This document shows positions 1 to 64,000 of a stretch of DNA of 64,000 nucleotides, one piece after another. Source of the DNA: Pseudomonadota bacterium (GTDB lineage: Bacteria; Pseudomonadota; Gammaproteobacteria; Acidiferrobacterales; UBA6901); the NCBI GenBank assembly GCA_021790335.1, contig JAJYEE010000003.1, positions 124,001 to 188,000 on the forward strand, in the 5' to 3' direction. Both the position numbers and the translations under genes were made by a program. Positions within the stretch are counted from its first letter, which is position 1. Each line of letters opens with the position of its first letter. The notes beneath the pieces were generated by a model. It searched no databases and was not told where the DNA came from. It was given only the letters and a program-made list of their open reading frames with translations.

Positions 1-1
1 G

Positions 2-715
2 CACGATGTGATGGTGCTTCATCTGAAATTGCCTCAGAGCGAGCGGCTCCAGTTTCTTGCGGGCCAGTATATCGACATTCTGCTGCGCGACGGACGCCGT
101 CGCAGCTTCTCGCTCGCCAATGCCCCGCATGATGACGAGGCATTGCAGCTCCATGTCCGGCTTCTGCCGGGCGGGCATTTCTCCGGACATGTTTTCACGC
201 ACATGAAGGAAAAAGACCTGCTGCGCTTCCAGGGCCCGCTGGGAACGTTCTTCCTGCGCGAGGAGGACGCGCCGGCTGGGGTCAATTCTTTCGCGGTCGA
301 GCGCCCCGCGATACTGATGGCCGGTGGCACCGGTTTTGCGCCCATCAAAAGCATCCTGGAACATGCATTTTACGTGGGGACGCAGCGGCCGTTGCACCTG
401 TACTGGGGCGCGCGTGCCAGGCGCGATCTCTACCTGCACGCGCTCGTTCAGTCCTGGGTCGAGGCCCACGCCAATTTCCGCTACACGCCGGTGCTGTCCG
501 AACCGGATCCGAACGACCACTGGGACGGCCGTTGCGGATGGGTGCATGACGCCGTGGTGCAGGACTACCCGGACCTGAGTGGCCATGAGATCTATGCCAG
601 CGGCCCGCCGCCAATGATCGAGGCCGGCAGGCTGGCCTTTTCGGCACACGGCCTGCCGGCTGATCGCCTGTTCTATGATTCGTTCGAGCGGGCGCGGGAC
701 CCCGTCGTGCAGTAA
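2..715 (+). CDS. Ferredoxin-NAD(P)H reductase family oxidoreductase (CDP-6-deoxyglucoseen reductase-like), 5' truncated by window
   Basis: The frame is open to the left edge, so the N-terminus is missing; relatives usually carry an N-terminal plant-type [2Fe-2S] domain that would lie outside. What remains is an FAD/NAD(P)H module: the flavin motif RSFSLANAP near residues 35-43, the GGTGFAPIKS nucleotide-binding loop around residue 110, and the C-terminal SGPPPMIEAG motif. It should pass electrons from NAD(P)H via FAD, probably to an iron-sulfur centre. Relatives in gammaproteobacteria are often annotated as CDP-6-deoxy-delta-3,4-glucoseen reductase without evidence for deoxysugar synthesis, and no sugar genes are visible here. 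Family assignment is secure; the substrate is not known. Confidence 0.85.
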   Translation, partial: HDVMVLHLKLPQSERLQFLAGQYIDILLRDGRRRSFSLANAPHDDEALQLHVRLLPGGHFSGHVFTHMKEKDLLRFQGPLGTFFLREEDAPAGVNSFAVERPAILMAGGTGFAPIKSILEHAFYVGTQRPLHLYWGARARRDLYLHALVQSWVEAHANFRYTPVLSEPDPNDHWDGRCGWVHDAVVQDYPDLSGHEIYASGPPPMIEAGRLAFSAHGLPADRLFYDSFERARDPVVQ

Positions 716-899
716 GCCGGGTTGCGCAGGCACGGGCAGAGAAGTACCCGTAAAACGGGCAGCCGTCGCAGGTGCGCGCCAAACACAACTCGCCCGCTTC
801 CGGCCGCTGGGCCGGACGAACAGAACCAAGCCGTTTTCCCGTCTGAGCAATGCGCAGCCGGCCGGCGTGAACGTCGACCGGGCGGAAGCGGAGCGATCC

Positions 900-1859
900 A
901 TGCCGCACCATCACGACGGTAGTCACGATCACCGCAGCAGGCACCGCCCGCCCGCGACGGGTGGTCATCGTCGGCTCGGATGGGTGCTGGTGCTCACGCT
1001 CGGATTCGCGGCGGTGGAAGCGCTTGGCGGACTGTGGGCGCATTCACTCGCCCTGCTGGGCGATGCCGGGCACATGTTTTCCGATTCTGTTGCGCTGGGC
1101 ATGGCGGCCACGGCTTCATGGGTAGGGAGACGTCCTCCGTCGGCGCGGCATTCATACGGGCTGGCGCGGGCGGAAGTGGTGGCCGCCCTGCTGAATGGTC
1201 TTGTGATGCTGGCAGTGGTTGTCGCAATCGTGGTCGAGGCCATCCGGCGCTTCCGCGGACCCCAACCGGTCGCGGGCGTGCCGGTGATGGTGATTGCAGG
1301 TGCCGGACTTTTGTTCAATGTGGCGGCCGCGTTCATACTGAGCCGGGGCGAGCGGACCATCAATGTGCGCGGCGCACTGGTGCACGTGACCGGCGACCTG
1401 CTGGGGTCGGCGGGCGCGCTGCTGTCAGGGGCGGTTATCTATTTTACCGGGTGGATGCCAATCGATCCGCTGCTTTCATTGCTGATCTGTGCGCTGATCC
1501 TGTACTCGACGATGCGCCTTCTGCGAGAGGCTTTGCATGTCCTGATGGAGGGCGTGCCGCCGGAGCTCGATCTCAACAGGGTCGGCCAAGCGCTTGCCCA
1601 TGTGCCGGGTGTTGTTTCGGTGCATGATCTGCACATCTGGATGCTGTCGCCCGGCATTCCGGCGCTTTCGGCGCACGTAGTGATGGACGACCTGAACGCC
1701 TGGCCGAAGGTGCTGGTAGACATGCGTCAGCTGCTAGACAAGCGTTATCATATCGGGCATGTGACGCTGCAGCCGGAGATAACAGCTGACCTGGTGGAAG
1801 TCCCGTTGCCGCACGGCGCAAAGGTTTATCCGCTAAAGCCCGAAAATACCGGGCACTGA
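900..1859 (+). CDS. Cation diffusion facilitator (zinc/heavy-metal efflux, CzcD/ZitB-like)
   Basis: A 319-residue inner-membrane protein starting at an ATG with a GGAAGCGGAG ribosome site just upstream; the frame stays open further left but that part is not protein-like. The N-terminus is rich in His, a presumed metal-sequestering tail. Two HxxxD metal-site motifs are visible: HSLALLGDAGHMFSD in TM2 and HVTGDLLGSAG in TM5, and a cytoplasmic C-terminal domain follows (VHDLHIWMLSPG, HVTLQPE). These are the hallmarks of the CDF family, which exports Zn2+ (sometimes Co2+ or Cd2+) in exchange for protons. It converges on hemY with a 6-base gap. Metal specificity is inferred only from the family. 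Confidence 0.93.
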   Translation: MPHHHDGSHDHRSRHRPPATGGHRRLGWVLVLTLGFAAVEALGGLWAHSLALLGDAGHMFSDSVALGMAATASWVGRRPPSARHSYGLARAEVVAALLNGLVMLAVVVAIVVEAIRRFRGPQPVAGVPVMVIAGAGLLFNVAAAFILSRGERTINVRGALVHVTGDLLGSAGALLSGAVIYFTGWMPIDPLLSLLICALILYSTMRLLREALHVLMEGVPPELDLNRVGQALAHVPGVVSVHDLHIWMLSPGIPALSAHVVMDDLNAWPKVLVDMRQLLDKRYHIGHVTLQPEITADLVEVPLPHGAKVYPLKPENTGH

Positions 1860-1865
1860 ATGCGC

Positions 1866-3131
1866 TCAGCGGCTGTAATGGCCGACGCTGTCTGAGTTTC
1901 CACGCCTTGCGCTGGAAGGCCTATCGGCGGTCCCGGCGCCGGGCCGGGTGTTGCCGCCGTACAGTTCCAGGGCGTGGCGGTAGTATCCCAGCGCCTTTTC
2001 GTGCTCGCCGCGCTGCTCCAGCAGATCAGCCAGCTCCTGGTAGGCTTCTGCCGGACCGTGCAGCAGTATGGACTTTTCCAGGTATTCCCGTGCCTGGTCG
2101 AAAAGCTTGTTGCGGACTGCCAGGCGACCGACCGTCAGCAGCAGCACGGGGTTGTCGCTCTGGGTGGCGAGCCAGCCCTCGGCGGTTTCGAGCTGTACCG
2201 CCGGATTGGTCGCCTGCACGAGACCGTAAAGTCGCACCAGGTCCTCGTTCCATCCGTTGCCGAGAGCCGTTGCCAGAAGCTTTTCCGCATCATCCATTGC
2301 GCCCTGGGTCATGAGGTGCCGGGCGTAAATGGCGACCAGGTCCGGGTGACGGCGCAGGTGCTGGGGTATGGCATTCCAGGCCTGCTTGAGCACGCTGGCG
2401 GCCCCGCTGGGCAGGGCGAGCATGAGCAGCTCGCGCCTGGCCTCGAGCTCCAGGGCGTCGATCTCGGGCGCCGGCAGCGCCTTGTGCTTGCGCAGCTCCG
2501 GAATCACATTGGCCAGGCTTTCCCAGTCGTGCAGTTCGCGGTAGGTCTGGGCCAGCAGCCCGAGCACCCGCGGATGCTTGGGATCCATCGTGCGCAGTTG
2601 TGAAAGCGTTGCGAGTGCGCGTTCGTTCTGGTGAGCCAGAATCTGCAGTTGCGCCTGTGCCATGCCGGTGGCTAGGGCATGTCCGGGCATGCCGCCGTGC
2701 GCGAGCGCCAGATACTCGTCGCGCTTCTCGGTGTTGCCTCGCGCTTGGGCTACGAATGCGGCAGCAAGGTAGTTGATGGACGACGTCTCGCTATAGCCGA
2801 TGTCGGAAAGCAGCTGCTTTTCCGCCTTTTCCCAGTTTCCCTCGCTCAGGCTGATGAGACCCTGCACCAGGGCCTCGCGCGCACGCCGCGTGCGCTGCCG
2901 CCGGCGCCATTGAGTCACGTCGCGGGGGGTGTTCCACAGCCTGATTGCAGCGCGTACCACCGCGTACATCGCGCCAAAGCCGAGCACAAGCGATATGGCG
3001 AAGATCGTGAGCGGCATCTCCACGCTCCACGGTGTACGCGCGATCAGCACATAGCCCGGATCATGCATGACCGCGAGCGCCAGTGTTACCGAGGCGAACA
3101 GCACTATCAGCACGAAGATCAGGAATTTCAT
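1866..3131 (-). CDS. hemY: HemY-like TPR membrane protein of the haem operon
   Basis: 421 residues: two N-terminal membrane segments (about residues 2-22 and 40-62, the HemY_N region) followed by TPR-like helical repeats in the periplasmic or cytoplasmic tail. It is the last gene of hemC-hemD-hemX-hemY and overlaps hemX by 4 bases (ATGA), implying translational coupling. This is the gammaproteobacterial HemY, a structural or scaffold-type protein of unclear biochemical role, not the protoporphyrinogen oxidase of the same name in Bacillus. Identity rests on the N-terminal motif and position. Confidence 0.9.
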   Translation of the reverse strand: MKFLIFVLIVLFASVTLALAVMHDPGYVLIARTPWSVEMPLTIFAISLVLGFGAMYAVVRAAIRLWNTPRDVTQWRRRQRTRRAREALVQGLISLSEGNWEKAEKQLLSDIGYSETSSINYLAAAFVAQARGNTEKRDEYLALAHGGMPGHALATGMAQAQLQILAHQNERALATLSQLRTMDPKHPRVLGLLAQTYRELHDWESLANVIPELRKHKALPAPEIDALELEARRELLMLALPSGAASVLKQAWNAIPQHLRRHPDLVAIYARHLMTQGAMDDAEKLLATALGNGWNEDLVRLYGLVQATNPAVQLETAEGWLATQSDNPVLLLTVGRLAVRNKLFDQAREYLEKSILLHGPAEAYQELADLLEQRGEHEKALGYYRHALELYGGNTRPGAGTADRPSSARRGNSDSVGHYSR

Positions 3132-4153
3132 GGGGGAGTCCCGGCCCGCCGGATTCGGCGCAGCAGCTCGAGCGAGCCGGAAATATCCGGTAGCTTGCTG
3201 CGGAACGGCGACTTGAGCATGCGACCGAGCTCGGTCTCCGCCGCCTGCACCGATGCCGCCGAGCCATCATAGTATTCCTTGATCCACCGCTGCGCTGCCG
3301 CCACATTCTGGCCGAATACCGCAGTGTGGCCCTGCAGCAGCGCCGTCTGCGCGCCATAGAGCATGAGACGGAGATTCTGGCGCAAGAAGTACTCCTCGTC
3401 CGGCGGCAGCAGCGGCACGCGCAACTTGCTGGTGCGCCTGATGCGCACTAGGCTGATGAGGTCATGCCACATCGTCCCGAGTTGTGAGCGCTGCACGACC
3501 GGCGCCGGTGTGGGCCGCGTGGTGGGGTGCAATACCGCAGCAAGCGGAAGGCCATCGACGTGCTGGGCGATGTCACCAAGGCGAAGTGCCATGCCCGAGA
3601 CGTCGATACGGCCGAGGGATTGAAGTTCTCCGATTTCATCGGCCAGCAGCCGTCGTACCGGCAGGTAGCGCGGGTCGGCGAGCTGCTTCAGATCCTGGTC
3701 TGCCGCGCGCAATGCGGCAAGCGCCAGCTTGACGTTGTGTGACAGCTGCAGGCGATGATTGGCGATCACCAGCAGCTGGTCGGATTCCGAAAGCAGCCAT
3801 TCCCGGCGGCCTTTGCCGAACTCGCTGGAAATCTTAAGCAGCGCGGCCTGCAGGGCATCCTGGTTTTTCTGTAGCGCATCCAGCCGCTGTGTCATGGTGG
3901 TGATTGTGCCCTGCGACTTTGCGCTCTGCTCCGCAAGACGTTCCAGTTCGCCCGACACGCTGGCGCTGTAAAGACCACGCCTGGCGATCAATGTGTAACC
4001 GAGATAGGCGCTGGTGAGCAGCGCCACAATCGCGAGAATCAGGGCGAGGCGGCCGGAGATCGACCCGGCGCGCCGGCGCTGGGTGGCATTCGGCATGGGG
4101 GTTTCAGTGGCGCTCGCGCCGGGTGTCCGGGCGTCGGGATCCTTGTTCGTCAT
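3128..4153 (-). CDS. hemX: HemX-like membrane protein
   Basis: 341 residues. A short polar N-terminus, one membrane segment at about residues 33-56, then a predicted coiled coil (about 66-110, many Q, L and K at heptad spacing) and the conserved HemX domain (WLLSESDQLLVIANHRLQLS). Databases often label it uroporphyrinogen-III C-methyltransferase, but no SAM-binding methyltransferase motif is visible, so I do not assign that activity. Its place between hemD and hemY supports a role linked to tetrapyrrole synthesis at the membrane. An 82-base gap separates it from hemD. Confidence 0.88.
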   Translation of the reverse strand: MTNKDPDARTPGASATETPMPNATQRRRAGSISGRLALILAIVALLTSAYLGYTLIARRGLYSASVSGELERLAEQSAKSQGTITTMTQRLDALQKNQDALQAALLKISSEFGKGRREWLLSESDQLLVIANHRLQLSHNVKLALAALRAADQDLKQLADPRYLPVRRLLADEIGELQSLGRIDVSGMALRLGDIAQHVDGLPLAAVLHPTTRPTPAPVVQRSQLGTMWHDLISLVRIRRTSKLRVPLLPPDEEYFLRQNLRLMLYGAQTALLQGHTAVFGQNVAAAQRWIKEYYDGSAASVQAAETELGRMLKSPFRSKLPDISGSLELLRRIRRAGTPP

Positions 4154-4235
4154 TGTTCACCGGCTGTGCTGTTCTTCATCGGCCCGATGCTCCCGGGTAT
4201 TCCAAGTACGCCAGTACCTGGAGGCTGATTCGGGA

Positions 4236-5033
4236 TTATAGGGTTTTTTGCGCCGCCCGCCATGCCTTGATGGTTTCGACAACAGCTTCGTCACTTGCCT
4301 GCGCCGCGACCAGGGGTTTGGTCTTGAACCCCAGTTCGCGGCAGGCGGCGGCCGTACGTTCGCTCACTACGACAATCGGAGTCTTCACCAGCCACTGCTG
4401 GCCCAGTTTGCCCACCAGGTCGTAGAGATTGCGCAACGCCTGAGTACTGGTGACGGATACGATATCGATGTCGCCACGCGCCCAGCGGCGCATAAGCGGA
4501 GTGGTGTCGACATGCGGTTTTCCGCGCCGGTAGCACTCCGCGTATTCAACATGCGCGCCGCGCTGCTGCAAGGTTTCGCCGAGCGTTTCACGGCCGCCGT
4601 CGCCCCGGAAAATGACGATATGCCAACCGGCGACCTGTGACAGGGCAGGCATCCCGAGCAGCGCCTCACTGTCGAATTTTCCGGCTGGGGCAATCACGTT
4701 TTCGCAGCCGAAGCGGGCAAGCTCGCGCGCTGAGCCTCGTCCGACGCAGGCCAGTTTCAGGCGTGCCGGCAGCAGTCGGCGCGAACGAATTACGTTCATC
4801 GCCTTGTTCACGGCATTCGGGCTGATGAAAACCGCCAGATCGAAATCCTCAAGCCGGTCCACGATGCGCAGCAGCGCACCGCTATCGACCGGATCCAGGA
4901 TCTCCAGCACCGGAAACCGCACTGCCTGTCCGCCGCAGCGCTCGATGAGTGCAACCAGCGCATCAGCCTGCGCTGCCGGACGGGTGACCAGTACGGTCGT
5001 CCGCTCGAGTGGTGCCTTTTCAGGTGCGACCAT
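4236..5033 (-). CDS. hemD: Uroporphyrinogen-III synthase
   Basis: 265 residues from the ATG at 5033. The frame is open upstream, but the upstream part lies inside hemC, and the family begins with a strand like [15 protein letters not shown], here residues 12-26. It cyclises hydroxymethylbilane with inversion of ring D to give uroporphyrinogen III, the branch point to haem, sirohaem and cobalamin. The fold is two alternating alpha/beta domains with few invariant residues; the VTRP start and the later [12 protein letters not shown] stretch fit. The start overlaps the hemC 3' end by 14 bases, as usual for coupled hemCD. Confidence 0.93.
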
Positions 5034-5964
5034 AAACCCGATCGAGCAGCTCGCGCGCGCCGCGCGCGAGCAATTCGTCAGCAAGCGCGATTCCGAGATC
5101 CTCGGCGTCTCCGGCCGGGCCGCGGATCTCGCCACGGATGATGCGGCTGCCGTCCGTTGCCCCCACCAGCCCGCGCAGATGCAGAATGCCGTCAGCGAGT
5201 TCGGCATAGCCACCGATCGGGACCTGGCAGCCGCCCTCGAGACGCGCGTTCATGGCACGCTCAGCCCGTGTCCGCAACGCCGTTGGGGGGTGGTTGAGCG
5301 TGGCGATCAGCTCGTTGAGCCCGATATCGTCAATGCGGCATTCGATGCAGATCGCGCCCTGACCGACCGCGGGCAGGCTTTCCTGCGGGTCGAGGAGGGC
5401 GCGGATGCGCGCGGTGAAGTCGAGCCGCTTGAGCCCGGCGGCGGCAAGAATGATTGCGTCGTAGTCGCCGCTGTCGAGCTTAGCGAGGCGCGAATTGACG
5501 TTTCCGCGCAGATCCAGAATCCGGAGTTCTGGGTGGGCTGCCCGCAGCTGGCATTGGCGGCGCAGGCTGGATGTACCCACGCGACTTCCGGCCGGTAGCG
5601 CATCGATTCCGGGAAAACGACCGGAGACGAAGGCGTCGCGCGGGTCTTCGCGTTCGCAGATCACCGGGATGTGCAGACCTGCCGGCAGGGTTGCCGTCAC
5701 GTCTTTCAGGGAATGAACCGCCAAGTCGATGCGTCTATCCATCAGACCCTGTTCCAGCTCTTTGATGAAAAGACCCTTTCCGCCCAACTTGGCGAGCGGG
5801 CTATCGAGTATCTTGTCTCCCTGTGTGGTCATTTTGACCAGCTCAACTTCGAGGCCTGGACAGTGCGCAACCAGTTGGTCGCGGACATATTCGGCCTGCC
5901 ACAGGGCAAGCTGGCTCTTGCGGGTGCCGATACGTACAGTTTTCAAAGCGGGGACAGAATGCAT
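5020..5964 (-). CDS. hemC: Porphobilinogen deaminase (hydroxymethylbilane synthase)
   Basis: 314 residues, normal family length. It polymerises four porphobilinogen units into hydroxymethylbilane on a covalently bound dipyrromethane cofactor. Visible landmarks: [12 protein letters not shown] at the N-terminus, DLAVHSLKD, the GTSSLRR substrate-binding loop, [11 protein letters not shown], and the cofactor-binding cysteine in EGGCQVPIG. Its ATG overlaps by two bases the start codon of the divergent thioredoxin-like gene at 5963, so the two leaders must be mutually antisense. Confidence 0.97.
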
Positions 5965-6652
5965 GAAAGCGGCGAAGCCGGAATTCGAGCGGGACGGTAA
6001 TCCTAAATCAAATCGGGCCGGGAATCATCCCGGGTATTTCTATGGCATCGCGGTTGCCCGTCTGTGGCAGTCCCTGAGCGGGTGTGTCTGCGCGTCGATG
6101 CTGTTGCTGTGGCTCGTCGCACCTCTGGCTGCAGCCTCCGGCCTTCCAGCGGCACGGAATCTGCAGGCCGACGCCCGGGAAGCCGCGCGCGACCGGCTGC
6201 CGGTACTCGTGTTTTTCTATGCCAATTCTTGTGCCTATTGCAAGGAAGTTGACGAGCTTTATCTCGAGCCAAGGTACGCGGACACGGTCTACCGCAAGAA
6301 AGTCATCATCCGCGAAGTCAATATCGACAGTGCGCGCACGCTGCGTGATTTTTCCGGCAGAATGACCAACGATGCGGCGTTTGCGCAGCGCTACGGAGTA
6401 TCTCTGACTCCGACGATCAAGCTTTTCGATGCCCATGGCCGTGAACTCGTGCCGGCCCTGGTCGGGGTGGCCGATCCCGATTTCTATGGCAGTTATCTGG
6501 ACGCAGCTGTTGCCGCCGCCGGGCACAAACTGCGCAAAGGAAGGACCCTGAGCCCGACCGCCTTTGTGCACGCAAATGCACCCCCTGCGCTGAGCGCAGG
6601 CCCGGCTAATGGCGTGCCCAGCGTCGTACCGACGCGGCATGACGCCGGCTGA
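5963..6652 (+). CDS. Exported or membrane-anchored thioredoxin-fold protein
   Basis: 229 residues from the ATG at 5963; the longer upstream frame is antisense to hemC and not protein-like. A hydrophobic stretch around residues 32-47 ([18 protein letters not shown]) looks like a signal peptide or anchor after an unusually long polar start. A thioredoxin-like domain follows with the redox motif CAYC (in [12 protein letters not shown]) and a cis-proline region [10 protein letters not shown], resembling SoxW/DsbE-like or thioredoxin_2 proteins. It probably acts in the periplasm. It lies antisense between algR and hemC, overlapping the algR 3' end by 47 bases and the hemC start by 2. The exact start is uncertain. 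Confidence 0.8.
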
Positions 6653-7340
6653 CATCTAGCTTCCTATCCAGACCCTTGAGACTCACCTGCCAGGTACCGC
6701 CAGGGCTTTTTTCGATCCCCTTGATGTAGCCCGTGGCGACCAGCGCGTTGCGGTGAATCCGCAGAAATGCCTTTTCGCCGAATTCCTTCTCCAGGTTGAC
6801 CAGGGAATCCTCGATCAGGTGCTCCTCGGCTGGCGTGCGCACCGTCACATACTTGCTGTCCGCCATGAAGTAGAGGATATCCTGAACCGGTACCAGACGG
6901 ATGTTGCCGCGCAGATGCACGCTGATGTGAGTGCGTGCGCTTGGTTGCTCCTGCGCCTGGTTAATCTGCTGCAACTGCTTGAGCGTGAGCTTGTGTGCTT
7001 TTTCAAGCGCCATGGAGAGCCGTTCCTTGCGGATCGGCTTGAGCAGGTAGTCCACGGCATTGACCTCGAATGCATGCAGCGCATGCTGGTCGTAGGCGGT
7101 CGTGAAAATGACGCTCGGCGGATTCTCCAGACCCATCAGATGCATTGCTGCCTCGAGCCCGTCCATGCCGGGCATGCGGATATCCATCAGCAGCACGTCC
7201 GGCCTCATTTCGGCGGTCCTCTCGACCGCCTCATTGCCGTTCATGGCTTCACCGACAATCGTATGGCCTCCGATCTCGGTCAGCAGTTCACGCAGGCGGT
7301 CGCGTGCCAGCTTCTCGTCGTCAACAATCAAAACCTTCAT
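6606..7340 (-). CDS. algR: LytTR-type response regulator, AlgR-like
   Basis: 244 residues, starting at the ATG preceded by GGAGGGAATCT. An N-terminal receiver domain has the acidic pair in IVDDEKLARDRL, the phosphoacceptor Asp at about residue 53 in DVLLMDIRMPGMDG, and the switch Thr/Lys (TTAYD, KPI). A LytTR DNA-binding domain fills the C-terminus (about 140-240; HLRGNIRLVPVQDILYF, FLRIHRNALV). It is encoded just downstream of its presumed kinase algZ. In Pseudomonas the orthologue controls alginate and type IV pili; whether the regulon is the same here is inference. Confidence 0.93.
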   Translation of the reverse strand: MKVLIVDDEKLARDRLRELLTEIGGHTIVGEAMNGNEAVERTAEMRPDVLLMDIRMPGMDGLEAAMHLMGLENPPSVIFTTAYDQHALHAFEVNAVDYLLKPIRKERLSMALEKAHKLTLKQLQQINQAQEQPSARTHISVHLRGNIRLVPVQDILYFMADSKYVTVRTPAEEHLIEDSLVNLEKEFGEKAFLRIHRNALVATGYIKGIEKSPGGTWQVSLKGLDRKLDVSRRHAASVRRWARH

Positions 7341-7539
7341 AGATTCCCTCCGAATGTCGCCAGGGCGAGACCGCGGCACATCGGGCCCCAACCCTGGTCA
7401 GCTGTCGCATTAATCGCTTTGTCGCAGCGGCATCGGTTCGCTGGCATTCTCTGAGTCAACCCTGCTCTGCCTGTGCCGGAAGTATGTTGCCGGGTCTGCG
7501 CGCAGCCAGGCGGCATCCGTTGCGAGCAGTTTCTTCGCA

Positions 7540-8592
7540 CTAGCCCCTGACAATCGGCATCTTCAGTTTTACGTGGTACTGCTTGCCTTCTTCGAATGTC
7601 TGCATGGTGGCAGTGCTGCCGAAGTGGGTGTTTAGCCGCTGGCGAATGTTGTCCTGGGCGATCTTGTTGCCCTTGGAGGAGCGGTGGTTCTCAGTTTCCG
7701 GCAGCGGATTGCTGATCAGCACGTTGAGATAGTCGCCCTCCGCCCACAGTTCTATTTTCAGCGTTCCACCGTTGAACCGCGGCTCAATGCCATGGTAGAT
7801 CGCATTTTCCAGGAGCGGTTGCAGCGTAAGCGCCGGGATGAGCGCGCTGCGTGGCACATTGCTCACGTTCCAGGACACCTTCAGTCGGTCGCCGAGGCGC
7901 AGTTTCTCTATCTCCAGGTACTGCCGTGATATTTCGCGTTCCGCCGAGATTGGTACCAAATTGCGGGCATCGGCGAGCAGGACGCGAAACAGGTCTGCGA
8001 GATCTTGCAGGGCCGTCTCAGCGCGCGCCGGGTCGCTGCGCATGAGGCTCGCGATGCTGTTCATGCTGTTGAATAGAAAGTGCGGGCGTATGCGCGATTG
8101 CAGCGCCTGCAGGCGAGATTCCTGTTCGGATTTGGCGTCCGCCTCCGCGCGATGCGACACGATCAGGTAGCGCAGACCGAGCGCGCTAATGATCCCGCCG
8201 ATGAGCAGACTGCGGGCGAGCAGTGCCACGTGCCACGAGGGCCATCGCACGCTGATCAGACCGAGATCATACAGCGCAAAGATCACCAGTTCGGTCCCGA
8301 GCGCGATTGCGCCGAGAAGCAGCAGAAAGACCACGATGGAACCGTTTGCGAGCGACATGCGGCGTATGACCGGTTGCGCCAGTTTGAGAACGATGACGCT
8401 TACGAACGAAATCATCAGGGCAAAGGCCGTGAGCAGGTTAAGATCCTGCCACGCGCTTTCGTCGAACGTGGCGTTGCGTCCGATCGTGATAATCACCGCA
8501 ATGATCAGTGCGAGAAAGATGATCCGCAGCGCATTGCTCAAAGATCCAAAATCGGGCAGGAAGTCCTGGGTAGGAGACTTGGGCTTGTTCAT
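7540..8592 (-). CDS. algZ: LytS/AlgZ-family sensor histidine kinase
   Basis: 350 residues. Four hydrophobic segments (roughly residues 19-150) form the sensor; a short coiled linker leads to the His_kinase domain with the phospho-acceptor motif SRIRPHFLFNSMNSIASL, and an N-box PLLENAIYHGIEP. The ATP-lid region lacks the usual DNG signature and reads ISNPLPETENH, then GNKIAQDNIRQRL; this atypical form also occurs in Pseudomonas AlgZ/FimS. It is separated from algR by 199 bases with no visible gene. It should sense an envelope or membrane signal and phosphorylate AlgR. Confidence 0.92.
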   Translation of the reverse strand: MNKPKSPTQDFLPDFGSLSNALRIIFLALIIAVIITIGRNATFDESAWQDLNLLTAFALMISFVSVIVLKLAQPVIRRMSLANGSIVVFLLLLGAIALGTELVIFALYDLGLISVRWPSWHVALLARSLLIGGIISALGLRYLIVSHRAEADAKSEQESRLQALQSRIRPHFLFNSMNSIASLMRSDPARAETALQDLADLFRVLLADARNLVPISAEREISRQYLEIEKLRLGDRLKVSWNVSNVPRSALIPALTLQPLLENAIYHGIEPRFNGGTLKIELWAEGDYLNVLISNPLPETENHRSSKGNKIAQDNIRQRLNTHFGSTATMQTFEEGKQYHVKLKMPIVRG

Positions 8593-8987
8593 GTCCGAGC
8601 TACCGTGGGGGCGTGCAGTGCTGTTTCAACATGGATAGTGGGTGGGCTGCGGTCGGCAGTTGCAACGCCTGGAAGTGCCGCGATGCCCCGTATATCGTGC
8701 TCGGAAAACATCCGGGATTTGTGGTAAACGACCCTGTTTGCGGGTCCACAGTCCTTCCCTTCCGGGAGTCGAACCGACGCCTGTGCCATGGCTTCCGCCG
8801 ATGGGTCATTTCCGCCACGACCACGGTGTTGCCGTCGATGCAGGTGCGATTTAACCGCAACGCTTGCTTGCAATGCAAGAATAGTACCCCAAGTTGTTCT
8901 GTTTTTGTGCATAAAAAATAAGTATATTCAGACCGTGGCCCGATGTGGATCCAGGAGCGGCCGAGTGACATACCGGTGTCGGTACGG
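8593..8987. other. Gene-free part of the algZ-argH spacer
   Basis: No convincing coding sequence on either strand. It must hold the algZ promoter on the minus strand, but I see no strong hexamer pair. Notable marks are a 13-base palindrome, cttgcaatgcaag, at 8867-8879 and a very AT-rich patch at about 8905-8931 in an otherwise GC-rich region. Confidence 0.5.
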
Positions 8988-9017
8988 AAAAAAAAGCCCC
9001 CGTCTGGGACGGGGGCT
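8988..9017 (-). terminator. Strong intrinsic terminator of the candidate sRNA
   Basis: On the minus strand a 10-bp perfect stem (9008-9017 with 8995-9004, loop of 3) is followed by eight T (8988-8995, the last also forming the stem base). It points away from argH and lies about 400 bases before algZ, so it cannot serve either flanking gene; it implies a separate short transcript. Confidence 0.85.
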
Positions 9018-9118
9018 AGAAGACCTGGTTCGGCATTCGGGGTGGGGGTGCACAAAGGAGAGTCCGAACCAGGGAAAGCACCGACTAATCCGCGACTCGT
9101 TCAACAAGCTTCAAAGAT
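8988..9118 (-). ncRNA. Candidate small RNA between algZ and argH
   Basis: A minus-strand transcript of about 131 nt is predicted from three signals read in sequence: a possible promoter at 9125-9154, a perfect 10-bp inverted repeat (9064-9073 with 9024-9033) enclosing a 30-nt loop, and a strong terminator ending in eight U. The loop, 9034-9063 on the minus strand, is almost free of G and contains CUCUCCUUU and ACCCCCACCCC. C-rich unpaired loops of this kind are typical of trans-acting sRNAs that pair with Shine-Dalgarno sequences. No reading frame with a ribosome site lies inside. I do not recognise a named family. Confidence 0.6.
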
Positions 9119-9124
9119 AGATTA

Positions 9125-9154
9125 ACACTAGCCTAGAATGGACGGCCGCAACAA
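9125..9154 (-). promoter_or_regulatory. Possible sigma-70 promoter of the candidate sRNA
   Basis: On the minus strand TTGTTG (9154-9149) and TAGTGT (9130-9125) are separated by 18 bases. Each hexamer departs from consensus, so this is only a moderate match; it would place the RNA start near 9118. Confidence 0.4.
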
Positions 9155-9274
9155 TGCCCTACCGACGGCCGGGCTGGGTACACGGACGAGCGGGACGACA
9201 ACTGCTCGTGCATGCGATGATGCGTGGCCGCGTTTTTAGCTGTGACGGTTGAGACATTCAATGATGGCACATAC

Positions 9275-10669
9275 ATGAATATTGATAAACCCTGGGACGG
9301 TCGGTTCACCGAGCCGACAGATGCTTTCGTGGAGGCCTTTACTGCCTCGGTGTCGTTTGACCGGCGGCTGTACCGACAGGACATTGTCGGCTCCGTCGCC
9401 CATGCCAAGATGCTTGCGCATGTCGGTGTACTTACCGGGGCGGAGCGAGATGCCATCGTCAAGGGTCTGTCCGAGATCGAAGCCGAGATCGAAGCCGGCA
9501 CGTTTACCTGGAGTGTGGCGCTCGAGGACGTGCACATGAACATCGAATCGCGCCTAATCGCGCGCATCGGCGAGGCCGGCAAGAAGCTGCATACCGGACG
9601 CTCGCGCAATGACCAGATTGCAACCGACCTGCGGTTGTATCTGCGCGATGCCGCAGACGTGATCGATTCCGCAATCCAGCGGCTTCAGAAAGCGCTGGTC
9701 TCGGTTGCTGAGCGCGAAGTGGACTCGATCATGCCCGGGTTCACCCACCTGCAGGTAGCCCAGCCTGTCACCTTCGGCCACCAAATGCTGGCATGGTTCG
9801 AAATGCTTCAGCGCGATCGCGGGCGTTTCGCGGATTGCCGCCGGCGCATCAACGTCATGCCGCTTGGCGCTGCCGCCCTGGCCGGGACGAGTTATCCGAT
9901 CGATCGCGCATTCGCCGCCCGCCTCCTCGGCTTCGATGCTGTTGCCGAGAATTCGCTGGACGCGGTGTCCGATCGCGATTTCGCCGTGGAATTCGCGGCC
10001 GCCGCCGCATTGCTGATGGTCCATTTGTCGCGCTTTTCGGAGGAGCTGGTGCTGTGGTCATCCAGCCAGTTCGATTTTGTCGAGCTGCCCGATGCGTTCT
10101 GCACGGGTTCGTCGATCATGCCGCAGAAAAAGAACCCGGATGTTCCCGAGCTGGTTCGCGGAAAGAGCGGCCGCGTTGTTGGAGATCTCGTCTCCCTGCT
10201 TGTCATGATCAAGGGCCAACCGCTTGCCTATAATAAGGACAATCAGGAGGACAAGGAGCCGCTGTTCGATGCTCTGGATACCGTGCTCGGCAGCCTCAGA
10301 GCGTATGGTGATCTGGTGCCGAACATCAAAGTCAAGCGTCAATCCATGCTGCATGCCGCGCAACGTGGTTTTTCTACCGCCACCGACCTGGCGGATTATC
10401 TGGTGCGCAAGGGCGTCGCATTTCGCGACGCGCACGAAGTCGTCGGACGGGCGGTCCGCCACGGCGTTGAAAGCGGCAAAGATCTGGCAGACATGACGCT
10501 GGAGGAACTGCGGGGCTTTTCTGCAGCAATCGGCTCGGATGTCTTTGACATATTGACAGTGACCGGGTCGGTGGCCGCCAGGAATCATCTGGGCGGCACT
10601 GCGCCGGAGCAAGTGCGCATGGCCATTGCGCGTGCGCGCGAACGCCTTGAATCTGCGGCGAGGAAATAG
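9275..10669 (+). CDS. argH: Argininosuccinate lyase
   Basis: 464 residues from the ATG at 9275, which gives the family-typical start [14 protein letters not shown]. It splits argininosuccinate into arginine and fumarate, the last step of arginine synthesis. The superfamily signature [12 protein letters not shown] containing the catalytic serine loop is present, as are HTGRSRNDQ and [11 protein letters not shown]. The gene is divergent from algZ, as in Pseudomonas. No clear ribosome site precedes the start. A GC-rich inverted repeat (gcttgcc/ggcaagc, 10670-10706) follows the stop but lacks a T-run. Confidence 0.97.
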
Positions 10670-10724
10670 GCTTGCCGGTGCGCGGTGAGCTGCCGGGCAG
10701 GCAAGCTTACAGGAGCGGGACGGG

Positions 10725-11837
10725 ATGACGCAGGGTCGACGTGAATCCGACAGACAAATCCGGCGGGAGCGGCGCCGTAAGGATCGCCGCCATGGCGACC
10801 GCGTGCGTACGGCGTCCTGGGAGGATCAGCGCATCCAGTACGTGACGCGCTACATGTTCTGGGCTCTTTATCTGCTGTACTTCAGGCTGGGCGGACCGAT
10901 TGTACATGCCTGGCCGGAAAGGACCTCGGTGGTGATTGCGGGCGGCGTGTATTTCGTCCTGACCACCGCGTACCTGCTGCACGCGCGCCGTTATATACGT
11001 TCAGTCGTACGCTGGCGCCTGGCGATGTGGACGGATCTGCTGATGGTATCGTTCGCGGTGATGATCGATCCCCATCCGATGTCGCCCGCGTACCTGGCTT
11101 ACATCATGGTGATATTGGGCAATGGCATGCGCTACGGCATGAGGCTGTTCGCAGAGACGCTGATCGGCACGTTTTCTCTGGTGGCAGTCATCACTGCTCT
11201 ACGCTTCTCTTCCTATCTGCATGTGCTTTCGGCCACAACCCTGTTCTTTCTTGCATTTTTCGCGATCATCATCGTGTACGCCTATTCGCTCATGTCCAGG
11301 ATAGAGAAGAGCCGACTGCAGCTCGAGGTCGAGAGCAACGTGGATCTGCTTACCGGCCTTCTTAACCGGCGCGGCTTGCAGGAACGGGCCGACACGCTGT
11401 TCCGGGAACTCGCCGGTACCGGGAGACAGGCGGCGGTCTTGTTCGCGGACATGGACCGGTTCAAATCGATCAACGACGACCTCGGCCATCATGCAGGTGA
11501 CCGGGTGCTGAAGGAGATTGGAGGCATTATCAGGGCAGCGGTGCGCGAAGACGACGTTGCCGCGCGCTATGGCGGCGACGAATTCGTGATTGTCATGCCC
11601 GATACGGATGTCGACAATGCGGCAGGCGTTGCGCGTCGCCTCCAGGGGGCGGTGGCGCGATGGTCGCAGGAAGACCATATTTCTCTCAGCATGTCTGTAG
11701 GCATCGGCGTCGCTCCGCAAGACGGGCACGATCTGGCGAGCGTGCTGCGACGTGTGGATTCCGCCATGTACCAGGGCAAGCTGGCGGATGGGCGCGGCGG
11801 AATCCGGTGTGCCGGCCAGCAGCCGGATCCAGCGTGA
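10725..11837 (+). CDS. Membrane-bound diguanylate cyclase (GGDEF)
   Basis: 370 residues with an aggagcggg ribosome site. The N-terminus is very basic, followed by about six hydrophobic segments (residues 45-195) and a GGDEF domain. The active-site motif is intact (ARYGGDEFVIVMPD) and the inhibitory I-site RxxD lies exactly five residues upstream (REDD, then VAARY), so the enzyme should make cyclic di-GMP and be product-inhibited. No EAL domain is present. The membrane part has no named sensor motif that I recognise. It follows argH in the same direction but is probably a separate unit. Confidence 0.93.
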   Translation: MTQGRRESDRQIRRERRRKDRRHGDRVRTASWEDQRIQYVTRYMFWALYLLYFRLGGPIVHAWPERTSVVIAGGVYFVLTTAYLLHARRYIRSVVRWRLAMWTDLLMVSFAVMIDPHPMSPAYLAYIMVILGNGMRYGMRLFAETLIGTFSLVAVITALRFSSYLHVLSATTLFFLAFFAIIIVYAYSLMSRIEKSRLQLEVESNVDLLTGLLNRRGLQERADTLFRELAGTGRQAAVLFADMDRFKSINDDLGHHAGDRVLKEIGGIIRAAVREDDVAARYGGDEFVIVMPDTDVDNAAGVARRLQGAVARWSQEDHISLSMSVGIGVAPQDGHDLASVLRRVDSAMYQGKLADGRGGIRCAGQQPDPA

Positions 11838-11848
11838 AGCGGGAATCC

Positions 11849-12214
11849 ATGGACTCACAGGCATCGACGACTGCTCTGGATGGGCTGGTTCAGCGTCTGC
11901 GCGGTTTTGCCCGCGAGCGCGACTGGGAGCAGTTCCATTCGCCCAAAAACCTGTCCATGGCGCTTATCGTGGAAGCGGCGGAGCTGGTCGAACACTTCCA
12001 GTGGCTGACCGAGCAGCAGAGCCTGCAGCTTACCGCGAACAAGCTTGCCGCGGTGGAACAGGAGCTCGCCGACATATTCATTTATCTCATTCGCATCTCC
12101 GACCGCCTGGGCGTGAACCTGGTCGAGGCTGCATGGCGCAAGATCGAGATCAATGAGCGCAAGTATCCGGCCGACAAGGTGCGCGGGAAGGCAGGCAAGT
12201 CCGATGATTCCTGA
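11849..12214 (+). CDS. MazG-like nucleotide pyrophosphohydrolase (dCTPase/RS21-C6 type)
   Basis: 121 residues from the ATG at 11849; an in-frame GTG at 11834 is a possible alternative. It is a small all-alpha MazG-fold protein with the metal-binding EAAELVEHFQWL (ExxxE) and EQELADIFIYLIR (ExxD) motifs. Family members hydrolyse non-canonical or deoxynucleoside triphosphates to monophosphate and pyrophosphate and help sanitise the nucleotide pool. It begins 11 bases after the GGDEF gene, so the two may be co-transcribed. Substrate unproven. Confidence 0.87.
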   Translation: MDSQASTTALDGLVQRLRGFARERDWEQFHSPKNLSMALIVEAAELVEHFQWLTEQQSLQLTANKLAAVEQELADIFIYLIRISDRLGVNLVEAAWRKIEINERKYPADKVRGKAGKSDDS

Positions 12215-12289
12215 CAGGATTGCTCGTTCGTTTCCAGTCGGCACGAGTCCGTGTGGCCGGCCGTTGCGTACCGATGGCGCGACCCATCC

Positions 12290-13114
12290 TTGAACTATCG
12301 CCACAGTTACCACGCCGGCAACATTGCCGATGTATTCAAGCACTATGTGCTCACCCTGGTGCTGGAGGCATTACACCGCAAAGACACACCATTCTGCGTG
12401 ATTGATAGCCACGCCGGTGCCGGGCTCTACGAGCTCGGGCGAAGCGGAGAACACGAGCAGGGAATAGGACAGTTGTGGCCGGAGCGCGGGGCTTGGACGG
12501 CGCTGGCCGGCTACCTTGAAATCATCGCGCGGTTCAACCCCGGCGGCAGACTCAGGTTCTACCCGGGTTCACCGATGATCATACGTGAGTTTCTGAGAAC
12601 AGGGGATCGGGCAGTGTTGCTGGAGCTGCACCCGGAGGAGTATGCCTGTCTCAGGGAATCCATGCATGACATCCGCGGCATCGGGGTGCATCACATTAAT
12701 GCCTGGAACGGAATCAGGGCGTTCGTCCCGCCGAAGGAAAATCGCGGACTGGTACTGATCGACCCGCCCTACGAACGGCCGGACGAATTTACGGCCGTTG
12801 CCGCCGCTCTGCGCCATGGCATGCGACACTGGCGCAACGGCATATATCTCGCGTGGTATCCGATCAAGTCGCGCCGGCCGGTCGAGTCCTTCTACCGTGC
12901 AGTGGCTGCCATCAGGGCGCCGGCGCACGCAGTGGAATTCATCACGTTACCGCTAGATATGGAACGCCGCCTCAATGGCAGCGGACTGCTGGTCATCAAT
13001 CCGCCGTGGCGGCTCCTGGAAACGCTGCACGCCAGTCTGCCGCCGCTTGCCGAGCGTCTTGCCGGTATCGGTGGTTCGCCGCAGGTTCGGCTGGTCGATC
13101 TGGCAGCGAATTGA
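12290..13114 (+). CDS. rlmJ: 23S rRNA A2030 N6-methyltransferase
   Basis: 274 residues if it starts at TTG 12290, which aligns with the conserved family start (x-Y-R-H-S-Y-H-A-G-N-x-A-D-V-F-K-H); a GTG at 12251 would add 13 poorly conserved residues. It is a Rossmann-type SAM methyltransferase with the catalytic motif DPPYE (in LVLIDPPYERPDEF) and the SHAGAGLY SAM loop. RlmJ methylates the N6 of A2030 in 23S rRNA before 50S assembly. The lack of an ATG makes the start uncertain; the function assignment is firm. Confidence 0.92.
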   Translation: MNYRHSYHAGNIADVFKHYVLTLVLEALHRKDTPFCVIDSHAGAGLYELGRSGEHEQGIGQLWPERGAWTALAGYLEIIARFNPGGRLRFYPGSPMIIREFLRTGDRAVLLELHPEEYACLRESMHDIRGIGVHHINAWNGIRAFVPPKENRGLVLIDPPYERPDEFTAVAAALRHGMRHWRNGIYLAWYPIKSRRPVESFYRAVAAIRAPAHAVEFITLPLDMERRLNGSGLLVINPPWRLLETLHASLPPLAERLAGIGGSPQVRLVDLAAN

Positions 13115-13349
13115 TTCCGCGCCGCCGGAATCGCTGCTGATGGACGGGGCATACGAATTTGACCCCGGTCAATGCCGTGGCGTCAGAAGGGTGTAGCGTA
13201 GGTGACTCGTCAGCTGGCGAGATGGCCGGCAGATGTGTCCCACAGGGCAGGCTGGGGTGGATGCCACAGGCAACCCAAGCTCTGGGCTCGCAACAGATCC
13301 CTATCCGGGATGTCAGGTAACGAGCTTCTAGTCCCGTGGATCTGCCGGC

Positions 13350-13796
13350 TCATCCTTTTCTGCGCGTCGCTGGAGCTTTCACGGAAGGCGGCAGAGCGGT
13401 CGGACGCTTCAGGTTGCGCCTGATCGTGGCAAGTGCGATCACGGGTCCTTGACCGATCCCTTCGCAGCGTAGTGCCTCCGCTTTCCACGCGGCAGGTCGG
13501 ATAAGTTCCGGCCACCACGGGTAGGTTTTGCACTGCAGCGGGCGTACCGAATATATCCGGCAACTACGGTCGTCGAGGAGAAACGGACAGCGGCCGTCGG
13601 CGCCAAGGCGAATTCCTTCGACCTTATCATTTACCGGCACGACATAACGGCGCCGGAACCAAGGCCGCGAGAGACCCAGATAATCCCGTATCGCCTCCTG
13701 CTCCGCCTGTCCTATTTCGACGTAGTGGCCGGCACCACCGGTGCAGCAGGCACCGCAGCCGGTGCACCGGAAACGCAAACCGGTCATCCCCTCCAT
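13350..13796 (-). CDS. YkgJ-family CxxCxxCC metal-binding protein
   Basis: 148 residues from the ATG at 13796, chosen because AGGAG sits 4 bases upstream; an upstream in-frame start at 13823 is possible. The N-terminal CTGCGACC and later RCPFLLDDRSCRIYSVRPLQC cysteine clusters are the signature of the YkgJ zinc/iron-chelating family. Biochemical role unknown for the family. 235 bases with no visible gene separate it from rlmJ, to which it converges. Confidence 0.85.
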   Translation of the reverse strand: MEGMTGLRFRCTGCGACCTGGAGHYVEIGQAEQEAIRDYLGLSRPWFRRRYVVPVNDKVEGIRLGADGRCPFLLDDRSCRIYSVRPLQCKTYPWWPELIRPAAWKAEALRCEGIGQGPVIALATIRRNLKRPTALPPSVKAPATRRKG

Positions 13797-13890
13797 CAGG
13801 CTCCTGGTCATTCCGTACCGCAATACCGTGACGATTTCTGCAGCCGCACCGCGTGGCTCCGGTCTGCCCTAGTGCTGCAGCTTCTGCGGT

Positions 13891-14427
13891 CTACTTGATA
13901 CGCCACAGGGCAGCCAGTGACGAAACCGGGCCACTGTTTGCCGAAAGCGGAAGCTCAACGCGCCGGATGTGGTCGAGTGCTCCGGATACGCGGTCGAATG
14001 TGCCGTACAGGTAGCGAAACAGCCTGATGCGCGCCGGATCCGATTCGAAGTAGGCGCTGTGCCAGAAGGCGCTGCGACCTTGCTCCAGATAATATCCGAG
14101 CTGGCCACGCGCAGCCAGGCGTTCACGGAACAGCCCGCTCATGAACAGCGAATATTCACCGATGTGGCGTACGATCAGTGCCTCGCGCGGCCGGTTTACG
14201 GGTGCATTGTCCCAGCCCTGCGTACGCCTCCATTCGGCGAGCATGCCGGCGATGTTGGTCACCGGTTCGCCGCCGGCGTTTCTGACGACATCAAGCATGC
14301 GCACGTGACTGAAGCGTGTCAGCACGTCGCTGACATAGTCCACGGCAGCCGGCTCGGCGACGCCATGAACCCCGAAACCGTGCTGAACCTGGCGATGGAA
14401 AAACTGGTAAAGTCCCGGGACTAACAT
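13891..14427 (-). CDS. Conserved hypothetical protein
   Basis: 178 residues from the ATG at 14427, preceded by a good GGGGAGGGGG ribosome site. No signal peptide or membrane segment, and no motif I recognise. The composition is protein-like, with alternating helices, conserved-looking aromatic stretches (FWHSAYFESDPARIRLFRYLY) and no low-complexity runs, so I consider it real. It is in tandem with the YkgJ-family gene on the same strand (94-base gap). Function not assignable. Confidence 0.65.
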   Translation of the reverse strand: MLVPGLYQFFHRQVQHGFGVHGVAEPAAVDYVSDVLTRFSHVRMLDVVRNAGGEPVTNIAGMLAEWRRTQGWDNAPVNRPREALIVRHIGEYSLFMSGLFRERLAARGQLGYYLEQGRSAFWHSAYFESDPARIRLFRYLYGTFDRVSGALDHIRRVELPLSANSGPVSSLAALWRIK

Positions 14428-15274
14428 GCACAAACCCCCTCCCCATGAACGTGGGCGCTGGCTGTCTGCGGTGACTCTTCAATCAAATTATAGAACAAGA
14501 CGGGAAAGCGGGTCGCAACACCTGATTTCAAGGACGGTGCCGGTCTCCGCGGTCCCGTCGAAGCCGGTTTCTGCAGCCGTAAGGGCCGGCTCCTGAGTTC
14601 TGCCGCGGTTCGGAGTCGCTGCGCGCTTCTCTAGGGGCAGCCGCCGCCGGTAGCCTCGAATCTGGCGGGGCCTCGTTCCGGCATTGTCTTCGGCAGTTGC
14701 CGACGTTTCCTCCAGAGCGAGCTGCGCTGCGCAGAGATGCCCCGTTCTCTGCGGCCGCAGTAACTTGCCCGGGCTCAAGGGGCCGATGGCCGAGGTGCGA
14801 CGTCTGCGACCGACGCCGGACCGGAAGTCCGGCGGTACGGCCGGACTTCGACAGGGTTTTGTATCTACCCGGGCCTCGTTACCATTGGCAACCGGAGTAC
14901 GTTGTGTTCCCGCGGCGTCAGGTCGGCTTGCCCCGGGGGTGAGGCTTTGTGATGGAGGTGCGCATAGGTATGATGTCTGGCAAGGTTTGGCAGTACTGTC
15001 AGCGTGATGGCGACCGGTGGGGAAGGTAGCGTCGGTCGCGCGCCAGGACAGCTTACGTGGGCATGGCCGTACCGATCCTGCAGGAAGGTGCGGCATTATC
15101 TGCTGGCAGGGAAGCTGACAGGCGGATTCCGAGGACCCGGACACATCAAAAAATCGCGCCCCGGCGCAAGGGTTCTGCGTCGATAAGCGTCGCGAGGTCA
15201 GCCCGGGAAGGCGACCGCGGTCCGGAAACGTGTTTTGCGTGCGGCACATCGATCATCGAAATCGGGACAAATAC
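14428..15274. other. 847-base spacer before purT, no gene recognised
   Basis: A long minus-strand frame crosses this stretch but its translation is Pro/Arg/Ser-rich with no domain, so I reject it. The sequence has several short GC-rich inverted repeats (for example ccggac/gtccgg near 14816-14832). The right end must hold the purT promoter. It could be a decayed gene or a repeat remnant. Confidence 0.45.
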
Positions 15275-16498
15275 ATGGTTGTCATTGGAACGCCCCTCTC
15301 TCCCACCGCCACCCGCATTCTGCTGCTCGGCAGCGGTGAACTCGGCAAGGAAATTACCATCGCCGCCCAGCGTCTGGGGGTTGAGGTCGTCGCAGTCGAC
15401 CGTTACCCCAATGCGCCGGCCCATCAGGTCGCGCATCGGGCACACGTGATCGACATGACGGACGGCGATGCCCTGCGCAGGCTGGTGGAGCAGGAGCGGC
15501 CGCAAATCATAGTGCCCGAGATCGAAGCCATTGCAACCGGGGCACTGCTTGAGATTGAGGTGTCCGGGCTCGCGGAGGTGATTCCTACCGCCCGTGCCGC
15601 ACACTTGACCATGAACCGCGAGGGCATTCGCCGGCTTGCCAGCGAAGAGCTCGGACTTCCGACCTCGCGCTACGCATTTGCCTCGAGCCTGGATGAATTC
15701 AAGGGCAAGATCGACCAGGACATCGGCTACCCGTGCGTGGTCAAGCCAGTGATGTCGTCGTCCGGAAAAGGACAGTCGCGTGTGGACAGTCCCGAGCAGG
15801 TGGCGGCGGCATGGGGCTACGCCAGCAGCGGCGCGCGCGTCCGCAACACGCGCGTTATTGTAGAATCGCTGGTCGAATTCGAGTACGAGATCACGCTCCT
15901 CACCGTGCGTGCCTTCAACGGCGACGGTCGGATCGAGACTCATTTCTGCGACCCCATCGGACATCTTCAGGTTCATGGAGATTATGTGGAGAGCTGGCAG
16001 CCGCACCCAATGAGCGAGCGTGCCCTGGCCAAGTCCAAGGACATTGCCGAACGCGTTACCGGCGCACTCGGCGGGCGCGGCGTATTCGGCGTGGAGCTGT
16101 TCGTAAAGGGTGATGAGGTCTGGTTTTCCGAAGTAAGTCCGCGCCCACATGACACCGGCATGGTGACGATGATCACCCAGGCGCAGAACGAGTTCGCATT
16201 GCATGTGCGCGCAATTCTCGGGCTTCCCGTGGGAACGCGCATGCGACGTGCCGGTGCGAGCGCCGTGATTTACGGCGGAATCTCGGGTGAGGGCGTGGTG
16301 TTTGAAGGCGTGGACGAAGCGTTGCGCATACCCGAGACTAACCTGCGTCTGTTCGGCAAACCGGTGTCCTATGAGCGCCGACGCATGGGAGTAGCGCTGG
16401 CCGCCGCCGACAACGTTGATGTCGCGCGCCGGCGTGCCAAGGACTGCGCAGCGAAGGTCCGGCCGCGCGCCGCGAAATCACCGCCTCAGTTGAAGTAG
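15275..16498 (+). CDS. purT: Formate-dependent phosphoribosylglycinamide formyltransferase
   Basis: 407 residues from the ATG at 15275 ([26 protein letters not shown], matching the family start). PurT is an ATP-grasp enzyme that makes formyl-GAR from GAR, formate and ATP in purine synthesis, independent of folate. Visible landmarks are [17 protein letters not shown], the ATP-grasp loop [10 protein letters not shown], and the metal-binding [25 protein letters not shown]. The 3' end overlaps by 13 bases the convergent Slp gene. Confidence 0.97.
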
Positions 16499-16986
16499 CC
16501 GATTCCGACGCCTAGCCGGAAGCTTGGCTCGGCGCCGGTTTCTGGCTGCTTGGGCCATAGGTGCAGTTGCTCGACGTCCAGTACCGCGAAGCGGTAAGGA
16601 GCCTCACCCACGAATCCCGCCTTTATCTCCATGACCGTCCCGACCGCGGTAACGAGGCGGCCGGGTGCGTAGTCGACCGTCTCGAGATATCCCCGCTGGC
16701 GGAGAATAAAGCGGCCGAGATCCTTCTTTCCGAGTTCAGGCCTTGCCGAGCGGTCCAGCGGGTAGGCCAATACCTCCAGGTCGGTCCGGTCGCTCAGATT
16801 CTTCGCGGTGACGATCACTCCTCCCCACTCGACCCGATGGCCTCGGGCCGTGCCGATGTCGGCCACCGCCTGCACCGGCGTCAGTGCCGTATCGACATTG
16901 GTCAGGTCAAATGGCGGGGTGGTGGCGCAGGCCGCGAGCAGGGTGCTGCCGATGCAGGCCAAAGTCAGGGTCGCCGAAAGTCGCAT
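16486..16986 (-). CDS. Slp-family outer-membrane lipoprotein (copy 1)
   Basis: 166 residues. A lipoprotein signal peptide ends in the lipobox LLAAC, with Cys at residue 19. The body matches the Slp family (starvation-inducible outer-membrane lipoprotein): [28 protein letters not shown] and a C-terminal LHLWP. Function poorly known; in enterics it is made in stationary phase and acid stress. It lies 12 bases downstream of a second Slp gene in tandem. Confidence 0.88.
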
Positions 16987-16998
16987 AAGTGTCTCCCG

Positions 16999-17523
16999 TC
17001 AATAGTAGCGGCCATAGGGGAAGGGATAACCCCACGGATACCACGGGTCTGGCCAGAACGGGCTGTAGTAGTAACGCCGCACCGGCTCCGGGCGTGGCCA
17101 CAGGTGAACCTGCTGCGCCTTGACCACCGGAAATGTATAGGGGTATTCGCCGATCTTGCGGGACTGGGGCGCCAGCAAGGTGCCGCTGACCGTGATGTCC
17201 CGGCCGTTGGCATAGATCGACGGGTCGAGAAATCCCGGTACTTGTGCGAGAAAACGTCCTTCTGTCTGGTCGGTTTGCTGCGGTCTGCCGTCGCCATCAA
17301 GGGGGCGTTCGACGACCTCTATCCAAGTATCGGTCGCCCGGTTCTCGACGCCGGCGATGGTGCCACCCCAGCGTATCCGGTTGCCAATGAGCTGCGCGCC
17401 CGCTGCACGCGCCTCGGCAACCGTGATGTTGCCGGGCGCCGGTTCCCGTATGGACCTGGGTATCGTGGCGGCGCAGCCGGTCAGCACCAGCGCCAGACCA
17501 AGCATGACACTGAGCTGCTTCAT
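16999..17523 (-). CDS. Slp-family outer-membrane lipoprotein (copy 2)
   Basis: 174 residues, with lipobox LVLTGC (Cys at residue 17). The same Slp core as its neighbour is visible (RIRWGGTIAGVENRATDTWIEVVERPL ending in VHLWP), but the C-terminus carries an aromatic and proline-rich tail (many Y, W and P over the last 25 residues) not present in copy 1. The pair looks like an old tandem duplication, transcribed together on the minus strand. Confidence 0.88.
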   Translation of the reverse strand: MKQLSVMLGLALVLTGCAATIPRSIREPAPGNITVAEARAAGAQLIGNRIRWGGTIAGVENRATDTWIEVVERPLDGDGRPQQTDQTEGRFLAQVPGFLDPSIYANGRDITVSGTLLAPQSRKIGEYPYTFPVVKAQQVHLWPRPEPVRRYYYSPFWPDPWYPWGYPFPYGRYY

Positions 17524-17794
17524 GCACCCTACATTACTCCGTCATGCTCCCCGACGGTAGACCTGCAAGGCCGGTCGTGCCGCACCCTTCGCGGCGCGTC
17601 GAAGGCTGGCCACACCAGCGGCCATGCTGCGGTCGTTGCGATTGTCTGCCCCCGCGCCACGGACATGAGCGCCGGAATCCGGGGTTTGGCCAAGCGAGGG
17701 GGTGACGTGGCGTACATGCCGCAGCTAGAATTACCGGTGAGCGGCAGGAAGCGCGGATGTTCCCCTGGTCTTGTTACTGCAGAAGGTGTGATCG

Positions 17795-18073
17795 ATGGGC
17801 TGGTTTGTCGACTTCAAGTGCCCGTATTGCAGGTATGAGGAGCTTGGCATCGGGGTGGGCCGCGGACAACGTCCGTTTCCGTTTCTTGCGCTGTTCTCCT
17901 GCGCCAACTGCAAATCCGTCGGCAGCACATGGGTCGATGAAAACAAGACGCCGCGCTGCGGTGCCTGCTACCACGAAGGCGTGACGCTGCTTGCAGATGA
18001 TGTGTGCCGTGTCGATTGTCCCAAGTGCGGCGAAGCGGCGATCATCACCCGCGGCGAGGGGGTCTGGGAGTAG
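17795..18073 (+). CDS. Small double zinc-ribbon protein, unknown function
   Basis: 92 residues with four CxxC knuckles (CPYC, CANC, CGAC, CPKC), so probably two zinc ribbons. No other domain. An arrangement of paired knuckles without basic DNA-binding helices suggests a structural or protein-interaction role, but I cannot assign one. It ends 1 base before the convergent cyaY gene. Confidence 0.7.
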   Translation: MGWFVDFKCPYCRYEELGIGVGRGQRPFPFLALFSCANCKSVGSTWVDENKTPRCGACYHEGVTLLADDVCRVDCPKCGEAAIITRGEGVWE

Positions 18074-18074
18074 G

Positions 18075-18395
18075 TCAGGCGATGCGCACCGGCATGTGGG
18101 CCTGCTGACTTATGATGCGCGAGAGCTCGGCAAACAATTCCGTACCGCTTTGATCGTTCACCCACCGATCGCCGGCTTCCTGGTAGCCGTAGTGGTAACC
18201 GCCGGACTTTGCCGCGACCCAGATCTGGGCAGCCGCACCCTGCTTGTTGACGATGACTTTACTGCCGTCCGTGAACTCCAGCGTCAGAATGTCTCCGGCA
18301 TTCTCGAACTCTATGTCTGCGCCGCTTGCCTCCACTGCCTGCTCGATACGGCTGAGCGTCTTCTCGACCTTCAGATTGAAATCGGCCTCGTTCAT
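18075..18395 (-). CDS. cyaY: Frataxin-like iron-binding protein CyaY
   Basis: 106 residues from the ATG at 18395. The N-terminal acidic helix (NEADFNLKVEKTLSRIEQAVE) and the core strands with GYHYGYQEAGDRWVNDQSGTELFAELS are the CyaY/frataxin signature. It binds iron on the acidic ridge and modulates iron-sulfur cluster assembly through IscS. It sits opposite lptM-lysA, the usual gammaproteobacterial arrangement. Confidence 0.95.
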   Translation of the reverse strand: MNEADFNLKVEKTLSRIEQAVEASGADIEFENAGDILTLEFTDGSKVIVNKQGAAAQIWVAAKSGGYHYGYQEAGDRWVNDQSGTELFAELSRIISQQAHMPVRIA

Positions 18396-18538
18396 GTCCA
18401 CCGTCCAGGACTTAATAGTTCATTTGACGGATGTTACCGGAGTCGCAAGCGGAGCAACAAGCACGGCCCTGCAAGCTGCTGTTTATCGTTGCACGGGGCA
18501 GGGCTAAACTAGCGGTCGGGTTGAAATCGGATGCCGAG

Positions 18539-18691
18539 ATGAATTTTCGCTGCTTCGCACTACGCTTATCGCTTCTGGCTGCTTTCGCGGCTGCGTTCAG
18601 TCTGACGGGTTGCGGGCTTAAAGGGCCGCTTTATCTGCCAAGCCGGCCGGCGCCGCACAAGGCCGCCCCAGAACCGGCCCCCTCTCGTTGA
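18539..18691 (+). CDS. lptM: LPS translocon maturation chaperone LptM (YifL-type lipoprotein)
   Basis: 50 residues from the ATG at 18539. Signal peptide followed by lipobox SLTGC and then the diagnostic GLKGPLYLP, with a Pro/Ala-rich tail. LptM assists disulfide maturation of the LptD/E outer-membrane translocon. It is immediately upstream of lysA, its conserved neighbour, and the two are probably one transcript. Confidence 0.92.
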   Translation: MNFRCFALRLSLLAAFAAAFSLTGCGLKGPLYLPSRPAPHKAAPEPAPSR

Positions 18692-18702
18692 AACTCGCCG
18701 CC

Positions 18703-19962
18703 ATGGACCAATTCGAATACCGTGACGGCCGGCTGCATGCAGAGGGCGTCGCGCTGCCGGAAATCGCCGACTGCGTAGGAACTCCCTGCTACGTATATTC
18801 GCGGGCGGGTATCGAATCCGCCTGGCGCAGCTTCGATGAAGCTTTTGGCGCCCGTGACCATCTTGTCTGCTATGCAGTCAAGGCAAATTCGAACCTTGCG
18901 GTTCTGGGCGTGCTCGCGCGCCTTGGTTCCGGATTCGATATCGTGTCCGCCGGGGAGCTTGAGCGTGTGCTGCGTGCAGGTGGCGATCCGGGTCGGGTGG
19001 TGTTCTCCGGGGTAGGCAAGACAGAAGACGAGATGCGCCGGGCACTGCAGCTTGGAATTCATTGCTTCAACGTGGAGTCTGTGCCGGAGCTCGAACGTCT
19101 GAATCGTGTGGCCGGCCGACTCGGCAAGCGCGCGCCGGTGTCGCTGCGCGTCAATCCGGACGTTGATGCCCGTACCCACCCCTACATCGCCACCGGACTC
19201 AAAGAAAACAAGTTCGGTGTCGCCATGGCCGAGGCCCCGCAGGCCTATCGGCTGGCCCTGCAGATGGAACATCTGCAGGTCGTCGGCGTGGATTGCCATA
19301 TCGGTTCCCAGATGACCCGGCTAGAGCCCTTCGCCGACGCTGTCGGGCGGGTCATGTCTCTTGTGAAGGACCTCGCCTCTGCTGGCATCGAGCTTCGGCA
19401 TGTCGATCTCGGCGGAGGCCTGGGTATCCGCTACCGTGACGAGACGCCGCCCTCGCCGCGTGAATACGTCTCAGTGCTGGTGCGCGGCGTGGATGCTGCC
19501 GGCGGCGGCAGGTTGCGCATTCTCATCGAGCCGGGGCGGGCGATTGTCGGCAATGCGGGCGTTCTGCTTACCCGGGTGGAATATCTCAAGCACGGCGAGA
19601 CCAGAAACTTCGCCGTCGTTGATGCCGCCATGAATGACCTGCTCAGACCGGCGCTTTACGATGCGTGGCATGACGTCGCGCCGGTGATACGGCGCACCGG
19701 TACGCCGCAGGTCTACAACGTGGTCGGTCCCGTCTGCGAAAGCGGGGACTTTCTGGCGCGCGAGCGCGCCCTGTGCGTCGAACCGGGCGACCTGATCGTG
19801 CTGCGTTCGGCCGGGGCCTACGGCTCGAGCATGAGTTCCAGTTACAACACCCGCCCGCGTTGTCCGGAGGTCGTGGTTGACGGCGGGCGGTTTCACGTGA
19901 CGCGCCGCCGGGAAACCTTCGATGAGCTGCTGGCGCTCGAATCGGTTTTGCCGGAGTACTGA
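18703..19962 (+). CDS. lysA: Diaminopimelate decarboxylase
   Basis: 419 residues from the ATG at 18703; an in-frame TTG at 18688 overlapping the lptM stop is an alternative. It is a PLP-dependent fold-III decarboxylase making lysine from meso-diaminopimelate. The PLP lysine is K60 in CYAVKANSN; the phosphate-binding glycines [11 protein letters not shown], the [11 protein letters not shown] motif and the catalytic Cys in [11 protein letters not shown] are present. It lies upstream of dapF in the same direction. Confidence 0.97.
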
Positions 19963-20294
19963 ACCGTTTTCAGGCGGCCGTCATCGGCCCTCTTCGCCAA
20001 ACGACGGAATCAGGCAGAGCGACCGTACCGCGCGGACTTTTGCGGAACCGGTTTGCTCGTTGCCTTGCGCCGCCAGTCGCCCTGTCCGACGCCGTTGGGG
20101 TGCTTGCGGCCTGTCCAGGTCGCTGCCCGGCAGGAGCGGTGGTCGCGTTGCCGGCGTTTTTGATGCCTCTGCACTGGGGATGTGGGCGCCGGTTCGTTCC
20201 CACCGAGTGGCTGCACGGTCCGACCATCCCTGGTGCCCGGCTGTGCGGGGCCCTGGGTTTCCTTGATGCCCGGAGCAGGGTAATCTAGCCGTAT
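19963..20294. other. 332-base spacer between lysA and dapF
   Basis: No supported gene on either strand; the frames crossing it translate to Arg/Pro-rich sequence without domains. In most relatives lysA and dapF are nearly contiguous, so the length is unusual. No terminator with a T-run is visible. Confidence 0.45.
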
Positions 20295-21149
20295 ATGTAC
20301 CTCACCTTCACCAAGATGCACGGCTTGGGTAATGATTTCATTGTCTTCGACGGCATCAATCAGAATATCAGTCTTACCGCGGAGCAGGCGCGCGCACTCG
20401 CGCATCGGCGTACAGGGATAGGCTGTGACCAGATTCTGATCGTGGAGCGCCCGGCGCGCCCGGATGCCGATTTTCGCTACCGGATCCTCAACGCCGACGG
20501 CGGCGAAGTTGAACAGTGCGGCAATGGCGCCCGCTGCTTTGTGCGCTTTGTGCGCGATCATGGCCTGACCAGCAAGGATGAAATAGCCGTGGAGACCATG
20601 GCCGGCATGATCTATCCGCGGCTGGAAGCCGACGGCCAGGTCACGGTGAACATGGGTGTGCCGCGATGGCAGCCTTCGGACGTGCCGTTCATCGCTGATA
20701 CGGTTTCGCACCGCGGCATCGTCTATGATCTAGATATAGGTGGTGCGGTTGTGCCTGTGAGCATATTGTCCGTGGGTAACCCGCACGCGGTGCAGGTGGT
20801 CGAGGACGTCGACCGGGCACCGGTGCTCAGTCAGGGCCCCATGATAGAGTCGCATCCGCGATTTCCGCGCCGGACAAATGCCGGGTACATGCAGGTTGTC
20901 GACCGTGGCCATATCCGCCTGCGTGTCTATGAGCGGGGCGCAGGCGAAACGCTGGCTTGCGGTACCGGAGCTTGCGCCGCGGTGGTCGCCGGACGATTAC
21001 GCGGTTTGCTTGATGCGACGGTAGAAGTTGCGGTGCGCGGAGGGTCTCTGCGCGTCGTCTGGCAGGGAGAGGGTGAGCCGGTGTGGATGACCGGTCCCGC
21101 CACCCGCGTTTTCGAGGGGCGCGTGGATCTGCAGGAGTTTTCTCAATGA
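20295..21149 (+). CDS. dapF: Diaminopimelate epimerase
   Basis: 284 residues. It interconverts LL- and meso-diaminopimelate for lysine and peptidoglycan. The two active-site cysteines are visible in [10 protein letters not shown] (about residue 76) and [11 protein letters not shown] (about 223), and the start [14 protein letters not shown] is canonical. It is followed at 10 bases by the DUF484 gene and then xerC, a well-conserved gammaproteobacterial string. Confidence 0.97.
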
Positions 21150-21159
21150 GGGAGGTCAA

Positions 21160-21891
21160 GTGAGCAACAAGCCGTCGAGTGGAGAACAGAACAAGGAACT
21201 GTCGTGGGAGGATGCCGTTGCCCGTTACCTCGAGGGCAATCCGGATTATTTCCTGCGCTATCCCGCTCTGCTCGAAGGACTGAACGTACCGCACCCGGGA
21301 ACCGGTACCGCCGTTTCCCTGATAGAACGCCAGGTGCAGGTATTGCGCGACCGCAACCAGGAACTGTCGCAGCAGCTGCGCGAACTGCTGAGCATCGCCC
21401 GCGAGAATGATGTTTTGGCCGACCGCCTGCATCGATTTGCACTGGCAATGATCGACAGCAGCTCGCTGGATGAGGCGCTCGGTACTGCGCGCGACATGCT
21501 TCGCCAGCAGTTCAAGCTTGATGCCGTCGTGATTTTGCTCAAGGCCGGTAGCGAACGCCTGGCCGGACGGCCCGAGTTCGTCGATGCCTTCGATCAGCGC
21601 TTCGATCAGCTGCTGCGCCAGCTCGGCGGGGTTGGCGACAGCACGCTGGCGGCAAGCCCTCCAAAGCCGCTGTGTGGCGCAATGCATGGTGTCGACATCA
21701 TGAGCTACCTGTTTGCAGGCCAGGCGCAGACGATCCGCTCCACCGCGATGGTGTTGCTTTCGGGGGCGGAAATGCGTGGGATCATGTGCCTTGGGAGTAC
21801 CGACCCGCTGCGCTTTCATCCGCAGATGGGCACAGTCTATCTGGCGCGCCTCGGTGAGATTCTGACGTCGGGCCTCGGGCGCCTGCTGTAG
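21160..21891 (+). CDS. DUF484 family GAF-like protein
   Basis: 243 residues starting at GTG with a GGGAGGTCAA ribosome site. DUF484 proteins have an N-terminal helical region (EDAVARYLEGNPDYFLRYPALLEGL), a coiled segment (LIERQVQVLRDRNQELSQQL) and a GAF-like C-terminal domain. Function unknown; the constant position between dapF and xerC suggests co-expression rather than a proven link. No ligand-binding residues can be assigned. Confidence 0.92.
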   Translation: MSNKPSSGEQNKELSWEDAVARYLEGNPDYFLRYPALLEGLNVPHPGTGTAVSLIERQVQVLRDRNQELSQQLRELLSIARENDVLADRLHRFALAMIDSSSLDEALGTARDMLRQQFKLDAVVILLKAGSERLAGRPEFVDAFDQRFDQLLRQLGGVGDSTLAASPPKPLCGAMHGVDIMSYLFAGQAQTIRSTAMVLLSGAEMRGIMCLGSTDPLRFHPQMGTVYLARLGEILTSGLGRLL

Positions 21892-21917
21892 GCCGGGGTC
21901 TGTCCGGGGCGGTCCGC

Positions 21918-22871
21918 ATGGCCAGCACACGCACACCGGAACAGGCGCAGATCGAGAGCTTCATCGAGTATCTGCGCAGCGAGCGGCGCATGTCGCCGCA
22001 CACCATTTCCGGATACCTTCGGGATCTGAGGTGCCTTCGAGCTTACTGTGACAAGGAGGCAATCAACGACTGGTCTGTGCTTACCGGGCGCCATGCCCTG
22101 GCGTACGTCGCCCACCTGCATCGGACCGGCCTCGGCGGCAGGAGCATTCAGCGCGCGCTCTCGGCTGCGCGATCTTTTTATCGTCATCTTCTGCGTTCCG
22201 GCACGCTGTCCGGCAACCCGTTCGTCGGTGTCCCGGCGCCGAAATCCCGCAAGCGATTGCCAAAATCCCTGAGCGTGGACCAGGCCGCGCGCCTGGTGGA
22301 GATGGACGGAAGCGAGTCCATGACGCTGCGCGATCGGGCGATTATGGAGCTGCTTTATTCGTCGGGCCTGCGTCTGGCGGAGCTGGTATCGCTGGACGTA
22401 GCGGACGTGGATTTGGGCGATGGGGTGGTGCGTGTTACGGGCAAGGGCGGAAAGACCCGCATTGTTCCAGTGGGACGGTTTGCGCGCGATTCGATCAGGC
22501 TTTGGCTCGCGGCGCGGGTGGCCACCGCGCTACCGGGCGAGCAGGCCCTGTTCATCGGGCGTGGCGGGCGGCGCCTCGGACCCCGCTCCGTGCAGCTGCG
22601 TCTGAGATACTGGGCGCGTCGGCAGCAGCTCGGGACGCCGGTTCATCCACACATGCTGCGTCACTCGTTCGCAAGCCACCTGCTGGAGTCCAGCGGGGAC
22701 CTGCGTGCGGTACAGGAGTTGCTTGGGCACGCGCATATCTCGACAACCCAGATTTACACCCATCTCGATTTTCAGCACCTCGCCCGTGTCTACGACGGCG
22801 CTCATCCCCGTGCGCACAGAAGGGATGGCGTTTGCGTCCGGGGTCGAGGCGCGGGCAAAAAAGACGACTGA
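21918..22871 (+). CDS. xerC: Tyrosine site-specific recombinase XerC
   Basis: 317 residues. XerC works with XerD at dif to resolve chromosome dimers. The SAM-like N-terminal core-binding domain (residues 8-100) precedes the catalytic domain with the full set: Arg in YSSGLRLAELVSL, the beta-hairpin Lys (GKGGKTR), HMLRHSFASHL (HxxR), GHAHIS and the nucleophilic Tyr in STTQIYTHLDF. The C-terminal tail is about 20 residues longer and more basic than usual. Placement after dapF-DUF484 identifies XerC rather than XerD. Confidence 0.95.
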   Translation: MASTRTPEQAQIESFIEYLRSERRMSPHTISGYLRDLRCLRAYCDKEAINDWSVLTGRHALAYVAHLHRTGLGGRSIQRALSAARSFYRHLLRSGTLSGNPFVGVPAPKSRKRLPKSLSVDQAARLVEMDGSESMTLRDRAIMELLYSSGLRLAELVSLDVADVDLGDGVVRVTGKGGKTRIVPVGRFARDSIRLWLAARVATALPGEQALFIGRGGRRLGPRSVQLRLRYWARRQQLGTPVHPHMLRHSFASHLLESSGDLRAVQELLGHAHISTTQIYTHLDFQHLARVYDGAHPRAHRRDGVCVRGRGAGKKDD

Positions 22872-22997
22872 TGGATGCCGCCCGGGCCGCTCGCCGAGAT
22901 GCACGCACAGTTACTGGCGGCAGGGTCGGGCGTTGTGATAGCTTAAAATGCCGGCGGCCGAGGAGCGCGCCGGGTGGGCATTCGGAGGCAAGAAGTC

Positions 22998-23309
22998 ATG
23001 AGTGGCAACTGTAGCGAATTGGAGCCTTTCGCACTGCGCGTTCTGGGCGACAGCATGGCGCCCGAGTTCTGGGACGGCTGTATCGTCATAATCGATCCCG
23101 GTTCACCTGCCCGGGACGGGGCATACGTGATCGTTGAATACGAGGGGGAGCACATCTTCCGTCAGTTGCGAATCGAGTCCGGCCGCCACTACCTCAAGCC
23201 CCTGAATGAGTCCTATCCTCCCGTCGAGCTGGCCGGACCCTATACGGTTCGAGGCGTCGTCATTCAGCGCGCCGGACGGAGGCGCTCGGAACATAAGCAC
23301 TACGACTAG
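22998..23309 (+). CDS. S24/LexA-like protein lacking the catalytic lysine
   Basis: 103 residues from the ATG at 22998, with GGAGG 9 bases upstream. It consists of only the LexA/UmuD-type peptidase fold: FALRVLGDSMAPEF holds the nucleophilic-serine motif and the NESYPPVELAGPYTVRGVV strand is typical. By alignment with LexA, the general-base lysine (VKRL) is replaced by arginine (FRQL), and there is no DNA-binding domain or cleavage site. It may be a non-catalytic or altered member. A second in-frame ATG at 22974 is possible. Confidence 0.8.
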   Translation: MSGNCSELEPFALRVLGDSMAPEFWDGCIVIIDPGSPARDGAYVIVEYEGEHIFRQLRIESGRHYLKPLNESYPPVELAGPYTVRGVVIQRAGRRRSEHKHYD

Positions 23310-23380
23310 GCAAACGGACTCCGGGCGGCGCTGAATCTGCGGGGTGGGTGCAGTGTCACCGGCTGCAAGGTGTGGTCGAC

Positions 23381-23683
23381 ATGCAAAAACTTTATAGCGC
23401 GGCGAATCTGCAGGAGGCCCACCTCATAAAGGGCATGCTATCGGCAGCGGGCATCGAGGTGCGCATTTTCAATGAGCATCTTCAGGGAGGGCTTGGGGAA
23501 CTCCCATTTTCCGAAGTCTATCCCGAAATATGGCTCGAGGACGAAGGCAATGCGGCACGCGCGCAGTGCATCCTGGCCGACTACGAACGCCCGGCCTCGA
23601 TTGCCAGTCGTCACTGCCAATCATGCGGCGAAGATAGTCCGGGGGCGTTTGAAGTGTGCTGGAACTGCGGCAGACCGATCTAG
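23381..23683 (+). CDS. DUF2007 / putative signal-transducing protein with zinc ribbon
   Basis: 100 residues. The N-terminal DUF2007 fold (MQKLYSAANLQEAHLIKGML, PEIWLEDEGNAARAQ) is followed by a C-terminal zinc ribbon (CQSCG and CWNCGRPI). Relatives look like PII-related folds; function unknown. It is a small stand-alone gene downstream of the S24-like one (71-base gap). Confidence 0.85.
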   Translation: MQKLYSAANLQEAHLIKGMLSAAGIEVRIFNEHLQGGLGELPFSEVYPEIWLEDEGNAARAQCILADYERPASIASRHCQSCGEDSPGAFEVCWNCGRPI

Positions 23684-24052
23684 CATGGAAGCCTGCGGAT
23701 TGCCTCGGACCGATGGGCGCGGGAGGGAAGCCGTCATGGTGGACTCCATGTGTTTGGGTCACCCGGTCCCCGACTCGGGACATGACCGATGCAATCGGCA
23801 AGGCGATTGCACATGCCGGGCAGATGGCCACGAGCCCCGCCTCGTTTGGAATCGCGGAATTGCGCGTACGTCCAGAGCGCTGACGGATTCTACGTTTCCG
23901 GATCAAATTTACGTCGGATTCCGGCCAGGGCAGTGTGACCCGACCGGCCGCACGCCCTGGGACGAAGCGGGTGCTTCGCGGTTGCGGGAATTCCTATAAC
24001 ATTCGGGCCGGTGCCGTGGCACCGATTTCGAAAATGCGGAACGGATCCGATC
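23684..24052. other. 369-base spacer upstream of the MarC gene
   Basis: A few short frames are open but none has a domain, an obvious ribosome site or conserved appearance. No terminator or promoter that I can defend. Confidence 0.45.
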
Positions 24053-24685
24053 ATGACCGGGCTCCTCAATACCTTCGTTATGCTGTTTGTGGTCATAGAC
24101 CCCATCGGGCTTGCGCCGATGTTTGCCGGACTCACCTATGGAGGTACGGAAAGCTACCGTCGTCGCATGGCGGTCAGGGGCACGCTGCTCGCGGGCACCG
24201 TTCTTGTCATCTTCGTGTTTGTGGGCAAGCCTCTGCTGCGCGCTCTGGGGATAGGGATACCCGCGTTCCAGATCGCCGGCGGTGCACTGCTGTTTCTGTT
24301 GGCCATCGACATGGTGTTCGCGCGCCAGTCGGGACTGCGGTCCACTACCGAGCGCGAACAGCAGGAAGCGGAGCAGCGCACGGACATTTCAGTGTTTCCG
24401 CTCGCCGTACCGCTAATCGCCGGGCCTGGGGCCATCACTACTGTACTTCTGATGTCCGGAAGCTCCGGACAGACGTTGATGGGGACCATTGCAAGACTCT
24501 TAGTGCTGCTTGCGGTACTGGTGCTTGCGCTGGGATCGCTTCTGCTTACCACGCGCATCATGCGATTCATGGGGGAGACCGGCGCTAACACCTTCACACG
24601 CACTTCCGGTGTCATTCTCGCTGCGCTCGCCGTGCAGTTCATGATTGATGGATTGGCCGCGGGCGTCCTGCCGCAACTCAGGTGA
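24053..24685 (+). CDS. MarC-family integral membrane protein
   Basis: 210 residues from the ATG at 24053 (MTGLLNTFVMLFVVIDPIGLAPMF, the canonical MarC/UPF0056 start). Six hydrophobic segments are apparent. The conserved PLAVPLIAGPGAITTVLL motif in the middle defines the family. Once thought to affect multiple antibiotic resistance, the family has no established function. It stands alone between two gene-poor spacers. Confidence 0.92.
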   Translation: MTGLLNTFVMLFVVIDPIGLAPMFAGLTYGGTESYRRRMAVRGTLLAGTVLVIFVFVGKPLLRALGIGIPAFQIAGGALLFLLAIDMVFARQSGLRSTTEREQQEAEQRTDISVFPLAVPLIAGPGAITTVLLMSGSSGQTLMGTIARLLVLLAVLVLALGSLLLTTRIMRFMGETGANTFTRTSGVILAALAVQFMIDGLAAGVLPQLR

Positions 24686-25374
24686 GCGCCGCCGCGTGAA
24701 CGCGGATCGGAAGGCCGATGCCCCTGTTGTAGGGGGGGGCATAGTAACGGAGGTTCGGCACCGATCGGCGTATTCGTCGACCATGGCCAACGCGCGCCGC
24801 GGGTGCGCACTTGCAGCGTCCGGAGATGGTTGCGGCCGGCAGGAGTTTTCGCGCCGGACAGATCCTCGGCCGCCATGTGCCGTTGCCGCACCGCAACCTG
24901 GCGATACTGGGCCTCGGTCCGAATTATTGTGCCCAGGTCCGGGCACAGGGTCTTGCGATCGGGCTTGGCCGCGAGGATGCCACGGTTGATCCGTGGCAGC
25001 GTGCCGCGCTTTATAAGGGAATTCCAGCGCCTGGCCAAGATCCTCAGCGATATTGCGGTTGTTGCCCCGTCCATGGCGAAGACCAAGGCATGGATCATTA
25101 GGCATGGGCTTGAACTGGGCGTCGGTTGTGCCCAAAAACCACAGCTGCCTGCTCGGGCATCCCCGGCACTGTGGCCGGTGCCCGCAGTGCCGGAAGCGGC
25201 GCACAGCGTTCGCGGCCGCCGGCGCCTTAGAGCCGCCGGATTTTAACTGCGCCGGCGATTGACCTTTCGTTCGCAATCCGCCATTGCAGATCGGGCATAA
25301 GGCAGAAGCGGCGCGGATTTCCACCAGCCTGGCAGGCGGGTACAATTCCCTCACAGCCCTGAAGTGGAGCACTC
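24686..25374. other. 689-base spacer with two stem-loops, upstream of hslV
   Basis: No supported gene; frames on both strands give domain-free sequence. Two clear inverted repeats: atgcccc/ggggcat at 24718-24742, just after the MarC stop and without a T-run, and CCGGCACTG/CAGTGCCGG at 25163-25193 with a 13-base loop. The right end carries a possible hslV promoter. Confidence 0.5.
25318..25346 (+). promoter_or_regulatory. Possible sigma-70 promoter of hslVU
   Basis: TTTCCA (25318-25323) and TACAAT (25341-25346) with 17-base spacing, 29 bases before the hslV start codon. The -10 is good, the -35 weak. No convincing sigma-32 site is visible, though hslVU is heat-inducible in many relatives. Confidence 0.4.
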
Positions 25375-25914
25375 ATGGATCAGTTTCGCGGAACCACCGT
25401 CCTTTCGGTACGGCGTGGCAGCCAAGTCGTCATCGGCGGCGACGGTCAGGTATCGATGGGCAGCACGATCATGAAGGGCAATGCGCGCAAGGTGCGCCGT
25501 CTTTACAAGGACCAGGTGATCGCGGGATTTGCCGGGGGCACTGCGGACGCTTTTACGCTCTTCGAGCGTTTCGAGGCGAAGCTCGAAAAGCATCAGGGAA
25601 ACCTGACGCGTTCGGCAGTGGAGCTGGCCAAGGACTGGCGCACCGACCGTGTGCTGCGGAGGCTGGAGGCGCTGCTTGCGGTGGCGGATCGTACGGCGTC
25701 GCTGATCATCACCGGGAATGGTGATGTGGTCGAGCCGGAGGGCGGGCTGATGGCCATCGGCTCAGGTGGACCGTTCGCGCAGGCTGCGGCGCGTGCGTTG
25801 CTCGATAACTCCGAACTCCCGGCGCGCGCCATTGTCGAAAAAGCACTGAATATTGCCGCCGACATCTGTATCTATACGAACCACAACCTGACAGTCGAAG
25901 AGCTGGAAATCTGA
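25375..25914 (+). CDS. hslV: ATP-dependent protease peptidase subunit HslV
   Basis: 179 residues, family length. It is a proteasome-beta-like threonine protease; the pro-peptide is removed to expose the catalytic Thr of [12 protein letters not shown] (second Thr). The conserved GGDGQVSMG and [18 protein letters not shown] motifs are present. It forms a double hexamer capped by HslU. The stop lies 6 bases before hslU. Confidence 0.97.
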
Positions 25915-25920
25915 ATCGCC

Positions 25921-27264
25921 ATGTCGGAAATGACGCCCCGTGAAATTGTCCAGGAGCTGGACAAGCACATCATCGGCCAGGCTGCAGCCAAGCGGTCCGT
26001 GGCCATCGCATTGCGCAACCGCTGGCGGCGTGCGCAGGTGGCGGACGCCGACATGCGTAACGAGATCACACCGAAAAATATCCTTATGATCGGGCCTACC
26101 GGTGTAGGCAAGACGGAGATTGCGCGCCGCCTGGCAAAGCTCGCACATGCCCCGTTCGTGAAAGTCGAGGCCACGAAATTTACCGAGGTGGGCTATGTCG
26201 GGCGTGATGTCGATTCCATCATCCGCGACCTGGTCGACGTGGCGCTCAAAATGACGCGCGGCGAGGAGATGGACAAGGTGCGCCACCGCGCCCAGGATGC
26301 AGCCGAAGAGCGTGTGCTCGACATTCTCCTCCCGCCAGCGCGCGAGGTAGGTTTCGCCGCTGCCGGCTCCCCGCGCGCGACGACCGATGGTGCTGCGCGC
26401 CAGGCGTTCCGCAAGAAGCTTCGCCAAGGTGAGCTCGACGACCAGGAGATAGAGGTCGAGCTTAGCGCTCAGACCATGGGTGTCGAGATTCTCGCGCCAC
26501 CCGGAATGGAAGAACTGACCAGTCAGCTGCAGGGCATGTTTCAGGGGATGGGCAGTCGGCGCACACACGCGCGCAAGGTCCGGATCAGTGAGGCGATCAA
26601 GTTGCTGACCGAGGAGGAGGCAGCGCGCATGATCAACGATGAAGACCTCAAGGCGCGCGCCCTCGAACGTGCCGAACAGCATGGCATCGTGTTTCTGGAT
26701 GAGCTCGACAAGATCGTAGGCCGATCCGAGAGTCACGGCCCGGATGTATCGCGCGAGGGTGTGCAGCGTGATCTGCTGCCGCTCGTGGAGGGTTCGACGG
26801 TTACTACCAAGTATGGCATGGTCAAAACCGACCATATCCTGTTTATTGCATCCGGGGCGTTCCATCTGGCCAAGCCGTCGGATCTGATTCCCGAACTGCA
26901 GGGCCGGTTGCCGATCCGCGTCGAGCTGAGCGCCCTGTCCGTTGATGATTTTGTGCGCATTCTCACGGATACGGACGCTTCGCTGACCGAACAATACGGA
27001 GCACTCATGGCAACTGAGGGCGTTCAGCTTTCATTTACCGAGGACGGCGTGCGTCGCATTGCCGAAGTCGCATGGCAGGTCAACGAAAAGACCGAGAACA
27101 TCGGTGCACGCCGCCTGCATACGGTGATGGAGCGGCTGCTGGAGACGATTTCGTTTGAGGCTGCGGACCGCAGCGGGCAGGCACTGTCTGTCAGCGCCGC
27201 CTATGTCGAGGAGCACTTGGCCGGCTTGGCCGGGAACGAGGACCTCGCGCGCTATATTCTCTGA
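25921..27264 (+). CDS. hslU: ATP-dependent protease ATPase subunit HslU
   Basis: 447 residues. A Clp/Hsp100 AAA+ unfoldase with Walker [12 protein letters not shown], the pore motif in [11 protein letters not shown], Walker [10 protein letters not shown] and the C-terminal tail ending LARYIL that inserts into HslV. The variable I-domain lies between about residues 110 and 245. It is the partner of HslV in one operon. A weak hairpin followed by six T at about 27301-27315 may end the transcript. Confidence 0.97.
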
Positions 27265-27318
27265 CCTCCGAGGGTCGGTTCCCCCGGGTTGATTCCAGAA
27301 CGACGGGCTTTTTTGGCG

Positions 27319-27346
27319 CTTGAAAAGACCGGTCGCACCCCCATTT
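27319..27346 (+). promoter_or_regulatory. Sigma-32 (heat-shock) promoter of the Hsp20 gene
   Basis: CTTGAAA (27319-27325), 13-base spacer, CCCCATTT (27339-27346). This equals the E. coli sigma-32 consensus in both elements and spacing, and lies 74 bases upstream of a small heat-shock protein gene, so function and sequence agree. Confidence 0.9.
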
Positions 27347-27420
27347 TAGAGGTGGGCCGGCGCTAGCGCTGGCCGTAAATTGGGAATTCCGGAAATCGAA
27401 CCTGAATAGGAGGCGACACC

Positions 27421-27876
27421 ATGAATACACTGATCCGCAACCCCGCGCGCGAGCGGCTGACTCAGCGCTTCGGGGACGATTTTGACAATCTTTTTGAGGG
27501 TTTTTTCCGCCCCATGCGGTGGCTCGAGGAGCCAGTGAATGAGGGTCTGGTCCCGCGCCTGGATGTGGTCGAGAACGATAATGAGTTCGTCGTTCATGCG
27601 GAACTGCCGGGGGTGAAGAAGGAAGACATCCATATCACGCTTGAAGATGGCGTGCTCACTCTGGATGCCGAATCGAAGAGCGAAACCGAGGAGAAGGAAG
27701 GCAGTCGCATTGTGCGCCAGGAGCGGCGCTACGGGAAATATGTCCGCAGCCTGCGTCTTGGCAAGGAAATCGATGAGAAAAAGGTGAAGGCCAACTACAA
27801 GGACGGGGTCCTGGAACTCATGCTTCCCAAGGCGGAGGAAGTTAAACCGAAGAAGATCAATGTCGATGTGAGCTGA
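27421..27876 (+). CDS. Hsp20/alpha-crystallin small heat-shock protein
   Basis: 151 residues with a taggaggcgacacc ribosome site. The alpha-crystallin domain runs from about residue 43 to 140 (PRLDVVENDNEFVVHAELPGV, ending in GVLELMLPKAEE), and a basic tail follows. These are ATP-independent holdases that bind unfolding proteins. It is monocistronic, with a heat-shock promoter upstream and a strong terminator downstream. Confidence 0.96.
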   Translation: MNTLIRNPARERLTQRFGDDFDNLFEGFFRPMRWLEEPVNEGLVPRLDVVENDNEFVVHAELPGVKKEDIHITLEDGVLTLDAESKSETEEKEGSRIVRQERRYGKYVRSLRLGKEIDEKKVKANYKDGVLELMLPKAEEVKPKKINVDVS

Positions 27877-27895
27877 GCGTGCAGTATTCGCCTAG

Positions 27896-27932
27896 CCAAA
27901 AAAAAGGGGTCGCTCACGCGGCCCCTTTTTTG
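27896..27932. terminator. Bidirectional intrinsic terminator after the Hsp20 gene
   Basis: A run of A, then aagggg, a GC-rich loop region and ccccttttttgg form a long stem with A/T flanks on both sides, so it can stop transcription from either strand. It starts 20 bases after the Hsp20 stop. Confidence 0.85.
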
Positions 27933-29555
<1,623 letters not shown>

Positions 29556-29565
29556 TGGAGAACCT

Positions 29566-29841
29566 GTGGACAGCGATTCGCTGCTGAATTTCTTCGTATT
29601 TACCGCGGACCTCACGGCTATCTGCACCCAGAACGGCTGGCCTGACCCGGAGTCTCTGCACGTCGAGATCCTCGAACAGCGGGCCGGCGAACTTCTGTGC
29701 GCGGTAGCGTTCGAGGAAGTTATCATGGAAGGTTCCGGCTGCTGCGCCGGGCGCATTGGCTGCTGGGGCAAGTACCGGGTTAAGTTGGATGCCACCGGAA
29801 ACATTGCCCGGGCGGAAGCGGTGGCGGGTACGCGGGCGTAA
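29566..29841 (+). CDS. Small conserved hypothetical protein between argB and slmA
   Basis: 91 residues from a GTG at 29566 with a gatggag ribosome site 10 bases after argB, so probably co-transcribed. Contains a compact Cys/Gly cluster (SGCCAGRIGCWGKYRV) near residues 62-77 that could bind metal or form a turn; no known domain. The remainder is a mixed alpha/beta sequence. Role unknown. Confidence 0.6.
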   Translation: MDSDSLLNFFVFTADLTAICTQNGWPDPESLHVEILEQRAGELLCAVAFEEVIMEGSGCCAGRIGCWGKYRVKLDATGNIARAEAVAGTRA

Positions 29842-29926
29842 TGCGCTCCGTCGACATCGGCGGGTTGCGCCTACCGCGGCTTCGCGCAGCAGCGAGCGGC
29901 TGAACTGCGAGCAAGGGAGCCCCTAT

Positions 29927-30529
29927 ATGGCCAGAGCCCGAAGTGGCGAACGGCGCCAGGATATCCTGCAGACACTGGCGCATATGCTCGTAGAACTGCA
30001 GGGCGAACATATCACTACGGCCGCCCTGGCGCGCAGCGTCGGTGTCTCCGAGGCAGCGCTTTACCGCCACTTTCCGAGCAAGGCCAAGATGTTCGAGGCA
30101 CTTATCGAGTTCATCGAGGAGTCGCTATTCACGCGCGTCAACAGGATACTGCTGGAAGACCAGCAGACCGAAGTGCGTGTGCAGAAGACCATGTTGCTGG
30201 TCCTGGGGTTTGCCGACAAGAATCCGGGCCTGGCGCGGCTCATGCATGGCGACGTGCTCGTGGGCGAAACCGCCCGCCTTCGCCAGCGCATGTCCCAGAT
30301 CTACGATCGCCTGGAGACCCAGTTTCGGCAGATCCTGAGAGAAGGCAATTCCGCAGGCGTGTCCGTCGCAGCCGCCGATAGCGCACGCCTGCTGCTGGCG
30401 GTCGTGGAGGGGCATATTGCGCAGTTCGTGCGCAGCGGCTTCCGGATATCGCCAGTGGAGGGATGGGATCGCCGGTGGCAGCTGCTGTGCGACGGGGGAT
30501 TCGGCATAACGCCGAGAACCACGGACTAG
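29927..30529 (+). CDS. slmA: TetR-fold nucleoid occlusion factor SlmA
   Basis: 200 residues from the ATG at 29927 with a caagggag ribosome site. The N-terminal TetR helix-turn-helix (ITTAALARSVGVSEAALYRHFPSKAKMFEALIEFIE) is nearly identical in pattern to E. coli SlmA, and the LLLAVVEGHIAQFVRSGFRISP tail also matches. SlmA binds specific chromosomal sites and blocks FtsZ ring assembly over the nucleoid. The argB-slmA neighbourhood is typical of pseudomonads. Confidence 0.93.
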   Translation: MARARSGERRQDILQTLAHMLVELQGEHITTAALARSVGVSEAALYRHFPSKAKMFEALIEFIEESLFTRVNRILLEDQQTEVRVQKTMLLVLGFADKNPGLARLMHGDVLVGETARLRQRMSQIYDRLETQFRQILREGNSAGVSVAAADSARLLLAVVEGHIAQFVRSGFRISPVEGWDRRWQLLCDGGFGITPRTTD

Positions 30530-30726
30530 GCTGCATGCGCAGGCGGGTTCAGCGCCCGTCCCACGTAACGGTCGGAACCGTATTCATGTTGCGGCATGCG
30601 CAGTTTGGACGGCTCCGTACACCGTCATATACGCAGCCTGCGCGCCCCAGACACGATGTGACCGGATCCGAAATCGCGGCGACGGTCAGACCGCCACGGC
30701 TGACGCGCTGCTCCGCTTATACGGCA

Positions 30727-31467
30727 TCAGCCGCACACGGGGCAGGTCGGATCCTTGCGCAGTCGGACGCTGCGCCATTCCATGGTCAAGGCGTCGAGGA
30801 GCAGCAATCGACCTGCCAGCGACTCACCGATATCGAGCAGCACTTTCAGTGTCTCCGTCGCCTGAATACTGCCGACGATCCCAGGCACGGGCGCGAGTAC
30901 CCCGTTCTCCGAGCAGGTTTCTTCAAGCTCGTCCACATCCTTGTACAGACAGCGGTAGCAGGGACTCTCCGGGCGATCCGCCCGGAATACCGCGATCTGG
31001 CCCTCCATGCGGATTACAGCCCCCGAAATCAGCGGCTTCCTGTGCCTGACGCAGGCACGATTAAGGGCAAAGCGTGTGGCAAAGTTGTCGCTGGCATCGA
31101 CGCAGGCATCGGCCAGACGGACCTCTCTGTCGAGGGCATCCGGGTCCAGCCGCGCATCAATGGTCGTGACCTCCACGTCCGGATTGAGGGCTGCGAGGGC
31201 GTGGCGGGCGGAGCGGACTTTCTGCTGACCGATGGTGGCGGTCGTGTGGACGATCTGGCGCTGCAGGTTCGAAAGCTCCACCCGATCATGGTCCGCGATG
31301 ACAAGTTGGCCGACACCACTCGCGGCAAGATACAGCGCGACCGGTGAGCCTAGTCCGCCAAGGCCGATGATCAGCACGCGCGAGCCAAGCAGCTTCTGCT
31401 GTCCTTCGAAACCTATCTGTGGCAGCAGGATATGGCGGCTGTAGCGGAGCAGCTGATTGTCGTCCAT
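30727..31467 (-). CDS. moeB: Molybdopterin-synthase adenylyltransferase MoeB (ThiF/E1 family)
   Basis: 246 residues from the ATG at 31467 (MDDNQLLRYSRHILLPQIG). Rossmann loop GLGGLGSPVALYLAASG, substrate-binding DNFATRFALN, the Cys in EETCSENGVLAPVPG, and zinc knuckles CYRC and CPVC. It adenylates the C-terminal glycine of a sulfur carrier (MoaD or ThiS). ThiF is the alternative, but position after hemA-prfA-prmC, as in Pseudomonas, favours MoeB. It is separated from prmC by 279 bases in which I see no gene. Confidence 0.9.
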   Translation of the reverse strand: MDDNQLLRYSRHILLPQIGFEGQQKLLGSRVLIIGLGGLGSPVALYLAASGVGQLVIADHDRVELSNLQRQIVHTTATIGQQKVRSARHALAALNPDVEVTTIDARLDPDALDREVRLADACVDASDNFATRFALNRACVRHRKPLISGAVIRMEGQIAVFRADRPESPCYRCLYKDVDELEETCSENGVLAPVPGIVGSIQATETLKVLLDIGESLAGRLLLLDALTMEWRSVRLRKDPTCPVCG

Positions 31468-31746
31468 GGCCGGAATTCTATCAGACCATGCAATTATGGA
31501 TGACATCAGGGAAAGAGCCCCCACCGTTCGCCGACGGGCGGCCGCGAACGACAGCAAAGCACCTGAGCGACGGACCGGACTCGACGCCCCAGGAGGCGCC
31601 ATCTTGAGTGAAGGCATGCAGGCAGCCCGAGGCGGTTGTCGAGAGGCAGATTTTCCACCTTCGTCAGGGGATTGGCGTCTGCGGCAACTACGAGGCAGGC
31701 TGGATGAATTCGGCATCTTCCCGATGCAGACCGCATCGTGGACGTC

Positions 31747-32592
31747 TCAGCTGTCTTCCGCCCGCCGGCCGGCGACGATGCGGGCGTGCCCGGCGAAGTC
31801 CCGGTAAGACGCGCAGTCACGATATCCGTCCTGGTCGAGGATTTCCCTGACCGCCTGGGCCTGATCGTAGCCATGCTCGAGCAGTAGCCAGGCGCCGGGC
31901 TTGAGGTGGTCTTGCGCGCCGGCCGCGATCTCGCGGACCGCCGCAAGACCGTCGGGTCCGGCACGCAGCGCAATTCCCGGCTCAAAGCGAACGTCGCCGG
32001 CGTCGAGATGCGGGTCGCTGTCGCGGATGTATGGCGGGTTGCTGACGAGCAGATCGAAGCGTTCGCCGGCTAGTGCCGCAAGCCAGTGTCCCTCGCGAAA
32101 AGTCACATGGCCGATGCCGTGACTGCGGGCGTTGTCGCGGGCGACGGTGAGCGCCGCGGGTGATACGTCGGTCGCGACCAGCCGACAGGCGGGTCGTTCG
32201 CGGGCCAGCGCCAGGGCGACTGCGCCGCTGCCAGTACCGAGGTCCGCGATATCCCATGCGCACTGTGCAGGAATGCGGGCCAGCGCCAGCTCGACCAGAA
32301 GTTCAGTCTCCGGACGCGGTATCAGGGTCTGGGGCGTGACCTTCAGGTCCAGCGACCAGAACTCACGCCTGCCGGTCAAATACGCGATCGGTTCCCCTGT
32401 TGCGCGCCGCCTCACAAGCGCGTCGAGTTGCCTTAGCTGCTCCGGATTCAGGGTATCCGGGCCGCGCGTGACCAGTCCCGCGCGATCCAGTCCACAGACG
32501 TGCATGGCAAGCGCCTCGACGTCTGCGCGTGCCGACGGTGACAGCGGCGCCAGTTCGGTGGCGGCATGTGTCAAATACTGGCTTAGCGACAT
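31747..32592 (-). CDS. prmC: Peptide chain release factor N5-glutamine methyltransferase
   Basis: 281 residues from the ATG at 32592. SAM-binding motif DLGTGSGAVALALA and the catalytic NPPY (LLVSNPPYIRDSD) are present, after an N-terminal helical substrate-recognition domain. PrmC methylates the GGQ glutamine of RF1 and RF2. It follows prfA, its substrate gene, by 12 bases. Confidence 0.96.
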   Translation of the reverse strand: MSLSQYLTHAATELAPLSPSARADVEALAMHVCGLDRAGLVTRGPDTLNPEQLRQLDALVRRRATGEPIAYLTGRREFWSLDLKVTPQTLIPRPETELLVELALARIPAQCAWDIADLGTGSGAVALALARERPACRLVATDVSPAALTVARDNARSHGIGHVTFREGHWLAALAGERFDLLVSNPPYIRDSDPHLDAGDVRFEPGIALRAGPDGLAAVREIAAGAQDHLKPGAWLLLEHGYDQAQAVREILDQDGYRDCASYRDFAGHARIVAGRRAEDS

Positions 32593-32604
32593 TGCCAAGA
32601 CTGC

Positions 32605-33687
32605 TCAGCTGCCGAGCGCCGCGAGCGATTCGGCCTGGTCCTCGGCCACGATCGGGTCAATGAGGTCGTCGAGGTCGCCATTGAGGATCTGATCGAGCTT
32701 GTAGAGGCTCAGGTTGATGCGATGGTCGGTTACGCGGCCCTGGGCGAAGTTGTAGGTCCGGATGCGTTCCGAACGGTCGCCGCTGCCGATCAGGCTTCTG
32801 CGCGCGGCCGCCTCCTGTTCCCGCTGCTTCCGTCTCTCGGCATCGAGCAGACGTGCGCCCAGGATGGCCATCGCCCGCGCACGGTTCTTGTGCTGGGAGC
32901 GCTCATCCTGACATTCAACTACGATGCCGCTGGGAAGGTGGGTTATGCGGATGGCGGAGTCGGTCTTGTTTACATGCTGACCGCCGGCGCCGGAGGAGCG
33001 ATAAGTGTCGATCTTCAGGTCCGCGGAATTGAGTTTTACGCTTTCGACCTCGTCCGGTTCGGGAAGGATCGCTACCGTGCAGGCCGAGGTGTGAATGCGG
33101 CCTTGCGCTTCGGTGGCTGGAACGCGCTGCACGCGGTGGCCGCCGGACTCGAATTTCAGGCGCGAATAGGCTCCCTGCCCGGTTACGCGCGCAATGATCT
33201 CCTTGTAGCCCCCATGTTCTCCGGGGCTGGAGCTCACCACTTCTATGCCCCACCCGCGCCGCGTCGCGTACGCGCTGTACATGCGGAACAGGTCTCCGGC
33301 GAACAGCGCCGCCTCGTCTCCGCCAGTGCCGGCGCGGATCTCGAGGAAGACGTTGCGGTTGTCGTTAGGGTCCTTTGGTAAAAGCAGTTTCTGCAGCTGC
33401 TGCTCAAGGTTTGTGATCACGGCGGCAAGGCGAGTACTTTCCTCCTCAGCCATGGTCCGCATGCCACCGTCCTTGTCCTGGCGCAGTGCTTGCGCCGCTT
33501 CCAGGTCAGACCGGGCCGTGCGGTACTCGCGATAGAGCTTGACCACTGGAAGTATCTCCGCGTGCTCCATCGCCAGCACACGAAATCGGTTCTGATTGGC
33601 GATCACTTCAGGGTCGGACAGCATGGCGCTGATTTCCTCCAGCCTCAGATCGAGACCCTCCAGCTTCGACTGGATCGACGGATTCAT
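32605..33687 (-). CDS. prfA: Peptide chain release factor 1
   Basis: 360 residues. RF1 recognises UAA and UAG: the tripeptide PAT is in [14 protein letters not shown], and the catalytic GGQ lies in [16 protein letters not shown]. It is second in hemA-prfA-prmC-moeB; a 27-base gap follows hemA. The coupling of hemA with prfA is conserved across gammaproteobacteria. Confidence 0.97.
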
Positions 33688-33714
33688 TCAGGGCGGAGCC
33701 GTATCAGGCGGGGT

Positions 33715-34977
33715 TCAATCATCATCGCCCAGATTGAAAAGCTTGCGCGCCGCATGCAGCAGGTCGGCATTGCCTTCGTGGTCGGCCTGTCTGAGCGCAG
33801 AGGTCGGGGCGTGTGTGAATTTGTTGGTCAGAGCGCGTGCGAGATGGGAGAGGATGCGGTCAGGGTCATCGCCCTGCGCGAGGCGCAGCTGCGCGCGCCG
33901 CAGCTCGGCTTCACGCACTGCCTCCGCATTCTCGCGCAGCGCCCGGATCGTTGGTACCGAATCGAGGGATTTTACCCATTGCATGAAGCCGACGACCTGC
34001 AGGTCTATGATTTTCTCGGCTTCTTTGGCGGCCTCCTGGCGAGACTGAAGATTTTCCTGTACCACTTGCTGGAGATCATCGACGGTGTAGAGGTACACGT
34101 CATCGAGCTTGCTGACTTCCGGTTCGATATCGCGCGGCACCGCGATGTCGACCATGAAGATGGGACGATGCTTGCGTATGCGCAGGGCACGCTCAACGGC
34201 GCCTTTGCCGAGAATCGGCAGCTGGCTGGCGGTTGAAGAAATCACTATGTCCGCCTCGCTTAGACGCTCCGGCATTTCCGCCAGCGTGATGGCTTCACCG
34301 CCGCCCAGTCCGGCCACTGCCTGTGCCCGTTCCAGGGTACGATTGGCGACAATCATGTGCTTGACGCCCTGCTCCCTGAGGTGCCGGGCGACGAGCTCAA
34401 TGGTTTCCCCAGCGCCTATCAGCAGCACGGTCTGCTCGGAAAGTCGGTTAAATATGCGGCGTGCCAGACTGACTGCCGCATACGCCACGGATACTGCACT
34501 GACACCGATCGCGGTGTCGGTCCGTACCTGTTTTGCCACTGCGAAGGTCTGTTGAAACATCCGGTTCAGTATCTTGCCGGTGGCGCCCGCCCTGTGCGCA
34601 AGGGCAAAGGCCTCCTTCATCTGACCCAGTATCTGCGGTTCACCGAGCACCATTGAATCGAGCCCCGAGGCGACTCGGAACGCGTGTTTGACCGCAGAGC
34701 TGCCCGGGTGCACATACAGGTGCGAGCGGATTGTTGCTGCCGGCAGTTTGTGGTACTCGCAAAACCAGTCGAGCGCACGGCTGTTGTCGCTGTTGTCGAT
34801 CTGGCAGTACAGTTCGGTACGGTTGCAGGTTGAGAGAATCGCCGCCTCGCTTACTCCGCCGTGACGGGTCAGGTCGTGCAGTGCCTCGGGCAGGTGTTCG
34901 GGCGCGAATGCGGCTTCCTCGCGGACCGAAAGCGGCGCGGTCCTGTGGTTCAGTCCGAACGCGACAAGGCGATGCAT
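33715..34977 (-). CDS. hemA: Glutamyl-tRNA reductase
   Basis: 420 residues from the ATG at 34977; a GTG at 34989 adds four residues and has a slightly better ribosome site. It reduces glutamyl-tRNA to glutamate-1-semialdehyde, the first committed step of C5 haem synthesis. The nucleophilic Cys is in STCNRTELYCQ, the NADPH site is VLLIGAGETIELVARHL, and the C-terminal dimerisation helix is present. Confidence 0.96.
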   Translation of the reverse strand: MHRLVAFGLNHRTAPLSVREEAAFAPEHLPEALHDLTRHGGVSEAAILSTCNRTELYCQIDNSDNSRALDWFCEYHKLPAATIRSHLYVHPGSSAVKHAFRVASGLDSMVLGEPQILGQMKEAFALAHRAGATGKILNRMFQQTFAVAKQVRTDTAIGVSAVSVAYAAVSLARRIFNRLSEQTVLLIGAGETIELVARHLREQGVKHMIVANRTLERAQAVAGLGGGEAITLAEMPERLSEADIVISSTASQLPILGKGAVERALRIRKHRPIFMVDIAVPRDIEPEVSKLDDVYLYTVDDLQQVVQENLQSRQEAAKEAEKIIDLQVVGFMQWVKSLDSVPTIRALRENAEAVREAELRRAQLRLAQGDDPDRILSHLARALTNKFTHAPTSALRQADHEGNADLLHAARKLFNLGDDD

Positions 34978-35211
34978 GGGTTCAGCCACATTTCCGGAAT
35001 GGACGAAGTACTTGATCGGGCACCAGATCTAAATATAGGCACCCGGCGGGCCAGTTGCCGGTGCAGCGCCGGTTTGCGCCTTCAGCCCCCGCCAGTTTCG
35101 GGGCGCAACAAGCCATGGAAACCCGTATTTTCCAGTTTCCTGGCAAAAAAGTCCACGAAGTTGCCGCGGGGGCCGGTTTTGGGGTTGTCCTCGGATATGA
35201 CGGGTACGGTG

Positions 35212-36906
35212 TCAAGCCCGCCGCCCGGACAGGGATTTGTACAGGGCGGTTCCGGTCCGCCATATCACTGCGGCCAGCGCAAGTGCCAGAACGAGGCAGG
35301 TCCCGGCCATTCCCCATCGGTGTGCCGACCAGTTCGAGACCAGCTCCAAACCCAGAGCCCAGATGCCAACGCCGAGCACGAACAGCAGCGGTGCAAGGAC
35401 GAGTGACAGCGGGCGATGCCGCCGTGCCAGAGCGAGAACCATGATCGCCAGCAATGCCGCAGCAACTGCCAAGCCCGCGGATCCGAACAGCGGCCAGTAT
35501 TCCAGGACATGCTCCTGGCTGGCCTGGGCCGCCAGTGCCGCTGCCAGGATTGCACCGAACGCAAGCATGCGGCTTGCGGCCTTTCTGGACGGACCATCGG
35601 TCTGTGCCACCTCCTCGAGGGTGTGGCGTTGAATACGGATCCCGGTAATGAGAGTAGTCGTGCTCAGACACATTAGCATCAGCGCCCCGAGCGACTTGGA
35701 AAACGTGTCGCTGATGCCCAAAATGTGCCCGAAAACAGCAAAGCCATCGATATAGATCCGAAGGATTCGGCTTAAATGGTTCACACTGTCCCAGCTGCCA
35801 TAGGCTTGCGTCCACGCGTGCTGGCTGGGGAAAGCGGCGGATGCGATGAGGATTGCGCTTAGCGCAATCAGCGCATCCGCAATCGCACCGCCATAGCCGA
35901 CGCGGCGTACGTCACCGTCGCCCGCAAGCTGACGCGCGCTGATACCGCTGGCAACGAGTGCATGCCAGCCGCCAATGGCCCCGGAAGTGGCGGTAACGAA
36001 CAGCCACGGCAAAACCCCGGGAGCCTTGCCGGGGGTGTAAAAGGCGGGGGCTGCCAGCATCGGATGCGCGATCATGACCGCAATGAACAGAATCAGCAGG
36101 GTTATTCCAAGGAGACCCGTGCTCAATAATCCGTAGGGAAGCGCAAGCTTCTGCGGAGGCTGATGCGCGCTGTACCAGGCGAAAGCGAATGCCAGGACAA
36201 TCCATATGACTGGCGCATCCAGTGTTAGCGCTTTGTTGGCGCCCGATTGGATCTGCAGCCGACCAACCAGTTCGAGCGGCATTCCGCGAAACAGCCACAA
36301 TGCCAGAAGAGCCGCCGCGAGCCCGACCAGAGCGCCAGGAAGAATTGCGAAACCGGGGCGCCGACGCACAAACAGGCCGAAGACAAAGGCGATCGCCCCC
36401 TGCAATAAAAACGGTATGGCGCTTGCCGGGTACGCGACCAATACCCCGGCGATCGCAAGCGCCATGACTGCATTGACCAGAACGGAAAGCGTTGCGAGCA
36501 GTGCCAGTATCAGTGTTCCGGTGCTGTGTCCGGCGAGGTCTCGGGCCTGACTGGCCGGAATTGCGCCGCGGTGCTGGCGGGGGAGCCACAGACTTCCCAT
36601 GGCGTAGGTGCCGGCAGCGACAACGCTTCCGACCACCACCCACAGGAATACTGGTATCCACCCCCAGGCCACAGCGAGTGTTGTGCCGATGATGGTAACG
36701 GCCGATGCCAGAGAACCGATATGCTGTGCAAACGGCATATACCTGGTGCTCGACACGGGGTCGCCCCTGTCCGCGGCCGCCGGGACCGGTGTACTATAAT
36801 CGACATCCGAACGGAAAACCCGTACCGCCAGGAACTTAGAGAAGAAACGATAGCCGAACGCAAATACGATGAATGCGGCCAAGAGCACGAACACGGAATT
36901 GATCAT
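35212..36906 (-). CDS. CstA-type peptide/pyruvate transporter, divergent
   Basis: 564 residues from the ATG at 36906; the frame is open further upstream but that stretch overlaps the divergent TPR gene and is not membrane-like. About 15 hydrophobic segments are visible. The N-terminal part (INSVFVLLAAFIVFAFGYRFFSKFL) and the following YMPFAQHIGSLAS stretch match the CstA family layout, but the sequence is clearly a divergent branch. CstA proteins import pyruvate or peptides during carbon starvation. It lies between hemA and the lolB operon, where most relatives have no gene. Confidence 0.82.
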   Translation of the reverse strand: MINSVFVLLAAFIVFAFGYRFFSKFLAVRVFRSDVDYSTPVPAAADRGDPVSSTRYMPFAQHIGSLASAVTIIGTTLAVAWGWIPVFLWVVVGSVVAAGTYAMGSLWLPRQHRGAIPASQARDLAGHSTGTLILALLATLSVLVNAVMALAIAGVLVAYPASAIPFLLQGAIAFVFGLFVRRRPGFAILPGALVGLAAALLALWLFRGMPLELVGRLQIQSGANKALTLDAPVIWIVLAFAFAWYSAHQPPQKLALPYGLLSTGLLGITLLILFIAVMIAHPMLAAPAFYTPGKAPGVLPWLFVTATSGAIGGWHALVASGISARQLAGDGDVRRVGYGGAIADALIALSAILIASAAFPSQHAWTQAYGSWDSVNHLSRILRIYIDGFAVFGHILGISDTFSKSLGALMLMCLSTTTLITGIRIQRHTLEEVAQTDGPSRKAASRMLAFGAILAAALAAQASQEHVLEYWPLFGSAGLAVAAALLAIMVLALARRHRPLSLVLAPLLFVLGVGIWALGLELVSNWSAHRWGMAGTCLVLALALAAVIWRTGTALYKSLSGRRA

Positions 36907-36940
36907 GGGGCGCAGGTGCGGGTTTCTGGCGCGAGACCTT

Positions 36941-36969
36941 TTTATATAATACCCAGGCCGCATACGCAA
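36941..36969 (-). promoter_or_regulatory. Possible sigma-70 promoter of the cstA-like gene
   Basis: On the minus strand TTGCGT (36969-36964) and TATAAA (36946-36941) are 17 bases apart, giving a leader of about 28 bases to the ATG at 36906. The -10 is strong and sits in the only AT-rich patch of the 176-base divergent spacer. Confidence 0.5.
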
Positions 36970-37082
36970 ATCTTCCCGCCGCCAGGACGAATTGGCGCAA
37001 TGTAGGGATGTTTGTTTCGTTGATCGGCTTGGTTGTATCTTCGTTAACGATTTGGCAAGGCGAGAATCGCCGGAGACCCTAG

Positions 37083-38804
37083 ATGAACAAATCCCCGTAT
37101 CTTTGGCTGCTGGGTGCGGTGTGCCTGGGCCTGTCGGCGTGCGCAAGCGTGACGCCGCAGCCTGTTGCTGAGGCAACGGTTCCGGTAAAGCCTGCGCCCG
37201 CCCCGTTGCCAAAAGTGGCGCTGACGCCGAATGTCCTTTACGAATTGCTGCTGGGCGAGATAGCGGGGCAGCGTGGTCATCTCAATGTGGCTGTGACGGA
37301 ATTCACGCGCGCAGCAACGCAGACGCGTGACCCGCGGGTCGCAGAACGCGCTACGCTGGTGAGCCTTTATGCGCATCGCCCCAAGGAAGCGGAAGAGGCC
37401 GGGAAGCTGTGGGCGAAATTGCAGCCGGACAGCATCGAGGCGCATGAGGCGCTCGCGACAGTCATGATGGATTCCGGCAGGATGCCCGAGGCCCAGGTGC
37501 AGCTCCAGAAGATTCTGGAACTGTCGCCGGGAAGCGAGCTGGGCGAGGCGTATCTGCGCATCGCAGCTGTGATGGATCGGGTTCCCGACCACGCCGAGGC
37601 GCTGCAGCTCATGCAGTCCCTTGCACGACTGCACCCCAAGCTGCCGGAGGCGCAGTTCGCTGTGGCCAGTCTGGCGGCGCGCAACAGGGACGCGACAGTC
37701 GCGGTCCAGGCCATCGACCGCGCGCTGCAGCTGCGGCCGAGCTGGGAAGAAGCCGCCCTGTTCAAGATGCGCATACTTGCCTTGCAGAAGAATCCACAGC
37801 GGGTTCTGACCTTCAGTCGTAAGTTTCTGCATTCCTATCCACACGCGACGAACTTCAGAATCAATTACGCACGGTATCTGGTCCACATCCAGAGATGGAA
37901 CATGGCGCTGCAGCAGTTCATGCGCGTCGCCGCCGAGAATCCGAATAATCCCGAGGCCGTATACGCGACCGGGCTTCTTGCCCTTCAGACCAATCAAAGC
38001 GGTCTGGCCCGCAAGTACCTCGAGCGTGACCTCAAGCTGCAGCCCGACAACAACCAGGCGCGCATTTATCTCGGTGAAATCGCCGAGCAGAGCAAGCACT
38101 ATAAGGAGGCCGCCCGCTGGTATCGTCAGGTTCCGGCGGGAGGCCATTACTTCGAGGCGCAGATGCGCCTGGGCGTGGTGATGTCCGACGAGGGCAGGCT
38201 CGACGATGCACTGGCGCAATTGCATCAGCTGCATGCCGAATCGGTCGGGCAGCAGGTCCAGCTCGCACTCGTCGAGGGACAGATGCTGCGCCGTGCGAAG
38301 CGGTACAGGCAGGCCGATGAAGTTCTCAGTGCTGCTCTCGAGAGCCAGCCCAACAATATCGATTTGCTGTATGCGCGCGCGCTTGTTGAGATCAAACTGA
38401 ACAGGCTGGATCTGCATGAGGCGGATCTGCGCAAGATCCTGAAGGAGGATCCGACGAATGCTGATGCATTGAATGCGCTCGGATACACACTCGCGAACCG
38501 CACCAATCGCTACGATGAGGCGCTGTCCCTGGTTCAGAAGGCGCTGGCACTGCGTCCCGACGACCCCTATATCATGGACAGCATGGGTTGGGTTCAGTAC
38601 CGGCTTGGCCACGACGCCGAGGCGGTAAGGTACCTTCGTGCCGCGCTCAAGAAGCGCCAGAATCCGGAGATTTCAGCGCATCTAGGGGAAGTGCTATGGG
38701 CCATGGGCCGGAAGACCGAGGCTGAGTCGGTCTGGAGCCGTGCCCTGAAGGCGGCGCCCGGCAACCGGAAGCTCCTGAGCGTCATCAAGAAGTTCAAGCC
38801 GTGA
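37083..38804 (+). CDS. Large TPR-repeat lipoprotein
   Basis: 573 residues. A lipoprotein signal peptide with lipobox GLSAC (Cys 20) is followed by at least ten degenerate TPR units from about residue 55 to 560 (for example AHEALATVMMDSGRMPEAQVQLQKILELSPG and ALNALGYTLANRTNRYDEALSLVQKAL). TPR lipoproteins are scaffolds in the periplasm, and this one is coupled to lolB through a 4-base overlap, a conserved pairing in gammaproteobacteria that suggests work in envelope assembly. Specific partner unknown. Confidence 0.9.
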   Translation: MNKSPYLWLLGAVCLGLSACASVTPQPVAEATVPVKPAPAPLPKVALTPNVLYELLLGEIAGQRGHLNVAVTEFTRAATQTRDPRVAERATLVSLYAHRPKEAEEAGKLWAKLQPDSIEAHEALATVMMDSGRMPEAQVQLQKILELSPGSELGEAYLRIAAVMDRVPDHAEALQLMQSLARLHPKLPEAQFAVASLAARNRDATVAVQAIDRALQLRPSWEEAALFKMRILALQKNPQRVLTFSRKFLHSYPHATNFRINYARYLVHIQRWNMALQQFMRVAAENPNNPEAVYATGLLALQTNQSGLARKYLERDLKLQPDNNQARIYLGEIAEQSKHYKEAARWYRQVPAGGHYFEAQMRLGVVMSDEGRLDDALAQLHQLHAESVGQQVQLALVEGQMLRRAKRYRQADEVLSAALESQPNNIDLLYARALVEIKLNRLDLHEADLRKILKEDPTNADALNALGYTLANRTNRYDEALSLVQKALALRPDDPYIMDSMGWVQYRLGHDAEAVRYLRAALKKRQNPEISAHLGEVLWAMGRKTEAESVWSRALKAAPGNRKLLSVIKKFKP

Positions 38805-39454
38805 GGATATGGCTCCTCGCAGCCATTGCGCTGTTGCTTGCCGGCTGCGCCACTGCGCCGCCACAAGCACTGGTGGGCAATCCGGCGCTTGCATGGCAGG
38901 GACGCGTGGCAGAGCTTTCCCCGCTCCGGACCTGGGACGTAAGAGGTCGGCTGGCGCTGCGCACGGCTCATCACGGCGGGGAAGTTTCGCTTCGCTGGGT
39001 AAGGAGCGATCGCCGTTATACCATCGACCTCAGCGGACCTCTCGGTCACGGTTTGGTTCAGCTGCAGCAGAGCAGCAGCGGTGCGCGTCTGGAGGACGCC
39101 CACAGGCATGTTTATCACGCTGCCAACGCCGAGAGGCTTCTGTTCCAAACGACCGGCTGGCGTGTGCCGCTCGACGGCCTGGCCTACTGGATCCGCGGAC
39201 TGCCCGTGCCGGGAGTACCGCATGAACAGGATCTGGACGGCGCCGGGCTGCTGCGACAGCTTCGTCAATCGGGCTGGAACATCAAGTTTCTCGCCTATGC
39301 GCGTTATGGTCGTTACCTTCTTCCCCGCGATATCCAGCTGAATCGGGTCGCATCGGTGCAACCGGACCACGCAACAGGTGCGGTTCGGTCCGGCGCAAGG
39401 TTCCGCCCGATCGAGGCCCGGTTGGTGATCGAGCGCTGGGCCTATTTGAGATGA
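38801..39454 (+). CDS. lolB: Outer-membrane lipoprotein LolB
   Basis: 217 residues starting at a GTG that overlaps the preceding stop. Lipobox LLAGC (Cys 16). The body fits LolB (WDVRGRLALRT, an FQTTGWRVPLDGLAYWIRGLP core), the receptor that takes lipoproteins from LolA and inserts them into the outer membrane. It is followed by ispE at 18 bases. Confidence 0.93.
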   Translation: MRIWLLAAIALLLAGCATAPPQALVGNPALAWQGRVAELSPLRTWDVRGRLALRTAHHGGEVSLRWVRSDRRYTIDLSGPLGHGLVQLQQSSSGARLEDAHRHVYHAANAERLLFQTTGWRVPLDGLAYWIRGLPVPGVPHEQDLDGAGLLRQLRQSGWNIKFLAYARYGRYLLPRDIQLNRVASVQPDHATGAVRSGARFRPIEARLVIERWAYLR

Positions 39455-39472
39455 CGCCGCAGCAAGGACACC

Positions 39473-40345
39473 ATGATCCCCGCCAATCTCGAAAGCTGGC
39501 CGGCACCGGCGAAACTCAACCTGTTTCTGCATATTACCGGCCGTCGTCCGGACGGCTACCATTCACTGCAGACTGTCTTTCAGTTTCTCGACTATTCCGA
39601 TGAACTGGCGTTCGAGGTGACCGGGGACGGGTGTGTCAGCCGGGCCACGGCAATTCCGGGATTGCCTGAGGATGCGGATTTGTGCGTGCGCGCGGCCCGC
39701 TCCCTGCAGACCGTGGCTGGTGTCGGGCGCGGGGCCACCCTTCATGTCGTCAAACGCATCCCGCAGGGAGGAGGACTGGGAGGGGGGAGTTCCGACGCAG
39801 CCACGACCCTGTTGGCACTCAACCGGCTGTGGAATCTCGGGTTGCCGCTTGCCGACCTGACAACACTGGCCCTGAAACTGGGGGCGGATGTGCCGGTGTT
39901 CGTCCGGGGGTATGCCGCCTGGGGCGAGGGAATCGGCGAGGCGCTCGCACCCATCAGCCTCGCGGAGCCCTGGTACGTGGTTCTTGTCCCCCCTGTGCAC
40001 GTATCCACTCAGGCGGTATTTGCCGAGTTCGATCGCGACGCCGCGGCACAATTGACACGCTACAGCCAGCCCATCACAATACGCGATTTTCACGCTGGTC
40101 GTGCGCGCAACGACCTAGAACCGGTGGTTCGTCGGCTTTACCCCCAGGTCGATAAGGCCTTGGCGTGGCTCGGAAAATTCGGAGATGCACGCATGACGGG
40201 TTCTGGGTCCTGTGTCTATCTGGCGACGACCGGTCCGGACCAGGCCAGGGACATCGTTGCCCGCTGTCCGCAGGATTGCGCGAAGGGTTTCGTCGCACGC
40301 GGAATAAATGAGCACCCGATTCACCGGCGGTACGGCGACGTTTGA
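39473..40345 (+). CDS. ispE: 4-(cytidine 5'-diphospho)-2-C-methyl-D-erythritol kinase
   Basis: 290 residues. GHMP kinase with N-terminal WPAPAKLNLFLHITGRRPDGYH, the glycine-rich ATP loop PQGGGLGGGSSDAATTL and the C-terminal ARMTGSGSCVYLAT motif. It acts in the MEP isoprenoid pathway. Its stop codon lies 2 bases before tRNA-Gln, so the tRNA must be cut from the same transcript or the overlap tolerated. Confidence 0.97.
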   Translation: MIPANLESWPAPAKLNLFLHITGRRPDGYHSLQTVFQFLDYSDELAFEVTGDGCVSRATAIPGLPEDADLCVRAARSLQTVAGVGRGATLHVVKRIPQGGGLGGGSSDAATTLLALNRLWNLGLPLADLTTLALKLGADVPVFVRGYAAWGEGIGEALAPISLAEPWYVVLVPPVHVSTQAVFAEFDRDAAAQLTRYSQPITIRDFHAGRARNDLEPVVRRLYPQVDKALAWLGKFGDARMTGSGSCVYLATTGPDQARDIVARCPQDCAKGFVARGINEHPIHRRYGDV

Positions 40346-40347
40346 AT

Positions 40348-40422
40348 TGGGGTGTCGCCAAGCGGTAAGGCACCGGATTTTGATTCCGGCATTCCCAGGT
40401 TCGAATCCTGGCACCCCAGCCA
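40348..40422 (+). tRNA. tRNA-Gln (anticodon TTG)
   Basis: 75 bases including encoded CCA. The acceptor stem TGGGGTG/CACCCCA pairs fully; the anticodon arm is ccgga-ttTTGat-tccgg; the T arm is ccagg-ttcgaat-cctgg. The anticodon UUG reads CAA/CAG glutamine codons. Its site between ispE and prs is conserved in gammaproteobacteria. Confidence 0.97.
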
Positions 40423-40476
40423 ATTTCCGGAAGAGAGGAATCGGAGTGCTGTCCGGGCGGGGCTCGGCACGACGAC

Positions 40477-40496
40477 GCAGCCGGCAGGCCGGCTGC
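40477..40496. repeat. Perfect 9-bp inverted repeat after tRNA-Gln
   Basis: gcagccggc/gccggctgc with a 2-base loop. It has no T-run, so it could be an RNA processing or pausing hairpin between the tRNA and prs rather than an intrinsic terminator. Confidence 0.45.
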
Positions 40497-40610
40497 CCGC
40501 AATGATTGAGCGCGATGGTTCAACGAACAGGGCGGGCCCGCCGCGCCACTAACGGCAGCGTGACGGCCTGAATCCGGATCCACGCAGGGGACGTATTAGC
40601 GGAGAGGCAA

Positions 40611-41561
40611 GTGTCGCTAGACAACATGGTGGTATTCACCGGGAACGCCAACCCGGCGCTGGCGGAGCGGGTGGTTCACCACCTCGGCATTCCGCTGGGC
40701 AAGGTGCATGTCGGCCGCTTCAGCGACGGCGAGACGCTGGTCGAGATCATGGAGAATGTGCGCGGACGAGACGTCTTCGTGCTTCAGCCGACCTGCGCGC
40801 CGAGCAATGACAATTTGATGGAACTCCTGGTTATGATGGACGCGATAAAGCGTGCATCAGCACGGCGGGTGACCGCTGTCATGCCCTATTATGGGTATGC
40901 GCGCCAGGACCGGCGGCCGCGTACGGCGCGTGTTGCGATCACCGCGAAAGTAGTTGCAGATATGATCACGGTTGCAGGCGCCAACCGTGTACTGACAATG
41001 GATCTGCATGCCGACCAGATCCAGGGATTTTTCAATATCCCGACGGACAATATTTATGCCGCTCCGGTATTGCTGGGTGAAATCTGGCGCAACAAGTACC
41101 AGGATCTGCTGGTGATTTCACCGGACGTCGGAGGCGTCGTGCGTGCCCGTGCCATGGCCAAGCATCTCGAAGCGGGTCTCGCGATCATCGACAAACGCCG
41201 GCCGCGTCCCAACGAGGCCAAGGTGATGAACATCATTGGCGAGGTCGAGGGGCATACCTGCGTGCTGATGGACGACCTGGTCGATACCGCCAACACACTG
41301 TGCGAGGCGGCTGCGGCGCTGAAGGACCACGGTGCCCTGCGAGTGGTGGCCTACTGCACGCATGCCGTGCTGTCGGGCCCTGCGGTTGAGCGCATCGAGA
41401 ATTCGCAGCTCGACGAACTGGTCGTTACGGATACCATACCGTTGCGCGCGGAAGCCAAGGCCTGTCGTCGCATCCGCCAGCTCACCGTCGCTGAACTTCT
41501 GGCTGAGACCATGCGTCGCATAGCCAACGATGACTCGGTAAGCTCGCTGTTCATGGATTAG
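40611..41561 (+). CDS. prs: Ribose-phosphate pyrophosphokinase
   Basis: 316 residues from the GTG at 40611 with a ggagaggcaag ribosome site; the next in-frame ATG is at 40626. It makes PRPP from ribose 5-phosphate and ATP. The landmarks are [20 protein letters not shown], the divalent-metal/PRPP region [11 protein letters not shown] and the PRPP loop [12 protein letters not shown]. One gene in the conserved run ispE-tRNA-prs-rplY-pth-ychF. Confidence 0.97.
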
Positions 41562-41790
41562 CGGAGCGCGGAGCGGACCCTCTGCATGCACATGCGTCGA
41601 TCAGCATGGGATTGCCAGGCATAGGGGAATTGACGCCGCGAGTGCTGGCAGGTTTAGTTGCAGTCCCGATTCCGGGCGAAGTTGGCGTCTGAACGTCGTG
41701 CGCTGCGTTTCACCCGGAATCTTGTAATTAGGTTCGCCGAGTCTGGTCGCGGAGGAGGCGAAATGTGCTACAAACACTGGAGAATGACCC

Positions 41791-42486
41791 ATGGCAAAAT
41801 TTGAACTGAACGCAGAGCTGCGCGATGCGAAAGGTACGGGTGCGAGCCGCCGCCTTCGCAATGCCGGCAAGATTCCCGCAGTCATGTACGGAGCCGGCAA
41901 GGAACCGGCAATGCTTGCGCTCGACCACGCTTCGCTGTTCCACCAGGTGTCGAACGAGTCGTTCTACACGTCCATCCTGACCGTGAACGTCGGCGGCCAG
42001 AAGGAACAGGCCGTGCTGCGTGATATCCAGATGCATCCGTTTAAGCCGCGCATCCAGCATATGGATCTGCAGCGCATCAGTGCGACCGAAAAGCTGCATA
42101 TGCTTGTTCCGCTGCATTTCATCAACCAGGACATTGCGCCCGGCGTCAAGTTGCAGGGAGGCATTGTCGCGCACCTTATGACCGAAGTGGACGTAACCTG
42201 TCTGCCGCACCAGCTTCCGGAATATCTCACCGTCGACCTTTCCAACCTCAACCTCGGCCAATCTGTGCACCTGACCGACGTTCCATTGCCGGAAGGGGTT
42301 TCGATTACCAGCCTTGGGCATGGCGGAGCCGATCTGGCGGTGGCGACGATTACGGTCGTGCGCGCGACCGTTGAGGCGGAAGCCGAGGCGGCTGCTGCCG
42401 CTGCGGCTCCGGCCGAGGGCGCAACCCCAGCCGGAGGAGCGCCGGCAGCCCCCGCAGCGGAGGCGGGAAAGAAGGAATCCAAGTAA
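41791..42486 (+). CDS. rplY: 50S ribosomal protein L25 (CTC family, long form)
   Basis: 231 residues. The N-terminal L25 domain binding 5S rRNA (LRDAKGTGASRRLRNAGKIPAVMYG) is followed by the CTC-type C-terminal domain (about residues 95-190) and an Ala/Pro-rich tail. Enteric L25 is a 94-residue single-domain form, so this is the longer TL5/Ctc type. It precedes pth. Confidence 0.95.
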   Translation: MAKFELNAELRDAKGTGASRRLRNAGKIPAVMYGAGKEPAMLALDHASLFHQVSNESFYTSILTVNVGGQKEQAVLRDIQMHPFKPRIQHMDLQRISATEKLHMLVPLHFINQDIAPGVKLQGGIVAHLMTEVDVTCLPHQLPEYLTVDLSNLNLGQSVHLTDVPLPEGVSITSLGHGGADLAVATITVVRATVEAEAEAAAAAAAPAEGATPAGGAPAAPAAEAGKKESK

Positions 42487-42513
42487 CCGCGAGCGTGTCG
42501 CGTCAGGCAGGGT

Positions 42514-43104
42514 ATGCTGATGGTGGGCGAGGTGTCTCTCATCGCAGGTCTCGGCAACCCGGGTGCAGAATACGCCGGCACCCGACACAATGCCGGTTTT
42601 CGGTTCGTCGATGCTGTACTCGCCGAGTTCGGTGGCAGTCTGCGCTCGGAGGGACGATTCTCCGGGCGTGCCGCCCGGATCAGCATCGGTGGTCACGAGA
42701 TCTGGCTGCTCGAGCCGGACACTTTCATGAACCACAGCGGAGAGGCGGTGTCGCGCCTTGCGCATTACCACAAGATCCCGGTCGAGAATATACTCATCGT
42801 TCACGATGAGATGGATCTGGCCCCGGGGACGGTGCGCTTAAAGCGGGGTGGGGGCGACGGCGGTCATAACGGCGTGGCCGATATCGCTGAAAAGCTTGGA
42901 GGACGGGAGTTTCTGCGCCTGCGCATAGGTATAGGGCGGCCCGCGACCAGTGCGCAGGTCGTCTCTTACGTGCTTCGCAGGGCACCGGTCGCTGAGCAGG
43001 AATTGATCGATGCCGCCATCCGTGATGCCCTTGGGCATGTCGAGGAAATTGTGCATGGTCACGCGCAGAAGGCAATGAATGCCCTGCATACGCACACGCG
43101 CTAG
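42514..43104 (+). CDS. pth: Peptidyl-tRNA hydrolase
   Basis: 196 residues. It frees tRNA from peptidyl-tRNA drop-off. The conserved LIAGLGNPGAEYAGTRHNAGFR (catalytic His) and VHDEMDLAPGTVRLKRGGGDGGHNG motifs are complete. It is 10 bases before ychF; pth-ychF is a widely conserved pair. Confidence 0.97.
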   Translation: MLMVGEVSLIAGLGNPGAEYAGTRHNAGFRFVDAVLAEFGGSLRSEGRFSGRAARISIGGHEIWLLEPDTFMNHSGEAVSRLAHYHKIPVENILIVHDEMDLAPGTVRLKRGGGDGGHNGVADIAEKLGGREFLRLRIGIGRPATSAQVVSYVLRRAPVAEQELIDAAIRDALGHVEEIVHGHAQKAMNALHTHTR

Positions 43105-43114
43105 GTAGCTCAGA

Positions 43115-44206
43115 ATGGGAATCAAATGCGGTATTGTCGGATTGCCAAATGTCGGCAAGTCCACGTTGTTCAATGCGCTCACCCAGGCCGGTATCCAGGC
43201 CGAGAACTACCCGTTCTGTACCATCGATCCGAACATCGGAATTGTCGAGGTTCCTGACCTGCGCCTGGCGCAGCTTGCGGACATCGCCAGCCCGGAAAAG
43301 ACCGTGCCTGCAACCATCGAGTTCGTGGATATTGCCGGGCTCGTGGCCGGTGCATCCAAGGGCGAAGGCTTGGGCAACAAGTTTCTCGCGCATATTCGTG
43401 AAGTCGACGCGATAGCGCATGTGGTGCGCTGCTTCGAAGACGAGAACATCGTGCATGTGCGAGGTCATATCGATCCTCTGGCCGACGTCGAGGTCATCAA
43501 TACGGAACTTGCGCTTGCGGATCTGGAGACGGTCGAGAAGGCGCAGGCGCGCACCGAGAAAGGCGCCAAAAGCGGCAACAAGGATGAGATTCGTCTGCGC
43601 GAACTGCTTGCGCAGGTGCATGCACACCTGAATGATGGTGCGCCGGTACGCTCCATGAGTCTGGGAGACGCTGAGCAGAAGCTGATCCGCCCACTGTGCC
43701 TGCTCACTCACAAGCCTCTCATGTATATTGCCAACGTTGCCGAGGACGGATTTCAGGCCAACCCCCTGCTGGATGCAGTCGAAAAACGTGCGCGCAGCGA
43801 AGGTTCGGTGGTAGTTCCTATCTGTGCTGCGATCGAGGCCGAGTTGGCGGGAATGAACGCCGATGAAAAGCGCGAGTTCCTCAAGGAAATGGGGCTGGAT
43901 GAGCCGGGACTGAACCGCGTCATCCGGGCCGCGTACGCTCTGCTCGGGCTTCAGACATACTTCACCGCGGGGCCTAAGGAGGTGCGCGCCTGGACTGTGC
44001 GCGTGGGTGCGACGGCACCACAGGCTGCCGGCGTCATACACTCGGATTTTGAGCGCGGATTTATCCGCGCTGAGGTGGTGGCCTACGAAGATTATATCCA
44101 CCACCACGGCGAGCACGGCGCGAAGGAAGCTGGCCGTTTCCGTCTGGAAGGCAAGGATTATGTTGTGCACGACGGGGATGTCATGCACTTCCGCTTCAAC
44201 GTTTAA
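43115..44206 (+). CDS. ychF: Redox-regulated ATPase YchF (Obg family)
   Basis: 363 residues. P-loop [15 protein letters not shown], the ATP-specificity region that replaces NKxD, and a C-terminal TGS domain ([14 protein letters not shown]). YchF/OLA1 is an ATPase that binds ribosomes and affects stress survival. It is the last core gene before tRNA-Met. Confidence 0.97.
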
Positions 44207-44298
44207 TGGGGTGCGTGGCGCAACGCCGAGGCCCTTAAATTTTGGCACGTACCACTTGTGCTCTATGCGTTGAATCTTGTATCTTATGCGGCCCTCTT

Positions 44299-44375
44299 GG
44301 CTATGTAGCTCAGCTGGTTAGAGCGCGGCACTCATAATGCTGAGGTCGGTGGTTCGAGCCCACCCATAGCCACCA
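44299..44375 (+). tRNA. tRNA-Met, elongator type (anticodon CAT); island attachment site
   Basis: 77 bases with encoded CCA. Acceptor GGCTATG/CATAGCC, anticodon loop ctCATaa, T loop TTCGAGC. The layout equals E. coli elongator tRNA-Met rather than initiator (which has a C1-A72 mismatch) or tRNA-Ile2. An integrase gene begins 131 bases downstream, so its 3' end is the likely attachment core, left intact by the insertion. Confidence 0.96.
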
Positions 44376-44506
44376 TAAAATCAATTACTTAGCTTATCAG
44401 CGACGGGGCCATCACACCGTTTGCTGTAACGGCGCTGTAAATTTCCCCAAAATCCAATTAAAATAGCTCCATCGTCGAGAAACAATGGGGAGGGATTCCT
44501 AAATTT

Positions 44507-45502
44507 ATGGCGTCGTTCATCGCACGAAAAGGACCCGGTGGCCACCGGGTCTGGCAAACCCATATCCGCCGTCGCGGATATCCAGCGCAGGTCCGCACGT
44601 TCGACACGAAAGCCGAGGCGCAGGCCTGGGCAGCCATAGTGGAATCTGAGATCGCCCGTGGTGTCTTTGTCTCGCGCGCCGAGGCTGAGGGGACAACTCT
44701 TACCGAGGCGCTAGATCGTTACGAGCGGGAAGTCACGCCCCACAAAAAGAGTGCATACGACGAACGCTACAAGCTGAAAGCGTGGAGGACCAGCAATCTT
44801 TCGCGGCGCTCACTGGCCAGCATTCAGGGAAAGGATTTGGCGGCTTGGCGCGATGCGGAGATTCGCCGGGGATCTTCTGCTTCGACCGTGCGCCGCAAGC
44901 TCGCGCTGTTTTCCCATCTGTTCGAGATCGCGAGGAAGGAATGGGGAATGGAATCGATCGTCAACCCAGTCGACAATATACGGTTGCCACCACCGGGTCA
45001 GCCTCGTACCCGCCGGCTCGTGGACGACGAAGAAGCCCGGCTCCTGGCCACTGCGAAGACCTACGGTGGCGAAATCGGCCCGATCATCACGTGGGCGATC
45101 GAAACCGCGATGCGCCGCAGCGAAATTTCGGCGATGCAATGGGAAAACTTGGACCGGAAAGCCCACGTGCTACTGCTCCCCGAGACCAAGAACGGCACAC
45201 CCCGGCGAGTGCCGCTCTCAAGCCGGGCACTGGCGGCCTTGGACAGGCTGCCCCGTCGCATCGATGGAAAAGTGTGGGATATGAAACCGGATTCGATCAG
45301 CCAGGCGTTCGAGCGGGTCTGCTTGTCCGCCGGTATCGAAGGGCTGACCTTCCATGATCTGCGTCACGAGGCGACCAGTCGACTCTTTGAGAAGGGACTG
45401 AACCCCATGGAGGTTGCGGCCATCACCGGGCACAAAACATTGCAGATTCTGAAGCGATACACGCACCTGCGGGCGGAAGATCTGGTGGGAAGGCTAGGGT
45501 AG
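44507..45502 (+). CDS. int: Tyrosine integrase of the island
   Basis: 331 residues with a ggggaggg ribosome site. Phage-type tyrosine recombinase: N-terminal SAM-like core-binding region (about 60-150), then catalytic Arg in TAMRRSEISAMQW, HDLRHEATSRLF (HxxR), TGHKTLQILKRYTHL with the nucleophilic Tyr. The N-terminal segment resembles arm-binding domains of integrases such as those of tRNA-targeting islands. Reads away from tRNA-Met, the usual direction. Confidence 0.95.
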   Translation: MASFIARKGPGGHRVWQTHIRRRGYPAQVRTFDTKAEAQAWAAIVESEIARGVFVSRAEAEGTTLTEALDRYEREVTPHKKSAYDERYKLKAWRTSNLSRRSLASIQGKDLAAWRDAEIRRGSSASTVRRKLALFSHLFEIARKEWGMESIVNPVDNIRLPPPGQPRTRRLVDDEEARLLATAKTYGGEIGPIITWAIETAMRRSEISAMQWENLDRKAHVLLLPETKNGTPRRVPLSSRALAALDRLPRRIDGKVWDMKPDSISQAFERVCLSAGIEGLTFHDLRHEATSRLFEKGLNPMEVAAITGHKTLQILKRYTHLRAEDLVGRLG

Positions 45503-45551
45503 GCGCTCGTCTCTTTATTGCACCACAGGCCTGACCCAATCCCTCACGACC

Positions 45552-47174
45552 TCATCCGCGCTGAACCAGATCAACAACCGCGCTCGACACGACCGCCGGC
45601 GGGGCCGCAGGCGGTGGTGCGGACGCCCCGGTTGCGGATGCAGCCACAAACGGCCGGCAAACCTCCGCCCGCGCGGGCAGGATCGGGATCTCGACCCGCG
45701 CAATCGGAAAATCTCCCGCGAGCTTGAGAAATCCCCGCCGATCACGCAGCCCCGCGATCTCCGACGGCAGCACCACCCGTTCGATGCTGATCTGCTCGCT
45801 TTCACCGGAATGCGACCCGCCGGCGCTAGATCCCTCGCTTTGCACCCGGCGCGACAGCTGCTGATCGCCAAGCAGACGGCTGCCCCAGTCCGCGGTCTCG
45901 GGATCAGCGGCGCGCAGGATCAACTGGGAAGAGAAGCAGCTCAACAGCGTCTGCGCACCCTGCAGGCCGTAAGCTCCGCGCAACTGCGCGACCGTCTGCA
46001 GACCGGCACACGCACACAGCCCGAATTTCCGCCCCTGGGTGAGTGCCTCCGACAGCGCCTGGACGCGCCCGAGTGCTGCCAGCTCGTCCAACAGCAGCCA
46101 CAACCGCCGGTTGCGATCCGGCGGCAGCACCAGCACCGCACTCACCAGTTCTCCGATCCACGCCGCAATAAGTGGGCGCAGCGCCGTCGCGAGATCCGCC
46201 CGCACCGGAATCCAGAGCCATCCGCTTCCCCCCTCGACCCAGCGGCGCAGGCTCCAGGCATCCGCCCCCGCACCAGGCGGCAGAAACCGATAGGGCGCGA
46301 GATACGCACCGATGATCGCGCGCACCGAGCCCAACATCTTTGCCGCGCCCGAATCGAACAAGGTCTGCGCCGGCAGACCCCTGACCAGTACTTCGAGGTC
46401 CTCGGAGTTCGCGACGGTGAGCCCCTGCACCAGATCGGCATTCGGGCGCTCCATCAGCCGTTGCAGCACCGCGCTGGTCAACCCCTGGGCGTAGCACTGC
46501 CACTGCTGGGCATCCGGGCCCTCGGTATCGGGGAGCAGGCTCTTCGCGAGGCGCTCCGCCTCCGCCGCCCCCCGCAGCTCGGCAAGCGGTGACCAGGCGA
46601 CACTGCGCGCATCGAGCGGATTCAGCAGGGTGTCACCGCACCGCCAGTACCGCATCATCAGTTCCCCGCCCGGGTCGACCACGACCGCCCGCTCCCCCGC
46701 CCGGTCGCGGATCGCATCAACCAGGGCCTGCAGCGCGAGCGATTTGCCGGTACCGGTGGAACCGGTGAGCAACACATGCTGGGGTTCGATGTCGCGCGGA
46801 ATCGAGACCTCGCCAATGGGGATGGCGCCGTGCTCCCGGCGCGCGGGCCGACCCAGGCGCGCCCCGCGCTGGACGATGTCACGGCATCGCCGCTGGAGCG
46901 CATGCGTGACCACCGCGATGACCACCGCCGCGACCGCCGGCACGAGGTAAACCACCGGCGGCAGGACCCGGGCCAGCTGCACCAGAAACCAAAACACGCT
47001 TTCGCGCGCATGTGGCACCCAAAGCTGCGCGCGCAGCCACCGGCCCGCTGCCCGTGCCCCGTCCGCAAAGCCCGTCGGGTACAGGCAGGCATCGCCGGCG
47101 TAGCCCAAGAGGGTCAGCACCCACCACCCAGTGAGCGTTCCTCGGAACCGTTGGCCTCGCGCTGCCTTCGTCAT
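45552..47174 (-). CDS. Conjugative coupling protein (VirD4/TraD/TrwB family ATPase)
   Basis: 540 residues. Two hydrophobic segments near the N-terminus (about 17-30 and 60-90), then a P-loop ATPase: Walker A GSTGTGKS at 138-145 and Walker B LWLLLDELAALGRV near residue 350. It would connect the relaxase-DNA complex to a secretion channel, pumping DNA. The Pro/Ala-rich C-terminus could be the docking tail. It is downstream of the relaxase on the minus strand (93-base gap). Absence of T4SS genes suggests it borrows another element's channel. Confidence 0.92.
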   Translation of the reverse strand: MTKAARGQRFRGTLTGWWVLTLLGYAGDACLYPTGFADGARAAGRWLRAQLWVPHARESVFWFLVQLARVLPPVVYLVPAVAAVVIAVVTHALQRRCRDIVQRGARLGRPARREHGAIPIGEVSIPRDIEPQHVLLTGSTGTGKSLALQALVDAIRDRAGERAVVVDPGGELMMRYWRCGDTLLNPLDARSVAWSPLAELRGAAEAERLAKSLLPDTEGPDAQQWQCYAQGLTSAVLQRLMERPNADLVQGLTVANSEDLEVLVRGLPAQTLFDSGAAKMLGSVRAIIGAYLAPYRFLPPGAGADAWSLRRWVEGGSGWLWIPVRADLATALRPLIAAWIGELVSAVLVLPPDRNRRLWLLLDELAALGRVQALSEALTQGRKFGLCACAGLQTVAQLRGAYGLQGAQTLLSCFSSQLILRAADPETADWGSRLLGDQQLSRRVQSEGSSAGGSHSGESEQISIERVVLPSEIAGLRDRRGFLKLAGDFPIARVEIPILPARAEVCRPFVAASATGASAPPPAAPPAVVSSAVVDLVQRG

Positions 47175-47267
47175 GATCCCATCTCCTGATCGGAATCGGG
47201 TTCCGGATCGGGGAGGCCGGCGGGTTGCCGGCCTCTCTACATAGGTACGTGGCGGAAATGCCGGTGC

Positions 47268-50108
47268 TCAGCGATCGAGTTCGACCGCGTGCCTCCACGC
47301 CGCCGGGGTCGGCGCAGCCCGCTCCACCGGATGCCCGGCCTCCCGGGCTTGTGCCAGGTCGCCCGCGCGGCCGAGTTCGCGGCTGGCCGCCGCGCGCAGG
47401 GACTGGAGCCGAGACAGATCCGGGATCGACGTCTCGCAGGCCGCGGCGAGGGCGTGCTGCTTTTCTGCCCACGTTTCCCAGGACTTTTGCAGACGCTGCG
47501 GGTTGTCGGTCAGGATCTGCAGGGATTTCCGCTCACGGCTGCACGCAACGTAGGCCGTTTCGGCCGTCGCCACACGGGAAGCCTCGCCGGCGACGATCAC
47601 GTGATCCACCGTCGCGCCCTGGGCGGCATGCACCGTCCGGCACCAGCCGTAATCGATGCTGTGGTTTCTGCTGGGATCGAGTTTGACTTCCCGGCCATCA
47701 TCGAGCCGGGCCGTGACCTGGGGGCCGCCGTCCTGGTCACGCTCGATGCGCTCGATCGTGGCAGGCTGGCCGTTCACGATCTTGTTATCGCCTCGACCCT
47801 GGTTCTCCGTGAAGAGGATCTGGTCGCCGGCGGAGAGGACCATGTCGCGGGATGCATAGACACCAGCGGCTTGCTTGCGGGCCGGGTCCCAGACTTTCTC
47901 CGTGCCGTCCGAGGCGCGCAGCACGACCTGGTTGCCATCGATCCGGTCCACCCGGTAGTCGGTGGTGTGGCGCTTGCGGCCCTTGCCCGCTTCGAGCCGG
48001 ACCACCATGCCCGCGCGGTAAGATTCAACCTGGGTCGCCTTCTCCCGGGTGAGCCCTGCTTTGTCGAGCGCCTGGATCTGAACCTCCGTGCGCGACACCA
48101 CTCCCCGTTCCCGCAGCCCTTCCCGGATCTGCTCATTGACCTGCTGCCGGACCGCATGGGTCCCGGACAGCACCAGCGTCTGGACGCGTTCCTCGGCAGA
48201 CAGGGAGAGATAGGCCTCGGCGGTCGCCCGGGCAATGCCCGCACGCCGCTCCTGGACGGTAGGTTTCGCCGGGTCCTGAGCCTCGATCTGGGCGGATACC
48301 GTGTAGTCCATCGCCTTGCGCGTCGCGGAAGAAGCATCGCCGCGGGCGAAAGCCTGTGCGATGGCGCGCAGATCCGGGTCCACTTGTCGCTTAATCTCAT
48401 CGATCGTGGCGTGCGCCATGGCGCCGGTTTCGATCAGTTGTGCAAACGGCTGGCCAGCCTCGACCGCCGTAAGCTGGCGCGGGTCGCCGACCAGGACGAG
48501 GCGTCCGCCTTCGGCCTCCACCTTCCGCATGAGGGCATCCATGTCGCGGGCCGACACCATGCCGGCCTCGTCCAGGATGACGACACGCTGCGGGTTGTAG
48601 TCGTGCTCGCGTGAGAGGAAGGATGCGGTCGTGCGGTTGACTTCGGCCCCGGCGCTTTCAAGTTCGTTGCGCGCCTTAGCCGAGGGCGCAATGCCGATCA
48701 CTTCAAACCCCTGGTCGCGGGCGGCTTCGACGAAGCCCCTCATACTGGTCGTCTTGCCCGAGCCCGCCGCGCCGACGATGCCGGTGTAGCGGTCCGCGCT
48801 CGTGAGTCCGAGCAGCAATGCCTCACGCTGGCCGTCGGAGTATTTGAAGCCCTGGGCTACTTCACGCTGCTCTACATATAAGGTGGCGCCCTCCGGTTCC
48901 ATGAGCGGGGCGGATTTCCCCCGGCCCGCCCGCGCGCGGGCCAGGATCGCCTGCTCGCGGTGGAGCGCATCGCGGGTCGTGAACTTGCCGTCGCCCGCAT
49001 CGAGCAGTCCGCCGGACTCCACCTCGATCGCGCGGTCCACCCCGGCGAGGGTCGTGTCGCCCATGCCGGCCTTGAGCGCTTCGAGGCGCAGGGCATCGCG
49101 GCGGAACACGGTCTCGCGTTCAGAGAGGTGGCGGGTTCCGGACTTGACGGCCTCATGGGACAGGTCGGAAGGGGCTGTCGCGCGACCTTCCGCCGGGCGG
49201 TCGAGGGCCACGCCGGCCTCACGGGCTTCCTGCCGCCAGACCCACGCTTGATCGCATTTATCGTCCTGCGTCTTGTCCTCGCGGGTCGCGAGATTGGCCA
49301 GGACCCGGTCCGTCGCATCCGACGTTTCACGGGTGAGTCCACGTTCAGCCAGGGCTTCATCGATCTGCGCGGTACGCCCGGAGAACCGGGCGATCTGCTC
49401 GTCGGTGATGTGCTCAAGCTCGAAGCCGTCTTCAGTCCGGCGGATGTCGTACCCCGCCTTCTGGAGTTCCAGCGCCAGTTCGTTCTTGTAATGCGCGTCG
49501 GCGAGGTGCATCAGGACACTGTGCTCCCCGAACTGCAGGTCCATGGTCGCCCAGGTGCCGTCGGCGCGCCGGGTGGCGTTCGCGACGATGCAATGGGTAT
49601 GCAGTTGGGGATCGACGTGGCCGTTGACCGGGCGCGAGTCCTCGTGCCGGTAGGTCGCCGTGACCAGGGAGCCGGTGTTCTCGTGTTCAGCGCCGCCCTT
49701 GCCCCGGCGCGCGGTCAGGACCTCGCGTTCCACCAGGTCGAGCGCTTTGCGCACGGCTAGGTCATGGGCGGTGAGGATCCGTTCATCGCCACCGGCGAGG
49801 GCCTGCAGTGAAACGGACTTCGGGGCGGAGATCGTGAGATCGACGCCCAGGCGCCGGTCATGCTCGCGGTTCCCGCGGGTGGTCAGGTCGGTGCCATCGG
49901 GGAGTTGGCCTTCCAAGACACGCACCAGGTCGTCCCGGTTCACGGGGCCTTCCAGACCCAGGGCTTCCGCCCCGGCGCCGTGCCAGGCTGAAGGCGCGCC
50001 GCCAGAGTAGTAGCCCACACCGTTAGCCCGGCTGCGATGCTCGCAGTAGTTCGCAACGCCGGCAGCGCCGCCGGCGTGGCCAGATTTCAGGTTCTTGATA
50101 CTCAGCAT
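47268..50108 (-). CDS. MobF-family relaxase with C-terminal helicase (TrwC/TraI type)
   Basis: 946 residues, with an aggaaggagat ribosome site. The N-terminal HUH relaxase has tyrosine candidates at 21, 33 and 34 and the metal-binding cluster GHVDPQLHTHCIVAN (histidines near 164, 170 and 172). A RecD-like SF1 helicase follows with Walker A GAAGSGKTTS, VILDEAGMVSARD, and the late motif VHAAQGATVDHVIV. It should nick one strand at oriT and unwind it for transfer. Two separate catalytic modules and length typical of MobF. Confidence 0.94.
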   Translation of the reverse strand: MLSIKNLKSGHAGGAAGVANYCEHRSRANGVGYYSGGAPSAWHGAGAEALGLEGPVNRDDLVRVLEGQLPDGTDLTTRGNREHDRRLGVDLTISAPKSVSLQALAGGDERILTAHDLAVRKALDLVEREVLTARRGKGGAEHENTGSLVTATYRHEDSRPVNGHVDPQLHTHCIVANATRRADGTWATMDLQFGEHSVLMHLADAHYKNELALELQKAGYDIRRTEDGFELEHITDEQIARFSGRTAQIDEALAERGLTRETSDATDRVLANLATREDKTQDDKCDQAWVWRQEAREAGVALDRPAEGRATAPSDLSHEAVKSGTRHLSERETVFRRDALRLEALKAGMGDTTLAGVDRAIEVESGGLLDAGDGKFTTRDALHREQAILARARAGRGKSAPLMEPEGATLYVEQREVAQGFKYSDGQREALLLGLTSADRYTGIVGAAGSGKTTSMRGFVEAARDQGFEVIGIAPSAKARNELESAGAEVNRTTASFLSREHDYNPQRVVILDEAGMVSARDMDALMRKVEAEGGRLVLVGDPRQLTAVEAGQPFAQLIETGAMAHATIDEIKRQVDPDLRAIAQAFARGDASSATRKAMDYTVSAQIEAQDPAKPTVQERRAGIARATAEAYLSLSAEERVQTLVLSGTHAVRQQVNEQIREGLRERGVVSRTEVQIQALDKAGLTREKATQVESYRAGMVVRLEAGKGRKRHTTDYRVDRIDGNQVVLRASDGTEKVWDPARKQAAGVYASRDMVLSAGDQILFTENQGRGDNKIVNGQPATIERIERDQDGGPQVTARLDDGREVKLDPSRNHSIDYGWCRTVHAAQGATVDHVIVAGEASRVATAETAYVACSRERKSLQILTDNPQRLQKSWETWAEKQHALAAACETSIPDLSRLQSLRAAASRELGRAGDLAQAREAGHPVERAAPTPAAWRHAVELDR

Positions 50109-50178
50109 GGAGATCTCCTTCCTCGCCCGCGGAATGCGGACTTCTACCCATGCCGCGGCGCGGAAATTCCAGGAAGGA

Positions 50179-50211
50179 GAAAAAATGAGGCCCGCCGGGG
50201 TGGCGGGCCTC
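50179..50211 (-). terminator. Intrinsic terminator between the 36-residue ORF and relaxase
   Basis: A 9-bp stem aggcccgcc/ggcgggcct (50188-50210) with a 5-base loop; on the minus strand it is followed by a CA and six T (50180-50185). It separates the radC/peptide unit from the relaxase, which therefore needs its own promoter in 50109-50179. Confidence 0.8.
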
Positions 50212-50233
50212 TGTGGTGTGGACGCCGCCGCGA

Positions 50234-50344
50234 CTAGTACAGTCCGACCAGATGGTGGACCTCACAGATCGAGAATCCGGCGGCGACTACACACAGCAAC
50301 ACAAACACGACAACTACTCTGATGATCAACGGCTTCGTGGTCAT
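50234..50344 (-). CDS. 36-residue hydrophobic peptide, single membrane segment
   Basis: Short reading frame with an AGGAGG ribosome site 4 bases before the ATG at 50344. The sequence is two lysines/arginine, a hydrophobic helix (about residues 6-24, mostly V, L, I, F) and a short polar tail with two His, ending in Tyr. It lies between radC and a strong terminator and is likely the last gene of the radC transcript. No family recognised; size and form fit small membrane regulators or type I toxin-like peptides, which is inference. Confidence 0.6.
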   Translation of the reverse strand: MTTKPLIIRVVVVFVLLCVVAAGFSICEVHHLVGLY

Positions 50345-50368
50345 GGGACCTCCTGTTGTCGAGAGGGA

Positions 50369-50854
50369 CTACAACAGCCCCCGCTCTGAAAAACTGATCA
50401 CGCCTTCGCGTCCGACCACGAGGTGATCGAGCACCCGGATGTCCACCAGCGACAGCGCCTCCCTGAGCCGTTGCGTCAGGACTTCGTCTGCCGTGCTCGG
50501 TTCCGGATTTCCGCTGGGGTGGTTGTGGACCATGATGATCGCGGCGCAGTTAAGGGCGAGACTGCGCTTCACGACTTCGCGGGGATAAACCGCCGTGCCG
50601 TTCAGCGTGCCCCGGAACAGTTCCTCGAACGCCAGCACCCGATGCCGCTGATCCAGAAACAGCGCCCCGAAAATCTCGTGTTCCCGACCTGCCAGCCGGG
50701 CCCGCAGGAAGTCGCGGGCCAAGGCGGGATCGGTGAGGGGTTGACCGATCACGCGCTGACCCAGGATGTCACTTGCCGAACTGAGCACTTCGGGTTCCTG
50801 TGCCCGGCGGTATCGCCGGCTGCCGGGTTCGCGGACGTAGAGAATCGATGCCAT
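50369..50854 (-). CDS. RadC/JAB-domain protein of mobile elements
   Basis: 161 residues from the ATG at 50854. The JAMM metalloprotease-like motif is complete: [19 protein letters not shown] (HxH, S and D). RadC-like proteins are common accessory genes of conjugative and integrative elements, with proposed roles in transfer or anti-restriction; the name does not imply DNA repair. No N-terminal helix-hairpin-helix is present. It is divergent from the DUF2892 gene. Confidence 0.9.
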
Positions 50855-51249
50855 GCTGGGTTCCTCCGTTTCGGCGGCCCTCGCCGCCTTCAAGGAATCG
50901 GCGCGCGGGCGGGCAGGACGCATGACAGCCGGGGCTTGGCTGGCGGGTGGCTTGCGAAGCGATGTGGCGTGCGGGAGCGGCGGCGGGGGTTACGGCTATG
51001 GAGGAAGCGGGGCAGCCGTTGCTCGATTTCGTGTCCCGGGCGGGCGCAGCATGACGCGGCAACGGCAGGAGCCGGAAAAGGGACCGTGCTCGGTGCGACG
51101 GTTCGATGGGCGCGTCGGGAGGGGTTATCTCCCGCCTCGCACTGCGCCCCCGGATTCCTTTTTTTTAACGCACCGCGAATCCAAACCACCCCCGCACGCC
51201 TCTTTAGCCGTGAAGGTGCCCCTCCAGGCACCGAAGTGAGGAGCGGAAG
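50855..51249. other. 395-base divergent spacer in the island
   Basis: No supported gene. It should hold promoters for radC (minus) and for the DUF2892-sigma unit (plus); I see no strong consensus. A T-run at 51162-51169 without a stem is present. This and 50109-50179 are the places where an oriT could lie. Confidence 0.45.
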
Positions 51250-51483
51250 ATGATCTACGTAAAAAACCTGCCCGTCTGGGAGCGGATCGCGCGCCTGGGC
51301 ATCGGGGTGGCAGTCGCCATTTATGGATTCATCGAACTCGGCGGGCGATGGGGGTGGGCCACGGTAGCGGGCGGCGCGGGTCTGGTACTGACCGCGGCAT
51401 TCGGGTTCTGTCCGGCCTGCGCCCTGGCGGGCCGCCGCCTGGCCAGGCAGGCCCGCAACGGTTCGACACCAACGGATCCATGA
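51250..51483 (+). CDS. DUF2892-type small membrane protein
   Basis: 77 residues with a gaggagcggaag ribosome site. N-terminal VKNLPVWERIARLGIGVAVAIYGF and a second hydrophobic segment LVLTAAFGFCPACALAG match the DUF2892 domain, which also occurs fused to rhodanese in YgaP. The CPAC pair could bind metal or sulfur. It overlaps the sigma-factor gene by 4 bases, so they are co-translated. Confidence 0.85.
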   Translation: MIYVKNLPVWERIARLGIGVAVAIYGFIELGGRWGWATVAGGAGLVLTAAFGFCPACALAGRRLARQARNGSTPTDP

Positions 51484-51998
51484 CCGCGCTCGAAAACCTC
51501 CAGCCCGTGATCGAAGCCGCCCGGCGGGGGGATCCCGCGGCACTCGATCGACTGCTTGCTGCCTGCCAGCCGCACATCCGCCGGTACGCCACCCGGCATT
51601 GCCTCATCAACGACATCGACGATGCGGTCCAGGAAACCCTGCTGATCGTGGTCCGCCGCCTGCGTGCGCTGCGCACGGTGGCGGCCTTCTCGGGGTGGCT
51701 GCTCACCATCGTGCGGCGCGAATGCCGCCGCCTCGAGCGGCGCGTGTTCGGGCTCGATGTCTATGAGGAAATCCGGATGGAGGAGTGGCTTGCCACCCAT
51801 TCCGATGAGGCGCTGCGCATCGACCTCATTCACGCCCTGGAATCGCTGCCCGGGCATTATCGCGAGATCGTGCTCCTCCGGGACTTCGAGGAACTCACCC
51901 TGCGGGAAATCGCCGCGCGCCTCACGCTCACCCCGGCGGCAGCGAAAAGCCGGCTCCATCGGGCCCGGGAACTGGTGCGCGAATATCTCATCGCCTGA
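51480..51998 (+). CDS. ECF-like RNA polymerase sigma factor in the island
   Basis: 172 residues. Sigma-70 region 2 (about residues 13-75, IDDAVQETLLIVVRRL) and region 4 (110-165, LPGHYREIVLLRDFEELTLREIAARL) are both present; regions 1 and 3 are absent, as in ECF factors. The usual adjacent zinc anti-sigma gene is not evident. Coupled by ATGA to DUF2892 and followed in 27 bases by a basic unknown gene, so these three form a unit that could control island genes. Confidence 0.9.
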   Translation: MTALENLQPVIEAARRGDPAALDRLLAACQPHIRRYATRHCLINDIDDAVQETLLIVVRRLRALRTVAAFSGWLLTIVRRECRRLERRVFGLDVYEEIRMEEWLATHSDEALRIDLIHALESLPGHYREIVLLRDFEELTLREIAARLTLTPAAAKSRLHRARELVREYLIA

Positions 51999-52025
51999 GG
52001 GGCGTCAACCTCAAAGGAGGCGGTC

Positions 52026-52421
52026 ATGGCAGGAAGGGGGTTGCGAGGGCGGGGCGGACGGGCATCGCGCGCCGTCATCACCCTTTCCGGCAAGGCGGTC
52101 GAGGTCCGCTGGTCCGCGGCAGCCGCGCGCCAGCTCACCCTGCGCGAGGCACCGCTCATCGTCGAACTCGAACTCGCGTTCGCTCGTATGGTGCGCAAGA
52201 CGGTGCGGTTCCATGAATCCCCGGGCCTGACCGCAGCCTCCGGCAGCCGTATCCATGTCACGGAAACGCTCACGCTTCAGATCGTGACGCGCGTTCCGGA
52301 CGCTTGCGCGGCACACCCCTCATCGGCCACGGTCCGAAACCCGGCGCTGCGCAATTTCGTGCCCCGCTGGGTGCGGATCGACCACGTGCAGGGGGTTTGG
52401 GTCGGCGAGTATGGATGGTAG
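52026..52421 (+). CDS. Arg-rich hypothetical protein downstream of the sigma factor
   Basis: 131 residues with a strong AAAGGAGG ribosome site. The N-terminus is highly basic (AGRGLRGRGGRASRA), then a mixed region and a distinctive C-terminus (RNFVPRWVRIDHVQGVWVGEYGW). No membrane segment or zinc motif is visible, so it does not look like a classical anti-sigma factor. Unknown role. Confidence 0.6.
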   Translation: MAGRGLRGRGGRASRAVITLSGKAVEVRWSAAAARQLTLREAPLIVELELAFARMVRKTVRFHESPGLTAASGSRIHVTETLTLQIVTRVPDACAAHPSSATVRNPALRNFVPRWVRIDHVQGVWVGEYGW

Positions 52422-52510
52422 GCCGAACCCGCCCGGACCGGGCCGGAGGTCTCCCACCCGCTGATTCGGGGTCGGAGGCCCCGCCCCATGCGCTGCGACC
52501 GGACCGGGTT

Positions 52511-52544
52511 TATAATCCGGCAGGCCACGTAATACTATAATAGT
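52511..52544 (+). promoter_or_regulatory. Promoter region of the hsd operon with a palindrome over the -10
   Basis: Two TATAAT hexamers (52511-52516 and 52536-52541). The second lies inside the palindrome ACTAT-A-ATAGT (52534-52544), 14 bases before the hsdM ATG. Neither has a good -35, which could mean activator control. The strict palindrome on the -10 is a likely repressor site. Confidence 0.45.
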
Positions 52545-52557
52545 CGGGGGAGGATGC

Positions 52558-54132
52558 ATGGCACGCGGCAAGGGGAAAGCCCAGAAGAATAGTAATAGTA
52601 ATGGCGCCACCGTGGGCTTCGAAGCCAAGCTCTGGGCTGCCGCCGATGCCCTGCGCAACAACATGGACGCGGCCGAGTACAAGCACGTCGTCCTGGGGCT
52701 CATCTTCCTCAAATACATCTCGGATGCCTTCGAGGTGAAGCACGCCGAACTCAAAGCCGACAAGAAGTCCGGCGCCGACCCCGAAGACCCCGATGAGTAC
52801 CGCGCTGCCAGCATCTTCTGGGTGCCGAAAGAGGCTCGCTGGCAGCACCTCAAGGCGAGCGCCCCGCAGCCCACCATTGGCACACTCGTGGACGACGCCA
52901 TGACCGCCATCGAGCGGGACAACCCCTCGCTTAAAGGGGTATTGCCGAAGGACTTCGGACGCCCCGGTCTCGACAAGCAGCGCCTCGGGCAGATCATTAA
53001 TCTCGTGAGCGATATCGCGCTCGGCAGTGCCGCCGACCGTGCCAGGGACACCTTGGGCCGCGTCTATGAGTACTTCCTCGCGCGCTTCGCGAGTGCCGAG
53101 GGCAAAAGCGGCGGTCAGTTCTACACCCCCTCCCGCGTGGTGCGGGTACTGGTCGAGATGCTCGCCCCCTTTAAGGGCCGGGTCTACGACCCCTGCTGCG
53201 GCTCGGGCGGGATGTTCGTGCAAAGCGAGCAGTTCATCGAGGCCCATGCCGGAAGGATCGGCGATATCTCCATCTACGGCCAGGAGTCGAACTACACTAC
53301 CTGGCGGCTCGCCAAGATGAACCTTGCGATCCGCGGGATCGATGCCCAGATCGCCCACGGGGACACCTTCCATAACGACCAGCACCCGGATCTCAAGGCC
53401 GACTACGTGCTGGCCAATCCCCCCTTCAACGACAGCGACTGGCGCGGGGAGCTCCTGAAGGACGACCAGCGCTGGGTCTACGGCGTACCCCCCGCGGGGA
53501 ATGCCAACTACGCCTGGGTGCAGCATTTCCTCTACCACTTAGCCCCCACCGGGCTTGCCGGGTTTGTGCTCGCCAACGGCTCCATGTCCTCCAACCAGTC
53601 GGGCGAAGGGGAGATCCGCAAGAACATCATCGAAGCGGACCTGGTCGACTGCATGGTGGCCCTGCCCGGCCAGCTCTTCTATTCCACCCAGATTCCGGTG
53701 TGCCTGTGGTTCCTGGCCAGAGCCAAGAAGAACGGCCGGTTCCGCGACCGGCGCGGCGAGACGCTGTTCATCGACGCCCGCAAACTCGGCACGATGGTGG
53801 ACCGTGTCCACCGCGAACTCACCGACGAGGACCTCCAGAAGATTGCCGGCACCTACCATGCGTGGCGGGGGGATAAGGAGGCAGGCCAGTACGAAGATGT
53901 ACCGGGATTCTGCAAGGCCGCCAAGCTCGACGAGATCCGCAAGCACGGCCATGTGCTTACGCCCGGACGCTATGTCGGCGCGGAGGCCGCCGAAGACGAC
54001 GGCGAGCCGTTCGAGGACAAGATGAAGCGGCTGACCGCGACGCTGCGGGAGCAGCAGAAAGAAGCCGCGAAGCTGGATGCTGCCATCGCTGCAAATCTGC
54101 GCGACCTCGGGGTTTGGAAAGACGCCGGATGA
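52558..54132 (+). CDS. hsdM: Type I restriction-modification DNA methyltransferase subunit
   Basis: 524 residues with a ggggggagg ribosome site. HsdM_N helical domain first ([22 protein letters not shown]), then the N6-adenine methyltransferase: motif [11 protein letters not shown] at about 211-218 and the catalytic NPPF (residues 287-290). With HsdS it methylates the recognition site. It is first in the chain of overlapping genes and overlaps the next by ATGA. Residues 459-517 form a tail duplicated at 55,919. Confidence 0.96.
53932..54108 (+). repeat. HsdM-tail repeat, copy 1 (inside hsdM)
   Basis: Codons 459-517 of hsdM. By hand alignment the encoded 59 residues match copy 2 (55,919-56,095) at 48 positions, while many third bases differ, so the copies are diverged alleles rather than a recent exact duplication. 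Confidence 0.85.
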
Positions 54133-55826
54133 CGCCCGAAGAACTTCAACGCCTCATCGCCAGCGGCGAAACCCTGGCTGTCGAATTCAAGGGCGAGGAG
54201 CGAACATCGCTCAACGACCGCGAATTGGTCGAGAGTGTGGTTTGTCTTGCCAATTGCACTGGCACCGGACCTGCGTTGCTGCTGATCGGTGTCGAAGACG
54301 ACGGCTGTGTCACCGGTGCCCGTCCGCGTCATGGCACGAGTACCGATATTCACAAACTGGCCGCGCTGATCGCTGCCCGTACCCGCCCGGCACTTGCCGT
54401 GCGGATCAAGGAGCTTCTGCTCGACGGCAAGCCAGTACTCATTATCGAAGTCCCGATCCAACGCCAGCCGGTCTCAACGAGCGACGGTGTTTACTTGCAT
54501 CGTGTCCTGGGCGGGGATGCGCGTCCGGCGTGCGTGCCGATGGATGTGTATGCAATGCAGTCCCTGCAATCCGATCGTGGACTGCTCGACCCTTCCGCGC
54601 AACTTGTAGCTGCCGCGCGCTGGGAGGATCTGGACCCACTTGAGTTCGAGCGCTTCCGGCGCAGCGTGCGCGAGCGGCGTGGCCGCAGTGATGAATCTCT
54701 CCTAGATCTTTCCGATCTCGATTTGGCCAAAGCCATCGGGGTTGTCGAGGCCAATGGAACGGTTCGTGGCGTGCGGCTTGCCGCCCTGCTGTTGTTTGGT
54801 AAGGAGGACGCGTTGCATCGTTTCCTGCCTGGCCACGAAGTCGCCTTTCAGGTGTTGCGCGGGCTCGATGTGGAGGTCAATGATTTCTTTCGTTGGCCCC
54901 TGCTGCGGGTGATGGAAGAGGTCGTGGCGCGCATCCGCGCCCGAAACCGCGAACAGGAATTGATGGTGGGTCTGTTGCGCGTCGGCGTGCCGGACTATCC
55001 TGAACGCGCGCTGCGTGAAGCTGTGGCCAACGCCCTTATCCACCGTGACTACCAACGCCTCGGCGCGGTGCATTTTCAATGGCATCCCGACCGCATCGAA
55101 ATCAGCAGCCCGGGTGGTTTCCCCGAAGGGGTGCGGCTGGATAATCTCCTGGTCACTGCCCCGCGCCCGCGCAATCCGCTGTTGGCTGATGCGTTCAAGC
55201 GTGCCGGCATCGTCGAGCGCACCGCGCGCGGCATCGACACCATCTTCTATGAGCAACTGCGTAACGGTCGTCCTGCGCCTTCCTATGAGCGCAGCGACAA
55301 CACGGGCGTGGTCGTTGTGATCCCCGGTGGCGAAGCCAATCTCGATTTTGTGCGCTTGTTGGTCAGCGAGGCGCAAGGCGGGCTCGTGCTGGGTCTGGAC
55401 GAACTTCTCATCCTCAACGCCCTCTGGCAGGAACGAAGCTTTATCACCGAAGACGCTGCGCGCCTTATCCAGAAGCCCGAACCCGAGACTCGCGCCACCC
55501 TGCACCGCCTGGTGGAGGCAGGGCTCATCGAAGAGCGCGGCCAGAAAAAAGGCCGTACTTGGCATCTGTCGGCCGCTGCTTACCGCGCACTTGGCGACAA
55601 GGCCGCCTACGTCCGCCAGCGCGGTTTTGAACCGCTGCAACAGGAACAAATGGTGTTGCAATACGTGGAAAAGCACGGGCGGATCACCCGCAAAGAGGCG
55701 GCGGAATTATGCCGGATCAGTGGTCCCCAGGCTTACCGACTGCTTGACCGCCTTGCGGAACAAGGGCTTCTGGCCCGTAAGGGCGATCGGGGGCGCGGGG
55801 TCGGGTATACGCGAGGGGGGAAATGA
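54129..55826 (+). CDS. AlbA_2/HATPase/winged-helix protein (putative DNA-binding regulator)
   Basis: 565 residues from the ATG that overlaps the hsdM stop. N-terminal AlbA_2 (Schlafen-like) domain: [20 protein letters not shown] and [15 protein letters not shown] (about residues 1-140). A GHKL-type ATPase_4 domain follows ([43 protein letters not shown], about 290-400). Two winged-helix units end the protein (near 425-475 and 505-555). Such proteins are thought to be ATP-dependent regulators, and they recur in type I RM loci. Exact role unproven. Confidence 0.88.
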
Positions 55827-56099
55827 ACGCCGGAAATGCACGGATAGGGACAGAAAATGCACGCGTGCATTTATATACGGTGTGTGCGTATTTCAGGACC
55901 ATGTTTGCCCATAGCGATGACATCCGCAAGCACAGCTACATCCTCACGCCCGACCGCTACATTGGCACCGAAGCCGCCGAAGACGACGGTGAACCATTCG
56001 AGAACAAGATGAAGCGCCTCACCGCAACGCTGCGCGAACAACAGAAGGAAGCCGCGAAGCTCGACGCTGTCATTGCCGCTAACCTCAAGGAGCTTGAGT

Positions 56100-56110
<11 letters not shown>
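55823..56110 (+). CDS. 95-residue orphan HsdM C-terminal tail, coupled at both ends
   Basis: The ATG overlaps the preceding stop (ATGA) and the stop overlaps the hsdS start by 11 bases, so the frame could be translated in the chain. Residues 33-91 equal the C-terminal tail of HsdM (48 of 59 identical); the first 32 are unrelated and overlap a palindromic operator. It is best explained as the 3' remnant of the original hsdM left after a replacement of the upstream part; if made, it could compete with HsdM for HsdS. Confidence 0.7.
55834..55872. promoter_or_regulatory. Palindromic operator-like site with a half-site two turns away
   Basis: The perfect 18-bp palindrome AAATGCACG-CGTGCATTT (55855-55872) and an upstream half-site AAATGCACG (55834-55842) are 21 bases apart, start to start, i.e. 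two helical turns. A TATATA -10-like element follows at 55873-55879. It lies directly after the gene of a winged-helix protein, suggesting autoregulation or a promoter for hsdS-sir2-herA-hsdR. Confidence 0.65.
55919..56095 (+). repeat. HsdM-tail repeat, copy 2 (before hsdS)
   Basis: Second copy of the HsdM tail, in the frame at 55,823. Its end overlaps hsdS as a genuine hsdM normally does, so this is probably the original partner of the present hsdS. Together with copy 1 it brackets the AlbA_2 gene as a direct repeat. Confidence 0.85.
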
Positions 56111-57346
<1,236 letters not shown>

Positions 57347-57350
<4 letters not shown>

Positions 57351-58495
57351 CGGCATTCGATGATCTATCTGCGCTTCGCGCCAAGCCGTTTTCAGACGCG
57401 GTAACAAAATTCGAAGATCTCCTTGTGCAGGAAGGGCGTGCATTTCTGATCGGGGCTGGTTGCAGCAAGTGTGCTGGTCTACCGCTAACTGCCGAACTTA
57501 CTGCGCAAGTTCTTGGGAGCGAAACCCTCGATGCCAAGGGCAAGGAAATCCTGACAGCTGTTAAGACGGTGTTTACCGGTGCCGCGGCCGCGAATATTGA
57601 AGACTACCTGAGCGAACTGATCGACTCGCTCGCAATTGCCGACCGCAGAGCTGACCGCGGCGCCACGCAGGGGACCATTGCCCTTGATGGAAAGAAATAT
57701 ACGGCGGCGGATCTGCGAAGCGCAGCCGACCAAATCAAGTTAGCTATTAGAGGGGTCATTGAGAAGAAGCTCACTATAGATACTCATCGCGATTTTGTCG
57801 CCGCATTGCATCGACCCGTGCGAGTTGGAAAATCGATACCGGGTCAGATCATCGATTACCTCGTGCTCAACTACGACACCGCGATTGAGGACGCCTTGGC
57901 GCTGGAACGCGTCTCCTACGCGGATGGAATAGACGGCGGGGTTACTGGCTGGTGGAACCCTGCTACTTTTGATCGTGATGGCTTGGTGGCACGTGTTCTA
58001 AAACTCCACGGTTCAATTGACTGGTGTGAATTTCCGAATGATCCATTGCCGAGAAGGGTTAGTTCGAGCCTTGACGTGCAAAGTGCGACTGACCGTCGAA
58101 TTCTGATTTGGCCGGCGACTACAAAGTACCGTGAAACACAGTTAGACCCTTACGCCCAACTTGCCGACCGTGCGCGGCGAGTCATGAGACCAAGCCGAGG
58201 TTCCCAGCGTGTTCTTGTTATATGTGGCTACTCCTTTGGTGACGCACACATAAACATTGAGATCGACCGTGCACTCCGGGAATCAGAAGGTGACTTAACC
58301 GTTGTTGCGTTTACGCATATGGATATTCCTGACGGAATACTTATGAGATGGAACGACGACAGCGCGGTTCGAGGGCAAGTCTTGATCTTTGCTAACCGAG
58401 GTTTTTTCCACGGTGATGTCGCTGAGAAATCCACCAGAGATCTCCTGTGGTGGAAATTCGAAAATGTAACGCGACTCCTACGGGGTGAGCGATGA
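57347..58495 (+). CDS. SIR2-family NADase-like defence protein
   Basis: 382 residues. SIR2 Rossmann core with GAGCSKCAGLP (residues 36-46), LNYDT (174-178), the catalytic-type His in KLHGSIDW (H221) and GYSFGDAHIN (294-302). The set is complete, so NAD binding and hydrolysis are plausible. SIR2 proteins of prokaryotic defence deplete NAD+ on phage attack. Encoded directly before herA, with ATGA overlaps on both sides, it forms the HerA-SIR2 pair. Base composition is clearly lower in G+C than the hsd genes. Confidence 0.9.
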
Positions 58496-60249
58496 GCACG
58501 GAAAAGAGAAATCCTGGCGACCCAATTGGTAACCTCGCGATTGGAACAATTATCGAGGTTGATGGTTCGCGGATAATTGCGGAGCTAGATCCCAGCATTG
58601 CGGAGCTATCTAGGGTGTATGCTGGGGAGACTTATCCAATTGGCCAGTTCGGATCAATCGTCCGTGTTCATTTTGGCCGACGTTTGATCTATGCGCTCGT
58701 TGGGAGGCTTCGAATGAAAGCCGACTACGAGGCAGAACACGGTGTTGTTTCCAGGCCATCCACAGATGAACGGATAGTGGAAGCAGATCTTTTTGGTGAA
58801 GGCGAATGGACTCTGGATAGTGGCGGGAATCCAAAGCTGGAGTTCGAGCGTGGCGTTGCAACCTATCCGTTGCCGCAACAGACAGTCTATCTCACACCGA
58901 AATCAGAGCTTCGTTTCATCTATGGACACAGAAAGGGCGCCGTTATCCAGCTTGGTGAACATGTCGGATCGGGCGGGGCACCGTGCTATGCCGATCTAAA
59001 TGAATTGCTTGGCAAACACACGGCTGTCTTGGGTTCAACTGGTTCCGGCAAATCGGGCGCAGTTTCCGCCATTATTCATAGCCTTCTTGAGAGAGGAAGC
59101 GTTGCCGAATATCCAGAGTGGAAGCCACAAATTATTATCCTCGATCCGCATAATGAGTACGGCAAGGCATTCAAGGAACATAAGAGGCTCTCGACCGATG
59201 AGGGGAGCCTATCACTACCTTATTGGCTCTTAAATCTCGACGAAACAATTGGCCTCCTGATTGGTAAGACGGAGTACGCTGCAACGTCGCAGTCAAATAT
59301 TGTAAAAAATGCACTTCTGTCTGCTCGCACGAAGGCGGCAACCGATGTTCTCGAACTAGACCCGACGAAGCTAACCGTTGATGCGCCCATTCCATATGTT
59401 CTCGGAGATCCGACCGGTTTAGACGAATTTGGCGAAATTAGCGGCACCAGATACGAAAATGGCCTCGTAGGTGCGATCAACGCACAAAGGCCCACCAATA
59501 AGAACAAGAAGGACCACGAGGATTACAACAAGGTTTTGAGAAAGCTGGATTCACTCATAAAGGATCAGCGACTGTCGTTCATGATGAAACCGTGGGATGG
59601 CACGGTCGATCCGATGCCAAATTTGTTGGCCCAACTACTGGGGGGCGACAGGACCGTAAGAGTGGTCGATCTCTCAGGCGTGCCCGATGAGGTGGCGGGT
59701 ACTGCGAGTGCGGTAATTGCTAGAACCTTGTTTTCTCTGAAAGTTTGGCAGACACCTGCCGAGCGCGAGCTGAGCCCTGTGCTGTTAGTTTGCGAGGAAG
59801 CTCATCGGTATGTTCCGAACAGCGGTGAGGCCCAGTATGAAGCAGCCCAAAGCGCCATACGTCGAATCGCCAAAGAAGGGCGCAAGTACGGCATCGGGTT
59901 GCTGCTTGTTTCTCAGCGGCCCAGCGAAGTCGAGTCAACAGTCTTGTCGCAATGCAATTCATGGATCGTGCTCCGCGTATCTAACGAGTCTGATAGGGAG
60001 CACGTGCGCGGCGTACTTCCGGATTCTATGTCCGGTTTGACTAAGATGTTATCGGGCTTGCGTCGACGTGAAGCCATATTTGTCGGGCAGGCTGCGATGC
60101 TTCCCTCACGGATAATGATTCGGGATCTACAAAATGAGCAGTTGCCAAAATCGAATGACATTGATTTCGATAGGGGATGGCAGAATCCAGGTATTTCCGA
60201 AGAGCAATTGAAGATTCTATCCACTCGATGGCGCTACCAGCAAAGATGA
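58492..60249 (+). CDS. HerA-type hexameric ATPase/DNA translocase
   Basis: 585 residues. N-terminal HAS-barrel (about 1-110), Walker A GSTGSGKS (about 181-188), Walker [14 protein letters not shown] (about 429-441), a QRPSE sensor motif and a C-terminal lid. In HerA-SIR2 systems the ATPase forms a hexamer to which SIR2 attaches, activating it. It ends in an ATGA overlap with hsdR. Codon use and base composition follow the SIR2 gene, showing they arrived together. Confidence 0.93.
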
Positions 60250-63200
60250 GTAGTGCGTTCACTGAATCCGTCGTTGAAGACGCCACCCTCGCCTGGCTGG
60301 AGTCCCTCGGCTACGAGGTTCTGCATGGCTCAGATATTGCTGCTGGGGAACCCGCCGCCGAGCGCACCGACCCGAACTACCGGGACGTCATCCTGGAAGG
60401 CCGCTTGCGCCAGGCGCTAACGCACCTCAATCCCGGCCTGCCCGCCGAAGCTCTGGAAGACGCCTACCGCAAGCTCACGCGCACCGATGCGCCGTCGCTT
60501 TTGGAGCGCAACCGCGCCGTACACCAGATGCTCGTAGTTGGGGTCACGGTCGAATACCGCCGTGCGGACGGCTCCCTCGCCGGCGCCCAGGCCAGGGCGA
60601 TCGACTTCGACCGGCCCGATCACAACGACTGGCTCGCCGTGAACCAATTCACTGTGGCCGAAGGCCAGCACACCCGCCGCCCGGATGTCGTGGTGTTCCT
60701 GAACGGTCTGCCCCTGGCGGTGATCGAACTCAAGAATCCGGCCGATGAAAATGCCACCATCTGGACCGCCTGGCAGCAGTTGCAGACCTATCAGGCCCAG
60801 ATTCCGGCCCTCTTCGCCACCAACGCCGTACTCATCGTTTCCGACGGCACCCAGGCCCGCATCGGCGCCCTTGGAGCTGGCAAGGAATGGTTCAAGCCCT
60901 GGCGCACCATCACCGGGGAAAAGGACGCGTCGGCGTCGTTATCCGAACTTCAGGTGGTGCTGGAAGGCGTCCTGGAACCGCGCCGTTTCCTGGATCTCGT
61001 GCGCTTTTTTCTGGTCTTCGAAGAATCAGGCGGAGGGTCTTCCGGCCCCGGCCATCTCGTCAAGAAGCTCGCCGGCTACCATCAGTTCCACGCGGTGCGG
61101 GTTGCCATCGAGGAGACCCTGCGGGCCACCCAAGTCCACGCCGCCCACGTCGCCGAGACCCCCGGCCACTATGGGCCGGGTTCCCAGGCGGGCGGCGACC
61201 CCGGGGACCGGCGGGTCGGGGTGGTGTGGCACACGCAAGGCTCTGGCAAGAGCCTCACCATGGCCTTCTATGCCGGGCGCGTGATCCTGCACCCGGCGAT
61301 GGAAAACCCCACTCTCGTCGTGCTCACCGACCGCAACGATCTCGATGACCAGCTCTTCGGCACCTTCGCCCGCTGCCGGGAACTCTTGCGCCAGGCGCCG
61401 AAGCAGGCCGCCGACCGGGCGGATCTACGCGAGAAACTGAAGGTTGCCTCCGGCGGGGTCATCTTCACGACCCTCCAGAAGTTCTTCCCGGAAAAGCAGG
61501 GCGACCGGCATCCGGTCTTGTCGGAACGGCGCAATATCGTGGTCATCGCCGACGAAGCCCACCGTTCCCAGTACGACTTCATCGACGGCTACGCCCGCCA
61601 CCTGCGCGATGCCCTCCCGCACGCTTCTTTCATCGGCTTTACCGGCACGCCGATCGAGAAGGCGGATGCCAACACGCGTGCGGTGTTCGGGGACTACATC
61701 AGCATCTACGACATCCAGCGCGCCGTGACCGACGGGGCGACGGTGCCGATCTACTATGAAAGCCGGCTCGCGCAGATCGCCCTGAAGGCCTCCGAGCGCC
61801 CGAAGATCGATTCTAGGTTCGAGGAAGTCACCGAAGGCGAGGAGATCGAGCGCAAGGAGCAGCTCAAGACCCAATGGGCACGCCTTGAAGCGGTGGTGGG
61901 CGCGAAGGCCCGCATCACCCTCATCGCCCGGGATCTGGTGGAACACTTCGAGAACCGCCTGAGCGCCCTCGACGGCAAAGCCCTGGTGGTGTGCATGAGC
62001 CGGCGGATCTGTCTCGAACTCTATCATGAGATCGCGAAAATCCGCCCCGCCTGGGTCGGGGAGTCCGACGATCAAGGCGCCATGAAGGTCGTCATGACGG
62101 GCTCGGCCAGCGATCCGCTCGACTGGCAGCCCCATATCCGCAACAAACCCCGCCGGGAAGCGCTCGCCCAGCGCTTTCGCGACCCGGAGGATCCCTTTCA
62201 GATCGCGCTTGTCCGCGACATGTGGCTCACCGGCTTCGATGCCCCGAGCCTGCATACCCTCTATATGGATAAACCCATGCGTGGCCACGGCCTCATGCAG
62301 GCCATCGCCCGCGTCAACCGGGTCTTCAAGGACAAGCCCGGCGGGCTTGTCGTGGATTACCTCGGGCTCGCCGAGGAACTCAAACAGGCCCTGGCCACCT
62401 ACACCGAAAGCGGGGGCCAGGGCAAAACCGCCCTCGACCAGGACGAGGCAGTGGCCGTCCTCGTCAAGCACTACGAGATCTGCCGCAGCCTTTTCCACCA
62501 CTTCGACTGGTCAAGATGGACGAGCGGCACCCCCCAGGAGCGGCTCTCGCTCCTGCCGGCCGCCCAGGAGCATATCCTCTCCCACAAGGACGGCAAGGCA
62601 CGCCTCCTGCGTGCAGTCACCGATTTATCGAAGGCCTTTGCGCTCGCAGTCCCGGCCACCGCCGCCTTGGCCATCCGCGATGACGTCGGCTTCTTCCAGG
62701 CGGTGCGCGCGGTGCTTGCCAAGAACACCCCCGGGGAGTGCAAAACGGACGAGGAACTCGATCACGCCATCCGCCAGATCATCTCGAAGGCCGTCGCCTC
62801 CGAAGGGGTGGTCGATATCTTCGCCGCGGCGGGCTTAAAGAAACCGGATCTCTCCATTCTGTCCGATGAATTCCTTGCCGAAGTCCGTACCATGCCGCAG
62901 CGCCATCTGGCCGTGGAACTCCTGCAGAAGCTCCTCAAAGGCGAGATCAAGACACGCGCCCGCCGCAATGCCGTGCAGGGCCGCTCCTTTGCCGAGCTCC
63001 TCGACCAGGCGATCCGCAAGTACCAGAACCGCGCGATCGAAACCGCCCAGGTGATCGAGGAACTGATCGCGCTTGCCAAGGCGATGCGTGCCGCCCATGC
63101 CCGGGGCGAGCAACTCCACCTCACCGAGGACGAACTCGCTTTCTACGATGCGCTCGAAGTCAATGACAGCGCCGTCAAGGTCCTGGGTGAACCCACCTTG

Positions 63201-63407
63201 GTCAAGATCGCCCGCGAACTCGTCGCCACCGTCCGGAAGAACGTCACCATCGACTGGACCGTGCGCGAGAACATCCGCGCTCAGCTACGCGTCATCGTCA
63301 AACGGATCCTGCGCAAATACGGCTATCCGCCGGACAAACAGGAGAGGGCGACCCAGACCGTGCTGGAGCAGGCGGAGCTGCTTTCTGCGGAATGGGCGAT
63401 CACATGA
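60246..63407 (+). CDS. hsdR: Type I restriction-modification endonuclease/translocase subunit
   Basis: 1053 residues from the ATG overlapping herA. The PD-(D/E)xK nuclease is near the N-terminus (D146 in RRPDVVVF, then VIELKNP with E161 and K163). The SF2 translocase follows: Walker [29 protein letters not shown] and [13 protein letters not shown]. The C-terminal helical domain docks onto HsdM. HsdR cuts unmethylated DNA after translocation. It is strongly GC-rich, like hsdM. Confidence 0.96.
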
Positions 63408-63468
63408 TTAGCCTGGGGATTGATAGAAATGCGTTTCTGGCATACGAAGGGGCCTCGACTTCGCGCGG

Positions 63469-63684
63469 CTACGCCGTCCGGTCCTCTCCGATAGTGATCG
63501 ATCGCATCTCTGCGAAGTTAGCCGATGGCCTCAAAACGAGACGAAGAAGCTGCGATTCATGCACACCGATCTGCTCTGCGGCAGCGGTTGGACCTACCCT
63601 TGCTGCCAGCGCCAGTGCTTCTGTTTTGTACTCCGCCGAATATTGCCTGCGGGATTGCTTGTCTTGTTTCGTTGCCCTTGCCAT
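63469..63684 (-). pseudogene. Truncated IS3-family transposase OrfA remnant
   Basis: Reading in from 63684, MARATKQDKQSRRQYSAEYK... through ...GVHESQL (first 46 residues) is the helix-turn-helix start of an IS3-type OrfA. Homology then stops near 63545 and the frame runs on with unrelated sequence to 63469. No OrfB, second half or terminal repeat is visible, so it is a fragment. It lies in the 390-base spacer 63408-63797, otherwise without a gene. Confidence 0.8.
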
Positions 63685-63797
63685 GGTTCACCTCTGTCGC
63701 GTAGTTTACTCGCTTAACAGGGTGTCCATCATTGGTGGGAAGGATCAAACCGGGTCGGTCCATCCACTTAAGGCAACAACAATATAGAGAGTGCTTT

Positions 63798-64000
63798 ATG
63801 CATAGGATGCTCATTGTGGTTTTGCTCGGGGCCGCAACCGTTTTCAGCACGAACGCCCAGGCGGCATCTTTCGGTTCCAGCCCCTTTTATGCCGGCGCGA
63901 GCCTCGGACCGTCCGAGGAGACCGGCTATAACAACAACGTTGCGGTGAAGGTCTTCGCCGGCTATAGGATTCTGGCATCCCTCGCAATCGAAGCGGAGGC
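63798..64000 (+). CDS. Outer-membrane beta-barrel protein, 3' truncated by window
   Basis: Open to the right edge; 67 residues visible from the ATG at 63798. A signal peptide ends at NAQA-A; then SSPFYAGASLGPSEETGY and VAVKVFAGYRILASLAIEAE show alternating beta-strand patterns of OmpA-like or opacity-porin proteins. Island cargo or flank is undecided. Confidence 0.7.
   Translation, partial: MHRMLIVVLLGAATVFSTNAQAASFGSSPFYAGASLGPSEETGYNNNVAVKVFAGYRILASLAIEAE

What the first reader, a model, noticed from the sequence alone, without database searches (positions are those of the whole stretch)
8988..9118. Unannotated sRNA candidate with a C-rich, anti-Shine-Dalgarno-like loop
A 10-bp perfect stem exposes a 30-nt loop with CUCUCCUUU and ACCCCCACCCC, followed by a 10-bp terminator stem and U8. 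It lies between algZ and argH and points away from argH. Such loops act on ribosome sites in known sRNAs; the nearby AlgZ/AlgR system is an appealing regulatory link.
Basis: partly seen in the sequence, partly recalled or inferred. Interest (0 to 1): 0.65.

Follow-up and report, generated by a model that had tools for sequence, protein, structure and literature searches.

The report
Conserved small RNA beside algZ–algR
Between argH and algZ lies a gene for a small regulatory RNA, kept almost unchanged throughout one bacterial order, which probably is switched on by the neighbouring AlgZ/AlgR sensor system and then covers ribosome-binding sites of messenger RNAs with its cytosine-rich loop.

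Summary
The minus-strand element (stem 9073-9064/9033-9024, 30-nt loop, terminator 9017-8996, U8 to 8988) occurs in 54 of 57 genomes of the window's order, Acidiferrobacterales (34 of 34 good ones), between argH and algZ in nearly all. Its stem covaries (98% of cells paired; 7 of 10 pairs with double changes), while the loop is nearly invariant. It matches no Rfam family at the gathering score. Divergent relatives sit at the same locus in two families outside the order; about 65 other Gammaproteobacteria have the argH/algZ gap without it.

New here: the promoter carries a rigid array, CCRNYYRTCSGT-N9-CCGRYYRTCGGT-N6-TTGnnn-N17-TAnnnT. Tandem repeats at 21 bp are the known layout of LytTR sites. 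AlgR is the only LytTR protein in 53 of the 54 genomes that have one, and this site is nearly the only strict match per genome. In the genus of G045, a PhnD-like gene's ribosome-binding site complements almost the whole loop (-34 to -45 kcal/mol).

Best explanation: AlgR activates a free-standing sRNA whose C-rich loop blocks ribosome-binding sites, like AgrA–RNAIII or sX13. Transcription, AlgR binding and targets are inferred, not shown.

The parts
9182..9193 (-). Repeat R1 (CCGCTCGTCCGT) of the tandem LytTR-type site
   Evidence: 21 bp from R2; conserved in 51 of 53 order loci at score >=19 of 22
9161..9172 (-). Repeat R2 (CCGGCCGTCGGT) of the tandem LytTR-type site
   Evidence: G000:C79:133161-133193 equals window 9161-9193
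9149..9154 (-). -35 hexamer TTGTTG, 6 bp from R2
   Evidence: same 6-bp gap in 51 of 62 loci
9125..9130 (-). -10 hexamer TAGTGT (spacer 18 in this genus, 17 in most others)
8988..9118 (-). Predicted sRNA transcript (about 131 nt; 5' 45 nt specific to the genus)
   Evidence: the start is inferred from the -10 box
9064..9073 (-). 5' arm of the main stem
9034..9063 (-). 30-nt C-rich loop (ACTCTCCTTTGTGCACCCCCACCCCGAATG), nearly invariant over the order; inferred mRNA-pairing site
9024..9033 (-). 3' arm of the main stem
8996..9017 (-). Intrinsic terminator hairpin
8988..8995 (-). U8 tail of the terminator
7540..8592 (-). algZ, histidine kinase (PF06580)
6606..7340 (-). algR, response regulator with receiver and LytTR domains; inferred activator of the sRNA
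9275..10669 (+). argH, argininosuccinate lyase; divergent neighbour

Best explanation
The element is a free-standing trans-acting sRNA gene of the AlgZ/AlgR system. Shown by comparison: an independent promoter and terminator, a conserved stem that presents one 30-nt C-rich loop, and a tandem 21-bp-spaced repeat fixed 6 bp upstream of the -35 box. Inferred: AlgR, the only LytTR-type regulator in these genomes, binds the repeats and activates transcription. Inferred: the loop, with its two anti-Shine-Dalgarno-like stretches (CUCUCCUUU and CACCCCCACCCC), pairs with G-rich ribosome-binding sites and represses translation. One target is well supported by sequence alone: a PhnD-like periplasmic binding protein in the genus of G045. 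The targets in the window's own genus are unknown.
For: Conservation: 54 of 57 genomes of the order and 34 of 34 of the better ones have the element, normally one copy. Synteny with argH and algZ holds in nearly all of them and in families f60 and f100 outside the order. Covariation: 98% of cells paired, 7 of 10 pairs changed on both sides, score 0.430 against 0.231 shuffled (0 of 500) and at most 0.16 when slid. Promoter: R1-N9-R2-N6-TTG-N17-TAnnnT, with the 6-bp gap in 51 of 62 loci and the 17-bp spacer in 48; repeat identity 7.3 of 12 at offset 21 and at most 4.8 at other offsets. The repeats are also seen at 21 bp in f60 and f100, and are absent from 69 argH-algZ gaps without the sRNA (best score 17, mean 14.2, against a mean of 21.1). 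Genome-wide the site at up to 2 mismatches is nearly unique, and the hits with none or one lie almost all at the sRNA. LytTR sites are pairs of 9-bp direct repeats spaced 10-13 bp (PMC11347149). AlgR is the only LytTR protein in 53 of the 54 genomes that have one, and the three genomes without a LytTR hit are the three without the sRNA. Free-standing: in G055 the sRNA and its sites stay beside argH while algZ is absent from the flank and algR is on another contig. Pairing: nine orthologous PhnD-like genes have RBSs complementary to the loop, -33.6 to -44.9 kcal/mol, z -3.3 to -6.8 against shuffled UTRs, while other genes with the same AAGGAGAG site give -12 to -29.
Against: No transcript data exist here. 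AlgR binding is inferred from site geometry, gene number and adjacency; the sites match the Pseudomonas AlgR box only in part. The PhnD-like target is confined to one genus plus G042 and is not conserved over the order; no comparable target was found in the window's genome. The full complement of the CACCC part of the loop is not enriched in the order's genomes over a reversed control. The three genomes lacking both sRNA and AlgR may simply lack this locus in their assemblies. The consensus used to score the repeats was derived from the same loci.
Confidence: 0.72

Rival explanations
1. It is the 5' leader of algZ: a premature terminator (attenuator) that controls read-through into algZR, not an sRNA.
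For: It always points towards algZ, and in family f2 the U-tract ends only about 65 nt before algZ.
Against: In G055 the element and its promoter sites are kept beside argH while algZ is not in the flank, where rsmI follows, and algR is on another contig; G036 looks similar but its scaffold has gaps. In G019 algZ begins about 1 kb further on. No alternative anti-terminator pairing is seen: the two hairpins are the minimum-energy and centroid structures. Attenuation does not explain a near-invariant 30-nt loop.
Confidence: 0.1
2. It is an sRNA, but is activated by another regulator, and AlgR is only a neighbour.
For: The repeats match the Pseudomonas AlgR box only in part; adjacency alone is weak.
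Against: A 21-bp tandem repeat is LytTR geometry and AlgR is the only LytTR protein in 53 of 54 genomes.
Confidence: 0.13
3. The loop titrates a protein, or encodes a short peptide (G/ATG-CAC-CCC-CAC-CCC-GAA, MHPHPE...), rather than pairing with mRNAs.
For: The loop is more invariant than short antisense seeds need. GTG or ATG precedes CAC CCC CAC CCC GAA in most loci.
Against: There is no Shine-Dalgarno before the start; the frame is lost beyond HPHPE and broken by an extra C in L011; third codon positions are conserved too. The loop has a single GGA at its base, not a CsrA-type array. The PhnD-like RBS pairs with nearly the whole loop.
Confidence: 0.07
4. A chance hairpin or DNA-level element without function.
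For: None beyond the lack of transcript data.
Against: Order-wide conservation, covariation, rigid promoter and synteny.
Confidence: 0.02

Closest known systems
AgrA-RNAIII of Staphylococcus aureus
   Same: A LytTR response regulator bound to direct repeats upstream of the promoter of a regulatory RNA encoded next to its own operon; C-rich loops of the RNA pair with ribosome-binding sites (PMC4227749; PMC3771888).
   Different: RNAIII is about 514 nt, encodes delta-haemolysin and has many hairpins (own knowledge); here about 90-130 nt with one pairing loop and a terminator. No sequence relation; the organism is Gram-negative; the AlgR step is not shown.
sX13 of Xanthomonas
   Same: Structured sRNA whose C-rich loops repress mRNAs with G-rich motifs near the start codon, independently of Hfq (PMC3771888).
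   Different: sX13 has three hairpins with 4C/5C loops and lies at polA; not at algZ. No Rfam match here even at E <= 5.
AlgR-prrF2 of Pseudomonas aeruginosa
   Same: AlgR binds upstream of an sRNA gene (PMC5790918).
   Different: PrrF is a Fur-regulated iron sRNA at another locus. Pseudomonas AlgR has 157 reported ChIP-seq sites, whereas the strict tandem site here is nearly unique per genome.
Rfam anti-hemB (RF02837) and Betaproteobacteria_toxic_sRNA (RF02278)
   Same: Best sub-threshold Rfam scores: stem or C-rich stretch plus terminator.
   Different: 27.1 and 21.3 bits against gathering scores of 49.5 and 50; the similarity is mostly the terminator.

Membership tests
Trans-acting, intrinsically terminated sRNA gene | Own promoter and Rho-independent terminator in an intergenic region | tested here: met
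Trans-acting, intrinsically terminated sRNA gene | Conserved structure with compensatory changes and conserved unpaired pairing region | tested here: met
Trans-acting, intrinsically terminated sRNA gene | A discrete transcript is made | not testable with these tools
   no expression data
C-rich-loop sRNAs acting on ribosome-binding sites (sX13/RNAIII-like mode) | C-rich motif exposed in a loop | tested here: met
C-rich-loop sRNAs acting on ribosome-binding sites (sX13/RNAIII-like mode) | Complementary G-rich RBSs in target mRNAs | tested here: inconclusive
   strong in one ortholog group of one genus plus G042; none convincing in the window's genome
sX13 family | Sequence/structure similarity to the family; polA locus | tested here: not met
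   no Rfam hit to it; locus is argH-algZ
RNAIII | Sequence family | tested here: not met
   no Rfam hit
LytTR (AlgR) regulon member | Pair of direct repeats with about 21-bp period upstream of the -35 box | tested here: met
   layout per PMC11347149
LytTR (AlgR) regulon member | Regulator binds the repeats and activates | not testable with these tools
   AlgR is the only LytTR protein in 53 of 54 genomes, which is indirect
Any Rfam 15 family | Score at or above gathering | tested here: not met

The most novel reading that the evidence does not exclude
In Acidiferrobacterales the AlgZ/AlgR system has become a riboregulatory switch: its only order-wide conserved high-stringency binding site drives this one sRNA, so the system acts mainly through an RNA, a Gram-negative counterpart of AgrCA-RNAIII that arose independently.
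Probability: 0.35. Interest if true: 0.8.

Novelty: new member of a known kind. Interest (0 to 1): 0.6.

Why it matters
It gives a new, order-wide sRNA family with a predicted input (AlgZ/AlgR) and one concrete predicted output (a PhnD-like binding protein). Outside Pseudomonas it is largely unclear what AlgZ/AlgR does; here its likely main conserved target is one small RNA, which makes that question directly testable. It would also show independent invention of the LytTR-regulator-plus-C-rich-RNA arrangement known from agr-RNAIII.

Tried and rejected
Rfam at gathering score: only two tRNAs in the window, none in six related loci; weak hits in permissive mode rest mostly on the terminator. Other Gammaproteobacteria: 69 argH-algZ gaps carry neither the element nor the tandem site. 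A fully complementary order-wide target (GGGTGGGGGTGCA, up to 1 mismatch): not enriched over a reversed control. AAGGAGAG-type RBSs across ten genomes: candidates but no order-wide target; one TolC-like efflux gene shares the site in G045 and G054 with ordinary energies, -17 and -21. Candidates in the window's genus (GlnK-type PII gene in G000 and G003, -27 kcal/mol; riboflavin synthase in G000, -46 in a G-rich stretch): not conserved enough to claim. PhnD-like homologs in the window's genus lack the complementary RBS. Window ORF starts, including algR and algZ: no outstanding pairing. Leader peptide, attenuator and CsrA-decoy readings: see rivals. Weak CM hits outside the order without algZ nearby (L063, L064, L067-L080) were not accepted as relatives.

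Full report
Observation. The described anatomy is exactly in the sequence. On the minus strand, CCTGGTTCGG (9073-9064) pairs with CCGAACCAGG (9033-9024). They enclose a 30-nt loop, ACTCTCCTTTGTGCACCCCCACCCCGAATG, followed by a 10-bp terminator stem and T8. The 93-nt core folds at -41.2 kcal/mol, z -6.8 against dinucleotide shuffles. Pfam confirms the neighbours: AlgR (receiver plus LytTR), AlgZ (His_kinase) and ArgH.

Distribution. A BLAST search with the 201-nt minus-strand region finds it in all 5 genomes of the genus and in 54 of 57 genomes of the order, including all 34 that are at least 90% complete and at most 5% contaminated. Outside the genus the match starts at the stem (query position about 108) and ends at the U-tract (about 193). 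The conserved unit is therefore the hairpin plus terminator; the 45 nt before it are genus-specific. A covariance model built from 52 sequences was run on 370 genomes sampled from the class. The convincing hits outside the order lie in two families, f60 and f100, and all sit at argH-algZ. In f60 two tandem copies occur in G109 and G229. Eighty further algZ upstream regions were fetched; 69 have argH divergent from algZ, and none carries the element.

Structure. On the 52-sequence alignment the stem is paired in 98% of cells. Seven of ten pairs change on both sides in at least one sequence. The covariation score is 0.430 against 0.231 for shuffles and at most 0.16 for slid partners. The loop is nearly invariant. 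This pattern fits an RNA that presents a fixed single-stranded sequence.

Promoter. Aligning the upstream regions showed conserved blocks. In all but a few loci they resolve into CCRNYYRTCSGT-N9-CCGRYYRTCGGT-N6-TTGnnn-N17-TAnnnT. The gap between the second repeat and the -35 box is 6 bp in 51 of 62 loci, and the spacer is 17 bp in 48. The repeats agree at 7.3 of 12 positions at offset 21 and at no more than 4.8 at other offsets. The same 21-bp tandem layout stands upstream of most divergent copies in f60 and f100 and is missing from the 69 gaps without the RNA. The repeats therefore go with the sRNA rather than with argH or algZ.

Regulator. The literature describes LytTR sites as pairs of 9-bp direct repeats spaced 10-13 bp (PMC11347149). 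AgrA binds such repeats upstream of P2 and P3, centred near -60 (PMC4227749). A search for the LytTR domain finds it in 54 of 57 genomes, once in 53 of them; where it lies on the sRNA's contig, in most genomes, it is within a few kilobases of the sRNA, which is AlgR. The three genomes without a LytTR hit (G039, G050, G053) are the three without the sRNA; assembly gaps could explain both. The tandem site at up to two mismatches is almost unique in each genome, and the hits with no or one mismatch lie almost all at the sRNA. AlgR is therefore the most likely activator, and this promoter its main conserved high-stringency site. This is inference: binding was not tested, and weaker or differently spaced AlgR sites would not have been seen. 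In G055 the sRNA and its tandem site remain beside argH while algZ is absent from the flank and algR is on another contig. This argues against a simple algZ leader.

Targets. The loop holds two anti-Shine-Dalgarno-like stretches. Ten genomes were searched for AAGGAGAG followed by a start codon and 40 sites were fetched. Most give ordinary pairing energies (-12 to -29 kcal/mol). One stands out: in G045, TTCGGGGAAGTGGGTGCAACAAGGAGAGTTGTCATG precedes a PhnD-like periplasmic binding protein (PF12974) and pairs with almost the whole loop at -43.6 kcal/mol. The complementary block is kept in orthologs of G047, G048, G049, G050, G051, G052 and G053, while the sequence before it diverges. G042, from another genus, keeps pairing at both ends with a different middle. 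Energies are -33.6 to -44.9, z -3.3 to -6.8 against shuffled UTRs. The ortholog set shares ancestry, so it is not nine independent observations. It was also picked as the best of many sites. Outside this group the complement is absent, and no equivalent was found in the window's genome with the patterns used. A loop kept invariant over an order implies further, order-wide targets that remain to be found.

Mechanism and standing. Shown: gene structure, conservation, covariation, promoter architecture, gene neighbourhood. Inferred: transcription, activation by AlgR, translational repression by pairing at ribosome-binding sites. It works like AgrA-RNAIII and like sX13 (C-rich loops against G-rich motifs near start codons; PMC3771888), but belongs to neither by sequence, and it matches no Rfam 15 family at the gathering score. 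Searches of the open literature for an sRNA at algZ-argH, or in Acidiferrobacter or Sulfuricaulis, found nothing relevant. I file it as a new family of a known kind.

Noticed in passing
L060/L082 (G109) and L066/L083 (G229): In family f60 the argH-algZ gap carries two tandem, diverged copies of the sRNA, each with its own 21-bp tandem repeat.
   Followed up: partly
G054:C1:499929-502090, G045:C1:636084-638252, G030:C9:15219-17404, G405:C56:5379-7486: Two adjacent AlgZ-like kinases lie in tandem at the locus in families f7, f6 and f100.
   Followed up: no
L080:270-359: A hairpin with the same GTGCACCCCCACCCC string and a terminator in family f32, without algZ nearby; a chance resemblance or a relocated relative.
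   Followed up: no
L067, L071 (family f71): Hairpins with a CCCCAATCC loop and a terminator, alike in two genera of one family; possibly another C-rich-loop sRNA.
   Followed up: no
L247:1501-2439: The predicted target, a PhnD-like binding protein, is followed by a second PhnD-like gene and lies divergent from a ChrA-like transporter (identified by eye).
   Followed up: partly
window 9054-9037 (minus strand): G/ATG-CAC-CCC-CAC-CCC-GAA could be read as a mini-ORF (MHPHPE...) in most loci, without a Shine-Dalgarno and with no conserved frame beyond.
   Followed up: partly
L348:1-801 (G000:C101:17580-18380): The RBS of a GlnK-type PII gene (CCGGGTGCGGAAGGAGACAAGCATG) pairs moderately (-27 kcal/mol) with the loop in two genomes of the window's genus; an untested candidate target.
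   Followed up: no

What the first reader, a model, noticed from the sequence alone, without database searches (positions are those of the whole stretch)
52558..63407. Composite defence operon: type I RM with a HerA-SIR2 module and a regulator spliced in, all coupled
Seven frames in one direction, each overlapping the next by 4-11 bases, put hsdM, AlbA_2/HATPase regulator, HsdM-tail ORF, hsdS, SIR2, HerA and hsdR in a single translational chain. HerA-SIR2 and type I RM are each established defence systems, but here HerA-SIR2 sits between hsdS and hsdR with no gap. This suggests conditional coupling: RM as first line and NAD depletion as the back-up when restriction fails. That linkage is inference.
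Basis: partly seen in the sequence, partly recalled or inferred. Interest (0 to 1): 0.88.

Follow-up and report, generated by a model that had tools for sequence, protein, structure and literature searches.

The report
Anti-virus cassette inside a restriction operon
A two-gene bacterial anti-virus module that probably kills or stalls infected cells by destroying NAD has been inserted seamlessly into a restriction-modification operon, at a spot where many other defence genes are also found, so the two defences are probably made together but there is no sign yet that one switches the other on.

Summary
The seven-frame chain is real: hsdM, AlbA_2/HATPase/wHTH, an hsdM-tail ORF, hsdS, SIR2, HerA, hsdR, with overlaps of 4, 4, 11, 4, 4 and 4 nt and the expected motifs. 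It is not unique. Of 14 distinct close SIR2-HerA loci seen, 6 (window included) are associated with type I RM genes; 8 show none that my queries detect. In 5 of the 6, SIR2 starts at or within 9 nt of the hsdS stop, across three RM gene orders; gap-free hsdS-SIR2-HerA-hsdR recurs once (L019), next to a broken hsdR. The place behind hsdS is a general cargo slot: 16 of 17 relatives of this hsdR carry ORFs between hsdS and hsdR (Fic, reverse transcriptase, OLD, Abi_C, another SIR2, AlbA_2 and others), and the last ORF overlaps hsdR in 12 of 18. RM association is scattered over the SIR2 and HerA trees; no residue marks it. Best reading: a mosaic RM operon that captured an autonomous abortive-infection module. 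Co-expression is likely; PrrC-like conditional coupling is possible but unsupported. The "HsdM-tail ORF" is a recombination scar. Precedents (PrrC, DarTG2, TgvAB; SIR2/HerA between R/M systems) make it a new variant of a known kind.

The parts
52558..54132 (+). hsdM, type I N6-adenine methyltransferase ([12 protein letters not shown] motifs)
   Evidence: Pfam N6_Mtase 4.4e-111, HsdM_N; motifs; GC3 0.838
54129..55826 (+). AlbA_2 (Schlafen) - HATPase_c_4 - winged-helix protein; regulator or separate defence cargo
   Evidence: Pfam; 4-nt overlap with hsdM; the one other genome of 339 sampled in the class with a relative at 1e-60 (48% identity) has it between hsdS and hsdR of another type I system
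55823..56110 (+). hsdM-tail ORF: stub of a second, diverged hsdM allele; recombination scar
   Evidence: 171 nt at 79% identity to the hsdM 3' end; 35 mismatches, 27 of them at codon position 3; 49/60 aa
55855..55872 (.). perfect 18-bp palindrome AAATGCACGCGTGCATTT with a further half-site at 55834-55842; candidate operator
   Evidence: one site in the own genome; expected 0.01 in the window allowing 3 mismatches
56100..57350 (+). hsdS, specificity subunit, two Methylase_S stretches
   Evidence: Pfam 6.1e-23; GC3 0.571
57347..58495 (+). SIR2-type NADase (GAGCS, N175, H221)
   Evidence: PADLOC SIR2 PDLC04088 7.7e-70; phmmer to SIR2 chain 8w9l 3.8e-10; motifs; GC3 0.514
58492..60249 (+). HerA-type ATPase (Walker A GSTGSGKS, Walker B LLVCEEAH)
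   Evidence: PADLOC HerA PDLC04105 2.6e-133; phmmer to 8wiv 1.1e-75; GC3 0.522
60246..63407 (+). hsdR, type I restriction/translocase subunit (PD...ELK, GSGKS, DEAH)
   Evidence: Pfam HSDR_N, SWI2_SNF2, T1RH-like_C; motifs; GC3 0.820

Best explanation
A mosaic type I RM operon next to the genes of an integrated mobile element. An autonomous two-gene abortive-infection module (SIR2 NADase + HerA ATPase, the SIR2-HerA/Nezha type) has been captured in the general cargo slot behind hsdS, just before hsdR; an AlbA_2/HATPase/wHTH gene and an hsdM stub mark a second junction between hsdM and hsdS. Working model: the genes are transcribed together (inferred from the overlaps), HsdM/S/R modifies the host and cuts unmodified incoming DNA (family knowledge), and SIR2-HerA assembles on its own and hydrolyses NAD+ when its own phage cue appears, also for phages that escape restriction (family knowledge and inference). 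The two layers complement each other by co-inheritance and co-expression; SIR2-HerA does not need RM failure as its trigger. The translational chain results from seamless gene-to-gene insertion, which also makes hsdR translation follow that of the cargo.
For: Intact chain and motifs. Same clade with and without type I RM: 6 RM-associated, 8 without detectable type I RM, of 14 distinct loci. SIR2 at or within 9 nt of the hsdS stop in 5 of 6 across three gene orders: M-S-SIR2-HerA-(..)-R (window, L024; L019 keeps only an M stub), R-S-SIR2-HerA-..-M (L023), R-AAA-M-S-SIR2-HerA (L018). RM partners are more diverged than the module: L089 HsdR 30%, SIR2 59%, HerA 68%; L024 HsdR 49%, SIR2 58%, HerA 67%. 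General slot: 16 of 17 relatives. Label scattered on both trees. GC3 of hsdM 0.84 and hsdR 0.82 against hsdS 0.57, SIR2 0.51, HerA 0.52, as if hsdS-SIR2-HerA came as one block. Tail ORF is a diverged hsdM allele. [quoted passage not shown] TgvAB, found within and outside type I RM clusters (PMC11411939, abstract and one section).
Against: Co-transcription and autonomy are inferred, not measured. 'Without RM' means no tblastn hit to the window's and one S. baltica set of type I queries; other families would be missed, L028/L029 end right after SIR2, and L021 has a C5-methylase gene nearby. Recurrence of SIR2 behind hsdS in several RM families could also reflect selection for functional coupling. 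L019, the only other locus with the gap-free order, has an hsdR that stops after about 55 codons, in a 5.5-kb MAG contig. The trees have weak deep branches and very long outgroup branches, and the residue test has low power.
Confidence: 0.66

Rival explanations
1. RM guardian, PrrC-like: SIR2-HerA is kept silent by the type I complex and fires when a phage anti-restriction protein blocks it.
For: PrrC is embedded in the EcoprrI operon and is released when the RM enzyme is inhibited (PMC3874165, PMC12707154, passages; that prrC lies between hsdS and hsdR is recalled); repeated placement of SIR2 behind hsdS.
Against: Same clade without detectable type I RM in 8 of 14 loci; partners from very different RM families; no RM-specific residue; overlap with hsdR is general to the slot; two other SIR2/HerA pairs gave resistance when cloned as gene pairs (PMC11514479; whether those host strains had other RM systems I did not establish).
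Confidence: 0.13
2. Inducible defence operon: the AlbA_2/HATPase/wHTH protein binds the palindrome behind its own gene (55834-55872) and sets the output of hsdS-SIR2-HerA-hsdR, as RptR does for RM-DarTG2.
For: 18-bp perfect palindrome plus half-site, one copy in the genome; wHTH; RptR precedent.
Against: No such site before hsdM; the only TAGCTA of the window is at 57741; the promoter scan finds no + strand site at the palindrome, but it finds none before hsdM either, so it says little; of 101 loci held at that time 4 match the palindrome core: three stretches of the window's own contig and one viral contig fetched by the pattern itself.
Confidence: 0.12
3. Passive hitch-hiking or partial decay: the composite is a recombination product whose parts have no joint effect, and some part (HsdM/HsdS pairing, tail ORF) may not work.
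For: hsdM stub, composition jumps; scattered label on trees; some relatives are broken (hsdR of L019, HerA of L018).
Against: All frames and the searched catalytic motifs of the window are intact; the arrangement recurs.
Confidence: 0.07
4. Assembly artefact joining unrelated DNA.
For: Draft genome, 109 contigs; composition jumps.
Against: Junctions are gene-exact; hsdS-SIR2-HerA-hsdR with 4-nt overlaps at both ends recurs in L019, and hsdS-SIR2 in L018, L023 and L024.
Confidence: 0.02

Closest known systems
SIR2-HerA (Nezha, GAO_19) anti-phage system
   Same: Two overlapping genes, SIR2 catalytic N and H, HerA Walker motifs, sequence similarity to the chains of solved complexes
   Different: Sits inside a type I RM operon without a spacer of its own; in the 9 distant plasmid records inspected no type I RM gene is annotated within the 7-8 kb flanks shown (annotation incomplete)
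EcoprrI-PrrC
   Same: Suicide effector embedded in a type I RM operon
   Different: Other effector (anticodon nuclease); sequestration by RM is known there and not shown here; here close copies occur without detectable type I RM
RptR-RM-DarTG2-M48 island of EPEC (PMC12255303)
   Same: Toxic module between hsdS and hsdR, operon on mobile DNA
   Different: SIR2-HerA in place of DarTG2; no TAGCTA before hsdM; the candidate palindrome lies after the AlbA_2 gene
TgvAB in the VPI-2 type I RM cluster (PMC11411939)
   Same: Two-gene defence module inside a type I RM operon, also found outside such clusters
   Different: Type IV restriction, not NAD depletion
SIR2/HerA near R/M systems in the S. thermophilus CR3 island (PMC11514479)
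   Same: SIR2/HerA next to R/M genes
   Different: The text says 'inserted between' (three strains) or 'downstream of' (two strains) R/M systems and does not state placement within one hsd operon

Membership tests
SIR2-HerA (Nezha) | adjacent SIR2 and HerA genes of the defence families | tested here: met
   PADLOC SIR2 7.7e-70, HerA 2.6e-133; 4-nt overlap
SIR2-HerA (Nezha) | SIR2 active-site Asn and His; HerA Walker A and B | tested here: met
   N175, H221, [16 protein letters not shown]; N175 and H221 invariant in 10 SIR2 rows; G186, K187, S188, E435 and E436 invariant in 9 HerA rows
SIR2-HerA (Nezha) | homology to the solved SIR2-HerA complex | tested here: met
   phmmer 3.8e-10 and 1.1e-75 to chains that share entries 8wld, 8woc, 8wod, 8wof
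SIR2-HerA (Nezha) | NAD+ depletion on phage infection | not testable with these tools
   needs an experiment
Type I RM | HsdM, HsdS and HsdR with catalytic motifs in one operon | tested here: met
Type I RM | methylation at a bipartite motif and restriction activity | not testable with these tools
   needs methylome and restriction assay
PrrC-type RM guardian | effector embedded in the type I RM operon | tested here: met
PrrC-type RM guardian | lasting, specific pairing of effector with RM | tested here: not met
   8 of 14 loci without detectable type I RM; scattered on trees; no discriminating residue
PrrC-type RM guardian | silencing by the RM complex, release by an anti-restriction protein | not testable with these tools
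   needs an experiment
RptR-regulated RM island | TAGCTA repeats before hsdM | tested here: not met
   one TAGCTA in the window, at 57741 inside SIR2; the variant sites named in the paper were not searched

The most novel reading that the evidence does not exclude
The position behind hsdS is a guardian slot: type I operons keep swapping suicide modules there, and because translation of hsdR follows that of the cargo, and cargo products may dock on the HsdMS core, each occupant, SIR2-HerA here, answers to attack on the RM enzyme. SIR2-HerA would then be an NAD-depleting counterpart of PrrC.
Probability: 0.12. Interest if true: 0.8.

Novelty: new variant of a known kind. Interest (0 to 1): 0.5.

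Why it matters
It adds an NADase module to the toxic or suicide modules reported inside type I RM operons, shows its capture behind hsdS in several RM families, and gives a sampled count of how commonly the hsdS-hsdR interval holds cargo. That makes a clear test possible: does a module behave differently inside an RM operon than outside, and does the slot itself (order, coupling to hsdR) matter?

Tried and rejected
Rejected: (1) order unique to this genome: L019, L018, L023, L024 and L089 show otherwise. (2) An RM-specific SIR2-HerA lineage: 6 changes on each tree, no discriminating column. (3) Tail ORF as a functional subunit: it is a diverged hsdM stub; L019 also carries an hsdM stub just before hsdS, behind another gene's end. 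(4) tRNA-derived att repeat: no 14-mer of either tRNA region recurs in the 69.2 kb examined. (5) Palindrome as a widespread operator: one viral contig (L101, no tblastn hit to the window's proteins or the S. baltica RM set), about what chance would give by a rough estimate of mine that assumes contigs of some 20 kb. (6) Close AlbA_2 relatives on plasmids: none at 1e-40. (7) RNA families at gathering scores in the window: only two tRNAs. Structure prediction was not run, because sequence similarity to solved complexes settled the SIR2 and HerA families.

Limits: the library holds open-licence PMC papers only. That I found no report of hsdS-SIR2-HerA-hsdR rests on the listings, of which several show only the top of the list (20 of 575, 15 of 125, 15 of 96, 20 of 28).

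Full report
OBSERVATION. The chain exists as described: seven intact ATG-started frames with overlaps of 4, 4, 11, 4, 4 and 4 nt.

ANATOMY. GC3 falls from 0.84 (hsdM) to 0.68 (AlbA_2), 0.67 (tail ORF), 0.57 (hsdS), 0.51 (SIR2) and 0.52 (HerA), then returns to 0.82 (hsdR): hsdS-SIR2-HerA looks like a foreign block (inference). The tail ORF holds 171 nt at 79% identity to the hsdM 3' end; 27 of 35 mismatches are at codon position 3, so it comes from another, once-functional hsdM allele rather than from a fresh duplication. L019 also has an hsdM stub just before hsdS. Between the AlbA_2 stop and the stub lies a perfect 18-bp palindrome with a further half-site, single in the genome: a candidate operator.

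RECURRENCE. A pattern-based scan of genome contigs (one genome for each of 84,980 species) with SIR2, which reaches close relatives only, gave 8 loci; viral contigs gave 10, of which 4 are close; of 266 plasmid records with a SIR2 match one is close, S. baltica pS22302. Genome sets: 16 of 369 in the class at E <= 1e-3, of which only the own genome is close and 15 are weak, 27-37% identity; at E <= 1e-50, 2 of 398 in the phylum, 1 of 60 relatives (the own) and 1 of 78 in the class of G390 (G390 itself); these sets overlap. Distinct close loci: 14 (L028 and L029 have identical SIR2 and are counted once; L104 and L105 are the contigs of L031 and L030). RM-associated: window, L018, L019, L023, L024, L089. 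No type I RM detected with the window's and the S. baltica queries: L020, L021, L022, L025, L026, L028, L030, L031; among the few neighbours scanned are transposases, a TIR_2 protein and, in L021, a C5 methylase. SIR2 starts at or near the hsdS stop in window (-4), L019 (-4), L023 (-4), L024 (-8) and L018 (+9); in L089 two genes and 129 nt intervene. HerA abuts hsdR in window (-4), L019 (-4) and L089 (+2). In L024 other genes, among them a reverse transcriptase and AbiEii, lie before hsdR; in L018 HerA is cut to 81 codons near a Tn3 transposase gene; in L019 hsdR stops after about 55 codons; in L023 hsdS is in two ORFs. Copies without RM have 68-902 nt between SIR2 and the nearest upstream + strand ORF of 90 codons or more; for L028-L031 this is counted from the start of the match, which is not the start codon. 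Nine more distant HerA plasmid hits were inspected: 8 SIR2-HerA pairs and one HerA alone, none with an annotated type I RM gene within the 7-8 kb flanks shown, though PLSDB annotation is incomplete.

THE SLOT. HsdR matches at E <= 1e-200: 47 of 369 genomes, 50 places, the window's own included. I fetched 20 of the 49 others, near the top of the ranking, passing over G208, G070, G092 and G163. Three were set aside: L071 (broken hsdR; only an opposite-strand ORF between hsdS and hsdR, so it would count against), L077 (hsdS not in view, two cargo genes), L079 (truncated). Of the other 17, 16 carry same-strand ORFs of at least 100 aa between hsdS and hsdR, and L072 has none. Twenty-seven proteins of this slot were scanned with Pfam (two of them from L077) and one more, not every ORF; ten also with PADLOC: Fic or RhuM-Fic, M78 peptidase, AbiP2 reverse transcriptase, OLD, Abi_C, a 586-aa SIR2 (PDC-S65), AlbA_2/HATPase, AAA/SMC, DEAD helicase, DUF3800, DUF1828; L078 4931-5869 and L085 11599-12609 had no Pfam hit, and the ORF next to hsdR in L078 is IS200-transposase-like, so not all cargo is defence. 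The ORF before hsdR overlaps it by 1-17 nt in 12 of 18 loci tested (the 17 and L077; L078's is the transposase-like one); window and L089 are extra. So the seamless chain is a property of the slot.

EVOLUTION. On the SIR2 tree (17 rows, 16 different) and the HerA tree (15 rows; L018 with 14% of columns) the RM label needs 6 changes each, at least 3 forced by well-supported branches, with no clustering (500 of 500 shuffles as low). Deep branches are weak and the two outgroup rows very long. L019 groups with the window on SIR2 but not on HerA, a hint of recombination inside the module. No column separates RM-associated from other copies: 0 of 389 for SIR2 (6 against 8), 0 of 595 for HerA (5 against 7, L018 and L028 left out), a low-power test.

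AlbA_2 PROTEIN. At E <= 1e-60, 2 of 339 genomes of the class match, one of them the own. The other, G136, has a 48% relative between hsdS and hsdR of another type I system, in which the matches to hsdM, the AlbA_2 gene and hsdR change frame. L080 (two copies) and L087 carry more distant proteins of this architecture between hsdS and hsdR, L069 one before hsdM (23-28% identity), and L089 has a DUF4062-HATPase-HTH protein between two hsdM genes. DUF4062 was reported as a TIR-like NADase defence domain (PMC13174449, abstract). The window protein may therefore be an effector-sensor cargo rather than a regulator.

FUNCTION. Shown: anatomy, recurrence, slot, scar. Inferred: co-expression; NADase activity; autonomy. 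In V. cholerae the SIR2 active site and HerA are needed for Nezha defence, which depletes NAD+ (PMC11559045, passages). Two S. thermophilus SIR2/HerA pairs from loci between R/M systems were cloned as pairs and gave resistance (PMC11514479, section 19 part 1). PrrC embedded in EcoprrI acts when the RM enzyme is inhibited (passages). [quoted passage not shown]

SETTING. tRNA-Met 44299-44375, a tyrosine integrase 44507-45502, a TrwB/TraD-type coupling protein 45552-47174, a TrwC relaxase 47268-50108 and RadC 50369-50923 lie upstream: an integrated mobilizable or conjugative element is likely; its ends are not mapped, so that the operon lies within it is an inference.

VERDICT. Real and recurrent, but the specific RM-to-NAD coupling is not supported. 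New variant of a known kind.

Noticed in passing
window 44299-50923: tRNA-Met, tyrosine integrase, TrwB/TraD coupling protein, TrwC relaxase and RadC: probably an integrated mobile element that carries the defence operon; no att repeat found within 69 kb.
   Followed up: partly
window 55834-55872: Perfect 18-bp palindrome with an extra half-site, single in the genome, right after the AlbA_2 gene.
   Followed up: partly
L083 4967-6727 (-): A different, 586-aa SIR2 protein (PADLOC PDC-S65) sits with an Abi_C protein in the same hsdS-hsdR slot.
   Followed up: no
L089 1974-3497: DUF4062-HATPase_c_4-HTH protein between two hsdM genes: the HATPase_c_4 scaffold seems to carry exchangeable N-terminal domains (AlbA_2 or DUF4062).
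   Followed up: no
L072 5888-6304, L073 9450-9887, L080 6283-6699: NTase_sub_bind proteins between hsdM and hsdS: a second cargo slot.
   Followed up: partly
L019 1-360: hsdM 3' stub just before hsdS, behind the end of another gene (it looks like an ORF6N-type protein, from recall): same kind of scar as the tail ORF of the window.
   Followed up: partly
L019 1718-4560 against window 57347-60249: SIR2 and HerA trees disagree on L019, which suggests exchange of SIR2 and HerA between modules.
   Followed up: partly
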